Source: an uncultured Clostridia bacterium
GTDB taxonomy: Bacteria; Bacillota; Clostridia; Oscillospirales; Acutalibacteraceae
Direction: 5' to 3'
DNA: 64,000 bases
Assembly (NCBI GenBank): GCA_947631945.1
Contig: CANRNI010000004.1
Span: 42,926-106,925, forward strand
In this document: piece after piece, positions 1 through 64,000 of the stretch
How positions within the stretch are numbered: the first letter of the stretch is position 1
Layout: every line of letters begins with the position of its first letter
Made by a program: the position numbers and the translations under genes
Notes under the pieces: model-generated
Told to the model about the DNA's origin: nothing
Seen by the model: only the letters and a program-made list of their open reading frames with translations
Database searches by the model: none

Positions 1-90
1 TCCGGTTTTTAAAACGGGAAATCACAAAACACCCGGGCTCGTTGATAAAAAATATCGCAAAGCCCGCCAAATTACACAGGAGGCGTGAAT

Positions 91-402
91 ATGGCAGTCA
101 AAGAAAAAATCAGAATCAGACTTAAAGGCTACGACCACAATCTCGTCGATAAAGCGGCTGAGAGAATCGTAGAAACGGCAAAGCGCACAGGCGCTCAGGT
201 ATCGGGTCCCGTACCGCTTCCCACGGAGAAGGAAGTTGTTACTATTCTCCGCGCGGTTCATATGTACAAGGATTCCCGCGAGCAGTTTGAGCAGCGCACG
301 CACAAAAGGCTTATTGATATCTTAAGACCCTCAAACAAGACGGTCGAGGCTCTTACGGGACTTGAGCTTCCCGCCGGCGTGGATATCGAAATCAAGCTTT
401 AA
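91..402 (+). CDS. rpsJ: 30S ribosomal protein S10
   Basis: [27 protein letters not shown]... is classic S10. ATG at 91 follows AGGAGG; the ORF track starts at an upstream GTG (85). Confidence 0.97.
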
Positions 403-484
403 TTATCGGATATATATACATTTATATATACCGCAGGTCATGTTGACTTGTGTCAACCAATAATCTGACAGGAGGAAAAACACA

Positions 485-1120
485 ATGCAAAAAGGTATTA
501 TCGGCAAGAAAATCGGTATGACCCAGATTTTCGACGATAAGGGAAACGTAGTTCCCGTAACGGTTGTCGAAGCAGGTCCCTGCCCGGTAGTCCAGAAAAA
601 GACCGTTGAAGTTGACGGTTACGCCGCGGTTCAGCTCGGCTTCGCTGTTCAAAAGCAGCAGAGAGTTACAAAGCCCCTCAAGGGCCATTTCGCAAAAGCT
701 GACGTAGCGCCCCAGAAGATTCTCAAGGAATTCAAATTTGCCGATACGGCGGCTTACGAGGTAGGCTCCGTTGTTAAGGCGGACGCTTTCGCGGCAGGCG
801 ATAAGGTGGACGTTATCGGCACAAGCAAAGGTAAAGGCACGGCGGGCGCGATTAAGAGATGGAATTTCTCAAGACTTAAGGAATCTCACGGTACCGGTCC
901 CGTAGCAAGACACGCAGGTTCGCTCGGCGCGTGTTCCGACCCTTCAAGAGTTTACAAGGGAAAGAAGCTCGCGGGTCATCTCGGCTCCGAGAGAGTTACC
1001 GTTCAGAATCTTGACATCGTCAAGGTGGACGCGGAAAACAACCTCATCGCCGTCAAGGGCGCAATACCCGGTCCCAAGGGCGGCTACGTTGTAATCGCGG
1101 ACGCGAAGAAGAAAGCATAA
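485..1120 (+). CDS. rplC: 50S ribosomal protein L3
   Basis: MQKGIIGKKIGMTQIFDDKGNVVPVTVVEAGPC; operon position. Confidence 0.98.
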   Translation: MQKGIIGKKIGMTQIFDDKGNVVPVTVVEAGPCPVVQKKTVEVDGYAAVQLGFAVQKQQRVTKPLKGHFAKADVAPQKILKEFKFADTAAYEVGSVVKADAFAAGDKVDVIGTSKGKGTAGAIKRWNFSRLKESHGTGPVARHAGSLGACSDPSRVYKGKKLAGHLGSERVTVQNLDIVKVDAENNLIAVKGAIPGPKGGYVVIADAKKKA

Positions 1121-1133
1121 GGAGGATTAAGAG

Positions 1134-1757
1134 ATGCCCAGTATTAAAGTAGTTAATAAGGCCGGCGAGCAGGTTGAAGATATAACTCTCAGCGACTCAA
1201 TCTTCTCCATAGAGCCCAACACCTCCGCTATGCATATCGCTGTTGTAAATTATCTTGCGAATCAGCGTCAGGGCACGCAGTCAACGCTCACAAGGTCGGA
1301 AGTAAGCGGCGGTGGCAAAAAGCCCTGGAGACAGAAGGATACGGGCAGAGCCCGTCAGGGTTCTACAAGAGCTCCCCAGTGGTATCACGGCGGCATAGCT
1401 CTCGGTCCCAAGCCCAGAAGCTACAGCTTTACAATCAATAAGAAGGTAAGAAGACTTGCCATGAAGTCCGCTTTTTCCTCAAAGCTTGCGGCTGACGAAA
1501 TTATCGTTCTCGATACTTTCGCTCTCGACGCGATAAAGACCAAGGAAGTAGCCAAGACTCTTTCCGCTATAGACGCGGGCAGGAAAACTCTTATCGTTCT
1601 TCCCGAAAAAGACGACGTTATTTATAAGAGCGCGAGAAATATCGCGGGCGTTAAGGTTTCGCTCGTAAATACTCTGAATGTTTACGATATGCTTAATTGC
1701 TCAAAGATAGTTCTCCTCAAGGACGCCGTCGCTAAAATCGAGGAGGTATATGCATAA
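1134..1757 (+). CDS. rplD: 50S ribosomal protein L4
   Basis: L4 motifs GGGKKPWRQKDTGRARQGSTRAPQW; operon position. Confidence 0.98.
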   Translation: MPSIKVVNKAGEQVEDITLSDSIFSIEPNTSAMHIAVVNYLANQRQGTQSTLTRSEVSGGGKKPWRQKDTGRARQGSTRAPQWYHGGIALGPKPRSYSFTINKKVRRLAMKSAFSSKLAADEIIVLDTFALDAIKTKEVAKTLSAIDAGRKTLIVLPEKDDVIYKSARNIAGVKVSLVNTLNVYDMLNCSKIVLLKDAVAKIEEVYA

Positions 1758-2050
1758 TGAAAATCGCTCAGGATATTATCGTCCGTCCTATCATTACCGA
1801 AGAGAGTATGGCGGAGGTTCCCGAAAAGAAATATACCTTTGAGGTAGCTAAAAGCGCCACTAAGATAGACATCGCGAAGGCTGTTGAAAAGCTTTTTGAA
1901 GTAAAGGTTTCAAAGGTCAACACCATGAACGTAAAAGGTCATAAACGCACCTACGGACGTTTCACGGGCTATAAGGCCGATTGGAAAAAGGCCATAGTTA
2001 CCCTTACGGAAGATTCAAAGCCAATCGAGTTCTTCGACGGAATGTATTGA
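1757..2050 (+). CDS. rplW: 50S ribosomal protein L23
   Basis: IIVRPIITEESM...; operon position. Confidence 0.97.
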   Translation: MKIAQDIIVRPIITEESMAEVPEKKYTFEVAKSATKIDIAKAVEKLFEVKVSKVNTMNVKGHKRTYGRFTGYKADWKKAIVTLTEDSKPIEFFDGMY

Positions 2051-2224
2051 TTAAGGGGCGTATTAAACCGTAAAGCCGCAAAAACGGCAAAAAGGTTGAA
2101 TTGCACCGAAACAGCAAAAATCGCATAATTTCAGGCGGTGACGTATGGATTGCCGACCGCTAAGCCGTCTGAATATATAAATCCGTCCGGTTTTTCGGAC
2201 AAGAAAGGCGAGTGACTAAGAAAA
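2051..2224 (+). other. Structured intergenic spacer between rplW and rplB (candidate cis-regulatory RNA)
   Basis: 174-nt gap in an otherwise tightly packed operon. Three nested or successive hairpins read by eye: AACC..GCCG-caaaaa-CGGC..GGTT; TTCAGGCGG...CCGTCTGAA; GTCCG-GTTTTT-CGGAC. Confidence 0.45.
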
Positions 2225-3058
2225 ATGGCTATTAAAGTCTATAATCCGACAACTAACGGCAGAAGAAATATGTCGGTTACAGATTATTCCGGACTTTCAA
2301 AGTGCGGCCCCGAAAGAAGCCTTCTTGAGCCTCTCAAGAAACATTCGGGACGCAACAGCTACGGAAGAATCACCGTTCGCCATAAGGGCGGCGGAAACCG
2401 TCAGAAATACCGCGTTATCGACTTCAAGAGAGATAAATTCGGCGTTTCTGCGGAAGTTAAAACTATTGAATACGATCCCAACCGTTCGGCGAATATCGCT
2501 CTCGTTCAGTACGAGGACGGAGTTAAGGCTTATATCCTTGCTCCCGAAGGTCTTAAGACAGGCGACACAATCGTTGCGGGTCCCGAAGCGGATATCAAGG
2601 TAGGCAACGCGCTTCCTCTTTCCAATATTCCCACGGGTACTTTCGTTCACAACGTCGAGCTTTATCCCGGCAGAGGCGGTCAGATGGCGAGAGCGGCAGG
2701 AAACGCGGCTCAGCTTATGGCTAAAGAGAACGGCTACGCTCTTTTAAGACTTCCCTCGGGCGAACTGCGCAACGTTCCCGCGATTTGCATGGCGACTATC
2801 GGCACCGTAGGCAACGCGGACCATGAAAACGTTAAAATAGGCAAGGCCGGTCGTACGCGTCATATGGGCGTCCGTCCGACAGTCAGAGGTTCTGTAATGA
2901 ACCCCAACGACCACCCGCACGGCGGCGGCGAAGGCAAATCACCCATCGGCCGTCCCGGTCCCGTAACCCCATGGGGCAAGCCCGCTCTCGGCTACAAGAC
3001 ACGCAAGAAGTTCAAGCGTTCCGATAAACTTATCGTAAGACGCTGCAACGACAAATAA
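2225..3058 (+). CDS. rplB: 50S ribosomal protein L2
   Basis: [21 protein letters not shown]...[33 protein letters not shown]. Confidence 0.98.
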
Positions 3059-3080
3059 TCGGGAAAGGAGCTATTAAGTA

Positions 3081-3362
3081 ATGGGTAGAAGTATTAAAAA
3101 AGGACCTTTTGTGCAACCCAAGCTGCTTGAGAGAGTCCAAAAAATGAACGAAGCCGGAGAAAAAATAGTCCTTAAAACATGGAGCAGAAGCTCTACGATT
3201 TTCCCGGATTTTGTCGGTCATACGTTTGCCGTTCACGACGGCAGAAAGCACGTTCCCGTTTATGTTACCGAAGATATGGTAGGTCATAAGCTCGGCGAAT
3301 TTGCCCCGACAAGAACATTCAGAGGCCATGCAGGTTCAAAGACCTCCAACAATGGTAAATAA
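3081..3362 (+). CDS. rpsS: 30S ribosomal protein S19
   Basis: [19 protein letters not shown]... Confidence 0.98.
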
Positions 3363-3381
3363 AGTCAAAGGAGTGTAATAA

Positions 3382-3720
3382 ATGGAAGCAACAGCAAAAG
3401 CGACTTTTGTGCGCGTAGCGCCCCGTAAGGTCCAGATAGTTCTCGACCTTATAAGAAACAAGCCCGCTGACGAAGCTATGGCAATCCTGAAGTACACGCC
3501 CAAGGCTGCGTGTGAACCTTTAGCAAAGCTTCTTAAATCAGCAATGGCAAACGCCGAAAACAATTTCGATATGGACGTCTCAAGACTTTACGTCGCAGAA
3601 TGCGCCGTATGTCAGGGACCGACGCTTAAAAGAATAAGACCGAGATCGAAGGGTCGTGCGTACAGAATCAACAAGAAAACATCGCACATCACCCTTGTTC
3701 TTAAAGAGTCTGAAGAATAA
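3382..3720 (+). CDS. rplV: 50S ribosomal protein L22
   Basis: L22 motif [24 protein letters not shown]. Confidence 0.97.
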
Positions 3721-3740
3721 TCGGGGAGGAGGACAATTAA

Positions 3741-4412
3741 ATGGGACAGAAAATTAATCCTACCGGTTTAAGAATCGGAGTTATCAAGGATTGGGAATCC
3801 CGCTGGTATGCGGATAAGAAGGACTTCGGTTCTAATCTTGTAGACGACTACAATCTCCGTGAGTATCTTCTTAAGGTTCTCGCACCCGCAGGCGTACCCA
3901 AGGTCGAGATAGAGAGAGACCCCAAGAGGGTTCGTATAAACATTCACTGCGCAAAGCCCGGCATGGTTATAGGCAGAGGCGGCGCGGAAATTGAAAAGCT
4001 TAAAGCAAAATGCAAAGAGATGCTCGGCGGCGACAAAGATGTTTTCATCAACATCGTTGAGATAAAGCAGCCCGATGTAAACGCCCAGCTCGTAGCGGAG
4101 AATATAGCGGGTCAGCTTGAAAGACGCGTATCTTTCCGACGCGCTCTCAAACAGGCTATCGGCAGGACGATGAAGCTCGGCGCGAGAGGAATCAAAACTC
4201 AGGTAAGCGGCAGACTCGGCGGCGCTGAAATCGCCCGTTCCGAAACGTATCACGAGGGTACGATTCCCCTTCAGACAATCCGTGCCGACATCGACTACGG
4301 CTTTGCGGAAGCTAAGACGACCTACGGCCGTATAGGCGTAAAGGTATGGATATACAGAGGCGAGGTTCTTCATGATACCCGCAAGGTCAACAACAGGAAG
4401 GAGAGGGCTTAA
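3741..4412 (+). CDS. rpsC: 30S ribosomal protein S3
   Basis: [26 protein letters not shown] motif [14 protein letters not shown]. Confidence 0.98.
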
Positions 4413-4414
4413 TA

Positions 4415-4840
4415 ATGTTACTGCCAAAGCGTGTTAAATACCGCAGAGTACAGAGAGGCCGCCTTAAAGGCAAGGCTATGCGCGGCAATAAGGTTAACTA
4501 CGGCGATTACGGTCTTGTAGCTCTTGAGCCCGCATGGATAACCTCCAATCAGATAGAAGCCGCCCGTATCGCTATGACGAGATACACAAAAAGAGGCGGT
4601 CAGGTCTGGATAAAAATATTCCCCGATAAGCCAATCACCGAGAAGCCTGCCGAGACACGAATGGGTTCAGGTAAAGGTTCTCCGGAATATTGGGTAGCAG
4701 TTGTAAAGCCCGGCAGAGTTATGTTTGAGGTTGCCGGCGTTGACGAGGCGATTGCCCGTGAAGCTATGCGTCTCGCAGCTAACAAACTTCCCATCAAGTG
4801 TAAGTTTGTATCTAAGGAAGAACAGGGTGGTGAGCAGTAA
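4415..4840 (+). CDS. rplP: 50S ribosomal protein L16
   Basis: [21 protein letters not shown]... Confidence 0.98.
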
Positions 4841-5043
4841 TGAAAGCCAGTGAAATAAGAAAAATGTCCGCCCAGGAGTTGGATGCTAAGCTTCTTGAGC
4901 TGAAGGACGAGCTTTTTAAGCTGCGCTTCCAGCAGGCCATCAACCAGCTCGAAAACCCCACACGCATCAGTGCCGTTAAAAAGGATATCGCGAGAATCCT
5001 CACTGTTCAGCGCGACGCTGAGCTCCACGGCACAGACGCTTGA
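4840..5043 (+). CDS. rpmC: 50S ribosomal protein L29
   Basis: [33 protein letters not shown]. Confidence 0.97.
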
Positions 5044-5063
5044 TAAAAGGGAGGATATCGGTT

Positions 5064-5318
5064 ATGGACAGAAATTTAAGAAAAACCCGCGTCGGACTTG
5101 TTACCAGCGACAAGATGGATAAGACAGTAGTCGTTTCGGTTAAAGACCGTGTAAGACATCCGCTTTACAAGAAGATTGTCAACCGCACCATTAAGCTTAA
5201 AGCTCACGATGAAAATAACGAATGCGGAATAGGCGACCGCGTTAAGGTGATGGAAACACGTCCCCTTTCAAAGGATAAGAGATGGCGCGTCGTAGAAATC
5301 ATAGAGAAAGCCAAATAA
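5064..5318 (+). CDS. rpsQ: 30S ribosomal protein S17
   Basis: [27 protein letters not shown] 5064 follows GGGAGG. Confidence 0.97.
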
Positions 5319-5330
5319 GGAGGACTACCC

Positions 5331-5699
5331 ATGGTACAGCAGCAAACACTTCTCAAGGTTGCTGACAATACGGGCGCAAAAGAGCTTATGTGTATCCGTG
5401 TTCTCGGCGGCACCGGCAGAAGATACGCCAATATAGGCGATGTTATAGTGGCTTCTGTTAAAAAAGCTACGCCCGGCGGCGTTGTTAAAAAAGGCGATGT
5501 GGTTAAGGCGGTAGTTGTCCGTTCAGCCAAAGGCGTTCGCCGTGACGACGGCACATATATCCGTTTCGACGAAAACGCAGCCGTTATTATAAAAGAGGAC
5601 AAAAACCCGAGGGGTACGCGTATCTTCGGACCTGTTGCGAGAGAACTCAGAGATCACGATTATTCAAAAATCCTGAGTCTTGCGCCTGAGGTTCTGTAA
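5331..5699 (+). CDS. rplN: 50S ribosomal protein L14
   Basis: [27 protein letters not shown]. Confidence 0.98.
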
Positions 5700-5714
5700 T
5701 CGGGAGGTAAGATA

Positions 5715-6035
5715 ATGAGTAAAGTTCATGTTAAGACAGGCGATAAAGTCGTTGTTATCAACGGCAAGGACCGCGGCAAGCAGGGCAAGGTCATGCAGGT
5801 CAGTCCCTCCGAAGGCAAGGTCATCGTTGAAGGCGTAAATATCGTTTCAAAACACGTTAAGCCCCGTAAAATGGGCGAGGCAGGCGGCATCATCAAGGCG
5901 GAGAGCGCCCTCTACGCCGAGAAGGTTCAGCTTATATGCCCCAAGTGCGGCAGACCCACAAGAGTAGGTCACATGATAGACAATAAGGGCAAAAAAGTCC
6001 GCGTCTGCAAAAAATGCGACGCTAAATTTGAGTAA
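5715..6035 (+). CDS. rplX: 50S ribosomal protein L24 (with C-terminal CxxC pairs)
   Basis: KOW motif; [27 protein letters not shown]. Confidence 0.97.
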
Positions 6036-6053
6036 TAAGGAGGAGCAAGGATA

Positions 6054-6593
6054 ATGGCAAGACTTAAAGAAATGTACAAATCGGAAGTTGCTCCGGCTCT
6101 TATGAAAAAGTTCAGTTACAAGAGCGTTATGCAGATTCCCAAGATTGATAAAATCGTTATCAACGTGGGAGTAGGCGAAGCAAGAGAAAATCCGAAGGCT
6201 ATCGATGCTGTAGTTCACGATATAGGACTTATTACCGGTCAGAAGCCCGTAGTTTGCAACGCGAAGAAATCGGTCGCCAACTTCAAGCTTCGTGAAGGTA
6301 TGCCCAACGGCGTTAAGGTTACTCTCAGAGGCGAGAAAATGTATGAATTTCTTGACAGATTCTTCAATCTCGCGCTTCCCAGAGTTCGTGACTTCAGAGG
6401 CATCAATCCCAATTCATTCGACGGCAGAGGAAATTATTCCATGGGCGTAAGAGAACAGCTCATCTTCCCGGAGATTGAATATGATAAAGTAGACAAGGTT
6501 CGCGGTATGGATATCTGCATCGTAACAACCGCGGCTACCGACGAAGAAGCCCGTGAGCTTTTATCTCTTATGGGCGCTCCGTTCGCGAGATAA
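6054..6593 (+). CDS. rplE: 50S ribosomal protein L5
   Basis: L5 sequence [31 protein letters not shown]. Confidence 0.98.
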
Positions 6594-6607
6594 GGGAGGG
6601 GTTAAGA

Positions 6608-6793
6608 ATGGCAAAAACATCACAGAAGGTAAGAGCGGCAGCTCCGGCCAAGTATTCGACAAGGCAGCACAACAGATGTAAAATTTGCGGCAGACCCCAT
6701 GCGTATCTGCGTAAATACGGTGTGTGCCGTATATGCTTCAGAGAACTGGCTCACGCTGGTCAGATCCCCGGAGTAAAGAAAGCAAGCTGGTAA
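6608..6793 (+). CDS. rpsZ: 30S ribosomal protein S14, zinc-binding type Z
   Basis: 61 aa with CKICGRP...CRICF. Confidence 0.97.
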
Positions 6794-6806
6794 GGAGGAC
6801 AACGCA

Positions 6807-7205
6807 ATGCAGATTACCGATTCAGTTGCTGATATGCTTACAAGAATCAGAAACGCTGTTTCCGCCAAGCATGACACAGTAACAGTACCCGCGTCGAACG
6901 TGAAAAAGGCTATCGCCAAGATTCTCGTTGACGAAGGTTATGTAAAGAGTTATAAGGTAATTGAGGACAACAAGCAGGGCATAATTGAAATTGCTCTCAA
7001 GTACGGTCCCAATAAAACGCCCACAATCATGGGTATACGCAGAGTTTCCAAGCCCGGTCTGCGTATTTATACAGACGTTGAGAATATGCCCAAGGTTATA
7101 AGAGGTCTCGGTATCGCTATAATCTCAACAAATAAGGGCATCATGACTGATAAGGACGCGCGTAAGGCCAACGTAGGCGGCGAAGTCCTCGCATATGTAT
7201 GGTAA
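6807..7205 (+). CDS. rpsH: 30S ribosomal protein S8
   Basis: [25 protein letters not shown]. Confidence 0.98.
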
Positions 7206-7221
7206 GGAGGTACGTTGAGGG

Positions 7222-7767
7222 ATGTCTCGTATAGGCAGAAAGCCCATTACAGTTCCGGCAGGCGTTGACGTTGTTATCGACGGCAGCACCGTTACCGCAA
7301 AAGGTCCCAAGGGTACACTTACCGGAACTTTTAACAGCAATATCACAATCGCGAAGGACGGCGACGTTATCAACGTTACGCGTCCCAACGACGAAAAGGA
7401 AAACAGAGCTCTTCACGGTCTTACACGCACTCTCGTAGCGAATATGGTAGAGGGCGTTCACACAGGCTACAGCAAGACTCTTGAAATCGTAGGTATCGGA
7501 TACCGCGCGGCTATGCAGGGCAAGGACTTAGTCCTTACGGTAGGTTATTCGCATACCGTTACCATGGCTCCTCCCGAGGGAATCACGATAGCGGTTCCGG
7601 CTCCCAACCAGGTGGTCGTTTCGGGACCCGATAAGCAGAAGGTCGGTCAGTTCGCGTCCGAAATAAGAGGCGTTCGTCCTCCCGAACCCTATAAGGGCAA
7701 GGGCATAAGATACGCCGGCGAATACGTAAGACGCAAAGAAGGCAAAGCCGGTAAGGGCGGCAAATAA
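7222..7767 (+). CDS. rplF: 50S ribosomal protein L6
   Basis: [51 protein letters not shown]. Confidence 0.98.
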
Positions 7768-7785
7768 TAAAGGAGTGAATATTAA

Positions 7786-8145
7786 ATGGTAAACAGACCT
7801 GATACAAAGCAGGCACGAATTCAGCGTCATAAAAGAGTTCGCGGCAAGGTTTACGGCACGGCGGAATGTCCGCGTCTTAATGTATTCCGCTCCCTTAAAA
7901 ACATTTACGCTCAGCTTATAGATGACGATAAGGGTGTAACTCTTGTTTCCGCTTCAACGGTTGAAAAGGAATTTACCGAGTACGGCGGCAACGCTGAAGC
8001 CGCTAAGGCAGTCGGCAAAAAAATCGCAGAACGCGCGGTAGAAAAAGGCATTAAAGAATGTGTATTCGACCGCGGCGGATATATCTATCACGGCCGTGTG
8101 GCAAGCTTGGCCGAAGGCGCCCGTGAAGGCGGACTTGATTTCTAA
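7786..8145 (+). CDS. rplR: 50S ribosomal protein L18
   Basis: L18 motifs, [27 protein letters not shown]. Confidence 0.97.
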
Positions 8146-8164
8146 CGAAAGGGAGGAAATACTT

Positions 8165-8668
8165 TTGGCTAAGTTTGAAACACATGAAAGAGAAGAGCTT
8201 CAGGAAAGAGTCGTAGCTATAAACCGCGTATCAAAGACGGTTAAGGGCGGTCGTATAATGAAGTTTTCCGCTCTCGTAGTAGTCGGAGATCAGAACGGTA
8301 CGATAGGCTTCGGTCTTGGTAAATCCGGCGAAGTACCCGATGCTATCCGCAAGGGTATCGAGGACGCCAAGAAGAATCTCATGACGATTCCCCTTAAAGG
8401 CACAACGATTTCTCACGAGGTTATCGGTAAGTTCGGCGCAGGCGTAGTTCTCCTGAAACCCGCCGCTCCCGGTACCGGAGTTATCGCCGGCGGTCCTGTC
8501 CGTGCGGTAATTGAAACCGTAGGCATTAAGGATATCCGTACGAAGGCTCTTCGTTCAAATAACCCCTGCAACGTAGTAAGAGCGACCGTCAACGGTCTTG
8601 CTCAGCTTCGTTCAGCCGAAACAGTCGCGGCGACAAGGGGCAAAACAGTTAAAGAAATTATAGGTTAA
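8165..8668 (+). CDS. rpsE: 30S ribosomal protein S5 (TTG start likely)
   Basis: [45 protein letters not shown] at 8165 after GGGAGGAAAT. The ORF track start at 8060 overlaps rplR. Confidence 0.95.
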
Positions 8669-8680
8669 GGAGTGGACGGT

Positions 8681-8860
8681 ATGGCAGATGTAAAAGTAAA
8701 GCTTGTCAAAAGCCTTATAGGCAGCAAGAAAGATCAGATTGCTACCGTTTATGCACTCGGTCTTCGCAAAATCGGCGACGAGGCTGTTCAGCCGAACAAT
8801 CCTCAGACTCTCGGTAAGATTAAGAAGGTTTCGCATCTTATCGAAGTAACCGAAGCTTAA
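8681..8860 (+). CDS. rpmD: 50S ribosomal protein L30
   Basis: [33 protein letters not shown]. Confidence 0.96.
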
Positions 8861-8876
8861 GAAAGGGGTCAGACTA

Positions 8877-9320
8877 ATGAAATTACATGAGTTAGCGCCT
8901 GCGGCAGGTTCAAACAGACCTTCTAAGCGTATCGGCCGCGGTCCTGCGTCAGGTCAGGGCAAAACAGCCGGTAAGGGTCACAAAGGTCAGAAAGCGCGTG
9001 CCGGTTCAGGTCCCCGTCCGGGATTTGAGGGCGGTCAGATGCCCCTTCAGAGACGCGTACCCAAAAGAGGCTTCAACAATATCTTCGCAAAAGAGATAGC
9101 TATTGTCAACGTTTCCGCCATAGAGGAAAAATTTGCCGACGGCGCTGTCGTTGACGTTGAGGCTCTTAAAAACGCAGGTCTTATAAAAGACGAACTTGAC
9201 GGTGTTAAAGTTTTGGGCAACGGTGATATCACCAAGAAACTTACAATTAAAGCTAACGCTTTTTCTGCGGGCGCAAAAGCCAAAATCGAGGCTGCCGGCG
9301 GCAAGGCTGAAATTCTTTAA
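8877..9320 (+). CDS. rplO: 50S ribosomal protein L15
   Basis: [41 protein letters not shown]. Confidence 0.98.
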
Positions 9321-9376
9321 TAGCACCGCATGATCTTATTCGGTTCATCCGATAATAGAAGGAGCGTGTGTAAAAA

Positions 9377-10720
9377 ATGATTCAGACAATCAAAAATGCC
9401 TGGAGGATTCCCGAAATCAGGAAGAAAATACTGTTTACGGCGTTGATTATTTTCATATTCAGACTTGGCGCGGCTATCCCCGTTCCTTTCCTGAATATCG
9501 GAGCTGACGGTTTGCTCGGCAATACGGGAACAACGTCGGCAACGTTTTTCGATTATATCAACATGATTTCAGGTAACGCATTCAACTACGGTACGATTTT
9601 CGCAATGTCTATCACGCCGTACATTAACGCATCAATTATCATTCAGCTTCTTACCGTCGCTATTCCTCCCCTTGAGAGACTTTCCAAGGAAGGCGAGGAA
9701 GGACGTAAGAAAATAGCTGCGATAACAAGATATACGGCTGTAGGTCTCGGCGTTCTTCAGGCTGTGGCGTACTATGTATTCCTTCGCAGTCAGAATGCGC
9801 TGTCAACTACTGATTCAACCGGAGATAAAGTATTACAGGCTCTCACAATAATATTCGTTCTGACAGCCGGCACCGCGCTTACCATGTGGCTCGGCGAACA
9901 GATTAACGACAAGGGTATCGGCAACGGTATTTCAATACTCCTTTTTGCCGGTATCGTTTCAAGAATCCCGACTTACGTGGGTCAGCTTTATCAGTATATT
10001 TATTTCGGCGGAATTTATTATGCGCTTGTTCCGATTGCTGTTGTATGCCTTGTTCTGCTCGTTATCTTCATCGTATGGATGGATAATGCGGAACGCAGGA
10101 TCCCCGTTCAGTATACAAAGCGCGTGGTCGGACGCAAGATGTACGGCGGTCAAAGCTCTCATATTCCGATAAAGGTCAATATGTCGGGTGTTCTTCCCAT
10201 CATCTTCGCGAGCTCAATCCTCTCGCTCCCCGCGACTATTGAGATGTTTGTAAATCCCGAGGAAGGTAAATTCTGGGACAAATTCTTTAATGTGTTTACG
10301 GCCGAGCATTGGGCATACTCGATTATTTATTTCGTACTCATCATATTCTTTGCATATTTTTACTCTTCAATTCAGTATAATCCTATTGAAATGGCCAATA
10401 ACCTTGCCAAGAACAGCGGTACCATTCCCGGTATCCGCAGCGGCAGACCCACTTCGGATTATATTGCGAAGGTTATTTCAAAGATAGTTCTTCTCGGAGC
10501 TCTTCTTATCAGCGTTGTCGCACTCTTCCCGATTCTTTATTCGCAGATTACAAAGCTTATCTGTACTGCGGTCGGTCAGGTGGGAACAAATGGCGAAACA
10601 GGCGTTTCGATATCGCTCGGCGGTACGTCGGTAATCATTCTTGTAGGTGTTGCGCTTGAAACCGTACAGCAGCTCGAAAGCCAGATGATGATGCGTCATT
10701 ACAAGGGATTCCTTGATTAA
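9377..10720 (+). CDS. secY: Preprotein translocase subunit SecY
   Basis: Multi-TM protein with SecY motifs; canonical position after rplO. Confidence 0.98.
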   Translation: MIQTIKNAWRIPEIRKKILFTALIIFIFRLGAAIPVPFLNIGADGLLGNTGTTSATFFDYINMISGNAFNYGTIFAMSITPYINASIIIQLLTVAIPPLERLSKEGEEGRKKIAAITRYTAVGLGVLQAVAYYVFLRSQNALSTTDSTGDKVLQALTIIFVLTAGTALTMWLGEQINDKGIGNGISILLFAGIVSRIPTYVGQLYQYIYFGGIYYALVPIAVVCLVLLVIFIVWMDNAERRIPVQYTKRVVGRKMYGGQSSHIPIKVNMSGVLPIIFASSILSLPATIEMFVNPEEGKFWDKFFNVFTAEHWAYSIIYFVLIIFFAYFYSSIQYNPIEMANNLAKNSGTIPGIRSGRPTSDYIAKVISKIVLLGALLISVVALFPILYSQITKLICTAVGQVGTNGETGVSISLGGTSVIILVGVALETVQQLESQMMMRHYKGFLD

Positions 10721-10733
10721 CGGAGGGCGTACA

Positions 10734-11366
10734 GTGAATATTATTTTTCTCGGCGCCCCCGGAGCGGGCAAGGGAACCCAGGCGGAAAAAGTCAGCGCGA
10801 AGCTTGGAATCCCGACGATTTCAACAGGAAATATTATCCGTGAAGCCATAAAAGGCGGCACCGCTATGGGTCTTAAAGCCCGCGAGTATACGGAGGCCGG
10901 AAAGCTTGTTCCCGATGAAATCGTTATAGGTATAATCAAGGAAAGACTGTCGGCCGACGATTGCAAAAACGGCTTTATCCTTGACGGTTTTCCGCGTACT
11001 ATTCCTCAGGCGGAGGCTCTCGATGCAATGGGTATAGTTATAGATAAGGTAATCGACCTCGAAGTACCCGATGAAGCCATCGCGAAGAGAATGTCCGGCA
11101 GGAGAGTATGCGCAAAATGCGGAGCTTCATATCATCTTGAGTATAAAAAGCCGTCGGCAGAGGGAATTTGCGACGCGTGCGGAGCTGAGCTTGTTCAGCG
11201 TAAGGACGACGCTCCCGAGACGGTACTCGAGAGACTTAAGGTTTATCACAGCGAAACCGAGCCGCTTAAGGAATATTACAGCGGCACGGGCAAGCTAAAG
11301 ATAGTGGAAGGTCAGGAGAATGTTGAGGATACGACTGCCCTTACCTTCAAGGCGCTGGAGGACTAA
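10734..11366 (+). CDS. adk: Adenylate kinase (GTG start)
   Basis: NIIFLGAPGAGKGTQAEKV; CxxC lid CAKCGASYH...CDACG. Confidence 0.97.
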   Translation: MNIIFLGAPGAGKGTQAEKVSAKLGIPTISTGNIIREAIKGGTAMGLKAREYTEAGKLVPDEIVIGIIKERLSADDCKNGFILDGFPRTIPQAEALDAMGIVIDKVIDLEVPDEAIAKRMSGRRVCAKCGASYHLEYKKPSAEGICDACGAELVQRKDDAPETVLERLKVYHSETEPLKEYYSGTGKLKIVEGQENVEDTTALTFKALED

Positions 11367-11368
11367 TC

Positions 11369-12124
11369 ATGGTAGTGCTTAAAACGCGCAGGGAAATAGA
11401 GCTTATGCGTGAAGCGGGAAGAATTTCCGCTATGGCACTTAAAGCGGCAGGAGAAGCAGTCCGTCCCGGTGTGTCAACCTTTGAGATTGACGCGGCCGCC
11501 CGAAAGTATATAAAAAGTCAGGGCGCGGAGCCGAATTTTCTGGGACTGTACGGCTTTCCGGCTGCGGCGTGTATTTCCGTAAACAACGAGGTGATACACG
11601 GTATTCCGAGCAAAAAACGCATTTTAAAAGAGGGAGATATAGTAAGCATCGACCTCGGAGCCAGGAAAAACGGATATAACGGCGATAATGCTGCCACTTT
11701 CGCCGTCGGAAAAATTTCCGATGAGGCGCAGCGGCTGATAGACACGACGAGAGAGTCGCTTTACGAAGGGCTCAAACAGGCTGTCGCAGGCAACAGAATC
11801 GGCGATATCGGTCACGCGGTTCAAGCGTATTGCGAGGAAAGAGGCTTCGGCGTGGTTCGTGAATATGTCGGACACGGCGTAGGCAAAGAACTTCATGAGG
11901 ATCCTTCGGTTCCGAACTTCGGAACTCCCGGCAGAGGAGTCCGATTGCTGCCGGGTATGACAATTGCTGTCGAGCCCATGATTACTCAGGGAACGTGGGC
12001 TGTGAATCAGCTTTCCGACGGCTGGACGGTAGTAACAAAAGACGGAAAGCTTGCGGCGCATTTTGAACATACCGTAGCCATCACCAAAGACGGCGAATGT
12101 ATGATTCTGACGCTGCCCGAATGA
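11369..12124 (+). CDS. map: Methionine aminopeptidase type I
   Basis: Map motifs (NNEVIHGIP, SIDLGARKNGYNGDNA, GHGVGKELHEDPSVPN). Confidence 0.97.
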   Translation: MVVLKTRREIELMREAGRISAMALKAAGEAVRPGVSTFEIDAAARKYIKSQGAEPNFLGLYGFPAAACISVNNEVIHGIPSKKRILKEGDIVSIDLGARKNGYNGDNAATFAVGKISDEAQRLIDTTRESLYEGLKQAVAGNRIGDIGHAVQAYCEERGFGVVREYVGHGVGKELHEDPSVPNFGTPGRGVRLLPGMTIAVEPMITQGTWAVNQLSDGWTVVTKDGKLAAHFEHTVAITKDGECMILTLPE

Positions 12125-12224
12125 GGTTTAGCGTGAAAAATTTGAAGAAAGAAACGATACCGGACACAAAAGACTTGAATTTTCACCGTATTTTGTGTGA
12201 TATCCGTATCGCGTGGCGATTTGT

Positions 12225-12479
12225 ATGGAAATTGAAATCGGGCGTGTCGTAATATCAATGTCGGGAAGGGACAAGGGATATTTTCTTGTCGTTTCGGATA
12301 TGGCGGAGGGATACGTTTTCGTCTGCGACGGAAAAGAACGTCCTCTCGAAAGACCGAAAAAAAAGAACCCGAAGCATTTAAAGGCTACGCATTATGTCCT
12401 TTCCGAAGCGCAGACAGCAACAAATCGTTCTTTAAAAAGGGCGCTGGGAGAAATTTCGGCATCCGAAAAAGGGAGGTAA
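12225..12479 (+). CDS. KOW-domain RNA-binding protein (L14E-like)
   Basis: MEIEIGRVVISMSGRDKGYFLVV...; conserved Firmicute position between map and infA. Confidence 0.8.
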   Translation: MEIEIGRVVISMSGRDKGYFLVVSDMAEGYVFVCDGKERPLERPKKKNPKHLKATHYVLSEAQTATNRSLKRALGEISASEKGR

Positions 12480-12485
12480 AACAGT

Positions 12486-12704
12486 ATGTCAAAACAGGAT
12501 ATGATAGAGGTCGAGGGCAAAGTTGTAGAGGCTCTTCCTAACGCAACCTTCAAGGTCGAGCTTGAAAACGGACGCCAGATAACGGCCACTATATCCGGCA
12601 AGCTTAGAATGAACTACATCAGGATACTTCCCGGTGATAAGGTAACTATTGATATGTCGCCGTACGATCTTACAAAAGGTCGTATAACGTGGCGATCCAA
12701 ATAG
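12486..12704 (+). CDS. infA: Translation initiation factor IF-1
   Basis: [29 protein letters not shown]. Confidence 0.98.
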
Positions 12705-12727
12705 GTAATTTTTTAGGAGGTAAAACA

Positions 12728-12841
12728 ATGAAAGTCAGACCTTCTGTAAAGAAAATTTGCGAGAAGTGCAAAATCATTAAACGCAAGGGAAAAGTAATGG
12801 TTATATGTGAAAATCCCAAGCACAAGCAGCGTCAGGGCTGA
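12728..12841 (+). CDS. rpmJ: 50S ribosomal protein L36 (zinc-binding type)
   Basis: Read directly from sequence (too short for the ORF track): [37 protein letters not shown], preceded by GGAGG. Confidence 0.97.
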
Positions 12842-12878
12842 CGTCCTGATAATACCGTAATGGAGGTGCAACTGACAA

Positions 12879-13247
12879 ATGGCGCGTATATCCGGTGTTG
12901 ATCTTCCCAGAGAGAAGAGAATTGAAATCGGTCTTACCTATATATACGGTATCGGCCGTAAAACCGCAAGCGACATTATTAAGGCAACAGGTATAAATCC
13001 TGACACAAGAGTCAAGGATTTAACTGAGGACGACGTTTCAAAGCTTCGTGAGTACATCGACCACAACGTTAAGGTTGAGGGCGATCTCAGAAGAGAGACG
13101 GCGTTCGACATCAAGAGGCTCGTTGAAATAGGATGCTACCGCGGCGTCCGTCACAGAAAAGGTCTCCCCGTAAGGGGACAGCGTTCCAAGACAAACGCCC
13201 GCACACGCAAAGGTCCTAAGAAAACCATAGCCAATAAGAAGAAATAA
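12879..13247 (+). CDS. rpsM: 30S ribosomal protein S13
   Basis: [30 protein letters not shown]. Confidence 0.98.
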
Positions 13248-13262
13248 TCAGGAGGGAACAGT

Positions 13263-13667
13263 ATGGCTACAAAAGCAACCGCTAAAAAAGGCGCCGCGCG
13301 TAAACGCCGTGAGCGCAAAAATATTGAACGCGGCGCGGCTCATATCCAGTCCACTTTCAACAACACCATCGTTACCATTACCGATACGCAGGGTAATGCC
13401 GTATCATGGGCGAGCGCGGGCGAAATGGGCTTCAGAGGTTCAAGAAAGTCAACGCCCTTCGCAGCGCAGACTGCGGCGGAGACCGCGGCTAAGACGGCAA
13501 TCGACCACGGCATGAAAACCGTAGAGGTTTATGTCAAGGGTCCCGGACAGGGAAGAGAAGCCGCAATCAGAGCGCTTCAGACGGCAGGTCTTGAAGTAAG
13601 CATGATTAAAGACGTTACTCCTATCCCTCACAACGGCTGCCGTCCGCCTAAGAGAAGGCGTGTATAA
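13263..13667 (+). CDS. rpsK: 30S ribosomal protein S11
   Basis: [28 protein letters not shown]. Confidence 0.98.
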
Positions 13668-13693
13668 CCTAAAAACTGGAGGTGTTTTAACAC

Positions 13694-14311
13694 ATGGCAA
13701 GATATACCGGCGCGGTATGCAAGTTATGCCGCAGAGAGGGCAAGAAGCTCTTTTTAAAGGGTGAGAGATGCACAAGCCCGAAATGCTCGATTGACCGCCG
13801 CAGCTATGCTCCCGGTCAGCACGGTCAGGGACGCAAAAAGCTTACGGAGTACGGTCTTCAGCTTCGCGCTAAGCAGACAGCAAGACGTTTCTACGGATTA
13901 AACGAAAGTCAGTTCCATAAATATTACGTTATGGCTGTTCGTCAGGCGGGCGTTACCGGTGACAATTTACTTCGTATCTGCGAAAGCCGTCTTGACAATA
14001 TCGTTTATTTGCTCGGCTGGGCGTCCTCACGTCCCGAAGCGAGACAGCTTGTCACTCACGGTCATTACCTTGTAAACGGTAAGAGAGTAGATATCCCCTC
14101 ATACCTTTGCAAAGCCGGCGATACGCTGGCAATCAGCAAGTCAAGCCTTGATTCGGAAAAGTTCAAAGCTATTCTTGAAAAAACAGGTACGATCCCCGCA
14201 TGGCTTGAAACAGGCGATAATTATACCGCAAAAGTTATTGCTCTTCCGACGCGCGACCAGATTGAAGTCCCGGTTGAAGAACATCTTATCGTCGAGTTCT
14301 ATTCACGTTAA
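13694..14311 (+). CDS. rpsD: 30S ribosomal protein S4 (zinc-binding type)
   Basis: [31 protein letters not shown]. Confidence 0.98.
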
Positions 14312-14371
14312 CGGTTTGACCACAACCTGTATTTTTAGCAGCGAGGCTGCAATTATTAAGGAGGGTTTTGA

Positions 14372-15322
14372 ATGATAGGTATTGAGAAGCCCGGAATTGA
14401 TGCCGTTGATTTAACTCAGGACGGTACCTACGGCAAATTTGTTGTTGAACCTCTTGAAAGAGGCTACGGTACTACTCTCGGCAACAGTCTCCGCCGAATT
14501 CTTTTATCATCACTTCCCGGATATGCTATCACTTCTGTCAGCATTGACGGTGTTCTTCATGAGTTCTCGACTATTGAAGGCGTAAAAGAAGATGTTACTG
14601 AAATCGTTCTGAATTTAAAAAACGTAATTCTGAAAATTCATGGCTCAGGACCCAAAACAATGTATATTGACTGCAGCGGTGAATGTGAAATCACCGCCGA
14701 CGATATACAGGCGGATTCCGAAGTTGAGATTCTCAACCCGGAACTGCATATAGCAACGCTTAACGCTGACGCGCACGTCCGCATGGAGCTTACGGCGGAC
14801 TGCGGCAGAGGTTATATTTCGGCAGAAAAGAATAAGAAGCTGATGGATCCCGTTATAGGAGTTATCGCGATAGATTCTATTTATACACCTGTCGTAAAAG
14901 TAAACTATACAGTCGATAATGCTCGTGTCGGTGACGTAACCGATTACGATAAGCTTTCGCTTGAAGTTTGGACCAACGGTACAATCGCGGCAAGAGACGC
15001 GGTTTCCTTGGCAGCCAAGATTCTCAACGAGCATCTCAACCTCTTTATAGATTTGTCCGACGAAGCGGGCAACACGGAGGTCATGATTGAAAAGGGCGAA
15101 GATAACAAGGCTCAGATTTTAGAGATGACTGTTGAGGAACTTGACCTTTCGGTTCGCTCGTTTAACTGCTTAAAGAGAGCGAACATTCATAAGGTAGAGG
15201 ATTTAATTTCCAAATCCGAAGAGGAAATGATGAGAGTGAGAAATCTCGGACGCAAATCTCTTGACGAGGTTATCGCAAAGCTAAGCTCTCTCGGACTTTC
15301 CCTTCGCAGAGAGGACGAGTAA
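14372..15322 (+). CDS. rpoA: RNA polymerase alpha subunit
   Basis: [20 protein letters not shown]; alpha-[15 protein letters not shown]. Confidence 0.98.
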
Positions 15323-15361
15323 ATCCAACATTATACCACTAACGGTAAAGGAGTGAATTTT

Positions 15362-15703
15362 ATGCCCGGAACCAGAAAACTCGGCAGAGCTACGGATTCC
15401 CGTAAGGCTATGCTCAGAGCAATGGTAACATACCTTTTGGAAAACGGCAGAATCGAGACCACCGTTACAAGGGCTAAAGACGTTCGTTCTATGACGGAAA
15501 AAATGATTACTCTTGCAAAAGAGAACAATCTTCATAATTACAGACAGGCAATGTCCTATGTTACAAAAGAAGATGTTGTTAAAAAATTGTTTGACGAAAT
15601 CGCGCCTAAGTATAAAGAGGTCGGAGGCGGTTATTGCCGCATAATCAAGACAGGACCCCGCAGGGGTGATGCCGCTGAAATGTGCATTATCGAGCTTGTC
15701 TGA
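15362..15703 (+). CDS. rplQ: 50S ribosomal protein L17
   Basis: [39 protein letters not shown]. Confidence 0.98.
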
Positions 15704-15738
15704 TTGCAGGGGAATTTGTCAACACCCTGAATATTATC

Positions 15739-15771
15739 GGGAGATGCTTTAAAAGCGTCTCCCGCTTTTTT
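15739..15771 (+). terminator. Rho-independent terminator of the ribosomal protein cluster
   Basis: GGGAGATGCTTTAAAAGCGTCTCCCGCTTTTTT. Confidence 0.9.
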
Positions 15772-16197
15772 ATTTGGACATTTTTGAGGTTTTCGGATAT
15801 CCATTGTATACGCCTTTGTGTTTTTTTGCTATTTCCGCCATAGTGTCTTAAATCCTTGAAATACACAAAGTAAGCCTGCGGATTTTGCCATGTCCGACGA
15901 AAATTTTTCTCAAAAAACCTCATATTGACTTGGCAGATAAAAAAATCGGATAATCTTTGGATTTGGTATTGTAATTTTTATTTTTTTATGCTATACTCAC
16001 TATGTGTGTTACCAACACGCGTTACTTTGTTGTACCGTTTTTGTATAATTAATAGATATTTTTCGTAAAATTGTATGTTTTTTATATTATTTATATGTGT
16101 TTCATACATAAATTTGTGAAAAACGATTCATTGATGCGGTTATAGGTACTGAAAGATTTATTGCAGTCATATATAGAGGAAAGGATGGTCTTCTGTT

Positions 16198-19100
16198 ATG
16201 AAAGATGAGTTTTTAAACGGCGCTCAAGCTGTTTTAAGGGCGCATAGACGCGAAATGATAAAACGCAGAGTTATAAGTATGCTTATGGCGGTTGTTATAG
16301 TTTTTACCGCGATTATCGCGATTCGTCCGTCCGACGCTCTTGTAATCGCCACGAGCGGAGTTACTCCGGGCGTTAAACGCACAGCCGACGGCAGCACTAT
16401 GGACACTTATGTAGATCAGCTTATAAACGACACCGACGGTTCGCGGCAGGCGGGCAGAGTTTGGAGCGACAAGAGCGTATTCGCGTACGGCGAGAGCACG
16501 GAAACGACGGTCGGCAACACTAAGCGCGTATTTACGAAAGACACTTTGAAGCTCGACGAAAGTCTGGACGGCGTTGGCGGCGAAATCAAGATAAACGACG
16601 ATTTCCTTCACGTATACAGCGCGTTAGGAAGCAGCGAAACAATCAATGAGCAAGCGGAATCCCCTGCTGACGTTGTATTCCTTATAGATATGTCGGGTTC
16701 GATGGCTTACGACATCAAACATGGCGACTCGACCGAAACTTATCATCATGAAAATCTCAGAGAGCGTATGAATGATTCGCGAATTCAGGCAGTGCTTGAC
16801 GCGATAAACTCAAATATAGATAAATTGATGAACCTCAACCCAACGAATCAGGTCGCAGTTGTCGCTTACGGCGCGACAGCCTTCACTCTTATGCCCTTGG
16901 GACATTATACAAAAGAGGGCGGAAAAGATTATCTTGTGGTTGATGATTTTGAGGATTATAACAACCACCCTTACGGTTATGTCAGAGGTTCGTATCCGAA
17001 CGGAAATATTGATAACGTTATTTCAGGCGCAGGATATACGGTAACCGCTCACGGTTACAAAACAGACAAGGGCGAAGGCGCAAAAGTGTTGGTAGACAAT
17101 AAGGTCAGAAACACATATGTTGCAGACGAAACAGTATCCGATAATAACATACACCAAATAGGCTTTAACACCGATATGCAGGCGGGAATTTATGTTGGTT
17201 TTGAAGAATTATACAAAAATTTTGTTGATAAAGATGACGTTTCATATTCGTATGTGTCAAAACTTGATCAGCAAAAGTACACTATCCCCCGCATACCGGC
17301 TGTTTTCGTTATGACTGACGGCGGTTCTAACTTTGCGCTAAAGGGGAAGAACGCAAGTATCAGCGGAGACGAATGGCACAATCTTGACGTTCCCGATACG
17401 ATTAATAGTTATTCCGACGACAGTGTCAAAAAATACAGAAGTGAGTTATCAGAAGACAATGGCGCAGCCGTAATTCTTGATATTCTTATGACCGCTTCAT
17501 ACATGAAATCAAAGGTATTTAACAAGTATGAAAGTCTGATAAATTCCAATGAAAAAATAAGAAACGATAACAAACAGAATCTTCGTCTTTTGGTCAGCAC
17601 TATCAGCGTCGATCCTCCCGATTCCGCATATCAAGTTCCGCGTATTTATGCCACGATGGATCCGAAAAGATACTTTAACTCCGAGCCTCCCGAGCTTCCC
17701 GAAGGAAGAGAATGGAAAAAAAGGAGCGACGTAATAGATGCGTACAATCTTTGGAATAAGTGGTGCGCTCAATCCGACGGCGGAAAGATCGACGTATCGG
17801 TAACCGATAATGACAAACATACAACCTTTTCATTCCCGATTAACAGGCTGAAAGCCGGCGGAGAGTTCGACGTTACAAACGAAGACGTTGAAAAGAATAT
17901 ATTTTATAACGATTATTTCTATGAAGCTATCGGTAACAATATCGGTAAAGTATTCGATCAGTTGGTCGGAGATTTGAATAATACTTTGTTCACACCGGTA
18001 AGCGGAATAAATGCGTCCGGCGCGAGTAACTCCATTACGTATATGGACCCGATAGGAACGTATCTTGAAGTCAAGGACGTATTAAACGTGTCTCTCTTCG
18101 GCGAACTCTACAATATCAGACGCGTGGCGATCTACGATTACAGTTTCAACGTTAAGCATTTGAATGAAAAGGGATCGTTTGATAACGGCTGGTATCGCAA
18201 AACCGCCGTGGATGAAGAAGGTAACGAAACTTGGGAAGCGGTCAATGACGGCAGCGGCAGTTGGGAAAATGGCGATATTTATTACGTCAACGGCGATACC
18301 GCGAGGGAATTTGTACCGACGCTTGAGATCACCGAAGACAATGACAGTATTACCCCGCAGCAGCAAAATACCGTTTACACATTCTTCAGATTCGACGACG
18401 CCGACGCAAATACCGATAAAATGAATCCGTGTTACAGCGATACGACGTTCAAGCTGAGCGATATAAGAATATGGGTCGAAGATACCGGCAACTATGAAAA
18501 TAAGGACGACAATATGTCTGTCGAAAAGGGCTACGATCAGGCATTTTACGTTGATATTCCGCAAAGTGCTCTCCCGATTCAGACTGTAACGATTGACGTT
18601 GATAAAAACCTTAATATCAAATACACGGATAATATGGACATTCATACGCAGTCCTCGCCGTTAAGAGTTTATTATACCGTAGGCGTTAAGAACGAGATAC
18701 TGACCGAGGACGGCGCAAATGTTGACTTATCCGCTGTCCGTCAAGAGTATATCACGGAGCATAAAGCCGAAGATAATTCCGTTTATTTCTATTCCAATTA
18801 CTACAGCGAAACGATGTATGAGGGTTACGCAACTCAAGCGGCTCGCACGCGCGGCGACGCTGTTGTATCGTTCTCGCCGTCGTCCAATAACCGTTACTAC
18901 ATATTTCAGAAAAATCTGCCGATTTACGCGCATGCGTATCTTGTAGGCGACGGCGGTGCGATTACAAAGGTTGACGAGAACAACGGCTACGGACACGGCG
19001 TTGAAAATTGGACGGAAGGCGCGTCATGGAACGGCGGGGAATACGGCGGTGAATTTGCAAATGAGCAAGCAGTTAAAGACGCGTTCAACAAAAGTACGGT

Positions 19101-21990
19101 GTCGAAAGGTCAGATAGTATTCTTGACGGAAGACTCGCTCGACAATGTTGACGTTGAACACGGGAAATCATTTTCAAGCAATGATTATTTCTTCTTCGCT
19201 ATCGAATACTTTGTCCCCACATCGGACGGAAACGGCAGAAAGGTCCAACGCGTTATATCCCGCCTCGGTTCGGAATTCGGTTCGGGATTCCATGCGGAGG
19301 GGATAACGAACGGCTCGTGCATTTGCTGGGCGGACAAGAGCGGTAAGTATGAAAATACCTACGACTATATTCCCGCGGCGGAAAACGCGACGCGCGGCAG
19401 AGATCAGATAACGGCGGAGCAAGCCGACGGTAAGTGGCAGATTTCAACTAAGGTCGGCGGCGTTCGAGTCGGCGATTTGGCACAGCGTGTTATTCAGAAA
19501 ATCAACACATACTATGTTGATGATAAATCGACAAAAGCCAATGTAACCGAAACGGCGAACAACGCGTATCTTCCGACTATCGGCGTAACTTCAACGATTG
19601 AAAACGTCGTTATTAACAACTATCTGGGAAATAACGGCAAGCTTACAGTCAACGACACCATGTTTATGGTTACGAAAGAGGTTGAAGATAACCCGGAAAT
19701 TGACGCTCCCGCTCTTGACGGCTTCAACTTTGACGTTACTGTTGACGGTTACACCGGCGATATGGGCGTTATTAAGCTTAAAAAGCATAACGGACATTGG
19801 GATTATCTTATTGACAAGGTCGAAGTCCTGTATGACAATCAGGGCTGGATATTAGCTCCCGACGGCACGATAGCCCACCCGAACGAAATCGCATATAAGC
19901 TCAAAGATTTTAAAGAGGGTGAAGACGTGGCGGGCTCCGTTGTCGCCGATTACGAAACGACGGTTGACGGCGCACAGAGCTTCAGCTTGACGGGCGTAGT
20001 TCCGTACGCGTGGAACGATAAAACGAACGCACCCGAGGAAAATCCGAAGGAAGGCGGAGCCGAGACAGTATTAGAGGTATGGCGCACCGTTGAAAACGAA
20101 TCGTATCTCGGCGGCAGCACGAACAGTCTGGCGGAGCTATATCAGACGCAGTCCTCATGGCAGACCGAAACGCTTTATTTCGGCTACGGCGAGGAACCCT
20201 TGAACCCTTATCCCGAAAACTGGCCTTATAAAGACAGGAGCGGAAAAAATATTCCCGGTACAAAGAGCGTCGCGAGAGTAACTCTTAAAGACGGCGAGGG
20301 AATACTGATAAACGGTCTTGATTCGGGTACTGATTACACCGTGAAAGAGGTTATATCGGAGCTTCAGCACGATAAGGGCTACGGCTTTGGCAGCGTGGAG
20401 CACGTTCAGCAGGACAGCACCGTAAAATATGACAAAAACGGCGATAGAGACGTATTACAGCAGAGCGGCAGCGGAACAGTCTCGAACACGTTCACAAAAG
20501 ACGACGCGTCAAGAAATTATACGGTAACGGGAAATACGGGACAGAATCCCGAAGCGGCTCATTATGTAAACGAATATCAGCCGGTTGAGCTTAATGTTTA
20601 TAAAAAGCTCGATAAAGAACCCGATGCGGAGCTGACGGAAGAGGACTACGCCGAAAAGGTCTTTGATTTTACGATAAATCTTACGATGCCCGACGAATAC
20701 GACGGCACAACGACGCCGCTTACAGGCGATTACTGGTTCGAGGTATTTACCGATACGACCGCTCCCGACGGAACGGAAACGAGCGAATCGCAGGGTAAAA
20801 AAGAAGTTACCCTTGTGGACGGCGCGGCGGAGTTTTCGCTTAAAGGAAACGAACACCTTACCATTTACGGCTTGCCCGTCGGCACAAAGTATACCTATAC
20901 GGTTTCCGAGGCGGATAAAGAGGGCTGGACGCCACAGATATTTGTTGACGGAATCGAACACGACGTTGACAGCTATACAGGTTCGCTTGTCAATGACGGC
21001 AGTCAGCTTTCGGGCGATGATATTGTGTTCAATAACATAAAAAAAGCGCCTGTTCCCGAGCCAATCTCATTCAGCGCAAAAAAGGTTGTAGAAAATAAGG
21101 GCAATATACCTTATGAAATGGTAGGCGGCGAGTTTTCGTTCGTTATACTTCCGTATGAAAGCAATCCCGCCGATGACCCGATAGGCGAGAGAACGGTGGT
21201 TACAAACGACGCGAGAGGAAATATCCCGCTGTTTGAGAATCTTGAGTTTTTAACAAAGGACGGCGTTTACAGATACACCGTTGAAGAGCTGTATACGGAT
21301 ATTATCCCCGGTATGACCTACTGCGAGTATTCATATACGGTAACCGTTACGGTCAAGATAGCCTTGAGTGACGACGGACATTACGACGTTTTAAGGCCAA
21401 CGATACGCGTAACGCGCGGTCATGTTACCGTAGAGGAAGCAAATTTTGTTTTTGACAATTCTTATGAAGTGAACGTTGAAGACCCGAAATTCGGCAATCT
21501 TACCGTGTCGAAAACAGTTGACGGCGTTAGCGGAACAGATACCACGCTGTTCGATTTTACCGTTAAATTTGTCGGCTCAGGCATGTCCGATACGGTAGAC
21601 GCCGTATTAACTCACGGCGACGGCACCGTTGATGAAATAATGGCGCACCTTACGCTTAATGAAAGCGGAGAGTACGTTTACGATTTCAAGCTTTCGGACG
21701 CTCAGTCGATAACGTTCTTAGGACTTCCCGTCGGAGTCGCCTACAGCGTTACCGAAGCGGAATCCAGCGGCTACACGCTTAAAAGCTGTGAGGGAGCGGA
21801 AGGTAAAATAGCGGAAAAAGGAGTAGTAAGCGCAAAATTTGTCAACTTCTTTGATTTGCTGCTTCCCGAACTCGGCGGAATAGGCACAATCCCGTTTTAT
21901 ATAGCGGGCGGTGTCCTGTTGCTTGCGGCGGCGGTGTTCCTCACAGTAACCTTGTACAGAAAAAAATCCAAACGCGGCAGTATTAAATAA
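16198..21990 (+). CDS. Giant vWA / Cna_B (SpaA-like) surface protein with LPELG sorting-like C-terminus
   Basis: 1930 aa; DVVFLIDMSGSMAYD (vWA MIDAS-type); repeated Cna_B/SpaA-like domains (e.g. FSAKKVVENKGN, LTVSKTVDG); C-terminus LLPELGGIGTIPFYIAGGVLLLAAAVFLTVTLYRKKSKRGSIK. Confidence 0.85.
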   Translation: MKDEFLNGAQAVLRAHRREMIKRRVISMLMAVVIVFTAIIAIRPSDALVIATSGVTPGVKRTADGSTMDTYVDQLINDTDGSRQAGRVWSDKSVFAYGESTETTVGNTKRVFTKDTLKLDESLDGVGGEIKINDDFLHVYSALGSSETINEQAESPADVVFLIDMSGSMAYDIKHGDSTETYHHENLRERMNDSRIQAVLDAINSNIDKLMNLNPTNQVAVVAYGATAFTLMPLGHYTKEGGKDYLVVDDFEDYNNHPYGYVRGSYPNGNIDNVISGAGYTVTAHGYKTDKGEGAKVLVDNKVRNTYVADETVSDNNIHQIGFNTDMQAGIYVGFEELYKNFVDKDDVSYSYVSKLDQQKYTIPRIPAVFVMTDGGSNFALKGKNASISGDEWHNLDVPDTINSYSDDSVKKYRSELSEDNGAAVILDILMTASYMKSKVFNKYESLINSNEKIRNDNKQNLRLLVSTISVDPPDSAYQVPRIYATMDPKRYFNSEPPELPEGREWKKRSDVIDAYNLWNKWCAQSDGGKIDVSVTDNDKHTTFSFPINRLKAGGEFDVTNEDVEKNIFYNDYFYEAIGNNIGKVFDQLVGDLNNTLFTPVSGINASGASNSITYMDPIGTYLEVKDVLNVSLFGELYNIRRVAIYDYSFNVKHLNEKGSFDNGWYRKTAVDEEGNETWEAVNDGSGSWENGDIYYVNGDTAREFVPTLEITEDNDSITPQQQNTVYTFFRFDDADANTDKMNPCYSDTTFKLSDIRIWVEDTGNYENKDDNMSVEKGYDQAFYVDIPQSALPIQTVTIDVDKNLNIKYTDNMDIHTQSSPLRVYYTVGVKNEILTEDGANVDLSAVRQEYITEHKAEDNSVYFYSNYYSETMYEGYATQAARTRGDAVVSFSPSSNNRYYIFQKNLPIYAHAYLVGDGGAITKVDENNGYGHGVENWTEGASWNGGEYGGEFANEQAVKDAFNKSTVSKGQIVFLTEDSLDNVDVEHGKSFSSNDYFFFAIEYFVPTSDGNGRKVQRVISRLGSEFGSGFHAEGITNGSCICWADKSGKYENTYDYIPAAENATRGRDQITAEQADGKWQISTKVGGVRVGDLAQRVIQKINTYYVDDKSTKANVTETANNAYLPTIGVTSTIENVVINNYLGNNGKLTVNDTMFMVTKEVEDNPEIDAPALDGFNFDVTVDGYTGDMGVIKLKKHNGHWDYLIDKVEVLYDNQGWILAPDGTIAHPNEIAYKLKDFKEGEDVAGSVVADYETTVDGAQSFSLTGVVPYAWNDKTNAPEENPKEGGAETVLEVWRTVENESYLGGSTNSLAELYQTQSSWQTETLYFGYGEEPLNPYPENWPYKDRSGKNIPGTKSVARVTLKDGEGILINGLDSGTDYTVKEVISELQHDKGYGFGSVEHVQQDSTVKYDKNGDRDVLQQSGSGTVSNTFTKDDASRNYTVTGNTGQNPEAAHYVNEYQPVELNVYKKLDKEPDAELTEEDYAEKVFDFTINLTMPDEYDGTTTPLTGDYWFEVFTDTTAPDGTETSESQGKKEVTLVDGAAEFSLKGNEHLTIYGLPVGTKYTYTVSEADKEGWTPQIFVDGIEHDVDSYTGSLVNDGSQLSGDDIVFNNIKKAPVPEPISFSAKKVVENKGNIPYEMVGGEFSFVILPYESNPADDPIGERTVVTNDARGNIPLFENLEFLTKDGVYRYTVEELYTDIIPGMTYCEYSYTVTVTVKIALSDDGHYDVLRPTIRVTRGHVTVEEANFVFDNSYEVNVEDPKFGNLTVSKTVDGVSGTDTTLFDFTVKFVGSGMSDTVDAVLTHGDGTVDEIMAHLTLNESGEYVYDFKLSDAQSITFLGLPVGVAYSVTEAESSGYTLKSCEGAEGKIAEKGVVSAKFVNFFDLLLPELGGIGTIPFYIAGGVLLLAAAVFLTVTLYRKKSKRGSIK

Positions 21991-22010
21991 AATAATGTTT
22001 GTTTGAAAAG

Positions 22011-22052
22011 TAAAGGCAACACCGCACCATCTGAAGTGCGGTGTTTCCTTAA
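22011..22052. terminator. Hairpin/terminator built from two repeat-family-like termini
   Basis: TAAAGGCAACACCGCA ccatctgaag TGCGGTGTTTCCTTAA; stem AACACCGCA/TGCGGTGTT. Confidence 0.6.
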
Positions 22053-22130
22053 AATTATTTGACATTTTTATGCTTTCCTGTTATAATATAAAATGTATGT
22101 TTATGTGATTTTTTATATAGGAGCAGATAT

Positions 22131-23267
22131 ATGTTACAGTACGAAGAACTAAGATTAAAGCTCAAGGAATGTGAAAAACCCATAGCCGACCTTGCTGAAG
22201 CTCTCGGTCTTAAAGCCATGAAAAAGGAGATAGAGGAGCTTGAACAGCAGGCGGCGCAGGAGGATTTTTGGAACGATATAGAAAACAGCCAAAAGGTTTT
22301 ACAGCGTACGTCTATGCTAAAGGGCAAGGCGGAGCAATATACAAAGCTAAAAAACGATTATGAAGATACGCTGACGCTTATAGAGCTCGCAAACGACGAA
22401 GAGGACGAATCAATGCTTTCGGAATGTACGGACGCCGCCGAAAGAGTGAAAAATACTCTTGACGCGATGACGCTTTCCACACTCCTTACGGGAGAGTATG
22501 ACAGCAAAAACGCGATTCTGACTTTCCACGCCGGAGCCGGCGGAACCGAAGCTCAGGATTGGGCGCTTATGCTTTTCAGAATGTATACGAGATGGGGCGA
22601 GCGTCACGGCTTCAAGGTAACTACAGTCGATTATCTTGACGGCGAGGAAGCAGGAATAAAATCAGCCGTAATTATAATCGAGGGCGAAAATGCTTACGGT
22701 TATCTTAAAGGCGAAATGGGCGTACACAGGCTCGTAAGAATTTCACCTTTCGACGCTTCCGGCAGACGGCATACTTCTTTCGCGTCATTGGAGGTCATGC
22801 CCGAAATTGACGATACTGTTGATATAGAAATAAATCCGGCCGACATTAAAATGGACGTTTACAGGGCCAGCGGCGCCGGCGGTCAGAAGGTCAATAAGAC
22901 GTCTTCGGCGGTTCGTCTTACTCATATTCCTACCGGTATAGTTGTGGCGTGTCAGGTCGAAAGAAGCCAATATCAGAACCGAGATGTTGCCATGCGTATG
23001 CTTAAATCTAAGCTTATCGAAATAAAAGAACGCGAGCATCTTGACAAAATAGAGGATATCAAGGGCGAGCAGAGGGAAATCGCTTGGGGCAGTCAGATTC
23101 GCTCTTATGTGTTTATGCCGTATACTCTCGCAAAGGACAACAGAACAGGTTTTGAAAACGGCAATATCAATAACGTTATGGACGGGGATATAGACGGATT
23201 TATAAACGCGTATCTTAAAATGCAGGCAAATGAAAGTCTTAACGGCGCGAACCATGATAATCAATAA
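22131..23267 (+). CDS. prfB: Peptide chain release factor 2
   Basis: GGQ region (RASGAGGQKVNKTSSAVRLTHIPTG); single uninterrupted ORF. Confidence 0.95.
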   Translation: MLQYEELRLKLKECEKPIADLAEALGLKAMKKEIEELEQQAAQEDFWNDIENSQKVLQRTSMLKGKAEQYTKLKNDYEDTLTLIELANDEEDESMLSECTDAAERVKNTLDAMTLSTLLTGEYDSKNAILTFHAGAGGTEAQDWALMLFRMYTRWGERHGFKVTTVDYLDGEEAGIKSAVIIIEGENAYGYLKGEMGVHRLVRISPFDASGRRHTSFASLEVMPEIDDTVDIEINPADIKMDVYRASGAGGQKVNKTSSAVRLTHIPTGIVVACQVERSQYQNRDVAMRMLKSKLIEIKEREHLDKIEDIKGEQREIAWGSQIRSYVFMPYTLAKDNRTGFENGNINNVMDGDIDGFINAYLKMQANESLNGANHDNQ

Positions 23268-24267
23268 AAAAAATAAAAAAGCCGGTGAAAAAAAGTCCGC
23301 GACAACTTACGGAAAAGTCCGAGTGAAAAAATATTCGGCTTTGATTTTGTCGGTTATCGTCGCTGTTTTATCGCTGTCCTCCTGCGCGAAACCGTTTGAA
23401 ACGAACGCAGACAGCGGAAAAAGACCGGAAAACATTAAAATAGTTACTACGATTTTTCCCATTTATGACTGGGTCAGAAATATAACGGGCAGCGACGACG
23501 TGATATGCCTTAACGGGAACGGCTCGGATATGCACTCTTTTGAGCCTACTGTCGGTGATATTGCCGACTTATCGGAAGCGGATGTATTTGTTTATATCGG
23601 CGGCGAATCGGACGCATGGGTCGAAAACGCCGTAAAAGCGTCTAAAAACACCGAGCTTGTCCGAATAGCGTTAATCGACAAAATAACCGCTCTCGATGAG
23701 GAAATAATAGACGGTATGGACGCCCGTGAGGAGGAACAGGCGGTTGACGAGCATATTTGGCTTTCACTGAAAAAAGCCCGTGAATGTGTATCCCTTATCG
23801 CGGAGACGCTATCCGAAGCGGACGGCACGAACGCCGAAAAATACAAAAAAAACGCGGATAATTATAATTCAGAGCTTGAGTATCTCGACTCTCTTTACTC
23901 CGAAGCGGTATCGGACGCAAAGCGCAATGTGCTGCTTTTTGCGGACAGATTTCCTTTCCGATATCTTACCGAGGATTATAATCTTGAATATTTCGCCGCG
24001 TTTCCCGGCTGTTCGGCCGAATCCGAGGCGAGCTTTGATACGATGTCCTTTCTGATAGAAAAAGCTCGGGAGCTGTCGCTGCAATATATAATGGTTCTTG
24101 ACGGCTCCGACGGAAAAATAGCCGAAACGGTAAGCGAAGAAACAGGCGCCGAAATACTTACGCTAAACTCCTGTCAGTCAATATCAAAAAATGAAATCGA
24201 CGGCGGTATAACATATTATTCCATAATGGAACAAAATTTAGAAACTCTTACGGAGGCTCTTGGCTGA
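23230..24267 (+). CDS. Metal (zinc-type) ABC transporter substrate-binding lipoprotein
   Basis: ZnuA/AdcA-like TTIFPIYDWVRNITG...DMHSFEPTVGDI; lipobox LSSCA. Start may be ATG 23254. Confidence 0.85.
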   Translation: MKVLTARTMIINKKNKKAGEKKSATTYGKVRVKKYSALILSVIVAVLSLSSCAKPFETNADSGKRPENIKIVTTIFPIYDWVRNITGSDDVICLNGNGSDMHSFEPTVGDIADLSEADVFVYIGGESDAWVENAVKASKNTELVRIALIDKITALDEEIIDGMDAREEEQAVDEHIWLSLKKARECVSLIAETLSEADGTNAEKYKKNADNYNSELEYLDSLYSEAVSDAKRNVLLFADRFPFRYLTEDYNLEYFAAFPGCSAESEASFDTMSFLIEKARELSLQYIMVLDGSDGKIAETVSEETGAEILTLNSCQSISKNEIDGGITYYSIMEQNLETLTEALG

Positions 24268-24959
24268 TGGCTCTTATCACCTGCGAAAATATCGCTCTCG
24301 CGTACGAGGGCAACACTATAGTATCGGGTCTGAATTTTACCGTAAATTCGGGCGACTATCTGTGTATCGTCGGTGAAAACGGCTCGGGTAAAACTACTCT
24401 TATGAAGGCTCTTTTGGGATTAAAAAGTCCTTCGGAGGGTAGAATTATATTCGGTGAGGGGCTTAACAAAAAGAGTATAGGATATCTTCCCCAGCAAACG
24501 GCCGTTCAGCGCGATTTCCCCGCGTCGGTAAGGGAAATCGTTATGTCGGGCTGTACGGACAGGCTTTTCTACGGAAAAAAGGAAAGGCTTACAGCCGACG
24601 AAAATATGGAAAAGCTCGGCATAAGCGATTTGGCGAAAAAATGCTATCGGGAATTATCCGGAGGACAGCAGCAGAGAGTTTTGCTCGCGAGGGCGCTCTG
24701 CGCGGCAAAAAAGCTTATTATACTTGACGAGCCTGTTTCGGGACTTGACCCTGCGATAACAAAGGAGCTTTATTCGGTAATAGAAAACCTTAATAAAAAA
24801 GATAAGCTTACGGTAATAATGGTTTCTCACGATATAAAGCAGGCGGTAACTTACGCCTCCCATATTCTTCATATAGGCGAAAAACCGCTGTTTTTCGGGA
24901 AAACCGACGATTATCTTGTATCGGACGCCTGCGGACTGTTTTCTGATAGGGGTGAGTAA
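24267..24959 (+). CDS. Metal ABC transporter ATP-binding protein (ZnuC-like)
   Basis: Walker A GENGSGKTTL, signature LSGGQQQRVLLARAL. Confidence 0.92.
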   Translation: MALITCENIALAYEGNTIVSGLNFTVNSGDYLCIVGENGSGKTTLMKALLGLKSPSEGRIIFGEGLNKKSIGYLPQQTAVQRDFPASVREIVMSGCTDRLFYGKKERLTADENMEKLGISDLAKKCYRELSGGQQQRVLLARALCAAKKLIILDEPVSGLDPAITKELYSVIENLNKKDKLTVIMVSHDIKQAVTYASHILHIGEKPLFFGKTDDYLVSDACGLFSDRGE

Positions 24960-24961
24960 AA

Positions 24962-25789
24962 TTGGGTTTGATTGAAAGTATAAAATACTTTATGTCGTTT
25001 GATTTTGTAAAATACGCTCTTATTACGTCCGTTCTCGTGTCGCTCTGCGCGGCTCTTTTGGGTGTAAGCCTTGTGCTTAAAAGGTATTCGATGATAGGCG
25101 ACGGTCTGTCGCACGTCGCGTTCGGGGCTATTGCGATTGCGGCGGTACTTAAAATCACTCCCATGTATTTTGCTCTGCCCGTGACCGCTCTGGCGGCTGT
25201 TGTACTTCTGAGAACGGGAAAAAACTCAAAAATAAAGGGCGACGCTTCAATCGCGGTAATATCCGTGGTCGCTCTCGCTTTTGGGTATATGCTGCTCAAT
25301 ATTTTTTCAACTAACGCGAACATCAGCGGCGACGTATGCACCACGCTTTTCGGCTCTACCTCAATTCTCACGCTGTCAAAAAGCGACGTATATCTGTGTT
25401 TGGGGCTTGCGGCGGTAGTTATAGCCGTATACATAATTTTCTATAATAAAATATTTTCCGTGACGTTCGACGAGGATTTTGCTTCGGCCTCCGGAACCGA
25501 TACTTCTCTTTACAACCTTGCGCTTGCGGTCATTACGGCGGTGGTAATCGTAATCGCGATGAACCTTGTCGGTGCGCTACTTATATCGGCTCTTATAATT
25601 CTGCCGTCGCTTTCCGCGATGAGGATTTTTAAAAATTTCAAAAGCGTTACCGTGTGTTCCGCAGTTATAGCTGTTATCTGCTCCGTTATCGGAATACTCG
25701 GCTCGATTATGTTCGATACTCCTGTGGGCGCGACGATAGTTACGGCAAACGCCGTTGTTTTCGCTCTGCTTTCTTTAAGGAAACACTGA
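24962..25789 (+). CDS. Metal ABC transporter permease (ZnuB-like), TTG start
   Basis: ABC-3 family TM protein (MIGDGLSHVAFGAIAIA); stop codon lies inside the repeat at 25775-26057. Confidence 0.9.
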   Translation: MGLIESIKYFMSFDFVKYALITSVLVSLCAALLGVSLVLKRYSMIGDGLSHVAFGAIAIAAVLKITPMYFALPVTALAAVVLLRTGKNSKIKGDASIAVISVVALAFGYMLLNIFSTNANISGDVCTTLFGSTSILTLSKSDVYLCLGLAAVVIAVYIIFYNKIFSVTFDEDFASASGTDTSLYNLALAVITAVVIVIAMNLVGALLISALIILPSLSAMRIFKNFKSVTVCSAVIAVICSVIGILGSIMFDTPVGATIVTANAVVFALLSLRKH

Positions 25790-26057
25790 ATAAATCACGC
25801 CTGACGGCTGAACGCACATCTTGCCCCGATATTTTCCGTCATTTTTGCCAAAAGTTCCTTGAAATACGCCAGTATTCCTGCGTCCTCGTCGTCGCAAACT
25901 GCGCATCGTTCGTTTTCGCCTAACGGCGGAAAGTTCACTCGCTCCGTTGCTCCTCCTTTCCCGAAAAGCCTAATGGCCTTTCGGGATCCCCTATGGAAAT
26001 CTGACGAAAAATCTCATGGAGCAATATGCACGTTCGATTTAATCAGTGTTTCCTTAA
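25775..26057. repeat. MITE-like element, copy E (subfamily with alternative TIRs, ~283 bp)
   Basis: TIRs TTAAGGAAACACTGAATAAATC ... GATTTAATCAGTGTTTCCTTAA; internal core shared with the 179-bp elements. Confidence 0.85.
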
Positions 26058-26159
26058 CAGGCGCGGTAAGAGCGCGGTGAGACGGTTTTAATATAAAATT
26101 AAATTTAATTGATATTTTTCTTGTTCCTGTCAACAATACTTATAGAGAATGGGGAATTG

Positions 26160-26204
26160 GCAATACGCAATTGACAATGTACAATTGACAATTAAGGAAG
26201 CACG
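26160..26204 (+). repeat. CAATTGA-period short repeat
   Basis: caattgacaatgtacaattgacaatt. Confidence 0.6.
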
Positions 26205-26273
26205 GTTTCGGAAGCTTTTTTATGATTTCCGATTTCTCATTCCCGATTTAAAAAAAGCCAAGGAGCAAGAAAT

Positions 26274-27047
26274 ATGTCTGACAATATGTATTCCTCGGAG
26301 TCTCAAAGTTTTACGGCTCCATCGCCGTTTTCATCGGAACAGCCTCAGGGTTCGCCCGATAATGAACAGAACGGCAGTAATGATAATTCCGCCGACGGAA
26401 GCGTAACAATAAACAAAAACGGTCATTATATACATTGTTTAACTGTGATAGGGCAAATCGAAGGGCATTATCTTCTGCCCTCGGGTACTAAGGCGACAAA
26501 ATATGAACACGTTATACCGCAGCTTGTGGCTATAGAGGAGAGCCGCGACATAGAGGGGCTTATAGTTATACTCAACACGGTCGGCGGAGATATAGAGGCG
26601 GGGCTTGCGATTGCAGAGCTTATAGCGGGAATGAAAAAACCCGTAGTATCGCTTGTACTCGGAGGAGGACACTCCATAGGTGTTCCCCTTGCCGTTTCGG
26701 CGGACCGTTCGTTTATAGCGCCGTCGGCTACTATGACGATACACCCGGTAAGAATGACGGGACTTGTCCTCGGAGTTCCGCAGACTTTAAGCTATTTTCA
26801 AAATATGCAGGAGCGCATAGTGCGCTTTGTGTGCAAAAATTCAAAAATAGAACCCGATAGATTCAGAGAGCTTATGCACGCCACGGGCGGAGAGCTTGTA
26901 ACCGATATCGGAACGGTATTGAACGGCGACAGCGCTGTTCGGGAGGGGCTTATAGATTCGATAGGAACGTTAAGCGACGCTCTCGACTGCCTTTACGGTC
27001 TGATTTCGGAAAGGACAAATTCAAAAGAAGGAGCTCAAAATGGCTGA
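26274..27047 (+). CDS. tepA: ClpP-like serine protease (TepA/YmfB type)
   Basis: ClpP fold motifs ([41 protein letters not shown]); adjacent to spoIIIE/ftsK as in Bacillus. Confidence 0.85.
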
Positions 27048-29739
27048 AGATAAAAGCAGGAGACAATCTTCAAATACTTTAAATAATCCAAATAAGAAAA
27101 AAACGGACGCGCGTCGAAATTCCGGCGGCGGAAACAAAAAAAAGCCCTCCAAGGCGCAGCTTGAACAACTGCGCATGGAGGAGGAGATCCGCCGCGCCGA
27201 GTACATAAAAAAACGCAATCAATCGGCGGCTCTGATTATTTTCGCGTTATCGCTCATATTTTTAAGCATAGTAGTAATTCCGGCTTCGTCGGGGACTGTC
27301 TGGCATACCATGAGAGGCTTTATTTTCGGTCTTTTCGGGTATTCGGGCTTTATTCTGCCTTTCGTAATGGCTTATACGGCATTCCTTATGACTATGGAAA
27401 AATTAGAGCAGTCCGTATGGAAAAAAATCGCGCAGGGGCTTTTGCTTGTGTTTTTTATCAGCGCGATGATGTACGTTATAGGCTATGAGGGCGCGTTATC
27501 CTTTAAATCCGATATTTTCAGGGAATATTATTCATACCTTCGCGAAAACAAAATAGGCTGCGGCTTCTTCGGCGCGGTCATAGGCGAGGCTCTAATGCTT
27601 ATTGGGTCTTCCAAAGCCCCCGCGATAGCGATACTCGCGGTGCTTATATTTGTATCATTTATGTTCCTGACGGGCTTTACTCTTATAAGGATATTCAATG
27701 AGCTTAAAAAACCGGCGAAAAAAGTAAGCGAGAAAATTGACAGAACGAGAGCCGAAAGAAACGCCTCGGAATCTGATGGGGACTCCGGAAAAGCGGAAAA
27801 CACCTCTGTGAAACGCAAAAAGCGCGGACATCTTTATGTATACACGGAGGACGACCTCCTTTCAGAGGATAATGTGGAAAACGGTTTTGATGAAAGCTCC
27901 GAACAACAAGCCGTAACGAAAAGCCGAAAAAAAGAAGCAAAAACTCAGGATATCGTTATCTCCGAACCCAAGGAGGAGGAAATCGAGGTTATACCGATAT
28001 CCGATAAAGACAATAAACAGGGAAAAGACGCCGAAGAAACCGATAAAGGTGAATCCGCAAAGGATATATTCGCTATGGCGGTTGAAAGGCAGGCCGCCGA
28101 GGAAGCTAAGAAGCTTACCAAAGAGGAGCTTGAAAACGCACAGGCTAACGTTGCGTCGGAAATAGAGAAAATTCAGGAGGAAGCCGATGAAAACAATTAT
28201 ATGCTTCCGCCGCTCGACTGTTTGCGACAGCCCGTCCGCAGTTCCCTTACAGCGTCACAGGCCGATTTGAGAGCAACGGCGGACAAGCTTATAGACGCTC
28301 TGCACAGCTTTAACGTAGAAGCCAAGGTGGTAGACGTTATTCCCGGTCCGTCCGTCACGAGGTACGAGTTGTCGCCAGCGCCGGGAGTTAAAATAAGCAA
28401 ATTTACGGGACTTGCCGACGACCTTGCTCTTCATCTCGCGGCTCCTGCGGGCGTGAGAATCGAAGCTCCCATTCCAAATAAATCGGCAATAGGAATAGAA
28501 GTGCCGAACAGAGGCAGAACAACGGTCACTATGCGTGAAATAGTGGACAGCGACATATACAGAAACGCCGCCTCAAAAAGCAGGCTAGCGGTAGCCCTCG
28601 GAAAAGATATCGCGGGCAACGTGGTCTGCGCCGATCTCGCAAAAATGCCGCATTTGCTTATTGCCGGCACAACGGGTTCGGGCAAATCGGTATGCCTTAA
28701 CGCAATGATAGTAAGTCTTTTGTATAACGCGAAGCCGAGCGAAGTAAAGCTTGTGCTTATCGACCCAAAACAGGTTGAGTTTTCGGTATATAACGGAATA
28801 CCTCACCTGCTTGTTCCCGTCGTTTCGGACGCGAGAAAGGCCGCCGGTGCTCTCGGCTGGGCTGTTACCGAAATGCTCAGCCGATATAAAACGCTTAACG
28901 ACAACGGCGTAAGAGATATAGGAGCATACAATAAGCTCTGCGAAACCGATGAAAGCTTGCAGAAAATGTCGCAGATAGTTATAGTTATAGACGAGCTGTC
29001 CGACCTTATGTCGGTAGCTCCGTCCGAAGTCGAGGGTTCCATAACGCGCCTTGCGCAGATGGCGAGAGCGGCGGGAATGCATCTTGTCGTCGCGACTCAA
29101 AGACCGTCTGTAGACGTTATAACGGGTCTTATCAAGGCAAATATTCCCAGCCGTGTCGCGCTCTCCGTTTCGTCTCAGGTTGACTCAAGGACTATACTTG
29201 ACGCTTCGGGCGCTGAAAAGCTGCTGGGTCTCGGAGATATGCTGTTCTGTCCCGTGGGTATGTCAAAACCACAGAGAGTGCAGGGCTGTTATCTTTCAGA
29301 CGCTGAAATAGAAAAAGTTGTGGATTTTGTAAAAACTCAGGAAACAACGTCGTATAACGACGATATTCAGCAGGAAATCGAAAAACAGGCTCTTTCGGCC
29401 GCTCCCAAAAAGGGCGGCGGCAGGGAGCTTGACGGTTCGTCCGCTGTTTCCGACGCGGATAACGAAATAATAATGAAAGCCGCCGAGCTTGTTATAAACA
29501 CTCCCGATAAAGCGTCTATTTCCTCCCTGCAAAGGCATCTGAGCCTTGGTTTCGCTAAAGCGGGAAGAATTATGGACGCGCTCGAGGAAAGAGGCGTTGT
29601 AGGACCTCACGCCGGCAGCAAACCGAGAAAGGTCCTTCTTACAAAGGCTCAATGGTATGAAATGAACGCGATGTCGCCCGATGTTGCAGGTTCGGCAAGC
29701 GCAGATGATTTTTCGGATTCGGATACAATTGACAATTGA
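27040..29739 (+). CDS. ftsK: DNA translocase FtsK/SpoIIIE
   Basis: [21 protein letters not shown]; gamma domain at C-terminus. Confidence 0.96.
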
Positions 29740-29751
29740 CAATTGACAATT
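29724..29751 (+). repeat. CAATTGA-period repeat overlapping the ftsK stop codon
   Basis: acaattgacaattgacaattgacaatt. Confidence 0.8.
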
Positions 29752-29848
29752 ATTAAAATTTGCGGTGTGGCGGTTGGATATTTAACTGATTAAATCAAGC
29801 GTGCGTCAGCACAGCAATAATTTTGTCTAATGAGGAAACGAATTTACA

Positions 29849-31738
29849 ATGAAAGACTTTTTGCCAGTCAATATGGACGATATGAAAAAAAGAGGCTGGA
29901 GCGAGGCGGATTTTGTCTATGTGAGCGGCGACGCTTATGTTGACCACCCGAGCTTCGGTCCCGCGATAATTACGCGCGTTTTGGAAAACGCCGGGTACAA
30001 GGTCGCGTTTCTCGCTCAGCCCGATTGGAGAAGCGATAAGGATTTTCTTTGTTTCGGCAGACCGCGTCTTGGTTTTTTCGTGTCCTCGGGCAATATAGAT
30101 TCAATGGTTGCGCATTATACCGTCGCGAAAAAGAGAAGAAACTCCGACGCTTATTCTCCGGGCGGAAAAATCGGAAAGCGTCCCGACAGAGCCGTAAACG
30201 TCTACTGCAAAAAAATCCGTGAGATTTACGGCGATATACCTATCATTATCGGCGGTCTTGAAGCGTCGTTAAGACGTTTCGCCCACTATGACTATTGGGA
30301 CGACAGGATTCATCCGTCTATACTGATTTCTTCGTCCGCCGATTTGATATCATACGGAATGGGCGAAAAACAAACCGTTGAAATCGCGGACAGGCTCGCA
30401 AACGGAGAAAACATACGCGATATGCGCGATATAAAGGGAACCTGCTATCTCTGCGACGTCCGTGAAACTCCCTACGGAGGAGCGGAATGTCCGTCGTATG
30501 AAAACGTTGTCGCGAGCAAGCGCGAATACGCGGTATCCGTCAGAATACAGCAGGACGAGCAGGATTTTTTCAGAGGAAAAAAGGTAAAACAGAAGCACGG
30601 CAGCCTTATGCTTGTCCAGAACGAGCCTATGGAGCCGCTCACTACAGAGGAGCTTGACGGAATTTACGCTCTGCCGTTTGCGAGAACATATCACCCGATG
30701 TACGAAAAGGACGGAGGAATCCCCGGCATAAAAGAGGTTGAGTTTTCGATAACTCATGTCAGGGGCTGTTTCGGAGCGTGCAATTTCTGTTCGCTCGCGT
30801 TTCATCAGGGCAGATATATCACGTCGAGAAGCAAGGAGTCTATAATAAAAGAGGCGGAGCTTTTAACGTCTTTACCGAATTTCAAGGGTTATATTCACGA
30901 TATAGGCGGACCTACGGCAAATTTTCGGTTCCCGTCCTGTAAGGGACAGGAGCAGAGGGGGCTGTGCAAGGGTAAAAAGTGCCTTGCTCCCAAGCCCTGT
31001 CCAAACCTCATAGCGGACGAGAGCGAATATCTCGATATTTTAAGAACGGTAAGAAATCTTCCGAACGTCAAAAAAGTTTTCGTGCGTTCGGGAATAAGAT
31101 TTGATTATATGCTCGAGGATAAAAGCGAGGAATTTTTCAGGGAGCTTGTAAAGTACCATGTAAGCGGTCAGCTTAAAGTCGCGCCCGAACACTGTTCCGC
31201 CGCAGTGCTCGATAAAATGGGCAAACCGCATATAGAGGCGTACATAAAATTCGTTAAAAAATATTTTGAACTGAGCAAACAGGCGGGCAAGGAACAGTAT
31301 GTTGTGCCTTATCTCATGTCGTCGCACCCGGGCAGTACGTTAAGCGACGCGGTAGAGCTTGCTTTATTCATAAAACAGCAGAAGCTGCGCCCCGAGCAGG
31401 TTCAGGATTTTTACCCTACTCCCGGAACGATTTCAACGGCGATGTTTTATACAGAGCTTGACCCGTATACGCTTGAAAAAGTATACGTCGCGAAAAATCC
31501 CCATGAGAAAGCCATGCAGAGAGCCTTAATGCGATACTTTGACCCTGCCGTCGGAGAGCTTGTGGAGGAGGCTCTGATAAAGGCTCACAGAACCGATTTA
31601 ATAGGCACTTCACCGAAATGTCTTATAAGAGGAAATCCAAAATTTAGGAATAATAACAATGCGAAAAGTCCGAGAAGTAAAAATAAAAAAAATTCATCGG
31701 TAAGAGGCAAGGGGCATGAAAAGAAGAAAAAAAAGTAA
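29849..31738 (+). CDS. YgiQ family radical SAM protein
   Basis: MKDFLPVNMDDMKKRGWSEADFVYVSGDAYVDHPSFGPAII; CFGACNFCSLAFHQGR (CxxxCxxC). Confidence 0.95.
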   Translation: MKDFLPVNMDDMKKRGWSEADFVYVSGDAYVDHPSFGPAIITRVLENAGYKVAFLAQPDWRSDKDFLCFGRPRLGFFVSSGNIDSMVAHYTVAKKRRNSDAYSPGGKIGKRPDRAVNVYCKKIREIYGDIPIIIGGLEASLRRFAHYDYWDDRIHPSILISSSADLISYGMGEKQTVEIADRLANGENIRDMRDIKGTCYLCDVRETPYGGAECPSYENVVASKREYAVSVRIQQDEQDFFRGKKVKQKHGSLMLVQNEPMEPLTTEELDGIYALPFARTYHPMYEKDGGIPGIKEVEFSITHVRGCFGACNFCSLAFHQGRYITSRSKESIIKEAELLTSLPNFKGYIHDIGGPTANFRFPSCKGQEQRGLCKGKKCLAPKPCPNLIADESEYLDILRTVRNLPNVKKVFVRSGIRFDYMLEDKSEEFFRELVKYHVSGQLKVAPEHCSAAVLDKMGKPHIEAYIKFVKKYFELSKQAGKEQYVVPYLMSSHPGSTLSDAVELALFIKQQKLRPEQVQDFYPTPGTISTAMFYTELDPYTLEKVYVAKNPHEKAMQRALMRYFDPAVGELVEEALIKAHRTDLIGTSPKCLIRGNPKFRNNNNAKSPRSKNKKNSSVRGKGHEKKKKK

Positions 31739-32663
31739 TAATAAAAAATTTGCAATACCGGTTGCAATTTTGTCATTTTTTCTTATAATAATACTTATAG
31801 CGTCGGATAAAGCCGGACTGTTTGACAAAGCTCTCTACAGCGCGACCGGCGGAGAAATTCATGCTGACAGCGTTAAGGAAAGCTTTGCTGACGATGGCAT
31901 TATTCTTACGGCGCATTTTATAGACGTAGGTCAGGGCGATTGTTCGCTTTTTATCTCGGGAGACGAAGCAATGCTTATAGACGGCGGAGAAGCCGAGTAT
32001 TCGCCGTCGGTGATTGCCGCTCTTAATGAATATGGGGTAGATGAGCTTGATTACGTTGTCGCAACACACGCTCATTCCGACCATATAGGCGGTCTGGCTG
32101 ATATTATAACCAACATAAGGACGGATAATATAATTATCTCCGAACCGTCCGACAAGAGCGCGGAGACGTCGGTTTATGAAAAATTTCTTGACGCGGCCGA
32201 ATCAAGCTCCGCTAATATAACGCTTGCAAAAACCGGTTATACGTTTACTTTGGGAGAAGCTCAATGCGAGATACTCGCTCCGTTTGAGGTTTCCCAAACG
32301 GAGGAAAACAATAATTCGATAGTCATGTACATAAGCGCCGGAGAAAATTCATTCCTTATGACAGGCGACGCAGAAAAGACTGTCGAAAACGATATTGTCG
32401 CGTCTTATCCGAATCTGAAAGCGGATATACTGAAAGTCGGTCACCACGGCAGTAAAACGTCGTCAAGCGAAAGCTTTATTTCTCTTATCCGGCCCGAGGT
32501 CGGAATTATCTCGGTAGGCAAAGACAATATGTATAAGCATCCGTCCGACGAGACAATAGACAGATTCGACGGATACGGCATAGAGTATTACAGAACCGAC
32601 GTATGCGGAACAGTAACCGTTGACTGCACCTATGATAATTATACGGTATCGACCGAGAGGTGA
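31716..32663 (+). CDS. ComEC/Rec2-type metallo-beta-lactamase fold hydrolase, membrane-anchored
   Basis: FIDVGQGDCSLF, THAHSDHIGGL, GDAEKTVEND, VGHHGSKTSSS; N-terminal TM. Confidence 0.9.
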   Translation: MKRRKKSNNKKFAIPVAILSFFLIIILIASDKAGLFDKALYSATGGEIHADSVKESFADDGIILTAHFIDVGQGDCSLFISGDEAMLIDGGEAEYSPSVIAALNEYGVDELDYVVATHAHSDHIGGLADIITNIRTDNIIISEPSDKSAETSVYEKFLDAAESSSANITLAKTGYTFTLGEAQCEILAPFEVSQTEENNNSIVMYISAGENSFLMTGDAEKTVENDIVASYPNLKADILKVGHHGSKTSSSESFISLIRPEVGIISVGKDNMYKHPSDETIDRFDGYGIEYYRTDVCGTVTVDCTYDNYTVSTER

Positions 32664-32667
32664 CGCG

Positions 32668-32904
32668 ATGTTTTATTCTCTTGACAGAATCGAAGACGGA
32701 GCTATCGCGGTTTTGATTTCCGACGGCGGAAAAAAGACTGACGTTCCGTGTTCCGCCGTATTTCCGCATTTTAGCGCGGGCGACGTATTCAGATTCGAGG
32801 ATAACGCTTATATTTTTGATGAAAAAGAAACAAAAACGCGAAGGCAAAGAATTTCGGAAAAGAAAAACCGATTATTTGAAAAAATTAAAAGCAATCAGCT
32901 TTAA
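32668..32904 (+). CDS. DUF3006-like small protein
   Basis: MFYSLDRIEDGAIAVLISDGG...; directly downstream of the MBL gene. Confidence 0.7.
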   Translation: MFYSLDRIEDGAIAVLISDGGKKTDVPCSAVFPHFSAGDVFRFEDNAYIFDEKETKTRRQRISEKKNRLFEKIKSNQL

Positions 32905-32923
32905 ACGAGGGGACTAAAATATT

Positions 32924-34159
32924 ATGAAATGCTATATTTGTTCAAATGAAATACCCGAAGGAAAAAAGTGCTGTCCGTACTGCGGACGGGTTATAACGTC
33001 CGCAGATAAAAAACGATACGAACAGCAAAATGCAGACCGTGAAAATACGAGAGTTGTATCGGAAAGAGTATATAAGCCCGCGGGAACAAGGAACCCGAAC
33101 GCCGCACAGCAAAAAACGATACACATTCCCGATATATTCAGCAGCGACCCCAATATGCCGGAATATACCGACCCTCATTCCTATGACCGCGCTACAGCCG
33201 ATATCCTTGAGTATGACAGACAGTTTGTAAAAGGCGAATACGATGAAAGCGCGGAAAGACGTTACCGTGAACAGCCCCGTATGCAAACGCCGCAGCCCGA
33301 GCAAGCATACAGACGAGCCGGCTATGAGAGAGTGGAATTAGACGGCGAATACGATGATTATGACGGAGATTACTATGATGAGGACGAGGAGTATGAACAG
33401 CCCGAGATAAGTTCTCCGTACGAAAAAAGCGAACGGGGAACGGTAATCCGCGACAAAAAACAATCCAAGCCGCGTCTTAAATTAAACGTCAAGATGCTTA
33501 TAGTTTGTCTCGGGATTATTTTCGGAATAGTTATTATAGTCGTATGCGGTTATCAGTTAGGGGAGCAGTTCGGTTTGTTCGGTTCAAAGGAGCCTTCATC
33601 GGCTACGTCAAACAACGAACCCGATTCGTCAAAAACTCCCGAAACGACTACAGACGGCTCAAAGCCGGCAGTATCGGGAAAAACAGGCAAATATACCGTT
33701 AAAACCGATACAAATCATATCTTTGTGTATAAATCCGCGACCGATCCGCGTATAATCGCAACGATTCCCAATGAGGAAGTAATAGAAATAACCGAGGTTT
33801 CCTCCGAAATGGGAAAAACGACTTACAACAACTACACGGGTTGGGTCAAGCTCAGCGACCTTGAATACACACCCGATGCGAACGGCGGTTCGGAGGATAA
33901 TACGGGAAATAATCAGGACGGCGGCTCGAATAGCGGCGACGCTCCCGCAAGCGTAACATATCAAACGGGAACATACACCGTAACGCTCGGTGACGACGGT
34001 CCCGACCTTAACATAAGAAGCACAGCTTCGTCATACGGAGTCCTTGTATCCACCGTTCCTGACGGAACCGAGCTGACGGTAGATGAAATTGACGGAAGCT
34101 GGGGACACATTACCTACAACGGCTTTGAGGGCTGGGTATTTATGGAGTATCTCAAGTAA
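32924..34159 (+). CDS. Zinc-ribbon, single-TM protein with two SH3-like domains
   Basis: CYICSNEIPEGKKCCPYCG; TM MLIVCLGIIFGIVIIVVCGYQ; SH3b YTVTLGDDGPDLNIRSTASSYGVL...GWVFMEYL. Confidence 0.8.
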   Translation: MKCYICSNEIPEGKKCCPYCGRVITSADKKRYEQQNADRENTRVVSERVYKPAGTRNPNAAQQKTIHIPDIFSSDPNMPEYTDPHSYDRATADILEYDRQFVKGEYDESAERRYREQPRMQTPQPEQAYRRAGYERVELDGEYDDYDGDYYDEDEEYEQPEISSPYEKSERGTVIRDKKQSKPRLKLNVKMLIVCLGIIFGIVIIVVCGYQLGEQFGLFGSKEPSSATSNNEPDSSKTPETTTDGSKPAVSGKTGKYTVKTDTNHIFVYKSATDPRIIATIPNEEVIEITEVSSEMGKTTYNNYTGWVKLSDLEYTPDANGGSEDNTGNNQDGGSNSGDAPASVTYQTGTYTVTLGDDGPDLNIRSTASSYGVLVSTVPDGTELTVDEIDGSWGHITYNGFEGWVFMEYLK

Positions 34160-34209
34160 TACGGGCAATACAAGAAAAAAATAATATTGATAAAAAACGT
34201 CCGGCAGGC

Positions 34210-34388
34210 TTAAGGCAATACCGCATAATTATTGTCGTGCAGATGTGCCATGAGATTTTTCGTCAGATTGCCAAAAGTGACGCAGGAATACTGGCGTATT
34301 TCAAGGAGCTTTTGGCAAAAATGACGGAAAATATCGGTACAGATGTGCGGCAAAGGCGGCAGCCGCTAATTGTGCGGTATTGCCTTAA
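34210..34388. repeat. MITE-like element, copy A (179 bp)
   Basis: TTAAGGCAATACCGCATAATTA ... TAATTGTGCGGTATTGCCTTAA; near identical to copies B, C and D. Confidence 0.92.
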
Positions 34389-34504
34389 AAAGCTTGCCGG
34401 ATTTTATGCTTAGGGCAATTCGGGCTTGTGTCGATACGCCCTGACAGTTATATTTTTACAAAGCGGCAAATATAATAGACTATCATGAATTTACAGGTGG
34501 TCCG

Positions 34505-35032
34505 ATGAAAAAATTTGCTGCTGCGTTTGTTTTTCCGCTGATTCTTCTTTTGCTATCCTCATGTTCGGCAGAGGGGCGTCCCGATTGTGCCGTTCTTTCG
34601 GACAGACTGTCAAAAATCGACGAAAGATACGCGTTTGACTATTTTGATATGTTCCTGTACGACGATACGTATAACGTTTATTTTGATTTGTGCGGAAAAG
34701 ACGACGTTCTTTTGTCTGTAAATACAGATTCGTCGGGAAATATTGATAATTTAACCGTGACCGCTAATATTGAAAGCTTTGCTTCGGATAACGAAAGAAA
34801 CGAATATATGAAATTTGCCTGCGCGGTAACAGACAGCTTTGCGCGGCTCTCCGAAAAAGAGAAAAAAGAATTAGATGAAAATCTTAGCTATAAAAAGCCC
34901 GAGCTTTACTTTACGGATTTATACGAGACTTATTCCGCGCTGAGATACAATTTTATATTTTCTTCAAACTCGGAGTTTATCTGCCTTTACTGCGAATACT
35001 ATGAGGTCATGGAATTGACGGTTGACAATTGA
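34505..35032 (+). CDS. Predicted lipoprotein, function unknown
   Basis: MKKFAAAFVFPLILLLLSSCSAEG lipobox. Confidence 0.7.
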   Translation: MKKFAAAFVFPLILLLLSSCSAEGRPDCAVLSDRLSKIDERYAFDYFDMFLYDDTYNVYFDLCGKDDVLLSVNTDSSGNIDNLTVTANIESFASDNERNEYMKFACAVTDSFARLSEKEKKELDENLSYKKPELYFTDLYETYSALRYNFIFSSNSEFICLYCEYYEVMELTVDN

Positions 35033-35102
35033 CTATGTATAATTAATAATTATTTCGGCGTGTCGGCTTTTGTTCGGTAAATATTTATAGGAGGATATTT
35101 CG

Positions 35103-35897
35103 TTGATAGTTGAAGGCTTGGAGTGGACATTTGATACGGTGGCTTCCGCATATGAGAAGTTTCGACCCGGGTATACCGATGAACTTTATAAAGTGATATT
35201 TGATTATATTCCTCTTAATGAGTCTTGCTATGCGGCAGAGATAGGTATTGGCGGCGGTCAGGCAACATTGCCGATTTTGAAAACGGGATGTAATTTGACT
35301 GCGGTTGAATACGGTAAGCAATTCTCTGAATTGTGCGAAGAAAAGTTTCGGGAATATCGTAATTTTAATATTATAACAAATAAATTCGAGAATGTGGAAT
35401 TTCCAAACGATACATTTGATTTGATTTATTCCGCGTCGGCATTTCATTGGGTGCCGGAGGATATCGGATATACAAAAGTGTTCTCTATGCTAAAAAGCGG
35501 GGGCGCGTTTGCGCGATTTGCAAACCACCCTTATCCTGCTAAAGATAATTTGCCTCTTGCGAAAGAAATAGATAGGATTTATGCCGCGCACTATTATAAA
35601 TATTATAACAGAAAGCAAAAGGTGCTGACAGAATATAGCCGGGAAGATGCTTTGCAAAGAGCAAAAATTGCAGAGAAATATGGCTTTGCGGATATAAAAT
35701 ATGCTATATTTCATAGAACACGGACTTTTTCGGCAAATGAATACAGCGCATTACTCGGAACTTATTCCGACCACATTGCGATTGAGGAAAATATAAGAAA
35801 GGAATTTTTCTTGAAGATTGAGGAGGCAATAAATAATTATGGCGGTTCGATTACAGTATATGACACTATAGACTTGCAGCTTGCAAGAAAACCGTAA
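35103..35897 (+). CDS. Class I SAM-dependent methyltransferase
   Basis: AAEIGIGGGQATLPIL motif I; FDLIYSASAFHWV. Confidence 0.88.
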   Translation: MIVEGLEWTFDTVASAYEKFRPGYTDELYKVIFDYIPLNESCYAAEIGIGGGQATLPILKTGCNLTAVEYGKQFSELCEEKFREYRNFNIITNKFENVEFPNDTFDLIYSASAFHWVPEDIGYTKVFSMLKSGGAFARFANHPYPAKDNLPLAKEIDRIYAAHYYKYYNRKQKVLTEYSREDALQRAKIAEKYGFADIKYAIFHRTRTFSANEYSALLGTYSDHIAIEENIRKEFFLKIEEAINNYGGSITVYDTIDLQLARKP

Positions 35898-35983
35898 AAT
35901 TTATATGCTTTATTTTATAATATCTATCTATTTGTAATTTCGATAATTCCCAATCCGATTAAATTTACTTTATCGACAAGCCG

Positions 35984-36019
35984 GCGGCCGAACCTGCAAG
36001 GTCCGGCCGCTTTTTTTTT
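35984..36019. terminator. Terminator between convergent genes
   Basis: GCGGCCGAACCTGCAAGGTCCGGCCGC TTTTTTTTT. Confidence 0.9.
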
Positions 36020-36049
36020 GTTTAATTTTGAGTTTTTGTTGTATCCGCG

Positions 36050-37780
36050 TCAGTCGTCAATATCTTTATCGTATTTAACTATAGCACCTGTCACGGCGTT
36101 TATATCGTATTCGTACTCATAATATCCGAAATTAAAGCTTATTTCGTATACGACAAGTCCGTGTTCTCTCTCTAACTCACATTCATATCCGTAAATTTTG
36201 GACGCGTCAACTCCGGCATGATTGAGAGCCGCTTCTTTCGCCTTCGCTTCGCCTATATAGCCGCCGCTTGAAGAGGGAGCCGATGTTGTCGGCGCCGGAG
36301 CGGGAGCCGGTGTGCGGGTCGTCGGTTCCGTTTTGGAGGTAGTCTGAGCATTTGTGCTTCTGCGGTAATCGTCGTTTGTTTCTTTATCCGATTTTATGAT
36401 TTTGCCTGTCGCGGCGTTTATATCGTATTCGTATTCATACTGATTTGTCTCAAAGCTGACTTCATATACTACAGTGCCGTTTTCTCTGTCAAGCTTACAT
36501 TCATAGTCGCGAATTTGAGAAGCGGTAACGCCTGCATGATTAAGCGCGATTTCCTTGGCTTTCGCTTCGCCTATATAACTGTTACCGTTTGCGGGCTTTG
36601 CCGTTGTCTGCTCCGTACTGCCGGTATTTCCGCCGCCGTTATTGCTGTTTCCCGAGGAGGTATTGCCGTTATTGTTATTATTATTGCCAGCCTCGCCGCC
36701 GGAGTTGCTTCCGCCGTTATTCGTGCCGCTGTTGGTGTTTGTATTGCCTGTGGCGTTATTTCCGGTTCCGGCAGAGCCGATTTCAGGCTCTTTTTCCGAC
36801 TTGATGATTTCGCCCGTTTCGGCGTTTATATTAAAATCGTATTCGTAGCTGTTGAAATCAAACTCAACGTCATAAATCATAATGCCGTTTTCCCAGTCAA
36901 GCTCGATTTTTAATGCGGAAACGTCCTTTTCTGCGGCACCCGCCTTTGAAAGCGCGATTTCCTTGGCTTTCGCTTCACCGATGTACGCCTTATCGCTTGC
37001 CGTGCCGGACGCCGCGACGTTATCGAGCGTAAGATTTCCCGATTCCGATATGAGATTGAGTTCGTTTACGGTAAGTCCGACAAGATCCTCAAAGCTGTAA
37101 AATGTGTTCTGTTTGGTTATCTGGTTTATAAGCTGAGCTTTACCCTGCGATATTCCGTATTTCTCCGCGAGAGCGTCCGTATTGTCATCATGCAGAATGG
37201 TTTGACCGAGAATAGCTCCGCTGAACGAATTATTGCCTATGACCTCGTTTATTTCATCTGTAAGCATTTTTAAAAGAGAATCGCATTTTGATTTATCGGA
37301 ATTATCAACGGAAATAAGAATGGAATTCGCATCGTCCGTGAGATATCCGTTTCTGAGCATAGAGCCTATAATTGCGTTGACCGCCACATTAAGCGGACTG
37401 CCGTCCAAATCCATATCGCCTATAATTTTTGTGCCGTCCTCATTGAGCGGTTTAACGTCGAGAACCTTGTCCTTGCTGTTAAGCTGCATTTCCACACTCG
37501 GGTTCACGTCGAGCGAAACCTTGGTATTGATTTTGAAGTTTGATAAATACACCCCAAATACGCTGCCGAACAGCAATATAACCACTGCCGCTGCCGACAC
37601 GGCGCTTAAAATTATTTTGTTTCTTTTTTTCTTTTCATTCATGTAAATCACTGTTCCTTTCTGTTCTCCGCAGTCGGAGGAAATAGAGTTAAAAATATCC
37701 GGCGCAGCATTGGAAAAGGCCTGTTCTACCTTTTTTTCAATTTTTTTATTGTTGTCAGACATACAGTCTCTCTCCTTCAA
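36050..37780 (-). CDS. RsgI-like anti-sigma factor with three PepSY repeats
   Basis: Short cytoplasmic N-terminus, TM IILSAVSAAAVVILLFGSVFGVYL, RsgI-like SLDVNPSVEMQLNSKDKVLDV, then three YIGEAKAKEIAL...YEYDINAxTGxIIK PepSY units with low-complexity linkers. Confidence 0.85.
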   Translation of the reverse strand: MKERDCMSDNNKKIEKKVEQAFSNAAPDIFNSISSDCGEQKGTVIYMNEKKKRNKIILSAVSAAAVVILLFGSVFGVYLSNFKINTKVSLDVNPSVEMQLNSKDKVLDVKPLNEDGTKIIGDMDLDGSPLNVAVNAIIGSMLRNGYLTDDANSILISVDNSDKSKCDSLLKMLTDEINEVIGNNSFSGAILGQTILHDDNTDALAEKYGISQGKAQLINQITKQNTFYSFEDLVGLTVNELNLISESGNLTLDNVAASGTASDKAYIGEAKAKEIALSKAGAAEKDVSALKIELDWENGIMIYDVEFDFNSYEYDFNINAETGEIIKSEKEPEIGSAGTGNNATGNTNTNSGTNNGGSNSGGEAGNNNNNNGNTSSGNSNNGGGNTGSTEQTTAKPANGNSYIGEAKAKEIALNHAGVTASQIRDYECKLDRENGTVVYEVSFETNQYEYEYDINAATGKIIKSDKETNDDYRRSTNAQTTSKTEPTTRTPAPAPAPTTSAPSSSGGYIGEAKAKEAALNHAGVDASKIYGYECELEREHGLVVYEISFNFGYYEYEYDINAVTGAIVKYDKDIDD

Positions 37781-38339
37781 TCATTTTTCTCATTTTGCCG
37801 ATCGCCCTGTTGTATTTTGAAAGGACCGTTGACAGCGGTTTATTAAGAATATCCGCTATTTCCCTGTGCTTGAAGCCGGAAACGGCGTGAAGCACAACTA
37901 TCTGCCGTTCGTCGTCGGAAAGCTTTGACATACAGTCGTTTAGGATTGCTTTGTCCTCCGCCGACATATTATCGTTCGATTGGAAATATGCTTCGTTATA
38001 TTCGGGCGGTTCCTCGCCCGCTTTTGAATATTCACGGATTTTCATAAGACAAAGATTTTTCGTTATTGTCATTATCCACGCCATTGGCTTGCCCATTCTT
38101 TTGTAGCTCCCGGCCGCCTGCCATATCTGCAAAAAGCAGTCGTGCAGAATATCTTGCGCGTCGTCGGGATTTTTGAGCATTGAAAGAGCAAAAGAATATA
38201 CGGGAACACGGGTTTTGTTATACAGCTCTGCGAGAGCGTTTTTGTCGCCGTCTGCAATATTTAAAATGTATTGCTCTGTATAATCGGTATCCGTGTCCGG
38301 ACTGCCGCCGTTTGCCGGTACCATGCGAAACGTAAGCAT
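37755..38339 (-). CDS. ECF-type RNA polymerase sigma factor
   Basis: Region 2 (LYNKTRVPVYSFALSMLKNPDDAQDILHDCFLQIWQ) and region 4 (LSDDERQIVVLHAVSGFKHREIADIL); stop overlaps anti-sigma start. Confidence 0.9.
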   Translation of the reverse strand: MLTFRMVPANGGSPDTDTDYTEQYILNIADGDKNALAELYNKTRVPVYSFALSMLKNPDDAQDILHDCFLQIWQAAGSYKRMGKPMAWIMTITKNLCLMKIREYSKAGEEPPEYNEAYFQSNDNMSAEDKAILNDCMSKLSDDERQIVVLHAVSGFKHREIADILNKPLSTVLSKYNRAIGKMRKMIEGERLYV

Positions 38340-38780
38340 TTATATTCCTCCTTTCATAATGTTAATGCATAAGCTTTGGATTTTATTGCACAATTTTTGA
38401 AAAAAATTTTAGTGGCGATTTCGTCTTTTTCATTATAATAGCATATATTTTTGGGATTTTCAATCCGTAAAGCCAAAGTCTTGCCCGACAATTGTAAATC
38501 CATTTGAAAACGCCGCTTTTCGGCATATTAAAATAATTTTTAACAGTTATTTAAGGTAAAAAGCAGTAAAATGTGTATGTTCTGCATTATTGTTAATTTA
38601 TTAACAATCTAAAAGCGATTTTATGCAATATTTATGCAATAATTGCTAAATCAAACAGCAATTTTATTGAGTTTTTTGATTAAAAAAGTGAAAATTAAGG
38701 TGTTTTGCGTTTAAAATTTAACATAAATTTGACAAAAGATTAAAATAAATTAAATCGGGAAAAAAATCGCGGTTTTTGTA

Positions 38781-38809
38781 TTGACATTGAAAAAATTAAA
38801 TGTTAAGAT
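38781..38809 (+). promoter_or_regulatory. Sigma-A type promoter for the M60-like gene
   Basis: TTGACA - 17 nt - TAAGAT, about 215 nt upstream of the start codon. Confidence 0.7.
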
Positions 38810-39026
38810 ATGGGTGCTAAATTAAATCTGTTGGTATCTTTGGTATCGGTAGATTCTGTTTTGATATCGTGAGTATGAGGAGGTGGTTAATCGGTGCGGA
38901 GAGACTCTTCACCCGACGCGAACGATTATCATACTGCAAAGGCGTATTTTACGCCGAGAGAAAGGACAGAGTTTTAAACTCAAAAAGGACAAAATTTTTT
39001 CAAAAGGACAAAAGGAGGTTTTTAAC

Positions 39027-42000
39027 GTGAAAAAGAGACTGTTAAGCTGGTTGCTTGTTGTATGTATGCTTCTTACAAGTATGCCGATAGCTTTCGCCGC
39101 CGATTTTGCTACGGGCGACGGTGAGTTCGGAATTACAATCAAGGAAGTTATACCGACTTCGACAAACACATTAAAAGTAACTCTCACGCAAGAATCCGGT
39201 GCGACAAAGGAAGTTCCCGTTGTCGGAGCTACCAATGTTGAAGACACCACTGCCGATACTTATTCCGGCAAAGTTTCGGGTATCGCGAACGGCGAATACA
39301 CTCTCACCGTAGAGGGCGACAATTACGCCACATATACCCAGAAAATCAACATTAAAGATAACTGCGTAAACATCATGCTTTACAATGAGATTTCCGTTAA
39401 CTACGGTCGTTATGACATCGTTGACGGCCAATTTCAGCCCAAGACATACACCGACGCGGCGACGAACAGCGAAAAGACATACGTTCTTTTCGGCGTTATC
39501 GCTATAGGTGACGTTAACGGCGACGGTCAAATCACAAAGGACGACGCCGATGCGGTTACGGCTCACATAGGTGAAACCGACGAAGAGTCGATTGCGAAGT
39601 ACGACCTTAACGGCGACGACAAAATTGATACTGTTGACCTTACCTACGTAACGCGTAACATTCTCAGCAATAAAATATCCAGCAATATTATGGCTACTCC
39701 CGTTACATCTGTTTCTTCGCTCGTTTTGGCTAAGAAAGCCAACGTAGCCGCCGCCGAAGGCACAAAGGCTACCGCAAAGGCTGCGAAGAAAGATGCGAGC
39801 GGTCAGGTTCAGAAGGACGAAAACGGCAACGTCGTTTACGAAGAGAAAGAAGCCGACCTTAAAGAGGTTCTTCTTGCCGCAGACGCCGAAACAGTCGTTT
39901 CTCTCGCTCCTCAGGACGCGGACGCTGAAATTTCTGCCAACTCTCCCGCAGAGCTTGACCTTGACCTCGGTACGGCGGAAGCCGCTCCCGGCGAAGCTCC
40001 CGAAGACGCTCCCGTTGTAGAAGCTATCACCATCGTTCCTCCCGTTGATTCCGCAAACAAGATTACGGAAGGTACTCTTACGGTAGAAGGCTTTGACACA
40101 GTAGAGAAAAAGGACGTTACCGTTGAAGCTCCTCTCAGCGATTCAGCCGCTCCCGCGAAGATTTCCACCATGTCTGCGAAACGCTCCGCGAAGATTATGG
40201 CTATCGGCGCAGAGCCCGCTCCCATTGCCGAACCCGCAAAGGTTGACGGTAAGACTGCTGTTGAAAGCAACGGTACAATCGTTGTTGACCTCGGCGGTAA
40301 GGTTGCCATCAAGAAAGTTTCCATCAGAGTTACGGGAACAAGCAGCGGTAAGCTCGCAGATATCGCTAAGGTTGAATTCCTTGACGATTTCGCATCTCGT
40401 ATTCCCGAACCGAAGCTCAGCATACCCGAGATTATTGAAGGTTCTGTTTCCAACTCCGAAGGCGAATACAAGAGCCTTACTTTCTCCTGGACGAAGCAGG
40501 AAAACATCACGGGATACGAAGTATCCATCAACGGCCCCGGAGTTCCCAACATCACGAGAACTACCGACGACACAACATTCAAATTCCAGTCCGATAAGAA
40601 CGTAGCCGTTCTTCAGACTTACGGAAAATATGAGATTAAGGTTCGTTCGTTCAGCGGCGACTGGAAGAGCGAATGGTCACAGCCCTATACTCATGAAGTA
40701 ACTTGTATCTCCCGTCCCAACGCTCCCGAATATCTTAAAGCAACGCCCGGCATAGGATTTCTTAACATCTCTTGGCGCGCTCTTTACGATACAAATCAGT
40801 GGACGCTTTACTACAGAAACGTTACAAAGGGCGAACAGGAATATACCGCTACTGATAGACTCAACACAGCGTCGTACAAACTTGATAACCTTCAGGGCGG
40901 CGACGAGTACGAGTTCTATGTAGTCGGTCACAACAGAATCGGCGACAGCCCGAACTCCGCGCACGCAACAGGTATCGTTCTTACAGCTACGGGCGCACAG
41001 CTCCCGGAGTATGAGCTTATAAATACCAATAACTACGACGGCAAGGCTCTTACTCATATCAAAGAGATTGCTTTCTACAAAACAGCAACAATGACTCTTT
41101 ACAAGAAAGACGCTAAAAATTCGGTTGTTGCTCTTACCGATAATCAAATCACAAAAGAAGACCTTACCGCTATTCTTACCGACCATGATCCCGAAACATA
41201 CTTCACCATTAACGACTGGGACAGCGGTAACTCTTATGACGGTACGGGCGCAGACCATAACGACACGTTGAAAGCTCCCATCATCAGACTTGATGAGAAA
41301 ATGACTGTCGATACGTTCTGCATCGCTCCTAAGGACGGCGCGACCGCTCATATGAACAGCGCAAAGATTGGCTATATTGATGAAAACGGTCAGAAACAGC
41401 TTGTAGGCGCAAGCCTTGTTCGTAAATACGATGACCAAGGTCGTACCTACTATGAAATAGTCGCGGCAGTACCCATCACAAGTGACGAATTCCAGATTCG
41501 TGTAAGCGGTACGCATGGTATGTCCGCTTCCGAGATTGCTGTTTACAATTACGTTTCCGCATTCAATGACGCTAAAGCTCTGTTTACGGATTCAAGACAG
41601 ATAGAACTTGTTGATGACGCTGATACTGCGCAGCAGAAAGTCAATGCGATAAGAGAAACTATCAACAAGCCCGATGCAAAAGGCAATTACTACCCCAAGA
41701 AAGACGCTACCGAGATTATCCTTCAGCAGGCTGAAAGACTTATTAAGTATAGAGATCTTGATGAACCCATCAGAATCCATACAGAGATAACTCCCAAGGC
41801 TGACGGTAATATGGATTCCGCGCTTCCCGTTTCCAACAATCAGCCTCTCGGCTACGTTGCTGCGGCAGGCGAAACGGTTATCATATTTGTTGCCGATGAC
41901 AAAGGTTCTGCCGACGGCACAGCGACAAACCTTTACCTCGTATCAACTCAGTATCATTCCGAAGTTAATAAGTGGAATGAGATGACAAAACTTCACATAG

Positions 42001-45000
42001 GCGCGAACGAAATTGTTATTCCGCCTATCACGACAGCTACAAGAGAACGCGGCGGCGCGCTCTATGCGGCATATGAAGCGGGCAGAGCCACCACCAACGA
42101 CTATACTGTACGCGTACAGGGCGGTACAAAGATCCCGATGCTCGACGTCAGCTCCTACAGACTTAACTCTCCCGAAATGAAGGATAAAGCCGATAAGGAC
42201 GCTCTCCGTCAGGAACTCATCGCTCAGTATATCAAAGACCTTGAAGCGTATGTAGGCACAGACGGCTCGGCAATCGAAGCTCTTCACGACAAGCTGCACC
42301 ATTCCGATGAGCAAGCAGAGAACGCAAGCGTATACTATGATTATGACGCTGAAAACTGCTTCCTTAACTCCACCGAAGTTGTTATGGATTACGCCGAATT
42401 CAGCGTACCCGCAACAAAGGCTCTCGAGGGCATCAAGGCAGGCGCAACGGCTAAGCGGATTAGCAATGAAGCTCAGCTTAGCGACGCTCTTGAGGCAATG
42501 GACCAGGAGATTGAATTCTTCTATCAGTTCAAAGGTCTCTATAAGACAGACGATATGAACGACACCGACAGATATCCGTCGGGCAAACAGAACATCCGTT
42601 ATATGACGATGTTCACAGGCGCGTTTATGTACGCGGCAGGCGAGCATATCGGTATCGGCTATGACAGCGTTCCCGGTATCTTCGCTACAACTCCGATTAA
42701 GACAGACGCTCAGGGCAAATACGAATCCGGCGGTTATTCCGGCTGGGGTATCGGCCACGAAATCGGTCACGTTATCAACAACAAGAATTATCAGGTAACA
42801 GAAGTTACGAACAATATGTTCGCTCAGCTCGCTCAGATATTTGACGGCGTTGACACTCGCGCGGATAAAGATACTCCGCATACTGCAAACGACAACTTCC
42901 GTTCAAAATATGACGGCGTTGGCGGCACATGGTCAAAGGTTACAGGCACAAACGCAGGTAACGTTCCCGGCTTGGGCGATTCACTCGCATTCTTCTGGCA
43001 GCTCCACCTTGCGTATGATAATGATTATCATTACGTAACTTACGAGAACCACGACGAGCAGCTCGCTCACATCTTCTATGCGCGCGTTGACTCCTACTAC
43101 AGAAGCGTAGCAAGATTCAACAACAGCGAAAAGGGCAAGACTCTCACTATACCGCTCAACCTCAGCGGCGACAAGGTCAACAACTTTATGAGAGTTTGCG
43201 TTGCGGCGGCTGACAAGGATTGTCTTGATTTCTTCCGCGCTTGGGGCATGACTCCCGACGAGGAAACAGTAGCGTTCGCGGCTCAGTTTGAACCCGAAAC
43301 ACGTAAGATTCAGTACGTTGACGACAACAGCTTCTATTATGCAATTGAGAATAAGGAATCTGTTGCGGCAAATACAACAGTAAACGCTCAGATCAACGGC
43401 GTTGACGGTACTAAGAAACTCAACAGCAACAAGGTTGAAATCACTATCACCAACACAGCCGAAGACCAGAGCAAGATGCTCGGTTATGAAATCCATCGTG
43501 ACGACAAGATTGTAGCATTCGTTCCCGTTGACGCAAGCGGCACAACCGTTTACACCGACGTCGTAGCAACCGAAAACAATAAGGCGTTCGTTTACAAAGT
43601 AGTCGGCGTTGACCATATGCTCAATGCGACGAAAGAATATGTTCTTCCCGAAGTTAAGGTTATGCATGATGGCGCAATCGACAAGACCGATTGGACGATT
43701 CTTGACACCACTCTTTACAGCGAGGACGACGTTACTCTTAAAGCCGGCGACGAAACCAAGGATCAGTACTCCTGCGAAGACGTTCGTATACCCAATTTGG
43801 GCAAGATATACGACAACGACAACGAATCCGTATACAAGGGAACATCAAACTACGAGCTGGACGGCGTTCAGAAGACAGGCGTTCCGATGTTCACTATCGA
43901 CTTCGGTAAGGTCGAACAGGTAACTGCTATCAAGTTCGTTCCGTCGGAAGAAGAAGACGCACTCAAGGCGTTCCAGGTTTATGTAAGCACAGACGGCGAG
44001 AACTGGGGCGAAATGGTTAAGGAAATCAACTCCTTGCAGGATGAAGGCGTTAAAGACAACCAAGACGGCTCTTACACGGCATACTTCAATAAAGCCGGCG
44101 ATAAGTATATGTACACTTACGATGCTCGTTACCTTATGGTAATCGCGAAAGACATCACGGCGACATCTATCTCCCTTGCCGAACTCGATGTACTCGGTCC
44201 CACAAACGACAATATCGAGCTTGAGCATACGGGCTATCTCGCCGAAGAGTACACCTACAACACTGCTAAGCAGTATAAGATTCCGCAGAACGCAGTTATG
44301 TTCTACGGCACATTCAAGGGCGATCCCGCATACAGCGTTGTACTTCTCAGAGATGCTAACGACAACATCATCAGCGGCGATCAGATTGTTCTCGCTCCCG
44401 TTACAGAAGACGGCGACCTTGGCGAAACAAGCGACGGCGCATGGATTTACTGGCTTGTAGACCCGTTCACCGAGGAAGTTGTTACAAAGGATAACCTCCA
44501 GCAGTTCATTCAGGATTACAAAGATAAGAGTGAAGGCAACATTGAGCTTGACTTCTCGTCCGTACAGGCGGAACTCTATCGCGTACAGAATGCAACCACA
44601 ATGGAAGGTCAGAGACTTACCAGTAACACACTCCACGTTGCTCTTAACGAGAATACTCCCATTCAGCTTGCAAGCGACCCGACAGTCAGCAAGGCACAGG
44701 GCGAATACAACCAGAATCCGCCTACACTTGCAGGCACAGAACCGGTAGCGCTGGCTTCCAACAAGCTGTTCAAACTCGGCACACCTATCGCGAAGATAGC
44801 CAACGGCGTTCCGGTAGCTATGGATCTTGAAGAAGCTGAAGACGAAAACGTTGTTGTTACGGAAACACCGAGTGCGGTAAGCATCGTTGTTAACGACGAA
44901 GACGCGAACGCTGAAGAAGGCTTCGCACGCTTCAGACTTAACACAACAACTAACCCCTATGCGGTACACTTCACCGTTAAACTCGACCTCCAGGGTACAG

Positions 45001-45737
45001 GTAACGTAGCCAATGCAAAGATTAAGAACGTAACTTTCCCGACGGCTGATAATGACGCATCCGTATACCTTGGTTACAAGATTGCGGCTGACGGTCAGAG
45101 CGTTGACGTTTACGCGGCAACAATGTCTACCGGTATCCAGAACCCGATTGTAGGCGACGTAGCAATTGACGATGCGCCTCTCGCGGCCGATACCCACCAG
45201 GGACATCAGCACCTGTACTACTCAATCGACGGTTTCGAGAAACTCAACAGCGCATACACTCTTGATACAATGTCCGGCGAGGAATTCAGCGCGAAAGACT
45301 TCGCAGAATATGAGTGTAAGAATCATGAGTATGATGAGGTTGCAGGTTCTGCGACTTGTACAGAGCCCGGTTCGGTAGCTTACACCTGTAAGTTCTGCGG
45401 CAACGGCTATACAGAGTACAATGCCGATCCTCTCGGTCATGACTTTGAAGATTGGAAAGTAACCACAGAGCCTACCTGCACCGAAGACGGCGTTGAAGAG
45501 AGACATTGCACACGTTGTGACGAAGTAGAGAAACAGGCTGTTCCCGCAATAGGCCATACCGATAAGAATACTGACGGTAAGTGCGATAACTGCGGCGAAG
45601 ATTACGAGTTTAAGTGCAGTCTTTGCGATAAATATGAACAGATGAAAGATATTCCTGTAATCGGACCGATTTTCGGTATCATTCACAGCATAGTTCATCT
45701 CTTTGCTCGCATTGGATACTATCTTGGATTAAAATAA
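39027..45737 (+). CDS. Giant secreted M60-like (enhancin/mucinase-type) metallopeptidase with dockerin-like and FN3/discoidin-like modules
   Basis: GTG start after AAAGGAGG; signal peptide MKKRLLSWLLVVCMLLTSMPIAFA; GDVNGDGQITKDDADAV...YDLNGDDKIDTVDLTYV (dockerin-like); YSGWGIGHEIGHVINNKNYQ (HExxH); C-terminal CxxC repeats. Confidence 0.85.
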   Translation: MKKRLLSWLLVVCMLLTSMPIAFAADFATGDGEFGITIKEVIPTSTNTLKVTLTQESGATKEVPVVGATNVEDTTADTYSGKVSGIANGEYTLTVEGDNYATYTQKINIKDNCVNIMLYNEISVNYGRYDIVDGQFQPKTYTDAATNSEKTYVLFGVIAIGDVNGDGQITKDDADAVTAHIGETDEESIAKYDLNGDDKIDTVDLTYVTRNILSNKISSNIMATPVTSVSSLVLAKKANVAAAEGTKATAKAAKKDASGQVQKDENGNVVYEEKEADLKEVLLAADAETVVSLAPQDADAEISANSPAELDLDLGTAEAAPGEAPEDAPVVEAITIVPPVDSANKITEGTLTVEGFDTVEKKDVTVEAPLSDSAAPAKISTMSAKRSAKIMAIGAEPAPIAEPAKVDGKTAVESNGTIVVDLGGKVAIKKVSIRVTGTSSGKLADIAKVEFLDDFASRIPEPKLSIPEIIEGSVSNSEGEYKSLTFSWTKQENITGYEVSINGPGVPNITRTTDDTTFKFQSDKNVAVLQTYGKYEIKVRSFSGDWKSEWSQPYTHEVTCISRPNAPEYLKATPGIGFLNISWRALYDTNQWTLYYRNVTKGEQEYTATDRLNTASYKLDNLQGGDEYEFYVVGHNRIGDSPNSAHATGIVLTATGAQLPEYELINTNNYDGKALTHIKEIAFYKTATMTLYKKDAKNSVVALTDNQITKEDLTAILTDHDPETYFTINDWDSGNSYDGTGADHNDTLKAPIIRLDEKMTVDTFCIAPKDGATAHMNSAKIGYIDENGQKQLVGASLVRKYDDQGRTYYEIVAAVPITSDEFQIRVSGTHGMSASEIAVYNYVSAFNDAKALFTDSRQIELVDDADTAQQKVNAIRETINKPDAKGNYYPKKDATEIILQQAERLIKYRDLDEPIRIHTEITPKADGNMDSALPVSNNQPLGYVAAAGETVIIFVADDKGSADGTATNLYLVSTQYHSEVNKWNEMTKLHIGANEIVIPPITTATRERGGALYAAYEAGRATTNDYTVRVQGGTKIPMLDVSSYRLNSPEMKDKADKDALRQELIAQYIKDLEAYVGTDGSAIEALHDKLHHSDEQAENASVYYDYDAENCFLNSTEVVMDYAEFSVPATKALEGIKAGATAKRISNEAQLSDALEAMDQEIEFFYQFKGLYKTDDMNDTDRYPSGKQNIRYMTMFTGAFMYAAGEHIGIGYDSVPGIFATTPIKTDAQGKYESGGYSGWGIGHEIGHVINNKNYQVTEVTNNMFAQLAQIFDGVDTRADKDTPHTANDNFRSKYDGVGGTWSKVTGTNAGNVPGLGDSLAFFWQLHLAYDNDYHYVTYENHDEQLAHIFYARVDSYYRSVARFNNSEKGKTLTIPLNLSGDKVNNFMRVCVAAADKDCLDFFRAWGMTPDEETVAFAAQFEPETRKIQYVDDNSFYYAIENKESVAANTTVNAQINGVDGTKKLNSNKVEITITNTAEDQSKMLGYEIHRDDKIVAFVPVDASGTTVYTDVVATENNKAFVYKVVGVDHMLNATKEYVLPEVKVMHDGAIDKTDWTILDTTLYSEDDVTLKAGDETKDQYSCEDVRIPNLGKIYDNDNESVYKGTSNYELDGVQKTGVPMFTIDFGKVEQVTAIKFVPSEEEDALKAFQVYVSTDGENWGEMVKEINSLQDEGVKDNQDGSYTAYFNKAGDKYMYTYDARYLMVIAKDITATSISLAELDVLGPTNDNIELEHTGYLAEEYTYNTAKQYKIPQNAVMFYGTFKGDPAYSVVLLRDANDNIISGDQIVLAPVTEDGDLGETSDGAWIYWLVDPFTEEVVTKDNLQQFIQDYKDKSEGNIELDFSSVQAELYRVQNATTMEGQRLTSNTLHVALNENTPIQLASDPTVSKAQGEYNQNPPTLAGTEPVALASNKLFKLGTPIAKIANGVPVAMDLEEAEDENVVVTETPSAVSIVVNDEDANAEEGFARFRLNTTTNPYAVHFTVKLDLQGTGNVANAKIKNVTFPTADNDASVYLGYKIAADGQSVDVYAATMSTGIQNPIVGDVAIDDAPLAADTHQGHQHLYYSIDGFEKLNSAYTLDTMSGEEFSAKDFAEYECKNHEYDEVAGSATCTEPGSVAYTCKFCGNGYTEYNADPLGHDFEDWKVTTEPTCTEDGVEERHCTRCDEVEKQAVPAIGHTDKNTDGKCDNCGEDYEFKCSLCDKYEQMKDIPVIGPIFGIIHSIVHLFARIGYYLGLK
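42756..42770 (+). other. HEIGH zinc metallopeptidase motif
   Basis: cacgaaatcggtcac. Confidence 0.9.
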
Positions 45738-45774
45738 TCTCTTTTGAAAAGTTTAGTCCTAACTAAATAATTAT

Positions 45775-45816
45775 AATCCCGAATCCCTGCTCCCGCAGAG
45801 ATTCGGGATTTTCCCT
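45775..45816 (+). terminator. Terminator of the M60-like gene
   Basis: AATCCCGAATCCCTGCTCCCGCAGAGATTCGGGATTTTCCCTTTT. Confidence 0.85.
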
Positions 45817-45855
45817 TTTACGCTTGCATTTCGCTTTTCAATGAAGTAAAATATG

Positions 45856-45990
45856 TTAGGGCGCGTCTGCGCAAGCCCGCTATGCGCCTTTTTTGCAAAA
45901 ATGACAGAAAAATATCGGGCAAGACGCGCGTTCAGTCCGTAAGACGTAATTTAATCGGTTTTCTCTTAATTTTATGCGGTATTGTTTTAA
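45856..45990. repeat. Degenerate/hybrid repeat-family member, copy F
   Basis: Core-like TTTTTTGCAAAAATGACAGAAAAATATCGGGCAAGA, then E-like end CGTAATTTAATCGGTTTTCTCTTAA, then 179-type end TTTTATGCGGTATTGTTTTAA. Confidence 0.6.
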
Positions 45991-46007
45991 AGGAGAGTAC
46001 AAATATT

Positions 46008-46415
46008 ATGAATAATAATGAAAAAGTAACACAGGTGGCGGCGGCGCTTATTTGGCAAGACGGTAAGTTTATGATTTGTCAGCGTCCTGCCGAGAAATCG
46101 CGCGGTCTGTTGTGGGAATTTGTCGGCGGAAAGGCCGAGAAAGGCGAAACACTTGAGCAGACGCTTATACGAGAGTGCAGGGAGGAGCTTGACATTACGG
46201 TAGCTGTGGGCGACGTGTTTATGGACGTTATACACCAATATCCTGATATAACGGTTCATTTGACGGTTTTTAACGCCTCTATTGCCGAGGGTGAGCCTAA
46301 GCTTCTCGAGCACAATGACTTGAAATGGATAACGCCTTCGGAAATCCCTTGCTATAACTTCTGTCCCGCCGATAAAAATATATTAGATAAAATAATAAAA
46401 ATAAATAACGGGTAA
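46008..46415 (+). CDS. mutT: NUDIX hydrolase (8-oxo-dGTP diphosphatase-like)
   Basis: Nudix box GGKAEKGETLEQTLIRECREEL. Confidence 0.9.
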   Translation: MNNNEKVTQVAAALIWQDGKFMICQRPAEKSRGLLWEFVGGKAEKGETLEQTLIRECREELDITVAVGDVFMDVIHQYPDITVHLTVFNASIAEGEPKLLEHNDLKWITPSEIPCYNFCPADKNILDKIIKINNG

Positions 46416-46437
46416 GAATTTCTCCTTACCCGTTATT
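46404..46437 (+). terminator. Hairpin overlapping the mutT stop
   Basis: AATAACGGGTAAG aatttct CCTTACCCGTTATT. Confidence 0.75.
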
Positions 46438-46470
46438 GAAATTTGTTGCAAATATTATAAAAGTTTCGGT

Positions 46471-46540
46471 CAAGCCTTTACAAAGGCTTGCAGGGGTCAC
46501 GGGGACAGCGTCACCGTGTCGCGCTCCGCAGAGCGCGAAA
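46471..46540. repeat. Palindrome cluster (REP-like)
   Basis: CAAGCCTTTACAAAGGCTTG, CACGG...CCGTG, CGCGCTCCGCAGAGCGCG in succession. Confidence 0.5.
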
Positions 46541-46551
46541 TCTCCTTGTGT

Positions 46552-48093
46552 TTAATTACCGTCGTTCGCGGCAGCGTCAACTTCCTTCTGCATCGCGGCT
46601 CGGCGGCTTAAAAGCTCCGCGTACATACGCTCTTTCTTTTTGCCGTCAAGGTCATAGAAAAGCATTGGTATAATACCTAATGAGCCGGTTAAAGCCGGCA
46701 GAATGGTAAACATTGCAAACAGATTGAATTTTACCCTATCGGACTGCTCTCTGCCTGAAATGTACGCGCTCTGGTCGTACTGAATGAAGTCCTTTAGCGC
46801 GGTTCTTATAAGCGAACTGACTTTTTGCGCTATCTTCATCGCTATATCTTTCGCAACCGACGTCATAGCCTCGGTACGGTAGCCGTTCTTCCATTCGCAG
46901 TAATCCATGGATTCATTGAACATTTCCGTTTCAATAACGGAACTTGTTCCGTAGAATAACGTCCATATGATTTCCCAAAGCATCATAACGACGAGCATTA
47001 TCCACTTTTTCTGATAAACTCCGCCTGCTTTTGTTTTCCAGTTCATACCGATACATCCGGCGGCAAAGACAAATACATATAAGAAATTGCTTATGTACTT
47101 ACTTGAAATATACAGAAAGCGGCTTGAAAAATGCCGTCTGAGCCAAGGAACGTAGGAATAACTTATCGGACTTATCGGAACGGAGGGAATACCGGCAATA
47201 AGCTGCATTGAGGCAAAATGCAGAACGTCTATGTAATAATCCGATTTGCTTCCGCTTATGCTGAAACCCGAAAGGAATTTTGAAAGTGTCAGCAAAAGAA
47301 TCGGTTTATTGTTTACAATAGATTTTACACCCTGCATTATGCTTGGTGATTTAATAGACTGCATAACGCGTTCTTTTGAGTTGAGGAAAAACCACATAGA
47401 CATCGCGCTTGAAACTACGGCGGTAAAAACACCCATGCCGACAAAGGTTGTGGTATAAAGCTTATTTTTTGAAGCGAATCTGAATACACTGTTGTCAATA
47501 AGGTCAAGAATAACAGTGGTAATCTGTTCCGGCAGCTTTTCGCCAAAGGTACCCGACGCGAAGTTTGCTATCGTTATAAGCCGCGTTCGGTCTACAGGGT
47601 GCGGAGTTATAGTTGAAAGCATACCGTTCCTTGAGATGGCTTGGAAAGTGCCTACGCCTTCGCGTATGAACGACAGGGCTACATAAAAAATAAACTTGGT
47701 TAAATCCATCGACGTCCTGCCCGCGAAAATAATCGGCATAAGCCAATAGAAGCAGGTGAGTATGAATCCCGGAATGGCGAGAGCGAGAAGATATGGTCTG
47801 AATTTGCCCCATCTTGTACGCGTCTTATCAACAATCGCGCCCATGAAAATATCGTTGACAATATCCCAAATGCCGTTGATAGTCTGCTCAATCATCTGAA
47901 GAGATAAATCGACCTGAACTATATTTGTTATAAAACGGTCTTTAAACGTGTCAATGTGAAAAGACTGCGCAGCGTCCCAAAGAACAAATCCTACTGTTTC
48001 TTTTGTACCGACATACCGTCTGTTTTCATAGATATAGCCGGTGTTGAGGTCAGTCTCGGTTTGCGTCTGCGTTTGATTTTTGGTGTCAGCCAA
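46552..48093 (-). CDS. GPH/MFS-family sugar:cation symporter-like transporter
   Basis: Multi-TM; FMGAIVDKTRTRWGKFRPYLL typical of the MelB/GPH family. Confidence 0.8.
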   Translation of the reverse strand: MADTKNQTQTQTETDLNTGYIYENRRYVGTKETVGFVLWDAAQSFHIDTFKDRFITNIVQVDLSLQMIEQTINGIWDIVNDIFMGAIVDKTRTRWGKFRPYLLALAIPGFILTCFYWLMPIIFAGRTSMDLTKFIFYVALSFIREGVGTFQAISRNGMLSTITPHPVDRTRLITIANFASGTFGEKLPEQITTVILDLIDNSVFRFASKNKLYTTTFVGMGVFTAVVSSAMSMWFFLNSKERVMQSIKSPSIMQGVKSIVNNKPILLLTLSKFLSGFSISGSKSDYYIDVLHFASMQLIAGIPSVPISPISYSYVPWLRRHFSSRFLYISSKYISNFLYVFVFAAGCIGMNWKTKAGGVYQKKWIMLVVMMLWEIIWTLFYGTSSVIETEMFNESMDYCEWKNGYRTEAMTSVAKDIAMKIAQKVSSLIRTALKDFIQYDQSAYISGREQSDRVKFNLFAMFTILPALTGSLGIIPMLFYDLDGKKKERMYAELLSRRAAMQKEVDAAANDGN

Positions 48094-48284
48094 ACTAACA
48101 ACCCCTATTTAGTGATTTAGAATATAAATATTTTAGCATAATTCTTAATAAATTGCAACAATTATTGTCGGGCAATTTAAAATTTTTTGTTAATAATATT
48201 TATCTTTAAGCGATTGATATTTGCAATTGTTCGGTGTATCATTATATTGTTCGCGATAAAGCCCGTGAAAAAGGAATGAGAAAA

Positions 48285-49604
48285 ATGAAAAGAAAAATAA
48301 TCATAGCAGGAGCCGGTCACGGCGGTCTTGTTTGCGGTGCGCTCCTTGCGGAGCAGGGATTTGACGTTACGGTGTATGAGAAAAACGGCAAAAAAGAAGT
48401 CGGACACGACTGGATGGACGTTTTTCCTCTTTCGTGCTTTACAGATGCGGGAATTCCGCTTCCTCCGAGGAGTAAATGCGAGCGTTCACATTCGATATGC
48501 TATACCAATCCAAATAAAACGGTTAAAATTCAGATGCCTGAAAAAAATTCGGGTTCGGTCAATTCGGTTCTCGACAGAAAATATCTTATTAATTATCTGA
48601 TAAGGTTTGCCGCTAAAAAAGGCGTTAAATTCCGCTTTAATTCGCAGATAATATGCCCTATAAGCGACGGCGGCAGAGTTTTGGGATTAACTGTAAAACG
48701 AAACGGCAGACTGTATTCCGTATTCGCAGATTTGATTATAGATGCGGCAGGTATGGATTCCCCTGTAAGACGCTTGCTCCCGTCATGCATCGGAATTGAA
48801 AATGAGTTCTCCGAAAATCAGATTTTTACGGCGTACAGGGCCTTTTATGAGAAAGTGCCGGGCAAAGAACCTGAAAATAAATACACCGTACACCTGTTTC
48901 ATATGCATGAGCCGGGAATTTCCTGGGTTATATCGGAAAGAAATCATTACGACGTACTTATAGGCAGATTCGGCGGAACGCTTACGCAGGAGCAAATTGA
49001 TAATTCCGCGGAGGATTTAAGGGAATCATATCCCTCTATAGGAAAAAATATACTGCGCGGAGGACAGACGTCGCGTATACCGATAAGACGGACAATTCCA
49101 ATGATTGTGGCGGACGGTTATGCCGCGATAGGCGACAGCGCCGCCATGACGATTCCGATTATAGGCTCGGGAATCGCAAACAGCATAAGAGCGGGGAAGT
49201 ATCTTTTTGACGCGGTAATCGCGGATACCGAAGGCTTATTTACTGCCGAAACTCTTTGGCGGTACCAGTATGAATATTTTACGAAAATAGGAAATAACCT
49301 TGTTGTCGTGGATAAGCTCAGGAGCGTTTGTACAAAGCTTACCGGTGATGACGTGGATTACCTCCTTGAAAAAAATATATTGTCGGCAAACGAGCTTTCA
49401 TTATCCGATAAAAGCGGTTCCGCTCTTACGGCGTCCGATATCGTGCAGAAGCTGATAAAATCACTGCCTAAGGTATCTGTTATAGCAAATCTGACAAAGA
49501 CCTTTGCGAGACACGGGACTTTGAAACGCGTTCTCGCGGAAATGCCGGAGGAGTATTCTAAAGAGGAAGTAGACGAATGGACGGCAAAATACGCCGTTTT
49601 ATAA
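48285..49604 (+). CDS. FAD-dependent oxidoreductase (geranylgeranyl reductase-like)
   Basis: MKRKIIIAGAGHGGLVCGALLAEQGFDVTVYEKNG Rossmann; DGYAAIGDSAAMTIPIIGSGIANSIRAG. Confidence 0.85.
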   Translation: MKRKIIIAGAGHGGLVCGALLAEQGFDVTVYEKNGKKEVGHDWMDVFPLSCFTDAGIPLPPRSKCERSHSICYTNPNKTVKIQMPEKNSGSVNSVLDRKYLINYLIRFAAKKGVKFRFNSQIICPISDGGRVLGLTVKRNGRLYSVFADLIIDAAGMDSPVRRLLPSCIGIENEFSENQIFTAYRAFYEKVPGKEPENKYTVHLFHMHEPGISWVISERNHYDVLIGRFGGTLTQEQIDNSAEDLRESYPSIGKNILRGGQTSRIPIRRTIPMIVADGYAAIGDSAAMTIPIIGSGIANSIRAGKYLFDAVIADTEGLFTAETLWRYQYEYFTKIGNNLVVVDKLRSVCTKLTGDDVDYLLEKNILSANELSLSDKSGSALTASDIVQKLIKSLPKVSVIANLTKTFARHGTLKRVLAEMPEEYSKEEVDEWTAKYAVL

Positions 49605-49635
49605 GATTGATATATTGAAAAAACAGAATAAAAAG

Positions 49636-49664
49636 CGGCGGCTGTTTGAAACAGACGCCGTTTT
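49636..49664 (+). terminator. Rho-independent terminator
   Basis: CGGCGGCTGTTTGAAACAGACGCCGTTTT. Confidence 0.75.
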
Positions 49665-49675
49665 ATGTTATTTGT

Positions 49676-49781
49676 CGGACAGCTCCGATTGAGTGCGCGC
49701 AGCGTGCGAAAAACCGACCGTACACTATGCGGGTACGCTATGTTCAGCCAATAGAGCGTGATTTATTCGGTGATTCCTTAA
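49676..49781. repeat. Partial repeat-family member, copy G
   Basis: Right end GTTCAGCCAATAGAGCGTGATTTATTCGGTGATTCCTTAA matches the end of copy E (GTTCAGCCGTCAGGCGTGATTTATTCAGTGTTTCCTTAA). Confidence 0.55.
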
Positions 49782-49794
49782 TCACCTTTTGCTG

Positions 49795-50538
49795 TCAGCA
49801 TACCATTCCGCCGTTTACTCCGATGATTTGTCCCGTGATATACGACGCTTTGTCGGAAGCGAGAAAAGCGACGGCTTCCGCCACTTCTTCGGGACTGCCA
49901 ATTCTCCCCATCGGTATTTCCTCACAGAGAGCGTCTGTATCTTCCTTTGAGAACGGGGACATCATCGCTGTGTCGATGGCTCCGGGAGATACGCAGTTTA
50001 CCGTTATGCCCGACAGCGCCGTTTCTTTCGCGAGAGCCTTTGTAAGACCTATAACTCCCGCTTTCGCGGCCGAATAATGAACCTCGCATGAAGCCCCCGT
50101 CTGTCCCCACATCGAAGAAATATTTATTATTCTTCCTCTTTTTTCATGTATCATAAACGGCAGAACAGCGCGGCACGCGTTGAATACCCCCGTAAGATTA
50201 ACGCCTATCATTCTTGCCCAGTCAAGGTCTGTTATATCGGTAAAAAGCTTTTGTTCCGCAATTCCCGCGCAGTTTACAAGAACGTAAGGCGTCCCGAGAA
50301 CGTTCTTTACCGTTTTTATCATTTCATTTACTTCCACGGAATCGGTAACGTCGGCCTTTACGGCTACCGCTTTAAAGCCCTTAGAAGAAAGCTCCGAAAC
50401 AAGAGCCTTTGCTTCTGCTTCAGAGCTGTTATAGCTTATTGCCGCCGCAAAGCCGTCAGCGCACAGACGCTTTACCGCAGCTTTGCCGATTCCGGAAGCT
50501 CCGCCGGTGACTACGGCGATTCTTCCGTTTCCATTCAT
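49795..50538 (-). CDS. SDR family oxidoreductase (3-oxoacyl-ACP reductase-like)
   Basis: VTGGASGIGKAAV; YSAAKAGVIGLTKALAKE; ITGQIIGVNGGMVC. Confidence 0.92.
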   Translation of the reverse strand: MNGNGRIAVVTGGASGIGKAAVKRLCADGFAAAISYNSSEAEAKALVSELSSKGFKAVAVKADVTDSVEVNEMIKTVKNVLGTPYVLVNCAGIAEQKLFTDITDLDWARMIGVNLTGVFNACRAVLPFMIHEKRGRIINISSMWGQTGASCEVHYSAAKAGVIGLTKALAKETALSGITVNCVSPGAIDTAMMSPFSKEDTDALCEEIPMGRIGSPEEVAEAVAFLASDKASYITGQIIGVNGGMVC

Positions 50539-50577
50539 ATCTTTATATTCCTGCTTTTCTTTATTCCCGTTATTCGA

Positions 50578-51324
50578 TTAGCCTACAAAGGAGGAAAGGA
50601 ATGACGGAATATTCTGTTTTGTAAGTCCCTTAAGCGAAAGCTGGTCGGCAGGAATCTGAGCGCTTATCGAATCTACAACTATCTGCATTGTCATAGTTCC
50701 CTTATTGTCAAAGTTTTCAACCTGAACGAGCTTGTCGCCTACAGAATAGAGCTTGACCGAAGTGTCGGAATAAACGAAATCCGTGCAAATTCCGGGTTCG
50801 CCGTTAATAGTTACAGCTATCTGATTTACGGCAGCCTGCTCATTGCTGCTATCGCGTATGCTCTGAAATTCAGAAACATTCAGGTCGTCAATGCCGAGAG
50901 TCTTTACGAGCAAATCGGAAAGCTCCGTGTAAACCTTTGCCTGGGGCTGAATAGCGTACGTCTGGTCGTCAAGCACGAGAACGCCAAAGCTTAAGCCTTT
51001 AAGAGTAGCCGTCAGCTCAATATTGGTGCCGTCCGTCGCAAGCTTCACGGGCATCACTTCGCCGCCGCTGTAAATGGTGCCTTCGAGATAATAGCTGTTA
51101 GACATAAACAGCTCGGTATCCGTACCGAGATTTTTTTCGGATACTGTCTCGCCTTCCTCGATTTTTATATCGCTTTGTAAATTCATGCCTTCGCTGCCGT
51201 TCGCGTAATTCTCGGGATTGCTGTTATCAACAACAGAACCGTGAGAGGACTCGTCCTTGCAGCCCGAAAAAACAAGCGACATACAGATAACCGCCGCGAT
51301 AATCGCGCATAATGCTTTTTTCAT
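50578..51324 (-). CDS. Predicted lipoprotein
   Basis: MKKALCAIIAAVICMSLVFSGCKDE lipobox. Confidence 0.8.
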   Translation of the reverse strand: MKKALCAIIAAVICMSLVFSGCKDESSHGSVVDNSNPENYANGSEGMNLQSDIKIEEGETVSEKNLGTDTELFMSNSYYLEGTIYSGGEVMPVKLATDGTNIELTATLKGLSFGVLVLDDQTYAIQPQAKVYTELSDLLVKTLGIDDLNVSEFQSIRDSSNEQAAVNQIAVTINGEPGICTDFVYSDTSVKLYSVGDKLVQVENFDNKGTMTMQIVVDSISAQIPADQLSLKGLTKQNIPSFLSSFVG

Positions 51325-51424
51325 TGGAATCACCTTTTCTGTAGAACGTTAAAACTTTAATTAAATAATACACCATATCCGCATAAAAATCAATAGCGAA
51401 TTATTCTCTTTATTGTAAACCGAC

Positions 51425-51603
51425 TTAAGGCAATACCGCACAATTAACGGCTACCGCCTTTGCCGCGCATCTGTACCGATATTTTCCGTCATTTTTGCCA
51501 AAAGCTCCTTGAAATACGCCAGTATTCCTGCGTCACTTTTGTCAATCTGACGAAAAATCTCATGGCACATCTGCACGACAATAATTATGCGGTATTGCCT
51601 TAA
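51425..51603. repeat. MITE-like element, copy B (179 bp)
   Basis: TTAAGGCAATACCGCACAATTAACGG ... ATAATTATGCGGTATTGCCTTAA. Confidence 0.92.
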
Positions 51604-51650
51604 AGATTAATTTTTTGGAAAGATTAATTTTCTTAGATTGTGAACACACT

Positions 51651-55002
<3,352 letters not shown>

Positions 55003-55123
55003 GAATTATAACAAAATAGATAAATAAAGGCAATAGTATTTTGTAATTTTTTTATAAATACTTATAAGACCCCCGAATTACAGGGGCCTTAAATTGTTTT
55101 ATCAACTTGAATTTAAAATAAAA

Positions 55124-55309
55124 TCAGGCTACGGTTTCCGCCGTTTCCGAAACAAATTCATCGTCACAGCAGGAACAGGAAACGTAATTTTCCTCGGTAT
55201 TGCCGATTTTCTGTTTCTTTTCCATAAACTTGGTAACAGCAACGTATACAGCCGCCGCAGCGCCTGCGATAGCGGCAACGATTGCCAAAATCTTTAAAAA
55301 CTTTTTCAC
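55124..55309 (-). CDS. Small single-TM protein
   Basis: (M)KKFLKILAIVAAIAGAAAAVYVAVTKFMEKKQK...; GTG start. Confidence 0.6.
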   Translation of the reverse strand: MKKFLKILAIVAAIAGAAAAVYVAVTKFMEKKQKIGNTEENYVSCSCCDDEFVSETAETVA

Positions 55310-55362
55310 GGAGAATCCATCCTTTCGTTGATAAAAATTCAACTGCGAACCGTAACGAGCGC

Positions 55363-55626
55363 TCAAGCGTTCGATTTGTTGAGCTTTACAGCGAGAGCAG
55401 CCTTTTTGCGGGCGGCGTTGTTCTTATGAATAAGTCCCTTTGCAGCCGCCTGATCTATTTTCTTCTCAGCCGCTTTAACAGCCTCCGCCTTATCGGCAGC
55501 GTTTGTCTCAATAGCCGTATTGGCTTTCTTTATTGCAGTTTTAAGAGCTGAATTAGCGGATTTATTACGCTGAGCCTTTGTACGATTAACGATAACACGT
55601 TTTTTAGCGGATTTGATATTAGGCAT
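55363..55626 (-). CDS. rpsT: 30S ribosomal protein S20
   Basis: [35 protein letters not shown]. Confidence 0.97.
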
Positions 55627-55784
55627 TGTCGCACCTCCTTTATATCCATACGGATTATTATAATATCATGTTCTGTAAAAAAATGCAAGACGTTTTAAAA
55701 AAATAATGGGATAAAAATTATAAAGTTTGTAAAATCCGCATAAATTCATGTTTTCCGCAAATAAATAGCGTTAGGTGATGCAAT

Positions 55785-56660
55785 TTGGATTTCAGAACCG
55801 ATCTTGCGGTTGAAAGAAACAGTATCCTCGGCGAAAACGCGGCGCCGGGAATAGAAAAATATGTACGGAATGGAGAAAACGCGAGCGTAACGGAAATAAG
55901 AGTAACAAGCGACGAGGGCGCAAAGGCCATAGGCAAGCCTAAAGGCCGTTATATTACCGTTGAAATCCCTCCGTTTTCTTCCGACGGGGAGCTTCTCGAC
56001 GGAAGACTTGATTCCCTCGTAAACGAGCTTAAATCGCTGCTGCCGGAGGAAGGAGCCGTACTTGTCGCGGGGCTCGGCAACAGGAGCCTTACAGCCGACG
56101 CCTTGGGACCCGAGTGCGCCGATAAAATTTTCGCGACGCGCCATATAGGAAAAGAGCTTGCCGAGTCGCTCGGGCTGACGCAGTTAAGACCGGTAGCCGC
56201 CGTGGCTCCCGGAGTTCTCGGAAAAACGGGAATAGAGGCGGCTGAAATAATCGAGGGCGCGTCTGAAAAAATAAAGCCCTCATGCATTATAGCGATAGAC
56301 GCGCTCGCCGCTATGGACTTAAAAAGGCTCGGAAACACCGTACAGCTTTCCGATACGGGGATTTCGCCCGGCTCGGGAATCGGCAACAGGCGCAGGGAAA
56401 TAAGCGAGCGGACGCTCGGAGTTCCCGTAATCGCGGTCGGCGTTCCGACGGTTATAAGCGCGTATACGGTTGCGAAAAACGTACTCGGCGATACCGACGG
56501 CGGCAGGGATTTGAGAGGCGCAGAAGAATATGCGGAATTTACAGTCGCTTCGCGCGAAGCCGATTTGATAACCGAACGCGCGTCAAAGCTTATTTCGCTT
56601 GCGGTAAATACCGCTCTCCAGCCCTCGCTGACACCGCAGGAATTGCTTATGATGATGTAA
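55785..56660 (+). CDS. gpr: Spore germination protease GPR (TTG start)
   Basis: FRTDLAVERNSILGE; VAGLGNRSLTADALGPECADKI; rpsT-gpr-spoIIP synteny. Confidence 0.95.
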   Translation: MDFRTDLAVERNSILGENAAPGIEKYVRNGENASVTEIRVTSDEGAKAIGKPKGRYITVEIPPFSSDGELLDGRLDSLVNELKSLLPEEGAVLVAGLGNRSLTADALGPECADKIFATRHIGKELAESLGLTQLRPVAAVAPGVLGKTGIEAAEIIEGASEKIKPSCIIAIDALAAMDLKRLGNTVQLSDTGISPGSGIGNRRREISERTLGVPVIAVGVPTVISAYTVAKNVLGDTDGGRDLRGAEEYAEFTVASREADLITERASKLISLAVNTALQPSLTPQELLMMM

Positions 56661-56728
56661 TTGCCGATTGATTTTATTTTCCCGTACCGATTCTTTATAA
56701 TGCTCCGCCCTCATATTATTTTACGGGG

Positions 56729-57949
56729 GTGCATGGGTTGAAAAAGAAAATTATGGGCGCGAGAAAAAAAATCAACGTGCCGGTCTGGTTTTTCATTTTA
56801 ACGGCATTATGTCTTGTCGCTTTTTCTTTCAGAATAATTCGGTCGGGCGCGGTTCCCGAAAGAATCATGCATATAAGCTATATTCTTGCAATGCCCGAGG
56901 GCGCGGTCAGTCAGGCGTCGAAATTAGGGGAAAACATCATAGGCTTTCTGCAAAGCAAAGCGGAAGATGCCGAAAAGAATAATCATGGGCGGGTAACGCA
57001 GAAATCAGGCTCCGACAACGACGAAAATAAAGAAAACCCGTTTACGGGAGATTTTTCGGATTTTACGGGAGATTTAACGGTAACTCCGGACGATATCGCG
57101 GAAAGCATGAAAAGCGTTAAGGAGCAGACAGAAAACGGGGAGTATACCGAGGACGGCGAAGTGATTGAAAAAACCTTTACGTCAAATCAGGCGACCGATT
57201 CTCTTGGAAACGTGCATCTAAGGAACGTTACCGATTCACAGAGCGTAAATCTTGAGGAAATAATCAAAAAAGGCTGCGAGCTGCCCGAATGTGATATATC
57301 GGAGCCGACTGTGTTGATTTATCACACTCATTCCACGGAATCATATATAATGACGGACAACGGGCGTTTTTCAACGTCGTATCCGTCGAGAAACGACGAT
57401 AAGAGCGTAAATATGATAAGAATCGGGGACGAAATAACGAAAGTCCTTGAATATAACGGTATAGGCGTAATTCACGACAGAAGCATTTACGATACTGTTT
57501 ACACGGGAGCCTATTCAAAATCGAGAGAGGGAATTGAAGCGTATCTTGAAAAATATCCAACTATCACTATAACTCTCGATATTCACCGCGACGCGGTATA
57601 CTACGACGATTTGACAAGAATGAAGCCCGTTACCGAAATAGAGGGCAAAAAGGCGGCTCAAATGATGATTATCGCCGGTGCGGAGGGAGGAAGCGTCGAT
57701 AGTTTTGAGTCATGGCGGACAAATTTATCGTTCGCCGTAATGCTTCAGAAAACGGCGAACGATAAATACGAAAATCTTATGAAACCTATATATTTCTGTA
57801 ATAGAAAATATAATATGGATATAACTCCGTATTCGCTGCTTATAGAGATAGGAACGGACGTAAACACTCTCGATGAGGCGGCGTATTCGGGACGGCTTCT
57901 GGGCGATGTGCTGTCGGACTTTATAAAAACGTCGGTAATTGACAATTGA
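56729..57949 (+). CDS. spoIIP: Stage II sporulation protein P
   Basis: VLIYHTHSTESY; ITLDIHRDAVYYDD; synteny with gpr. Start GTG 56729 or TTG 56738. Confidence 0.93.
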   Translation: MHGLKKKIMGARKKINVPVWFFILTALCLVAFSFRIIRSGAVPERIMHISYILAMPEGAVSQASKLGENIIGFLQSKAEDAEKNNHGRVTQKSGSDNDENKENPFTGDFSDFTGDLTVTPDDIAESMKSVKEQTENGEYTEDGEVIEKTFTSNQATDSLGNVHLRNVTDSQSVNLEEIIKKGCELPECDISEPTVLIYHTHSTESYIMTDNGRFSTSYPSRNDDKSVNMIRIGDEITKVLEYNGIGVIHDRSIYDTVYTGAYSKSREGIEAYLEKYPTITITLDIHRDAVYYDDLTRMKPVTEIEGKKAAQMMIIAGAEGGSVDSFESWRTNLSFAVMLQKTANDKYENLMKPIYFCNRKYNMDITPYSLLIEIGTDVNTLDEAAYSGRLLGDVLSDFIKTSVIDN

Positions 57950-57971
57950 CAATTGTACATTGTCAATTGAT
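57937..57971 (+). repeat. CAATTGA-period repeat/palindrome overlapping the spoIIP stop codon
   Basis: attgacaattgacaattgtacattgtcaattga. Confidence 0.75.
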
Positions 57972-57990
57972 AAGGGGTTAAATTATATTT

Positions 57991-58164
57991 ATGAAAACGG
58001 CAGAGGAAAACAAAATCGTCAGAATTTACAAAATGATAATAGTTTGGACGCTGTTTACGGCGCTTACCGTTTACGGTATGATATCTGCCGCCGAAAAAAC
58101 GGCGTTTATAAGCGACGGAAAAGAAACCGAAACGATTGTTTTCAGTACAGAAAATCACCTATGA
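57991..58164 (+). CDS. Small single-TM protein (57 aa)
   Basis: Read directly: MKTAEENKIVRIYKMIIVWTLFTALTVYGMISAAEKTAFISDGKETETIVFSTENHL*. Confidence 0.55.
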   Translation: MKTAEENKIVRIYKMIIVWTLFTALTVYGMISAAEKTAFISDGKETETIVFSTENHL

Positions 58165-58740
58165 TTTGCCGCGCTCTCCGTTCGCCAGCATATTTTCAAT
58201 ATATTCGGCCATTTGCTCCTTGGTGTAACCGCTGTCGCCGTAAAGCCACATTCTTACAAGAGCTATAAAACCTCCTGTCAAAAACTGGGCGAGAATATCA
58301 ACGGGAACATCGCGCGTTCTTTTTCTTAAATCAAATTCGGAAATAAACGCCGAAAGCTCTTTAAAAACAATTTTATGCATAGAGTCAAAAAAGCCGTTTT
58401 CGGTTGCTTTTGCGGAGAGAGAAAGCATTGTCTTGTTATCCTCCACAAAGCGTATAACTTTTTCAATCATGTCACGGTACATTCCGCGCGGCTCGGAAAA
58501 GCTGTTGTCCGATATGCTGCTGTCATAAAGCTCGCGAAGCTTTTCCTTTGTTACATATTCCATAAAATCGTATTTATCCTTGAAATGCTTGTAGAATGTC
58601 GCGCGGTGCACAGTTGCCTTATTGCATATATCGACAACCGATATTTCGTCGAAGCTCCGCGTTTCAAGTAATGAAAACATAGCGTCGGAAAGCAGCTTGT
58701 GCGTCCTTTGTATTCTTAAATCATCTTTTTTTCTTTCCAT
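58159..58740 (-). CDS. TetR/AcrR family transcriptional regulator
   Basis: N-terminal HTH ISVVDICNKATVHRATFYKHFKDKYDFMEYV. Confidence 0.9.
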   Translation of the reverse strand: MERKKDDLRIQRTHKLLSDAMFSLLETRSFDEISVVDICNKATVHRATFYKHFKDKYDFMEYVTKEKLRELYDSSISDNSFSEPRGMYRDMIEKVIRFVEDNKTMLSLSAKATENGFFDSMHKIVFKELSAFISEFDLRKRTRDVPVDILAQFLTGGFIALVRMWLYGDSGYTKEQMAEYIENMLANGERGKS

Positions 58741-58945
58741 ATATAACTCATTGACCTTTCTGTTGTAAATCAATTTAAGATTAATAATAATACATAAATA
58801 TACATTTGTCAATTATCTTTCGGAAATATACTTCCGGTGTATTAAATATTTATATGCCGCATGGGAAATATTGAAAAATTTTCAAAAATTTTCAATTTTT
58901 TTTAAAAAAGACTTGATTTTTTCGGAAAAATGGTTACAATATGTA

Positions 58946-58972
58946 TTAGCACTCACGAATTGAGAGTGCTAA
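58946..58972 (+). promoter_or_regulatory. CIRCE operator (HrcA site)
   Basis: TTAGCACTC ACGAATTGA GAGTGCTAA, upstream of groES. Confidence 0.98.
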
Positions 58973-59004
58973 AAATTGCAAATTGATTTCGGGAGGAATA
59001 TACA

Positions 59005-59289
59005 ATGACACTTAAACCTTTGGGCGACAAAGTTGTGGTAAAGTTTGTCGAAGCTGAAGAAAAGACGCAGGGCGGAATAATTCTTTCGTCAGCCGCGCAG
59101 GAAAAGCCGCAGATAGCGGAAATCATCTCGGTAGGCCCGGGCGGAATTATCGACGGCAAGGAAGTAAAGATGGAAGTAAGCGTAGGCGAAAAGGTTATAC
59201 TTAACAAATACGCCGGTACCGAAGTAAAGCTCGGCAAGGACGAATACACAGTTTGCCGTCAGAGCGATATTCTCGCGATAGTAGAGTAA
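59005..59289 (+). CDS. groES: Co-chaperonin GroES
   Basis: MTLKPLGDKVVVKFVEAEEKTQGGIILSSAAQEKPQ. Confidence 0.98.
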   Translation: MTLKPLGDKVVVKFVEAEEKTQGGIILSSAAQEKPQIAEIISVGPGGIIDGKEVKMEVSVGEKVILNKYAGTEVKLGKDEYTVCRQSDILAIVE

Positions 59290-60948
<1,659 letters not shown>

Positions 60949-61046
60949 TTAATCGGGAATGTATTAATTATCGGAATTAATGAAGTAAAAAGACAAGGCT
61001 TTTTCTATCAATAATGTCCGTTTTATGAATACACAATAAAAAACAA

Positions 61047-61086
61047 AAGCAGTGATTATCGTTTTGAGAAATCGCTGCTTTTTTTC
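61047..61086 (+). terminator. Terminator downstream of groEL
   Basis: AAAGCAGTGATTATCGTTTTGAGAAATCGCTGCTTTTTTTC. Confidence 0.8.
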
Positions 61087-61141
61087 TTTGCAATCTTAAT
61101 ATTACGAAATTTAAGGAAAAAAGTGTATACAGACCAATTTT

Positions 61142-61342
61142 CTAATTTTCTTCAAAAACAATAATATCTTCAACTCTACAATGAAGAATTGAACACAAAT
61201 CGTCAATTTTTTGAGTTGTGATTCCTTTCCCTTTTCGGATTCTGTCAATTGTGGCGCTGCTGATTCCACACTTATTTATAAGGACATAAGTGCTTACGTC
61301 CTTATTTTTCAGCGTATTCCAAAAGGGATCGTATTTTATCAT
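61142..61342 (-). CDS. XRE-family transcriptional regulator (small HTH)
   Basis: LINKCGISSATIDRIRKGKGITTQKIDDLCSILHCRVEDIIVF. Confidence 0.88.
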   Translation of the reverse strand: MIKYDPFWNTLKNKDVSTYVLINKCGISSATIDRIRKGKGITTQKIDDLCSILHCRVEDIIVFEEN

Positions 61343-61443
61343 TTATGAATCACCATTTTTAATAGTATTTTTAATTTTCCCTCTTGACAATAGTCATAAT
61401 TATGACTATAATTATTTTGTATTCGGAAACTTGCGGAAATGTA

Positions 61444-61622
61444 TTAAGGCAATACCGCATAATTATTGTCGTGCAGATGTGCCGAAAGATTTTTCGTCAG
61501 ATTGACAAAAGTGACGCAGGAATACTGACGTATTTTAAGGAACTTTTGGCAAAAATGACGGGAAATCTCGGTGCAGATGCGCGGCAAAGGCGTTAGCCGC
61601 TAATTGTGCGGTATTGCCTTAA
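61444..61622. repeat. MITE-like element, copy D (179 bp)
   Basis: TTAAGGCAATACCGCATAATTATTGTCG ... CTAATTGTGCGGTATTGCCTTAA. Confidence 0.92.
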
Positions 61623-62045
61623 CATTCTATGGAAAAGGAAAAGATATCCTATAATGATGCTATAGTGTGAACACACTCTAATTAATTATATATATCATTA
61701 AAATACGTTTTTATACGCCAAATAATAGTTATCACAGCTTTAAAAAGCTTGATTATAAAAAATAAGGCGGCGCCGCTCGGATTTTGCCGTGTGTATGAGA
61801 AGTCGGTTTTTTTTGCAATATGACGCGGAAAAATAGGAGCTTATGTACGGCAAATGCGATGCGCGGTGTTCCCATAATATTGGAGGAGAGTGTAATGCGC
61901 ATATGAAAATTTGAAAGACTGTGCAGACAAATGCGGTTCTGTTTTCGGGACTTTGGCAGAAACGGATTTAGTCCGCAGTTATATTTTCGGTATTTTATGT
62001 TTAATAAGTCTCAATAAAAATTTACTTTGTAAAGGAGTTTTATAT

Positions 62046-63800
62046 ATGTTAAATAGTAAACGTCGTATATTGAATAATGCAATTGTTTGTTGTCTTTCTG
62101 TTTTTATAGTTCTTTTATCATTGTTGCCCGCATTCGCGGAATCGCCTGTTCAGTTAACTGTAGATAATGTAGTAGAGTACCCGACGGCGGAGGGTGAAAT
62201 GTACTATACCCAAAAGGTCGGTGATTATATAACTCTTTCCGGTGGAAAAGTAACAGCAGACGGTACGGCAGAAGGGGAAGAGGTTGTCGGTCATTTTGAA
62301 TTTATAGACCCTGATTTTAAGCCTAATATGGGACCCAAATCGTATGCAGGTATTAAGTTCGTTCCGGATAGTGATGAATACATTGGATTTGAAATTGAAA
62401 AACCTACAAGTCCACGTTTTGTTGTTAATAGATCCCCTATGGAATTTGTTGATTCTAATGCAGAAATAAAATCATCAGATATTGCAACCCCGGGAGATTA
62501 TCTTCGAACTTCATCATTAACACCAGTCGATTTAAAATGTTCCCTTACAAATGACCCAATAGCAAATGCTAAATGGAATTGGTCTGTGCCTTCAACAAAA
62601 GTATATGAAAGTGGTTATTATCTTGCAAAAATAACAGCAACAGGATTCTTAAATTTAGAAGTATATGTTTATGTTAAAATTGCTGGTGATGACAGTGAAG
62701 CGCCAATTAAAGAGTTTCCTACTGTAGAGCCTATCACATATCATGAGGGATTAAAAGCCGGAGAGCTTAAACTCGTAGGCGGTAAGGGAGCAGTTGAAGG
62801 AAAATTTGAAGTAAGCGACCCCGAGCAGGAATTGATAGCTGGCAATAATACAATAAATGTTGTATTTAAACCGGACGATGGCAGTCAGTCCATCAATATA
62901 TCTATAGTTGTAGATGTAGCCAAAGCTGAATCCACTTTTATTGATGAAGAAGGAAAACCCACAATCCCGGAATTACATTATTTGGTAGGAACTAATGTAA
63001 ATTCCAAAATGCTTCAGGATAGAATAAACTCATATCGCGCTAACTGCGGTTCATTCGTTGTTACATTTATTAGTTGTCCGTTGTTCAACTATGATACGTC
63101 GAAAGCCGGAACATATGACGCAATCGCGATGGTTAAAATATATAATACAAATTACACAACAAATATAAAATTTAAAATTGTTATTGATGCACAAACAGTT
63201 ACTCCTAAAATTTCTATATACGGAAACGATGAATTTGCCGTAACCTTTGATAGTTACACGGTACGTCCTAATGGGACGTTTACGGTAACGGTAGACGGTA
63301 AGGATATAGGCGTAAGCGGAGTGAAGTATAACGAGCGTTTCACATGGCGCCCCGAACACAGCGGTACATACACGATAAAGGTAGTTTACAACCCAATCGA
63401 AAACGATACGTACAATATTAATGAAATAGAGCAGACGTTAGAAAACATACTTACATGGAAAATAAATACGGTGAATTGTATTGCACAGCCCTGCGAATAC
63501 GGCGCGACAGCCAGTGTAAGCACTACCCTCGGCGATAAGCTCGGCGGCTGGAAATTCTATGACGAGAACGGCAAGGAAATTCAGATTGAATACGACGATA
63601 CGCAGTACTCGACAATTACGTTCACTATGCCCGACCATGAAATTACCGTTAAGGCGATTGACAAAACTCAGGCTAATATCCCCGGCAGTAACGATGATTC
63701 CGATTTCTTCTCAAGCTTCCTTGCGTGGCTCAGAAATCTGCTTGCGAGATTCAGAGCCTTAATGGACGCTGTGGCACAGCTTCTGCAAGTTGTAGGTTAA
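62046..63800 (+). CDS. Secreted multi-domain (Ig/MBG-like) protein, function unknown
   Basis: Signal peptide MLNSKRRILNNAIVCCLSVFIVLLSLLPAFA; repeated beta-sandwich-like segments; C-terminal FFSSFLAWLRNLLARFRALMDAVAQLLQVVG. Confidence 0.65.
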   Translation: MLNSKRRILNNAIVCCLSVFIVLLSLLPAFAESPVQLTVDNVVEYPTAEGEMYYTQKVGDYITLSGGKVTADGTAEGEEVVGHFEFIDPDFKPNMGPKSYAGIKFVPDSDEYIGFEIEKPTSPRFVVNRSPMEFVDSNAEIKSSDIATPGDYLRTSSLTPVDLKCSLTNDPIANAKWNWSVPSTKVYESGYYLAKITATGFLNLEVYVYVKIAGDDSEAPIKEFPTVEPITYHEGLKAGELKLVGGKGAVEGKFEVSDPEQELIAGNNTINVVFKPDDGSQSINISIVVDVAKAESTFIDEEGKPTIPELHYLVGTNVNSKMLQDRINSYRANCGSFVVTFISCPLFNYDTSKAGTYDAIAMVKIYNTNYTTNIKFKIVIDAQTVTPKISIYGNDEFAVTFDSYTVRPNGTFTVTVDGKDIGVSGVKYNERFTWRPEHSGTYTIKVVYNPIENDTYNINEIEQTLENILTWKINTVNCIAQPCEYGATASVSTTLGDKLGGWKFYDENGKEIQIEYDDTQYSTITFTMPDHEITVKAIDKTQANIPGSNDDSDFFSSFLAWLRNLLARFRALMDAVAQLLQVVG

Positions 63801-63835
63801 ACGAAAACTCATCTTTGATACTCCTTTTCACCCAT

Positions 63836-63859
63836 CCCCGGCGGTTTTACCCGCCGGGG
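63836..63859 (+). terminator. Strong GC hairpin after the secreted protein gene
   Basis: CCCCGGCGG ttttac CCGCCGGGG; no clean U-tract immediately after. Confidence 0.55.
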
Positions 63860-63894
63860 ACACGCCATTTTTTAAGGCACCGAGAATTTATCGC

Positions 63895-63956
63895 TTAAAA
63901 AAAGCCATAACCTCCGCTTAATCGGAAAGTTATGGCTTATGATTTTTGTTTTTTTA
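63895..63956. terminator. Bidirectional terminator
   Basis: AAAAAAAGCCATAAC...GTTATGGCTTATGATTTTTGTTTTTTT. Confidence 0.75.
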
Positions 63957-64000
63957 AGGAAGCTCCGATTTAATTTGTTGTATAAATTGTTCGGACATAA

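Follow-up and report, generated by a model that had tools for sequence, protein, structure and literature searches.

The window analysed here is a stretch of 64,000 nucleotides from an uncultured Clostridia bacterium, in which the genes of an ECF-type sigma factor and of a transmembrane RsgI-like anti-sigma factor lie on the minus strand, divergent from a plus-strand gene encoding a giant secreted metallopeptidase (Table 1). This arrangement and the nature of the three products had been put forward in an earlier note on this DNA, and the domain searches bear them out, every Pfam match across the three proteins being far beyond chance. The sigma factor contains Sigma70_r2 (PF04542, 1.3e-13) and Sigma70_r4_2 (PF08281, 1e-11), scores above the cut-off of the NCBIfam model TIGR02937 and has sigma2 and sigma4 regions only, as expected of the ECF type. 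The preferred start codon of the anti-sigma gene, ATG 37762, has AAGGAG upstream and overlaps the sigma stop by 8 nt, in line with the translational overlap that had been claimed for the pair.

Table 1. Features of the sigma/anti-sigma/peptidase region, with positions in the window
Feature	Position	Strand	Basis
RsgI-like transmembrane anti-sigma, 570 aa from ATG 37762	36050..37762 (open frame to 37780)	-	RsgI_M, three PepSY, fold match
PepSY repeat 3 (approximate)	36050..36262	-	Pfam, sequence
PepSY repeat 2 (approximate)	36347..36583	-	Pfam, sequence
Asn/Gly/Ser-rich disordered linker between PepSY 1 and 2 (approximate)	36593..36784	-	pLDDT < 50 at residues 330-393, sequence
PepSY repeat 1 (approximate)	36785..37006	-	Pfam, sequence
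Asn87-Pro88 codons, predicted self-cleavage site	37499..37504	-	Alignment with solved RsgI chains, conservation
ECF-type sigma factor, 194 aa, regions 2 and 4	37755..38339	-	Pfam and NCBIfam
Predicted autoregulatory ECF promoter, TGCAATAAAA-N12-GCATTA, 23 nt before sigma start	38363..38390	-	Same-place conservation in relatives
Possible basal sigma-A promoter of sigma operon, TTGAAA-N17-TATTAT	38435..38463	-	Consensus match alone, 10/12, TG before -10
Weak resemblance to the sigma's promoter, AGCAGTAAAA-N12-GCATTA, directed towards the peptidase gene, with 437 nt to the start codon	38562..38589	+	Second-best core score in window
Sigma-A-like promoter of peptidase, TTGACA-N17-TAAGAT	38781..38809	+	Consensus match
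Secreted M60-type metallopeptidase, 2236 aa: signal peptide, type I dockerin, fn3 x2, M60 (HEIGH), F5/8C, Cys-rich tail	39027..45737	+	Pfam, sequence

The anti-sigma factor contains an RsgI_M domain (PF23750, 2.7e-29) and three PepSY stretches (1.7e-20), the latter being the tandem sensor that had been recognised from the sequence. A profile of 20 relatives matches the solved periplasmic domains of RsgI1, RsgI2, RsgI6 and RsgI9 of C. thermocellum and of RsgI of B. subtilis, and the first residue of the PDB chains 8u9o, 8her, 8heq, 8hdj and 8hep aligns with Pro88 of the anti-sigma (E 1.2e-16 to 9.5e-13). For the C. thermocellum chains, a start at the aligned proline is what would be expected of a self-cleavage product. 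AlphaFold2, run with 20 sequences, predicts with confidence the periplasmic domain and three PepSY folds, with disordered linkers between them, two of which are long and of low confidence (residues 330-393 and 469-500). The model aligns with 8t9n and 8hdj at a TM-score of 0.72-0.77 (by target length), and Foldseek retrieves RsgI domains, YpeB and the PepSY lipoprotein CD1622. This agreement in both sequence and fold upholds the likening of its signalling to that of the cellulosome RsgIs. The short N-terminal domain, predicted to bind the sigma factor, has no match to any Pfam family, and RsgI_N is absent from this domain in all 20 relatives checked. The transmembrane helix carries Ala-Ala motifs resembling those read by ClpXP; such motifs are commonplace.

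Sequence comparison identifies the sigma/anti-sigma pair as a real and widespread module. A GTDB search with a 6-member alignment as query returned 388 relatives of the anti-sigma, the module being common in Clostridia and Erysipelotrichia, and a sigma gene lies beside the anti-sigma gene in 78 of the best 80. About 21 of 150 genomes of the family, the query genome counted, carry the pair, which is also present in the cultured Roseburia inulinivorans and Traorella massiliensis; many other carriers come from gut samples. Asn-Pro is retained in 94 of 95 relatives (93 by pattern, one more with Cys after the Pro) and PepSY is found in 91 of 95, three copies being the commonest number (exactly three in 55) and seven the maximum. 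Among the 20 aligned relatives, all have RsgI_M and 16 have PepSY. Three relatives (L085, L086 and L087) keep the RsgI domain with no PepSY and end in Cys-rich, zinc-ribbon-like or Ser/Pro-rich tails, suggesting that the sensor is exchangeable. The exceptional relative L083 (10010-11641) has diverged repeats and Gln-Pro in place of Asn-Pro, and may not self-cleave.

Before the sigma gene, the motif TGCAATAAAA-N12-GCATTA or a close variant is found in 18 genomes (17 relatives and the window), usually 20-30 bp from the start. With a matrix built from the 17 relatives, the window left out, the window's own sigma-operon site obtains the top score in 64 kb, and a match of at least 15 bits is present at 65 of 77 GTDB sigma starts, which are mostly not training sequences (a few of the GTDB promoter records coincide with training sequences, L192 and L068 being one contig). 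Given that this conserved promoter precedes nearly every sigma gene, the pair would be expected to activate its own operon. Such positive autoregulation is a well-supported prediction; with an anti-sigma in the same operon, this is the organisation expected of an ECF system. The promoter is not of the classical AAC (-35) / CGT (-10) form, which later classifications do not treat as a required feature of ECF sigma factors (PMC8103513). Searched for across 20 genomes (1.7-5 Mb), a tightened consensus has about one site per genome, in most cases that of the sigma gene, and reversed controls give mostly zero, so that a large consensus regulon is not supported. In the query genome, sites with up to three mismatches are no commoner than with the reversed pattern, and most of the better-scoring ones fall within genes that have no theme in common. 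A regulon of little beyond its own operon would be odd, and weaker true targets may have been overlooked.

The likely true start of the peptidase gene is GTG 39027, which has an AGGAGG site and opens a reading frame of 2236 aa plus stop that begins with a signal peptide. The Peptidase_M60 domain (PF13402, 8.7e-13) includes HEIGH within HEIGHVINNKNYQVTE, which provides the HEXXH and downstream Glu of M60 enzymes, and is accompanied by two fn3 domains and one F5/8C. By definition a type I dockerin has two F-hand repeats, and the “dockerin-like pair” of the earlier note proved to be one such dockerin (PF00404, 1.1e-7). The O-glycopeptidases ZmpA, ZmpC and BcM60C have in common with this protein the M60 catalytic region with HEXXH, but the similarity is distant (matches of about 40-140 residues) and the protein here bears a type I dockerin, its activity being predicted from sequence. 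The sigma-A-like promoter noted earlier was located upstream of the gene, promoter-like sites as a class being no commoner than in shuffles. Between this promoter and the start codon lies an A/T-rich stem of 14 pairs with a short run rich in T after it (38825-38855), which as a possible attenuator is indistinguishable from chance. A structured leader RNA was rejected as well, with no Rfam match, a fold z-score of -0.41 and no repeated copy in the genome.

The same note had suggested a protease-sensing loop, for which neither conservation of the neighbourhood of sigma, anti-sigma and peptidase genes nor co-occurrence of the peptidase with the pair above chance was found in relatives. The flanking regions of 100 relatives (20 family orthologues and 80 GTDB relatives, the GTDB neighbourhoods spanning up to 10 kb per side where contigs allow) contain no M60, which is present in 1 of 11 genus genomes, the other ten having none, and in 5 of 150 family genomes. 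One genus relative, G152, has the pair, with a shorter anti-sigma, and no M60. With the query genome left out, the pair occurs in 1 of 4 M60 genomes compared with 20 of 149 overall, a co-occurrence not above chance (Fisher p = 0.44) in what the note had set beforehand as the first of two refutation tests. In that single genome the two are on different contigs, and no sigma/anti-sigma pair lies near the M60 loci of the four other genomes. Since M60 adjoins the pair in this genome only, the peptidase-sensing loop is not supported as a conserved system, and the peptidase was rejected as a conserved partner of the pair. What stands is the ECF sigma with its RsgI-like PepSY anti-sigma, and a more fitting description of the locus is a module of RsgI type, coupled to an ECF sigma, that has PepSY as its sensor. 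No neighbour family of any kind recurs in more than 9 of 77 loci. Within the genus, gene order around the pair is shared only in a methyltransferase gene that adjoins it both here (35103-35897) and in G152 (L161 11849-12631).

A weak match to the sigma's promoter does face the peptidase gene, with exact spacing and orientation. Its chance probability is 0.0005-0.005 on the core columns and 0.02-0.06 at full width over 70 promoters, the latter being weaker because the flanking columns carry the ribosome site and start of the sigma gene. The site deviates at one position that never varies among the 70 promoters and at another where only T or C occurs. The rest of the genome holds about ten further sites with scores as high, which have the look of chance matches. 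Through this oriented site the M60 gene could be a local target of the sigma factor, leaving room for strain-specific control of the peptidase.

Self-cleaving transducers of the RsgI kind are known as partners of SigI. The SigI-RsgI systems of B. subtilis and of cellulosome regulation in C. thermocellum share with the pair the periplasmic fold, the Asn-Pro site, the trans-wall linker, the exchangeable outer sensor and a single operon for sigma and anti-sigma, and both sequence and model predict that the self-cleaving domain is of the same kind. In contrast, the sigma factor here is a canonical ECF sigma with regions 2 and 4, not a SigI (sigma2 and SigI-C, no sigma4), while the anti-sigma lacks the cytosolic RsgI_N domain, its sensor is tandem PepSY and the promoter is different; given that the partner sigma has region 4, we do not file the system as SigI-RsgI. 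Autoregulated pairs of ECF sigma and membrane anti-sigma factors likewise have a two-domain sigma, an overlapping downstream anti-sigma gene and their own upstream promoter, but that promoter usually has AAC / CGT and release is predicted here to begin by self-cleavage rather than by a site-1 protease. M4 propeptides, YpeB and lipoprotein CD1622 have the PepSY sequence and fold in common with the anti-sigma, whereas here PepSY forms the outer sensor of an anti-sigma factor and no propeptide part. Several hundred members of the Clostridia and Erysipelotrichia have an RsgI-type transducer joined in this way to an ordinary ECF sigma and a PepSY sensor. In an incomplete collection of open-licence papers, we found no paper joining RsgI and PepSY, nor PepSY with anti-sigma factors. 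As the promoter is near-invariant, the regulon and the signal should be directly testable in a cultured strain.

Taking the whole explanation together, we consider it probable that the pair is a self-contained, positively autoregulated RsgI-like envelope sensor coupled to a canonical ECF sigma factor, and that the M60 gene, which adjoins it in this lineage specifically, is transcribed mostly from a sigma-A-type promoter of its own. The domains, the Asn-Pro site, the conserved promoter, the gene pairing and the lack of conserved neighbours come from sequence comparison; the cutting, the release, the proteases, the ligand and the regulon are proposed, step by step, by homology to characterised RsgI systems (PMC12203970, PMC10202637, PMC10575876). 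At rest, the sigma factor would be held at the membrane by the short N-terminal domain of the anti-sigma, whose periplasmic domain would already be cut at Asn87-Pro88, the fold keeping the halves together, and a wall-spanning, partly disordered extension would bear the three PepSY domains. Binding by PepSY, or altered wall tension or spacing, would pull off the outer half, an intramembrane protease and a Clp protease would then destroy the anchor, and the freed sigma would transcribe its own operon from TGCAATAAAA-N12-GCATTA and from few promoters besides. For RsgI of C. thermocellum, autocleavage followed by RseP and ClpXP is established (PMC12203970), and in B. subtilis a pre-cut RsgI senses wall defects (PMC10202637).

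Two versions of this explanation, both tentative and about equally likely, differ in what the PepSY repeats do. According to the first, the protein would sense cell-wall integrity as in B. subtilis SigI-RsgI (PMC10202637), the linkers gauging the wall and PepSY serving as anchors or spacers and not for sensing a ligand, in agreement with the two long low-confidence linkers and with the PepSY-less relatives, in which the RsgI domain is retained together with other tails that are of low complexity or rich in Cys. However, PepSY is retained and occurs in up to seven repeats, whereas the linkers vary between relatives and are almost absent in some, which argues for a role of the PepSY domain itself. 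According to the second, PepSY would bind a nutrient or surface ligand, be it a peptide, protein or glycopeptide, and pulling would trigger release, in the manner of carbohydrate-binding RsgIs. The way in which sensor tails vary on an unchanging transducer resembles the exchange of sensors among C. thermocellum RsgIs, but no conserved enzyme or transporter lies near the pair in 77 loci and there are few other consensus promoters; substrate sensors usually adjoin or control their enzymes.

We regard as improbable, beside this envelope sensor, a reading in which the sigma's only strong target is its own operon, so that the switch would yield its own sensor in the form of additional self-cut PepSY protein, displayed at the surface or released from it, and in which this strain may also have captured the mucinase-like M60 gene via the site at 38562-38589. 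Less probable again is that the PepSY repeats sense the peptidase, its activity or freed mucin peptides and that the sigma drives the peptidase gene: the divergent adjacency, the oriented site and the control of secreted enzymes by RsgI sensors elsewhere (PMC12203970) would fit, but the neighbourhoods, the co-occurrence and the departures of that distant site at near-invariant bases speak against it, and the peptidase whose PepSY propeptide is known in the PDB is of family M4, not M60.

Two small frames of the same genome each give a single cohesin-like match (G000:C3:112051-112365 and G000:C40:15903-16211; L265 and L266) and are possible partners of the dockerin. The C terminus of the peptidase (45300-45737) carries repeats rich in Cys (GHxFEDW..TCTEDG..C..CDE) as well as a hydrophobic end, for which a strict pattern had no second instance among the loci compared. 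Similar Cys-rich repeats are found in large frames of many family genomes and also at G000:C6:23856 (49% identity), and perhaps represent a common surface-protein tail.
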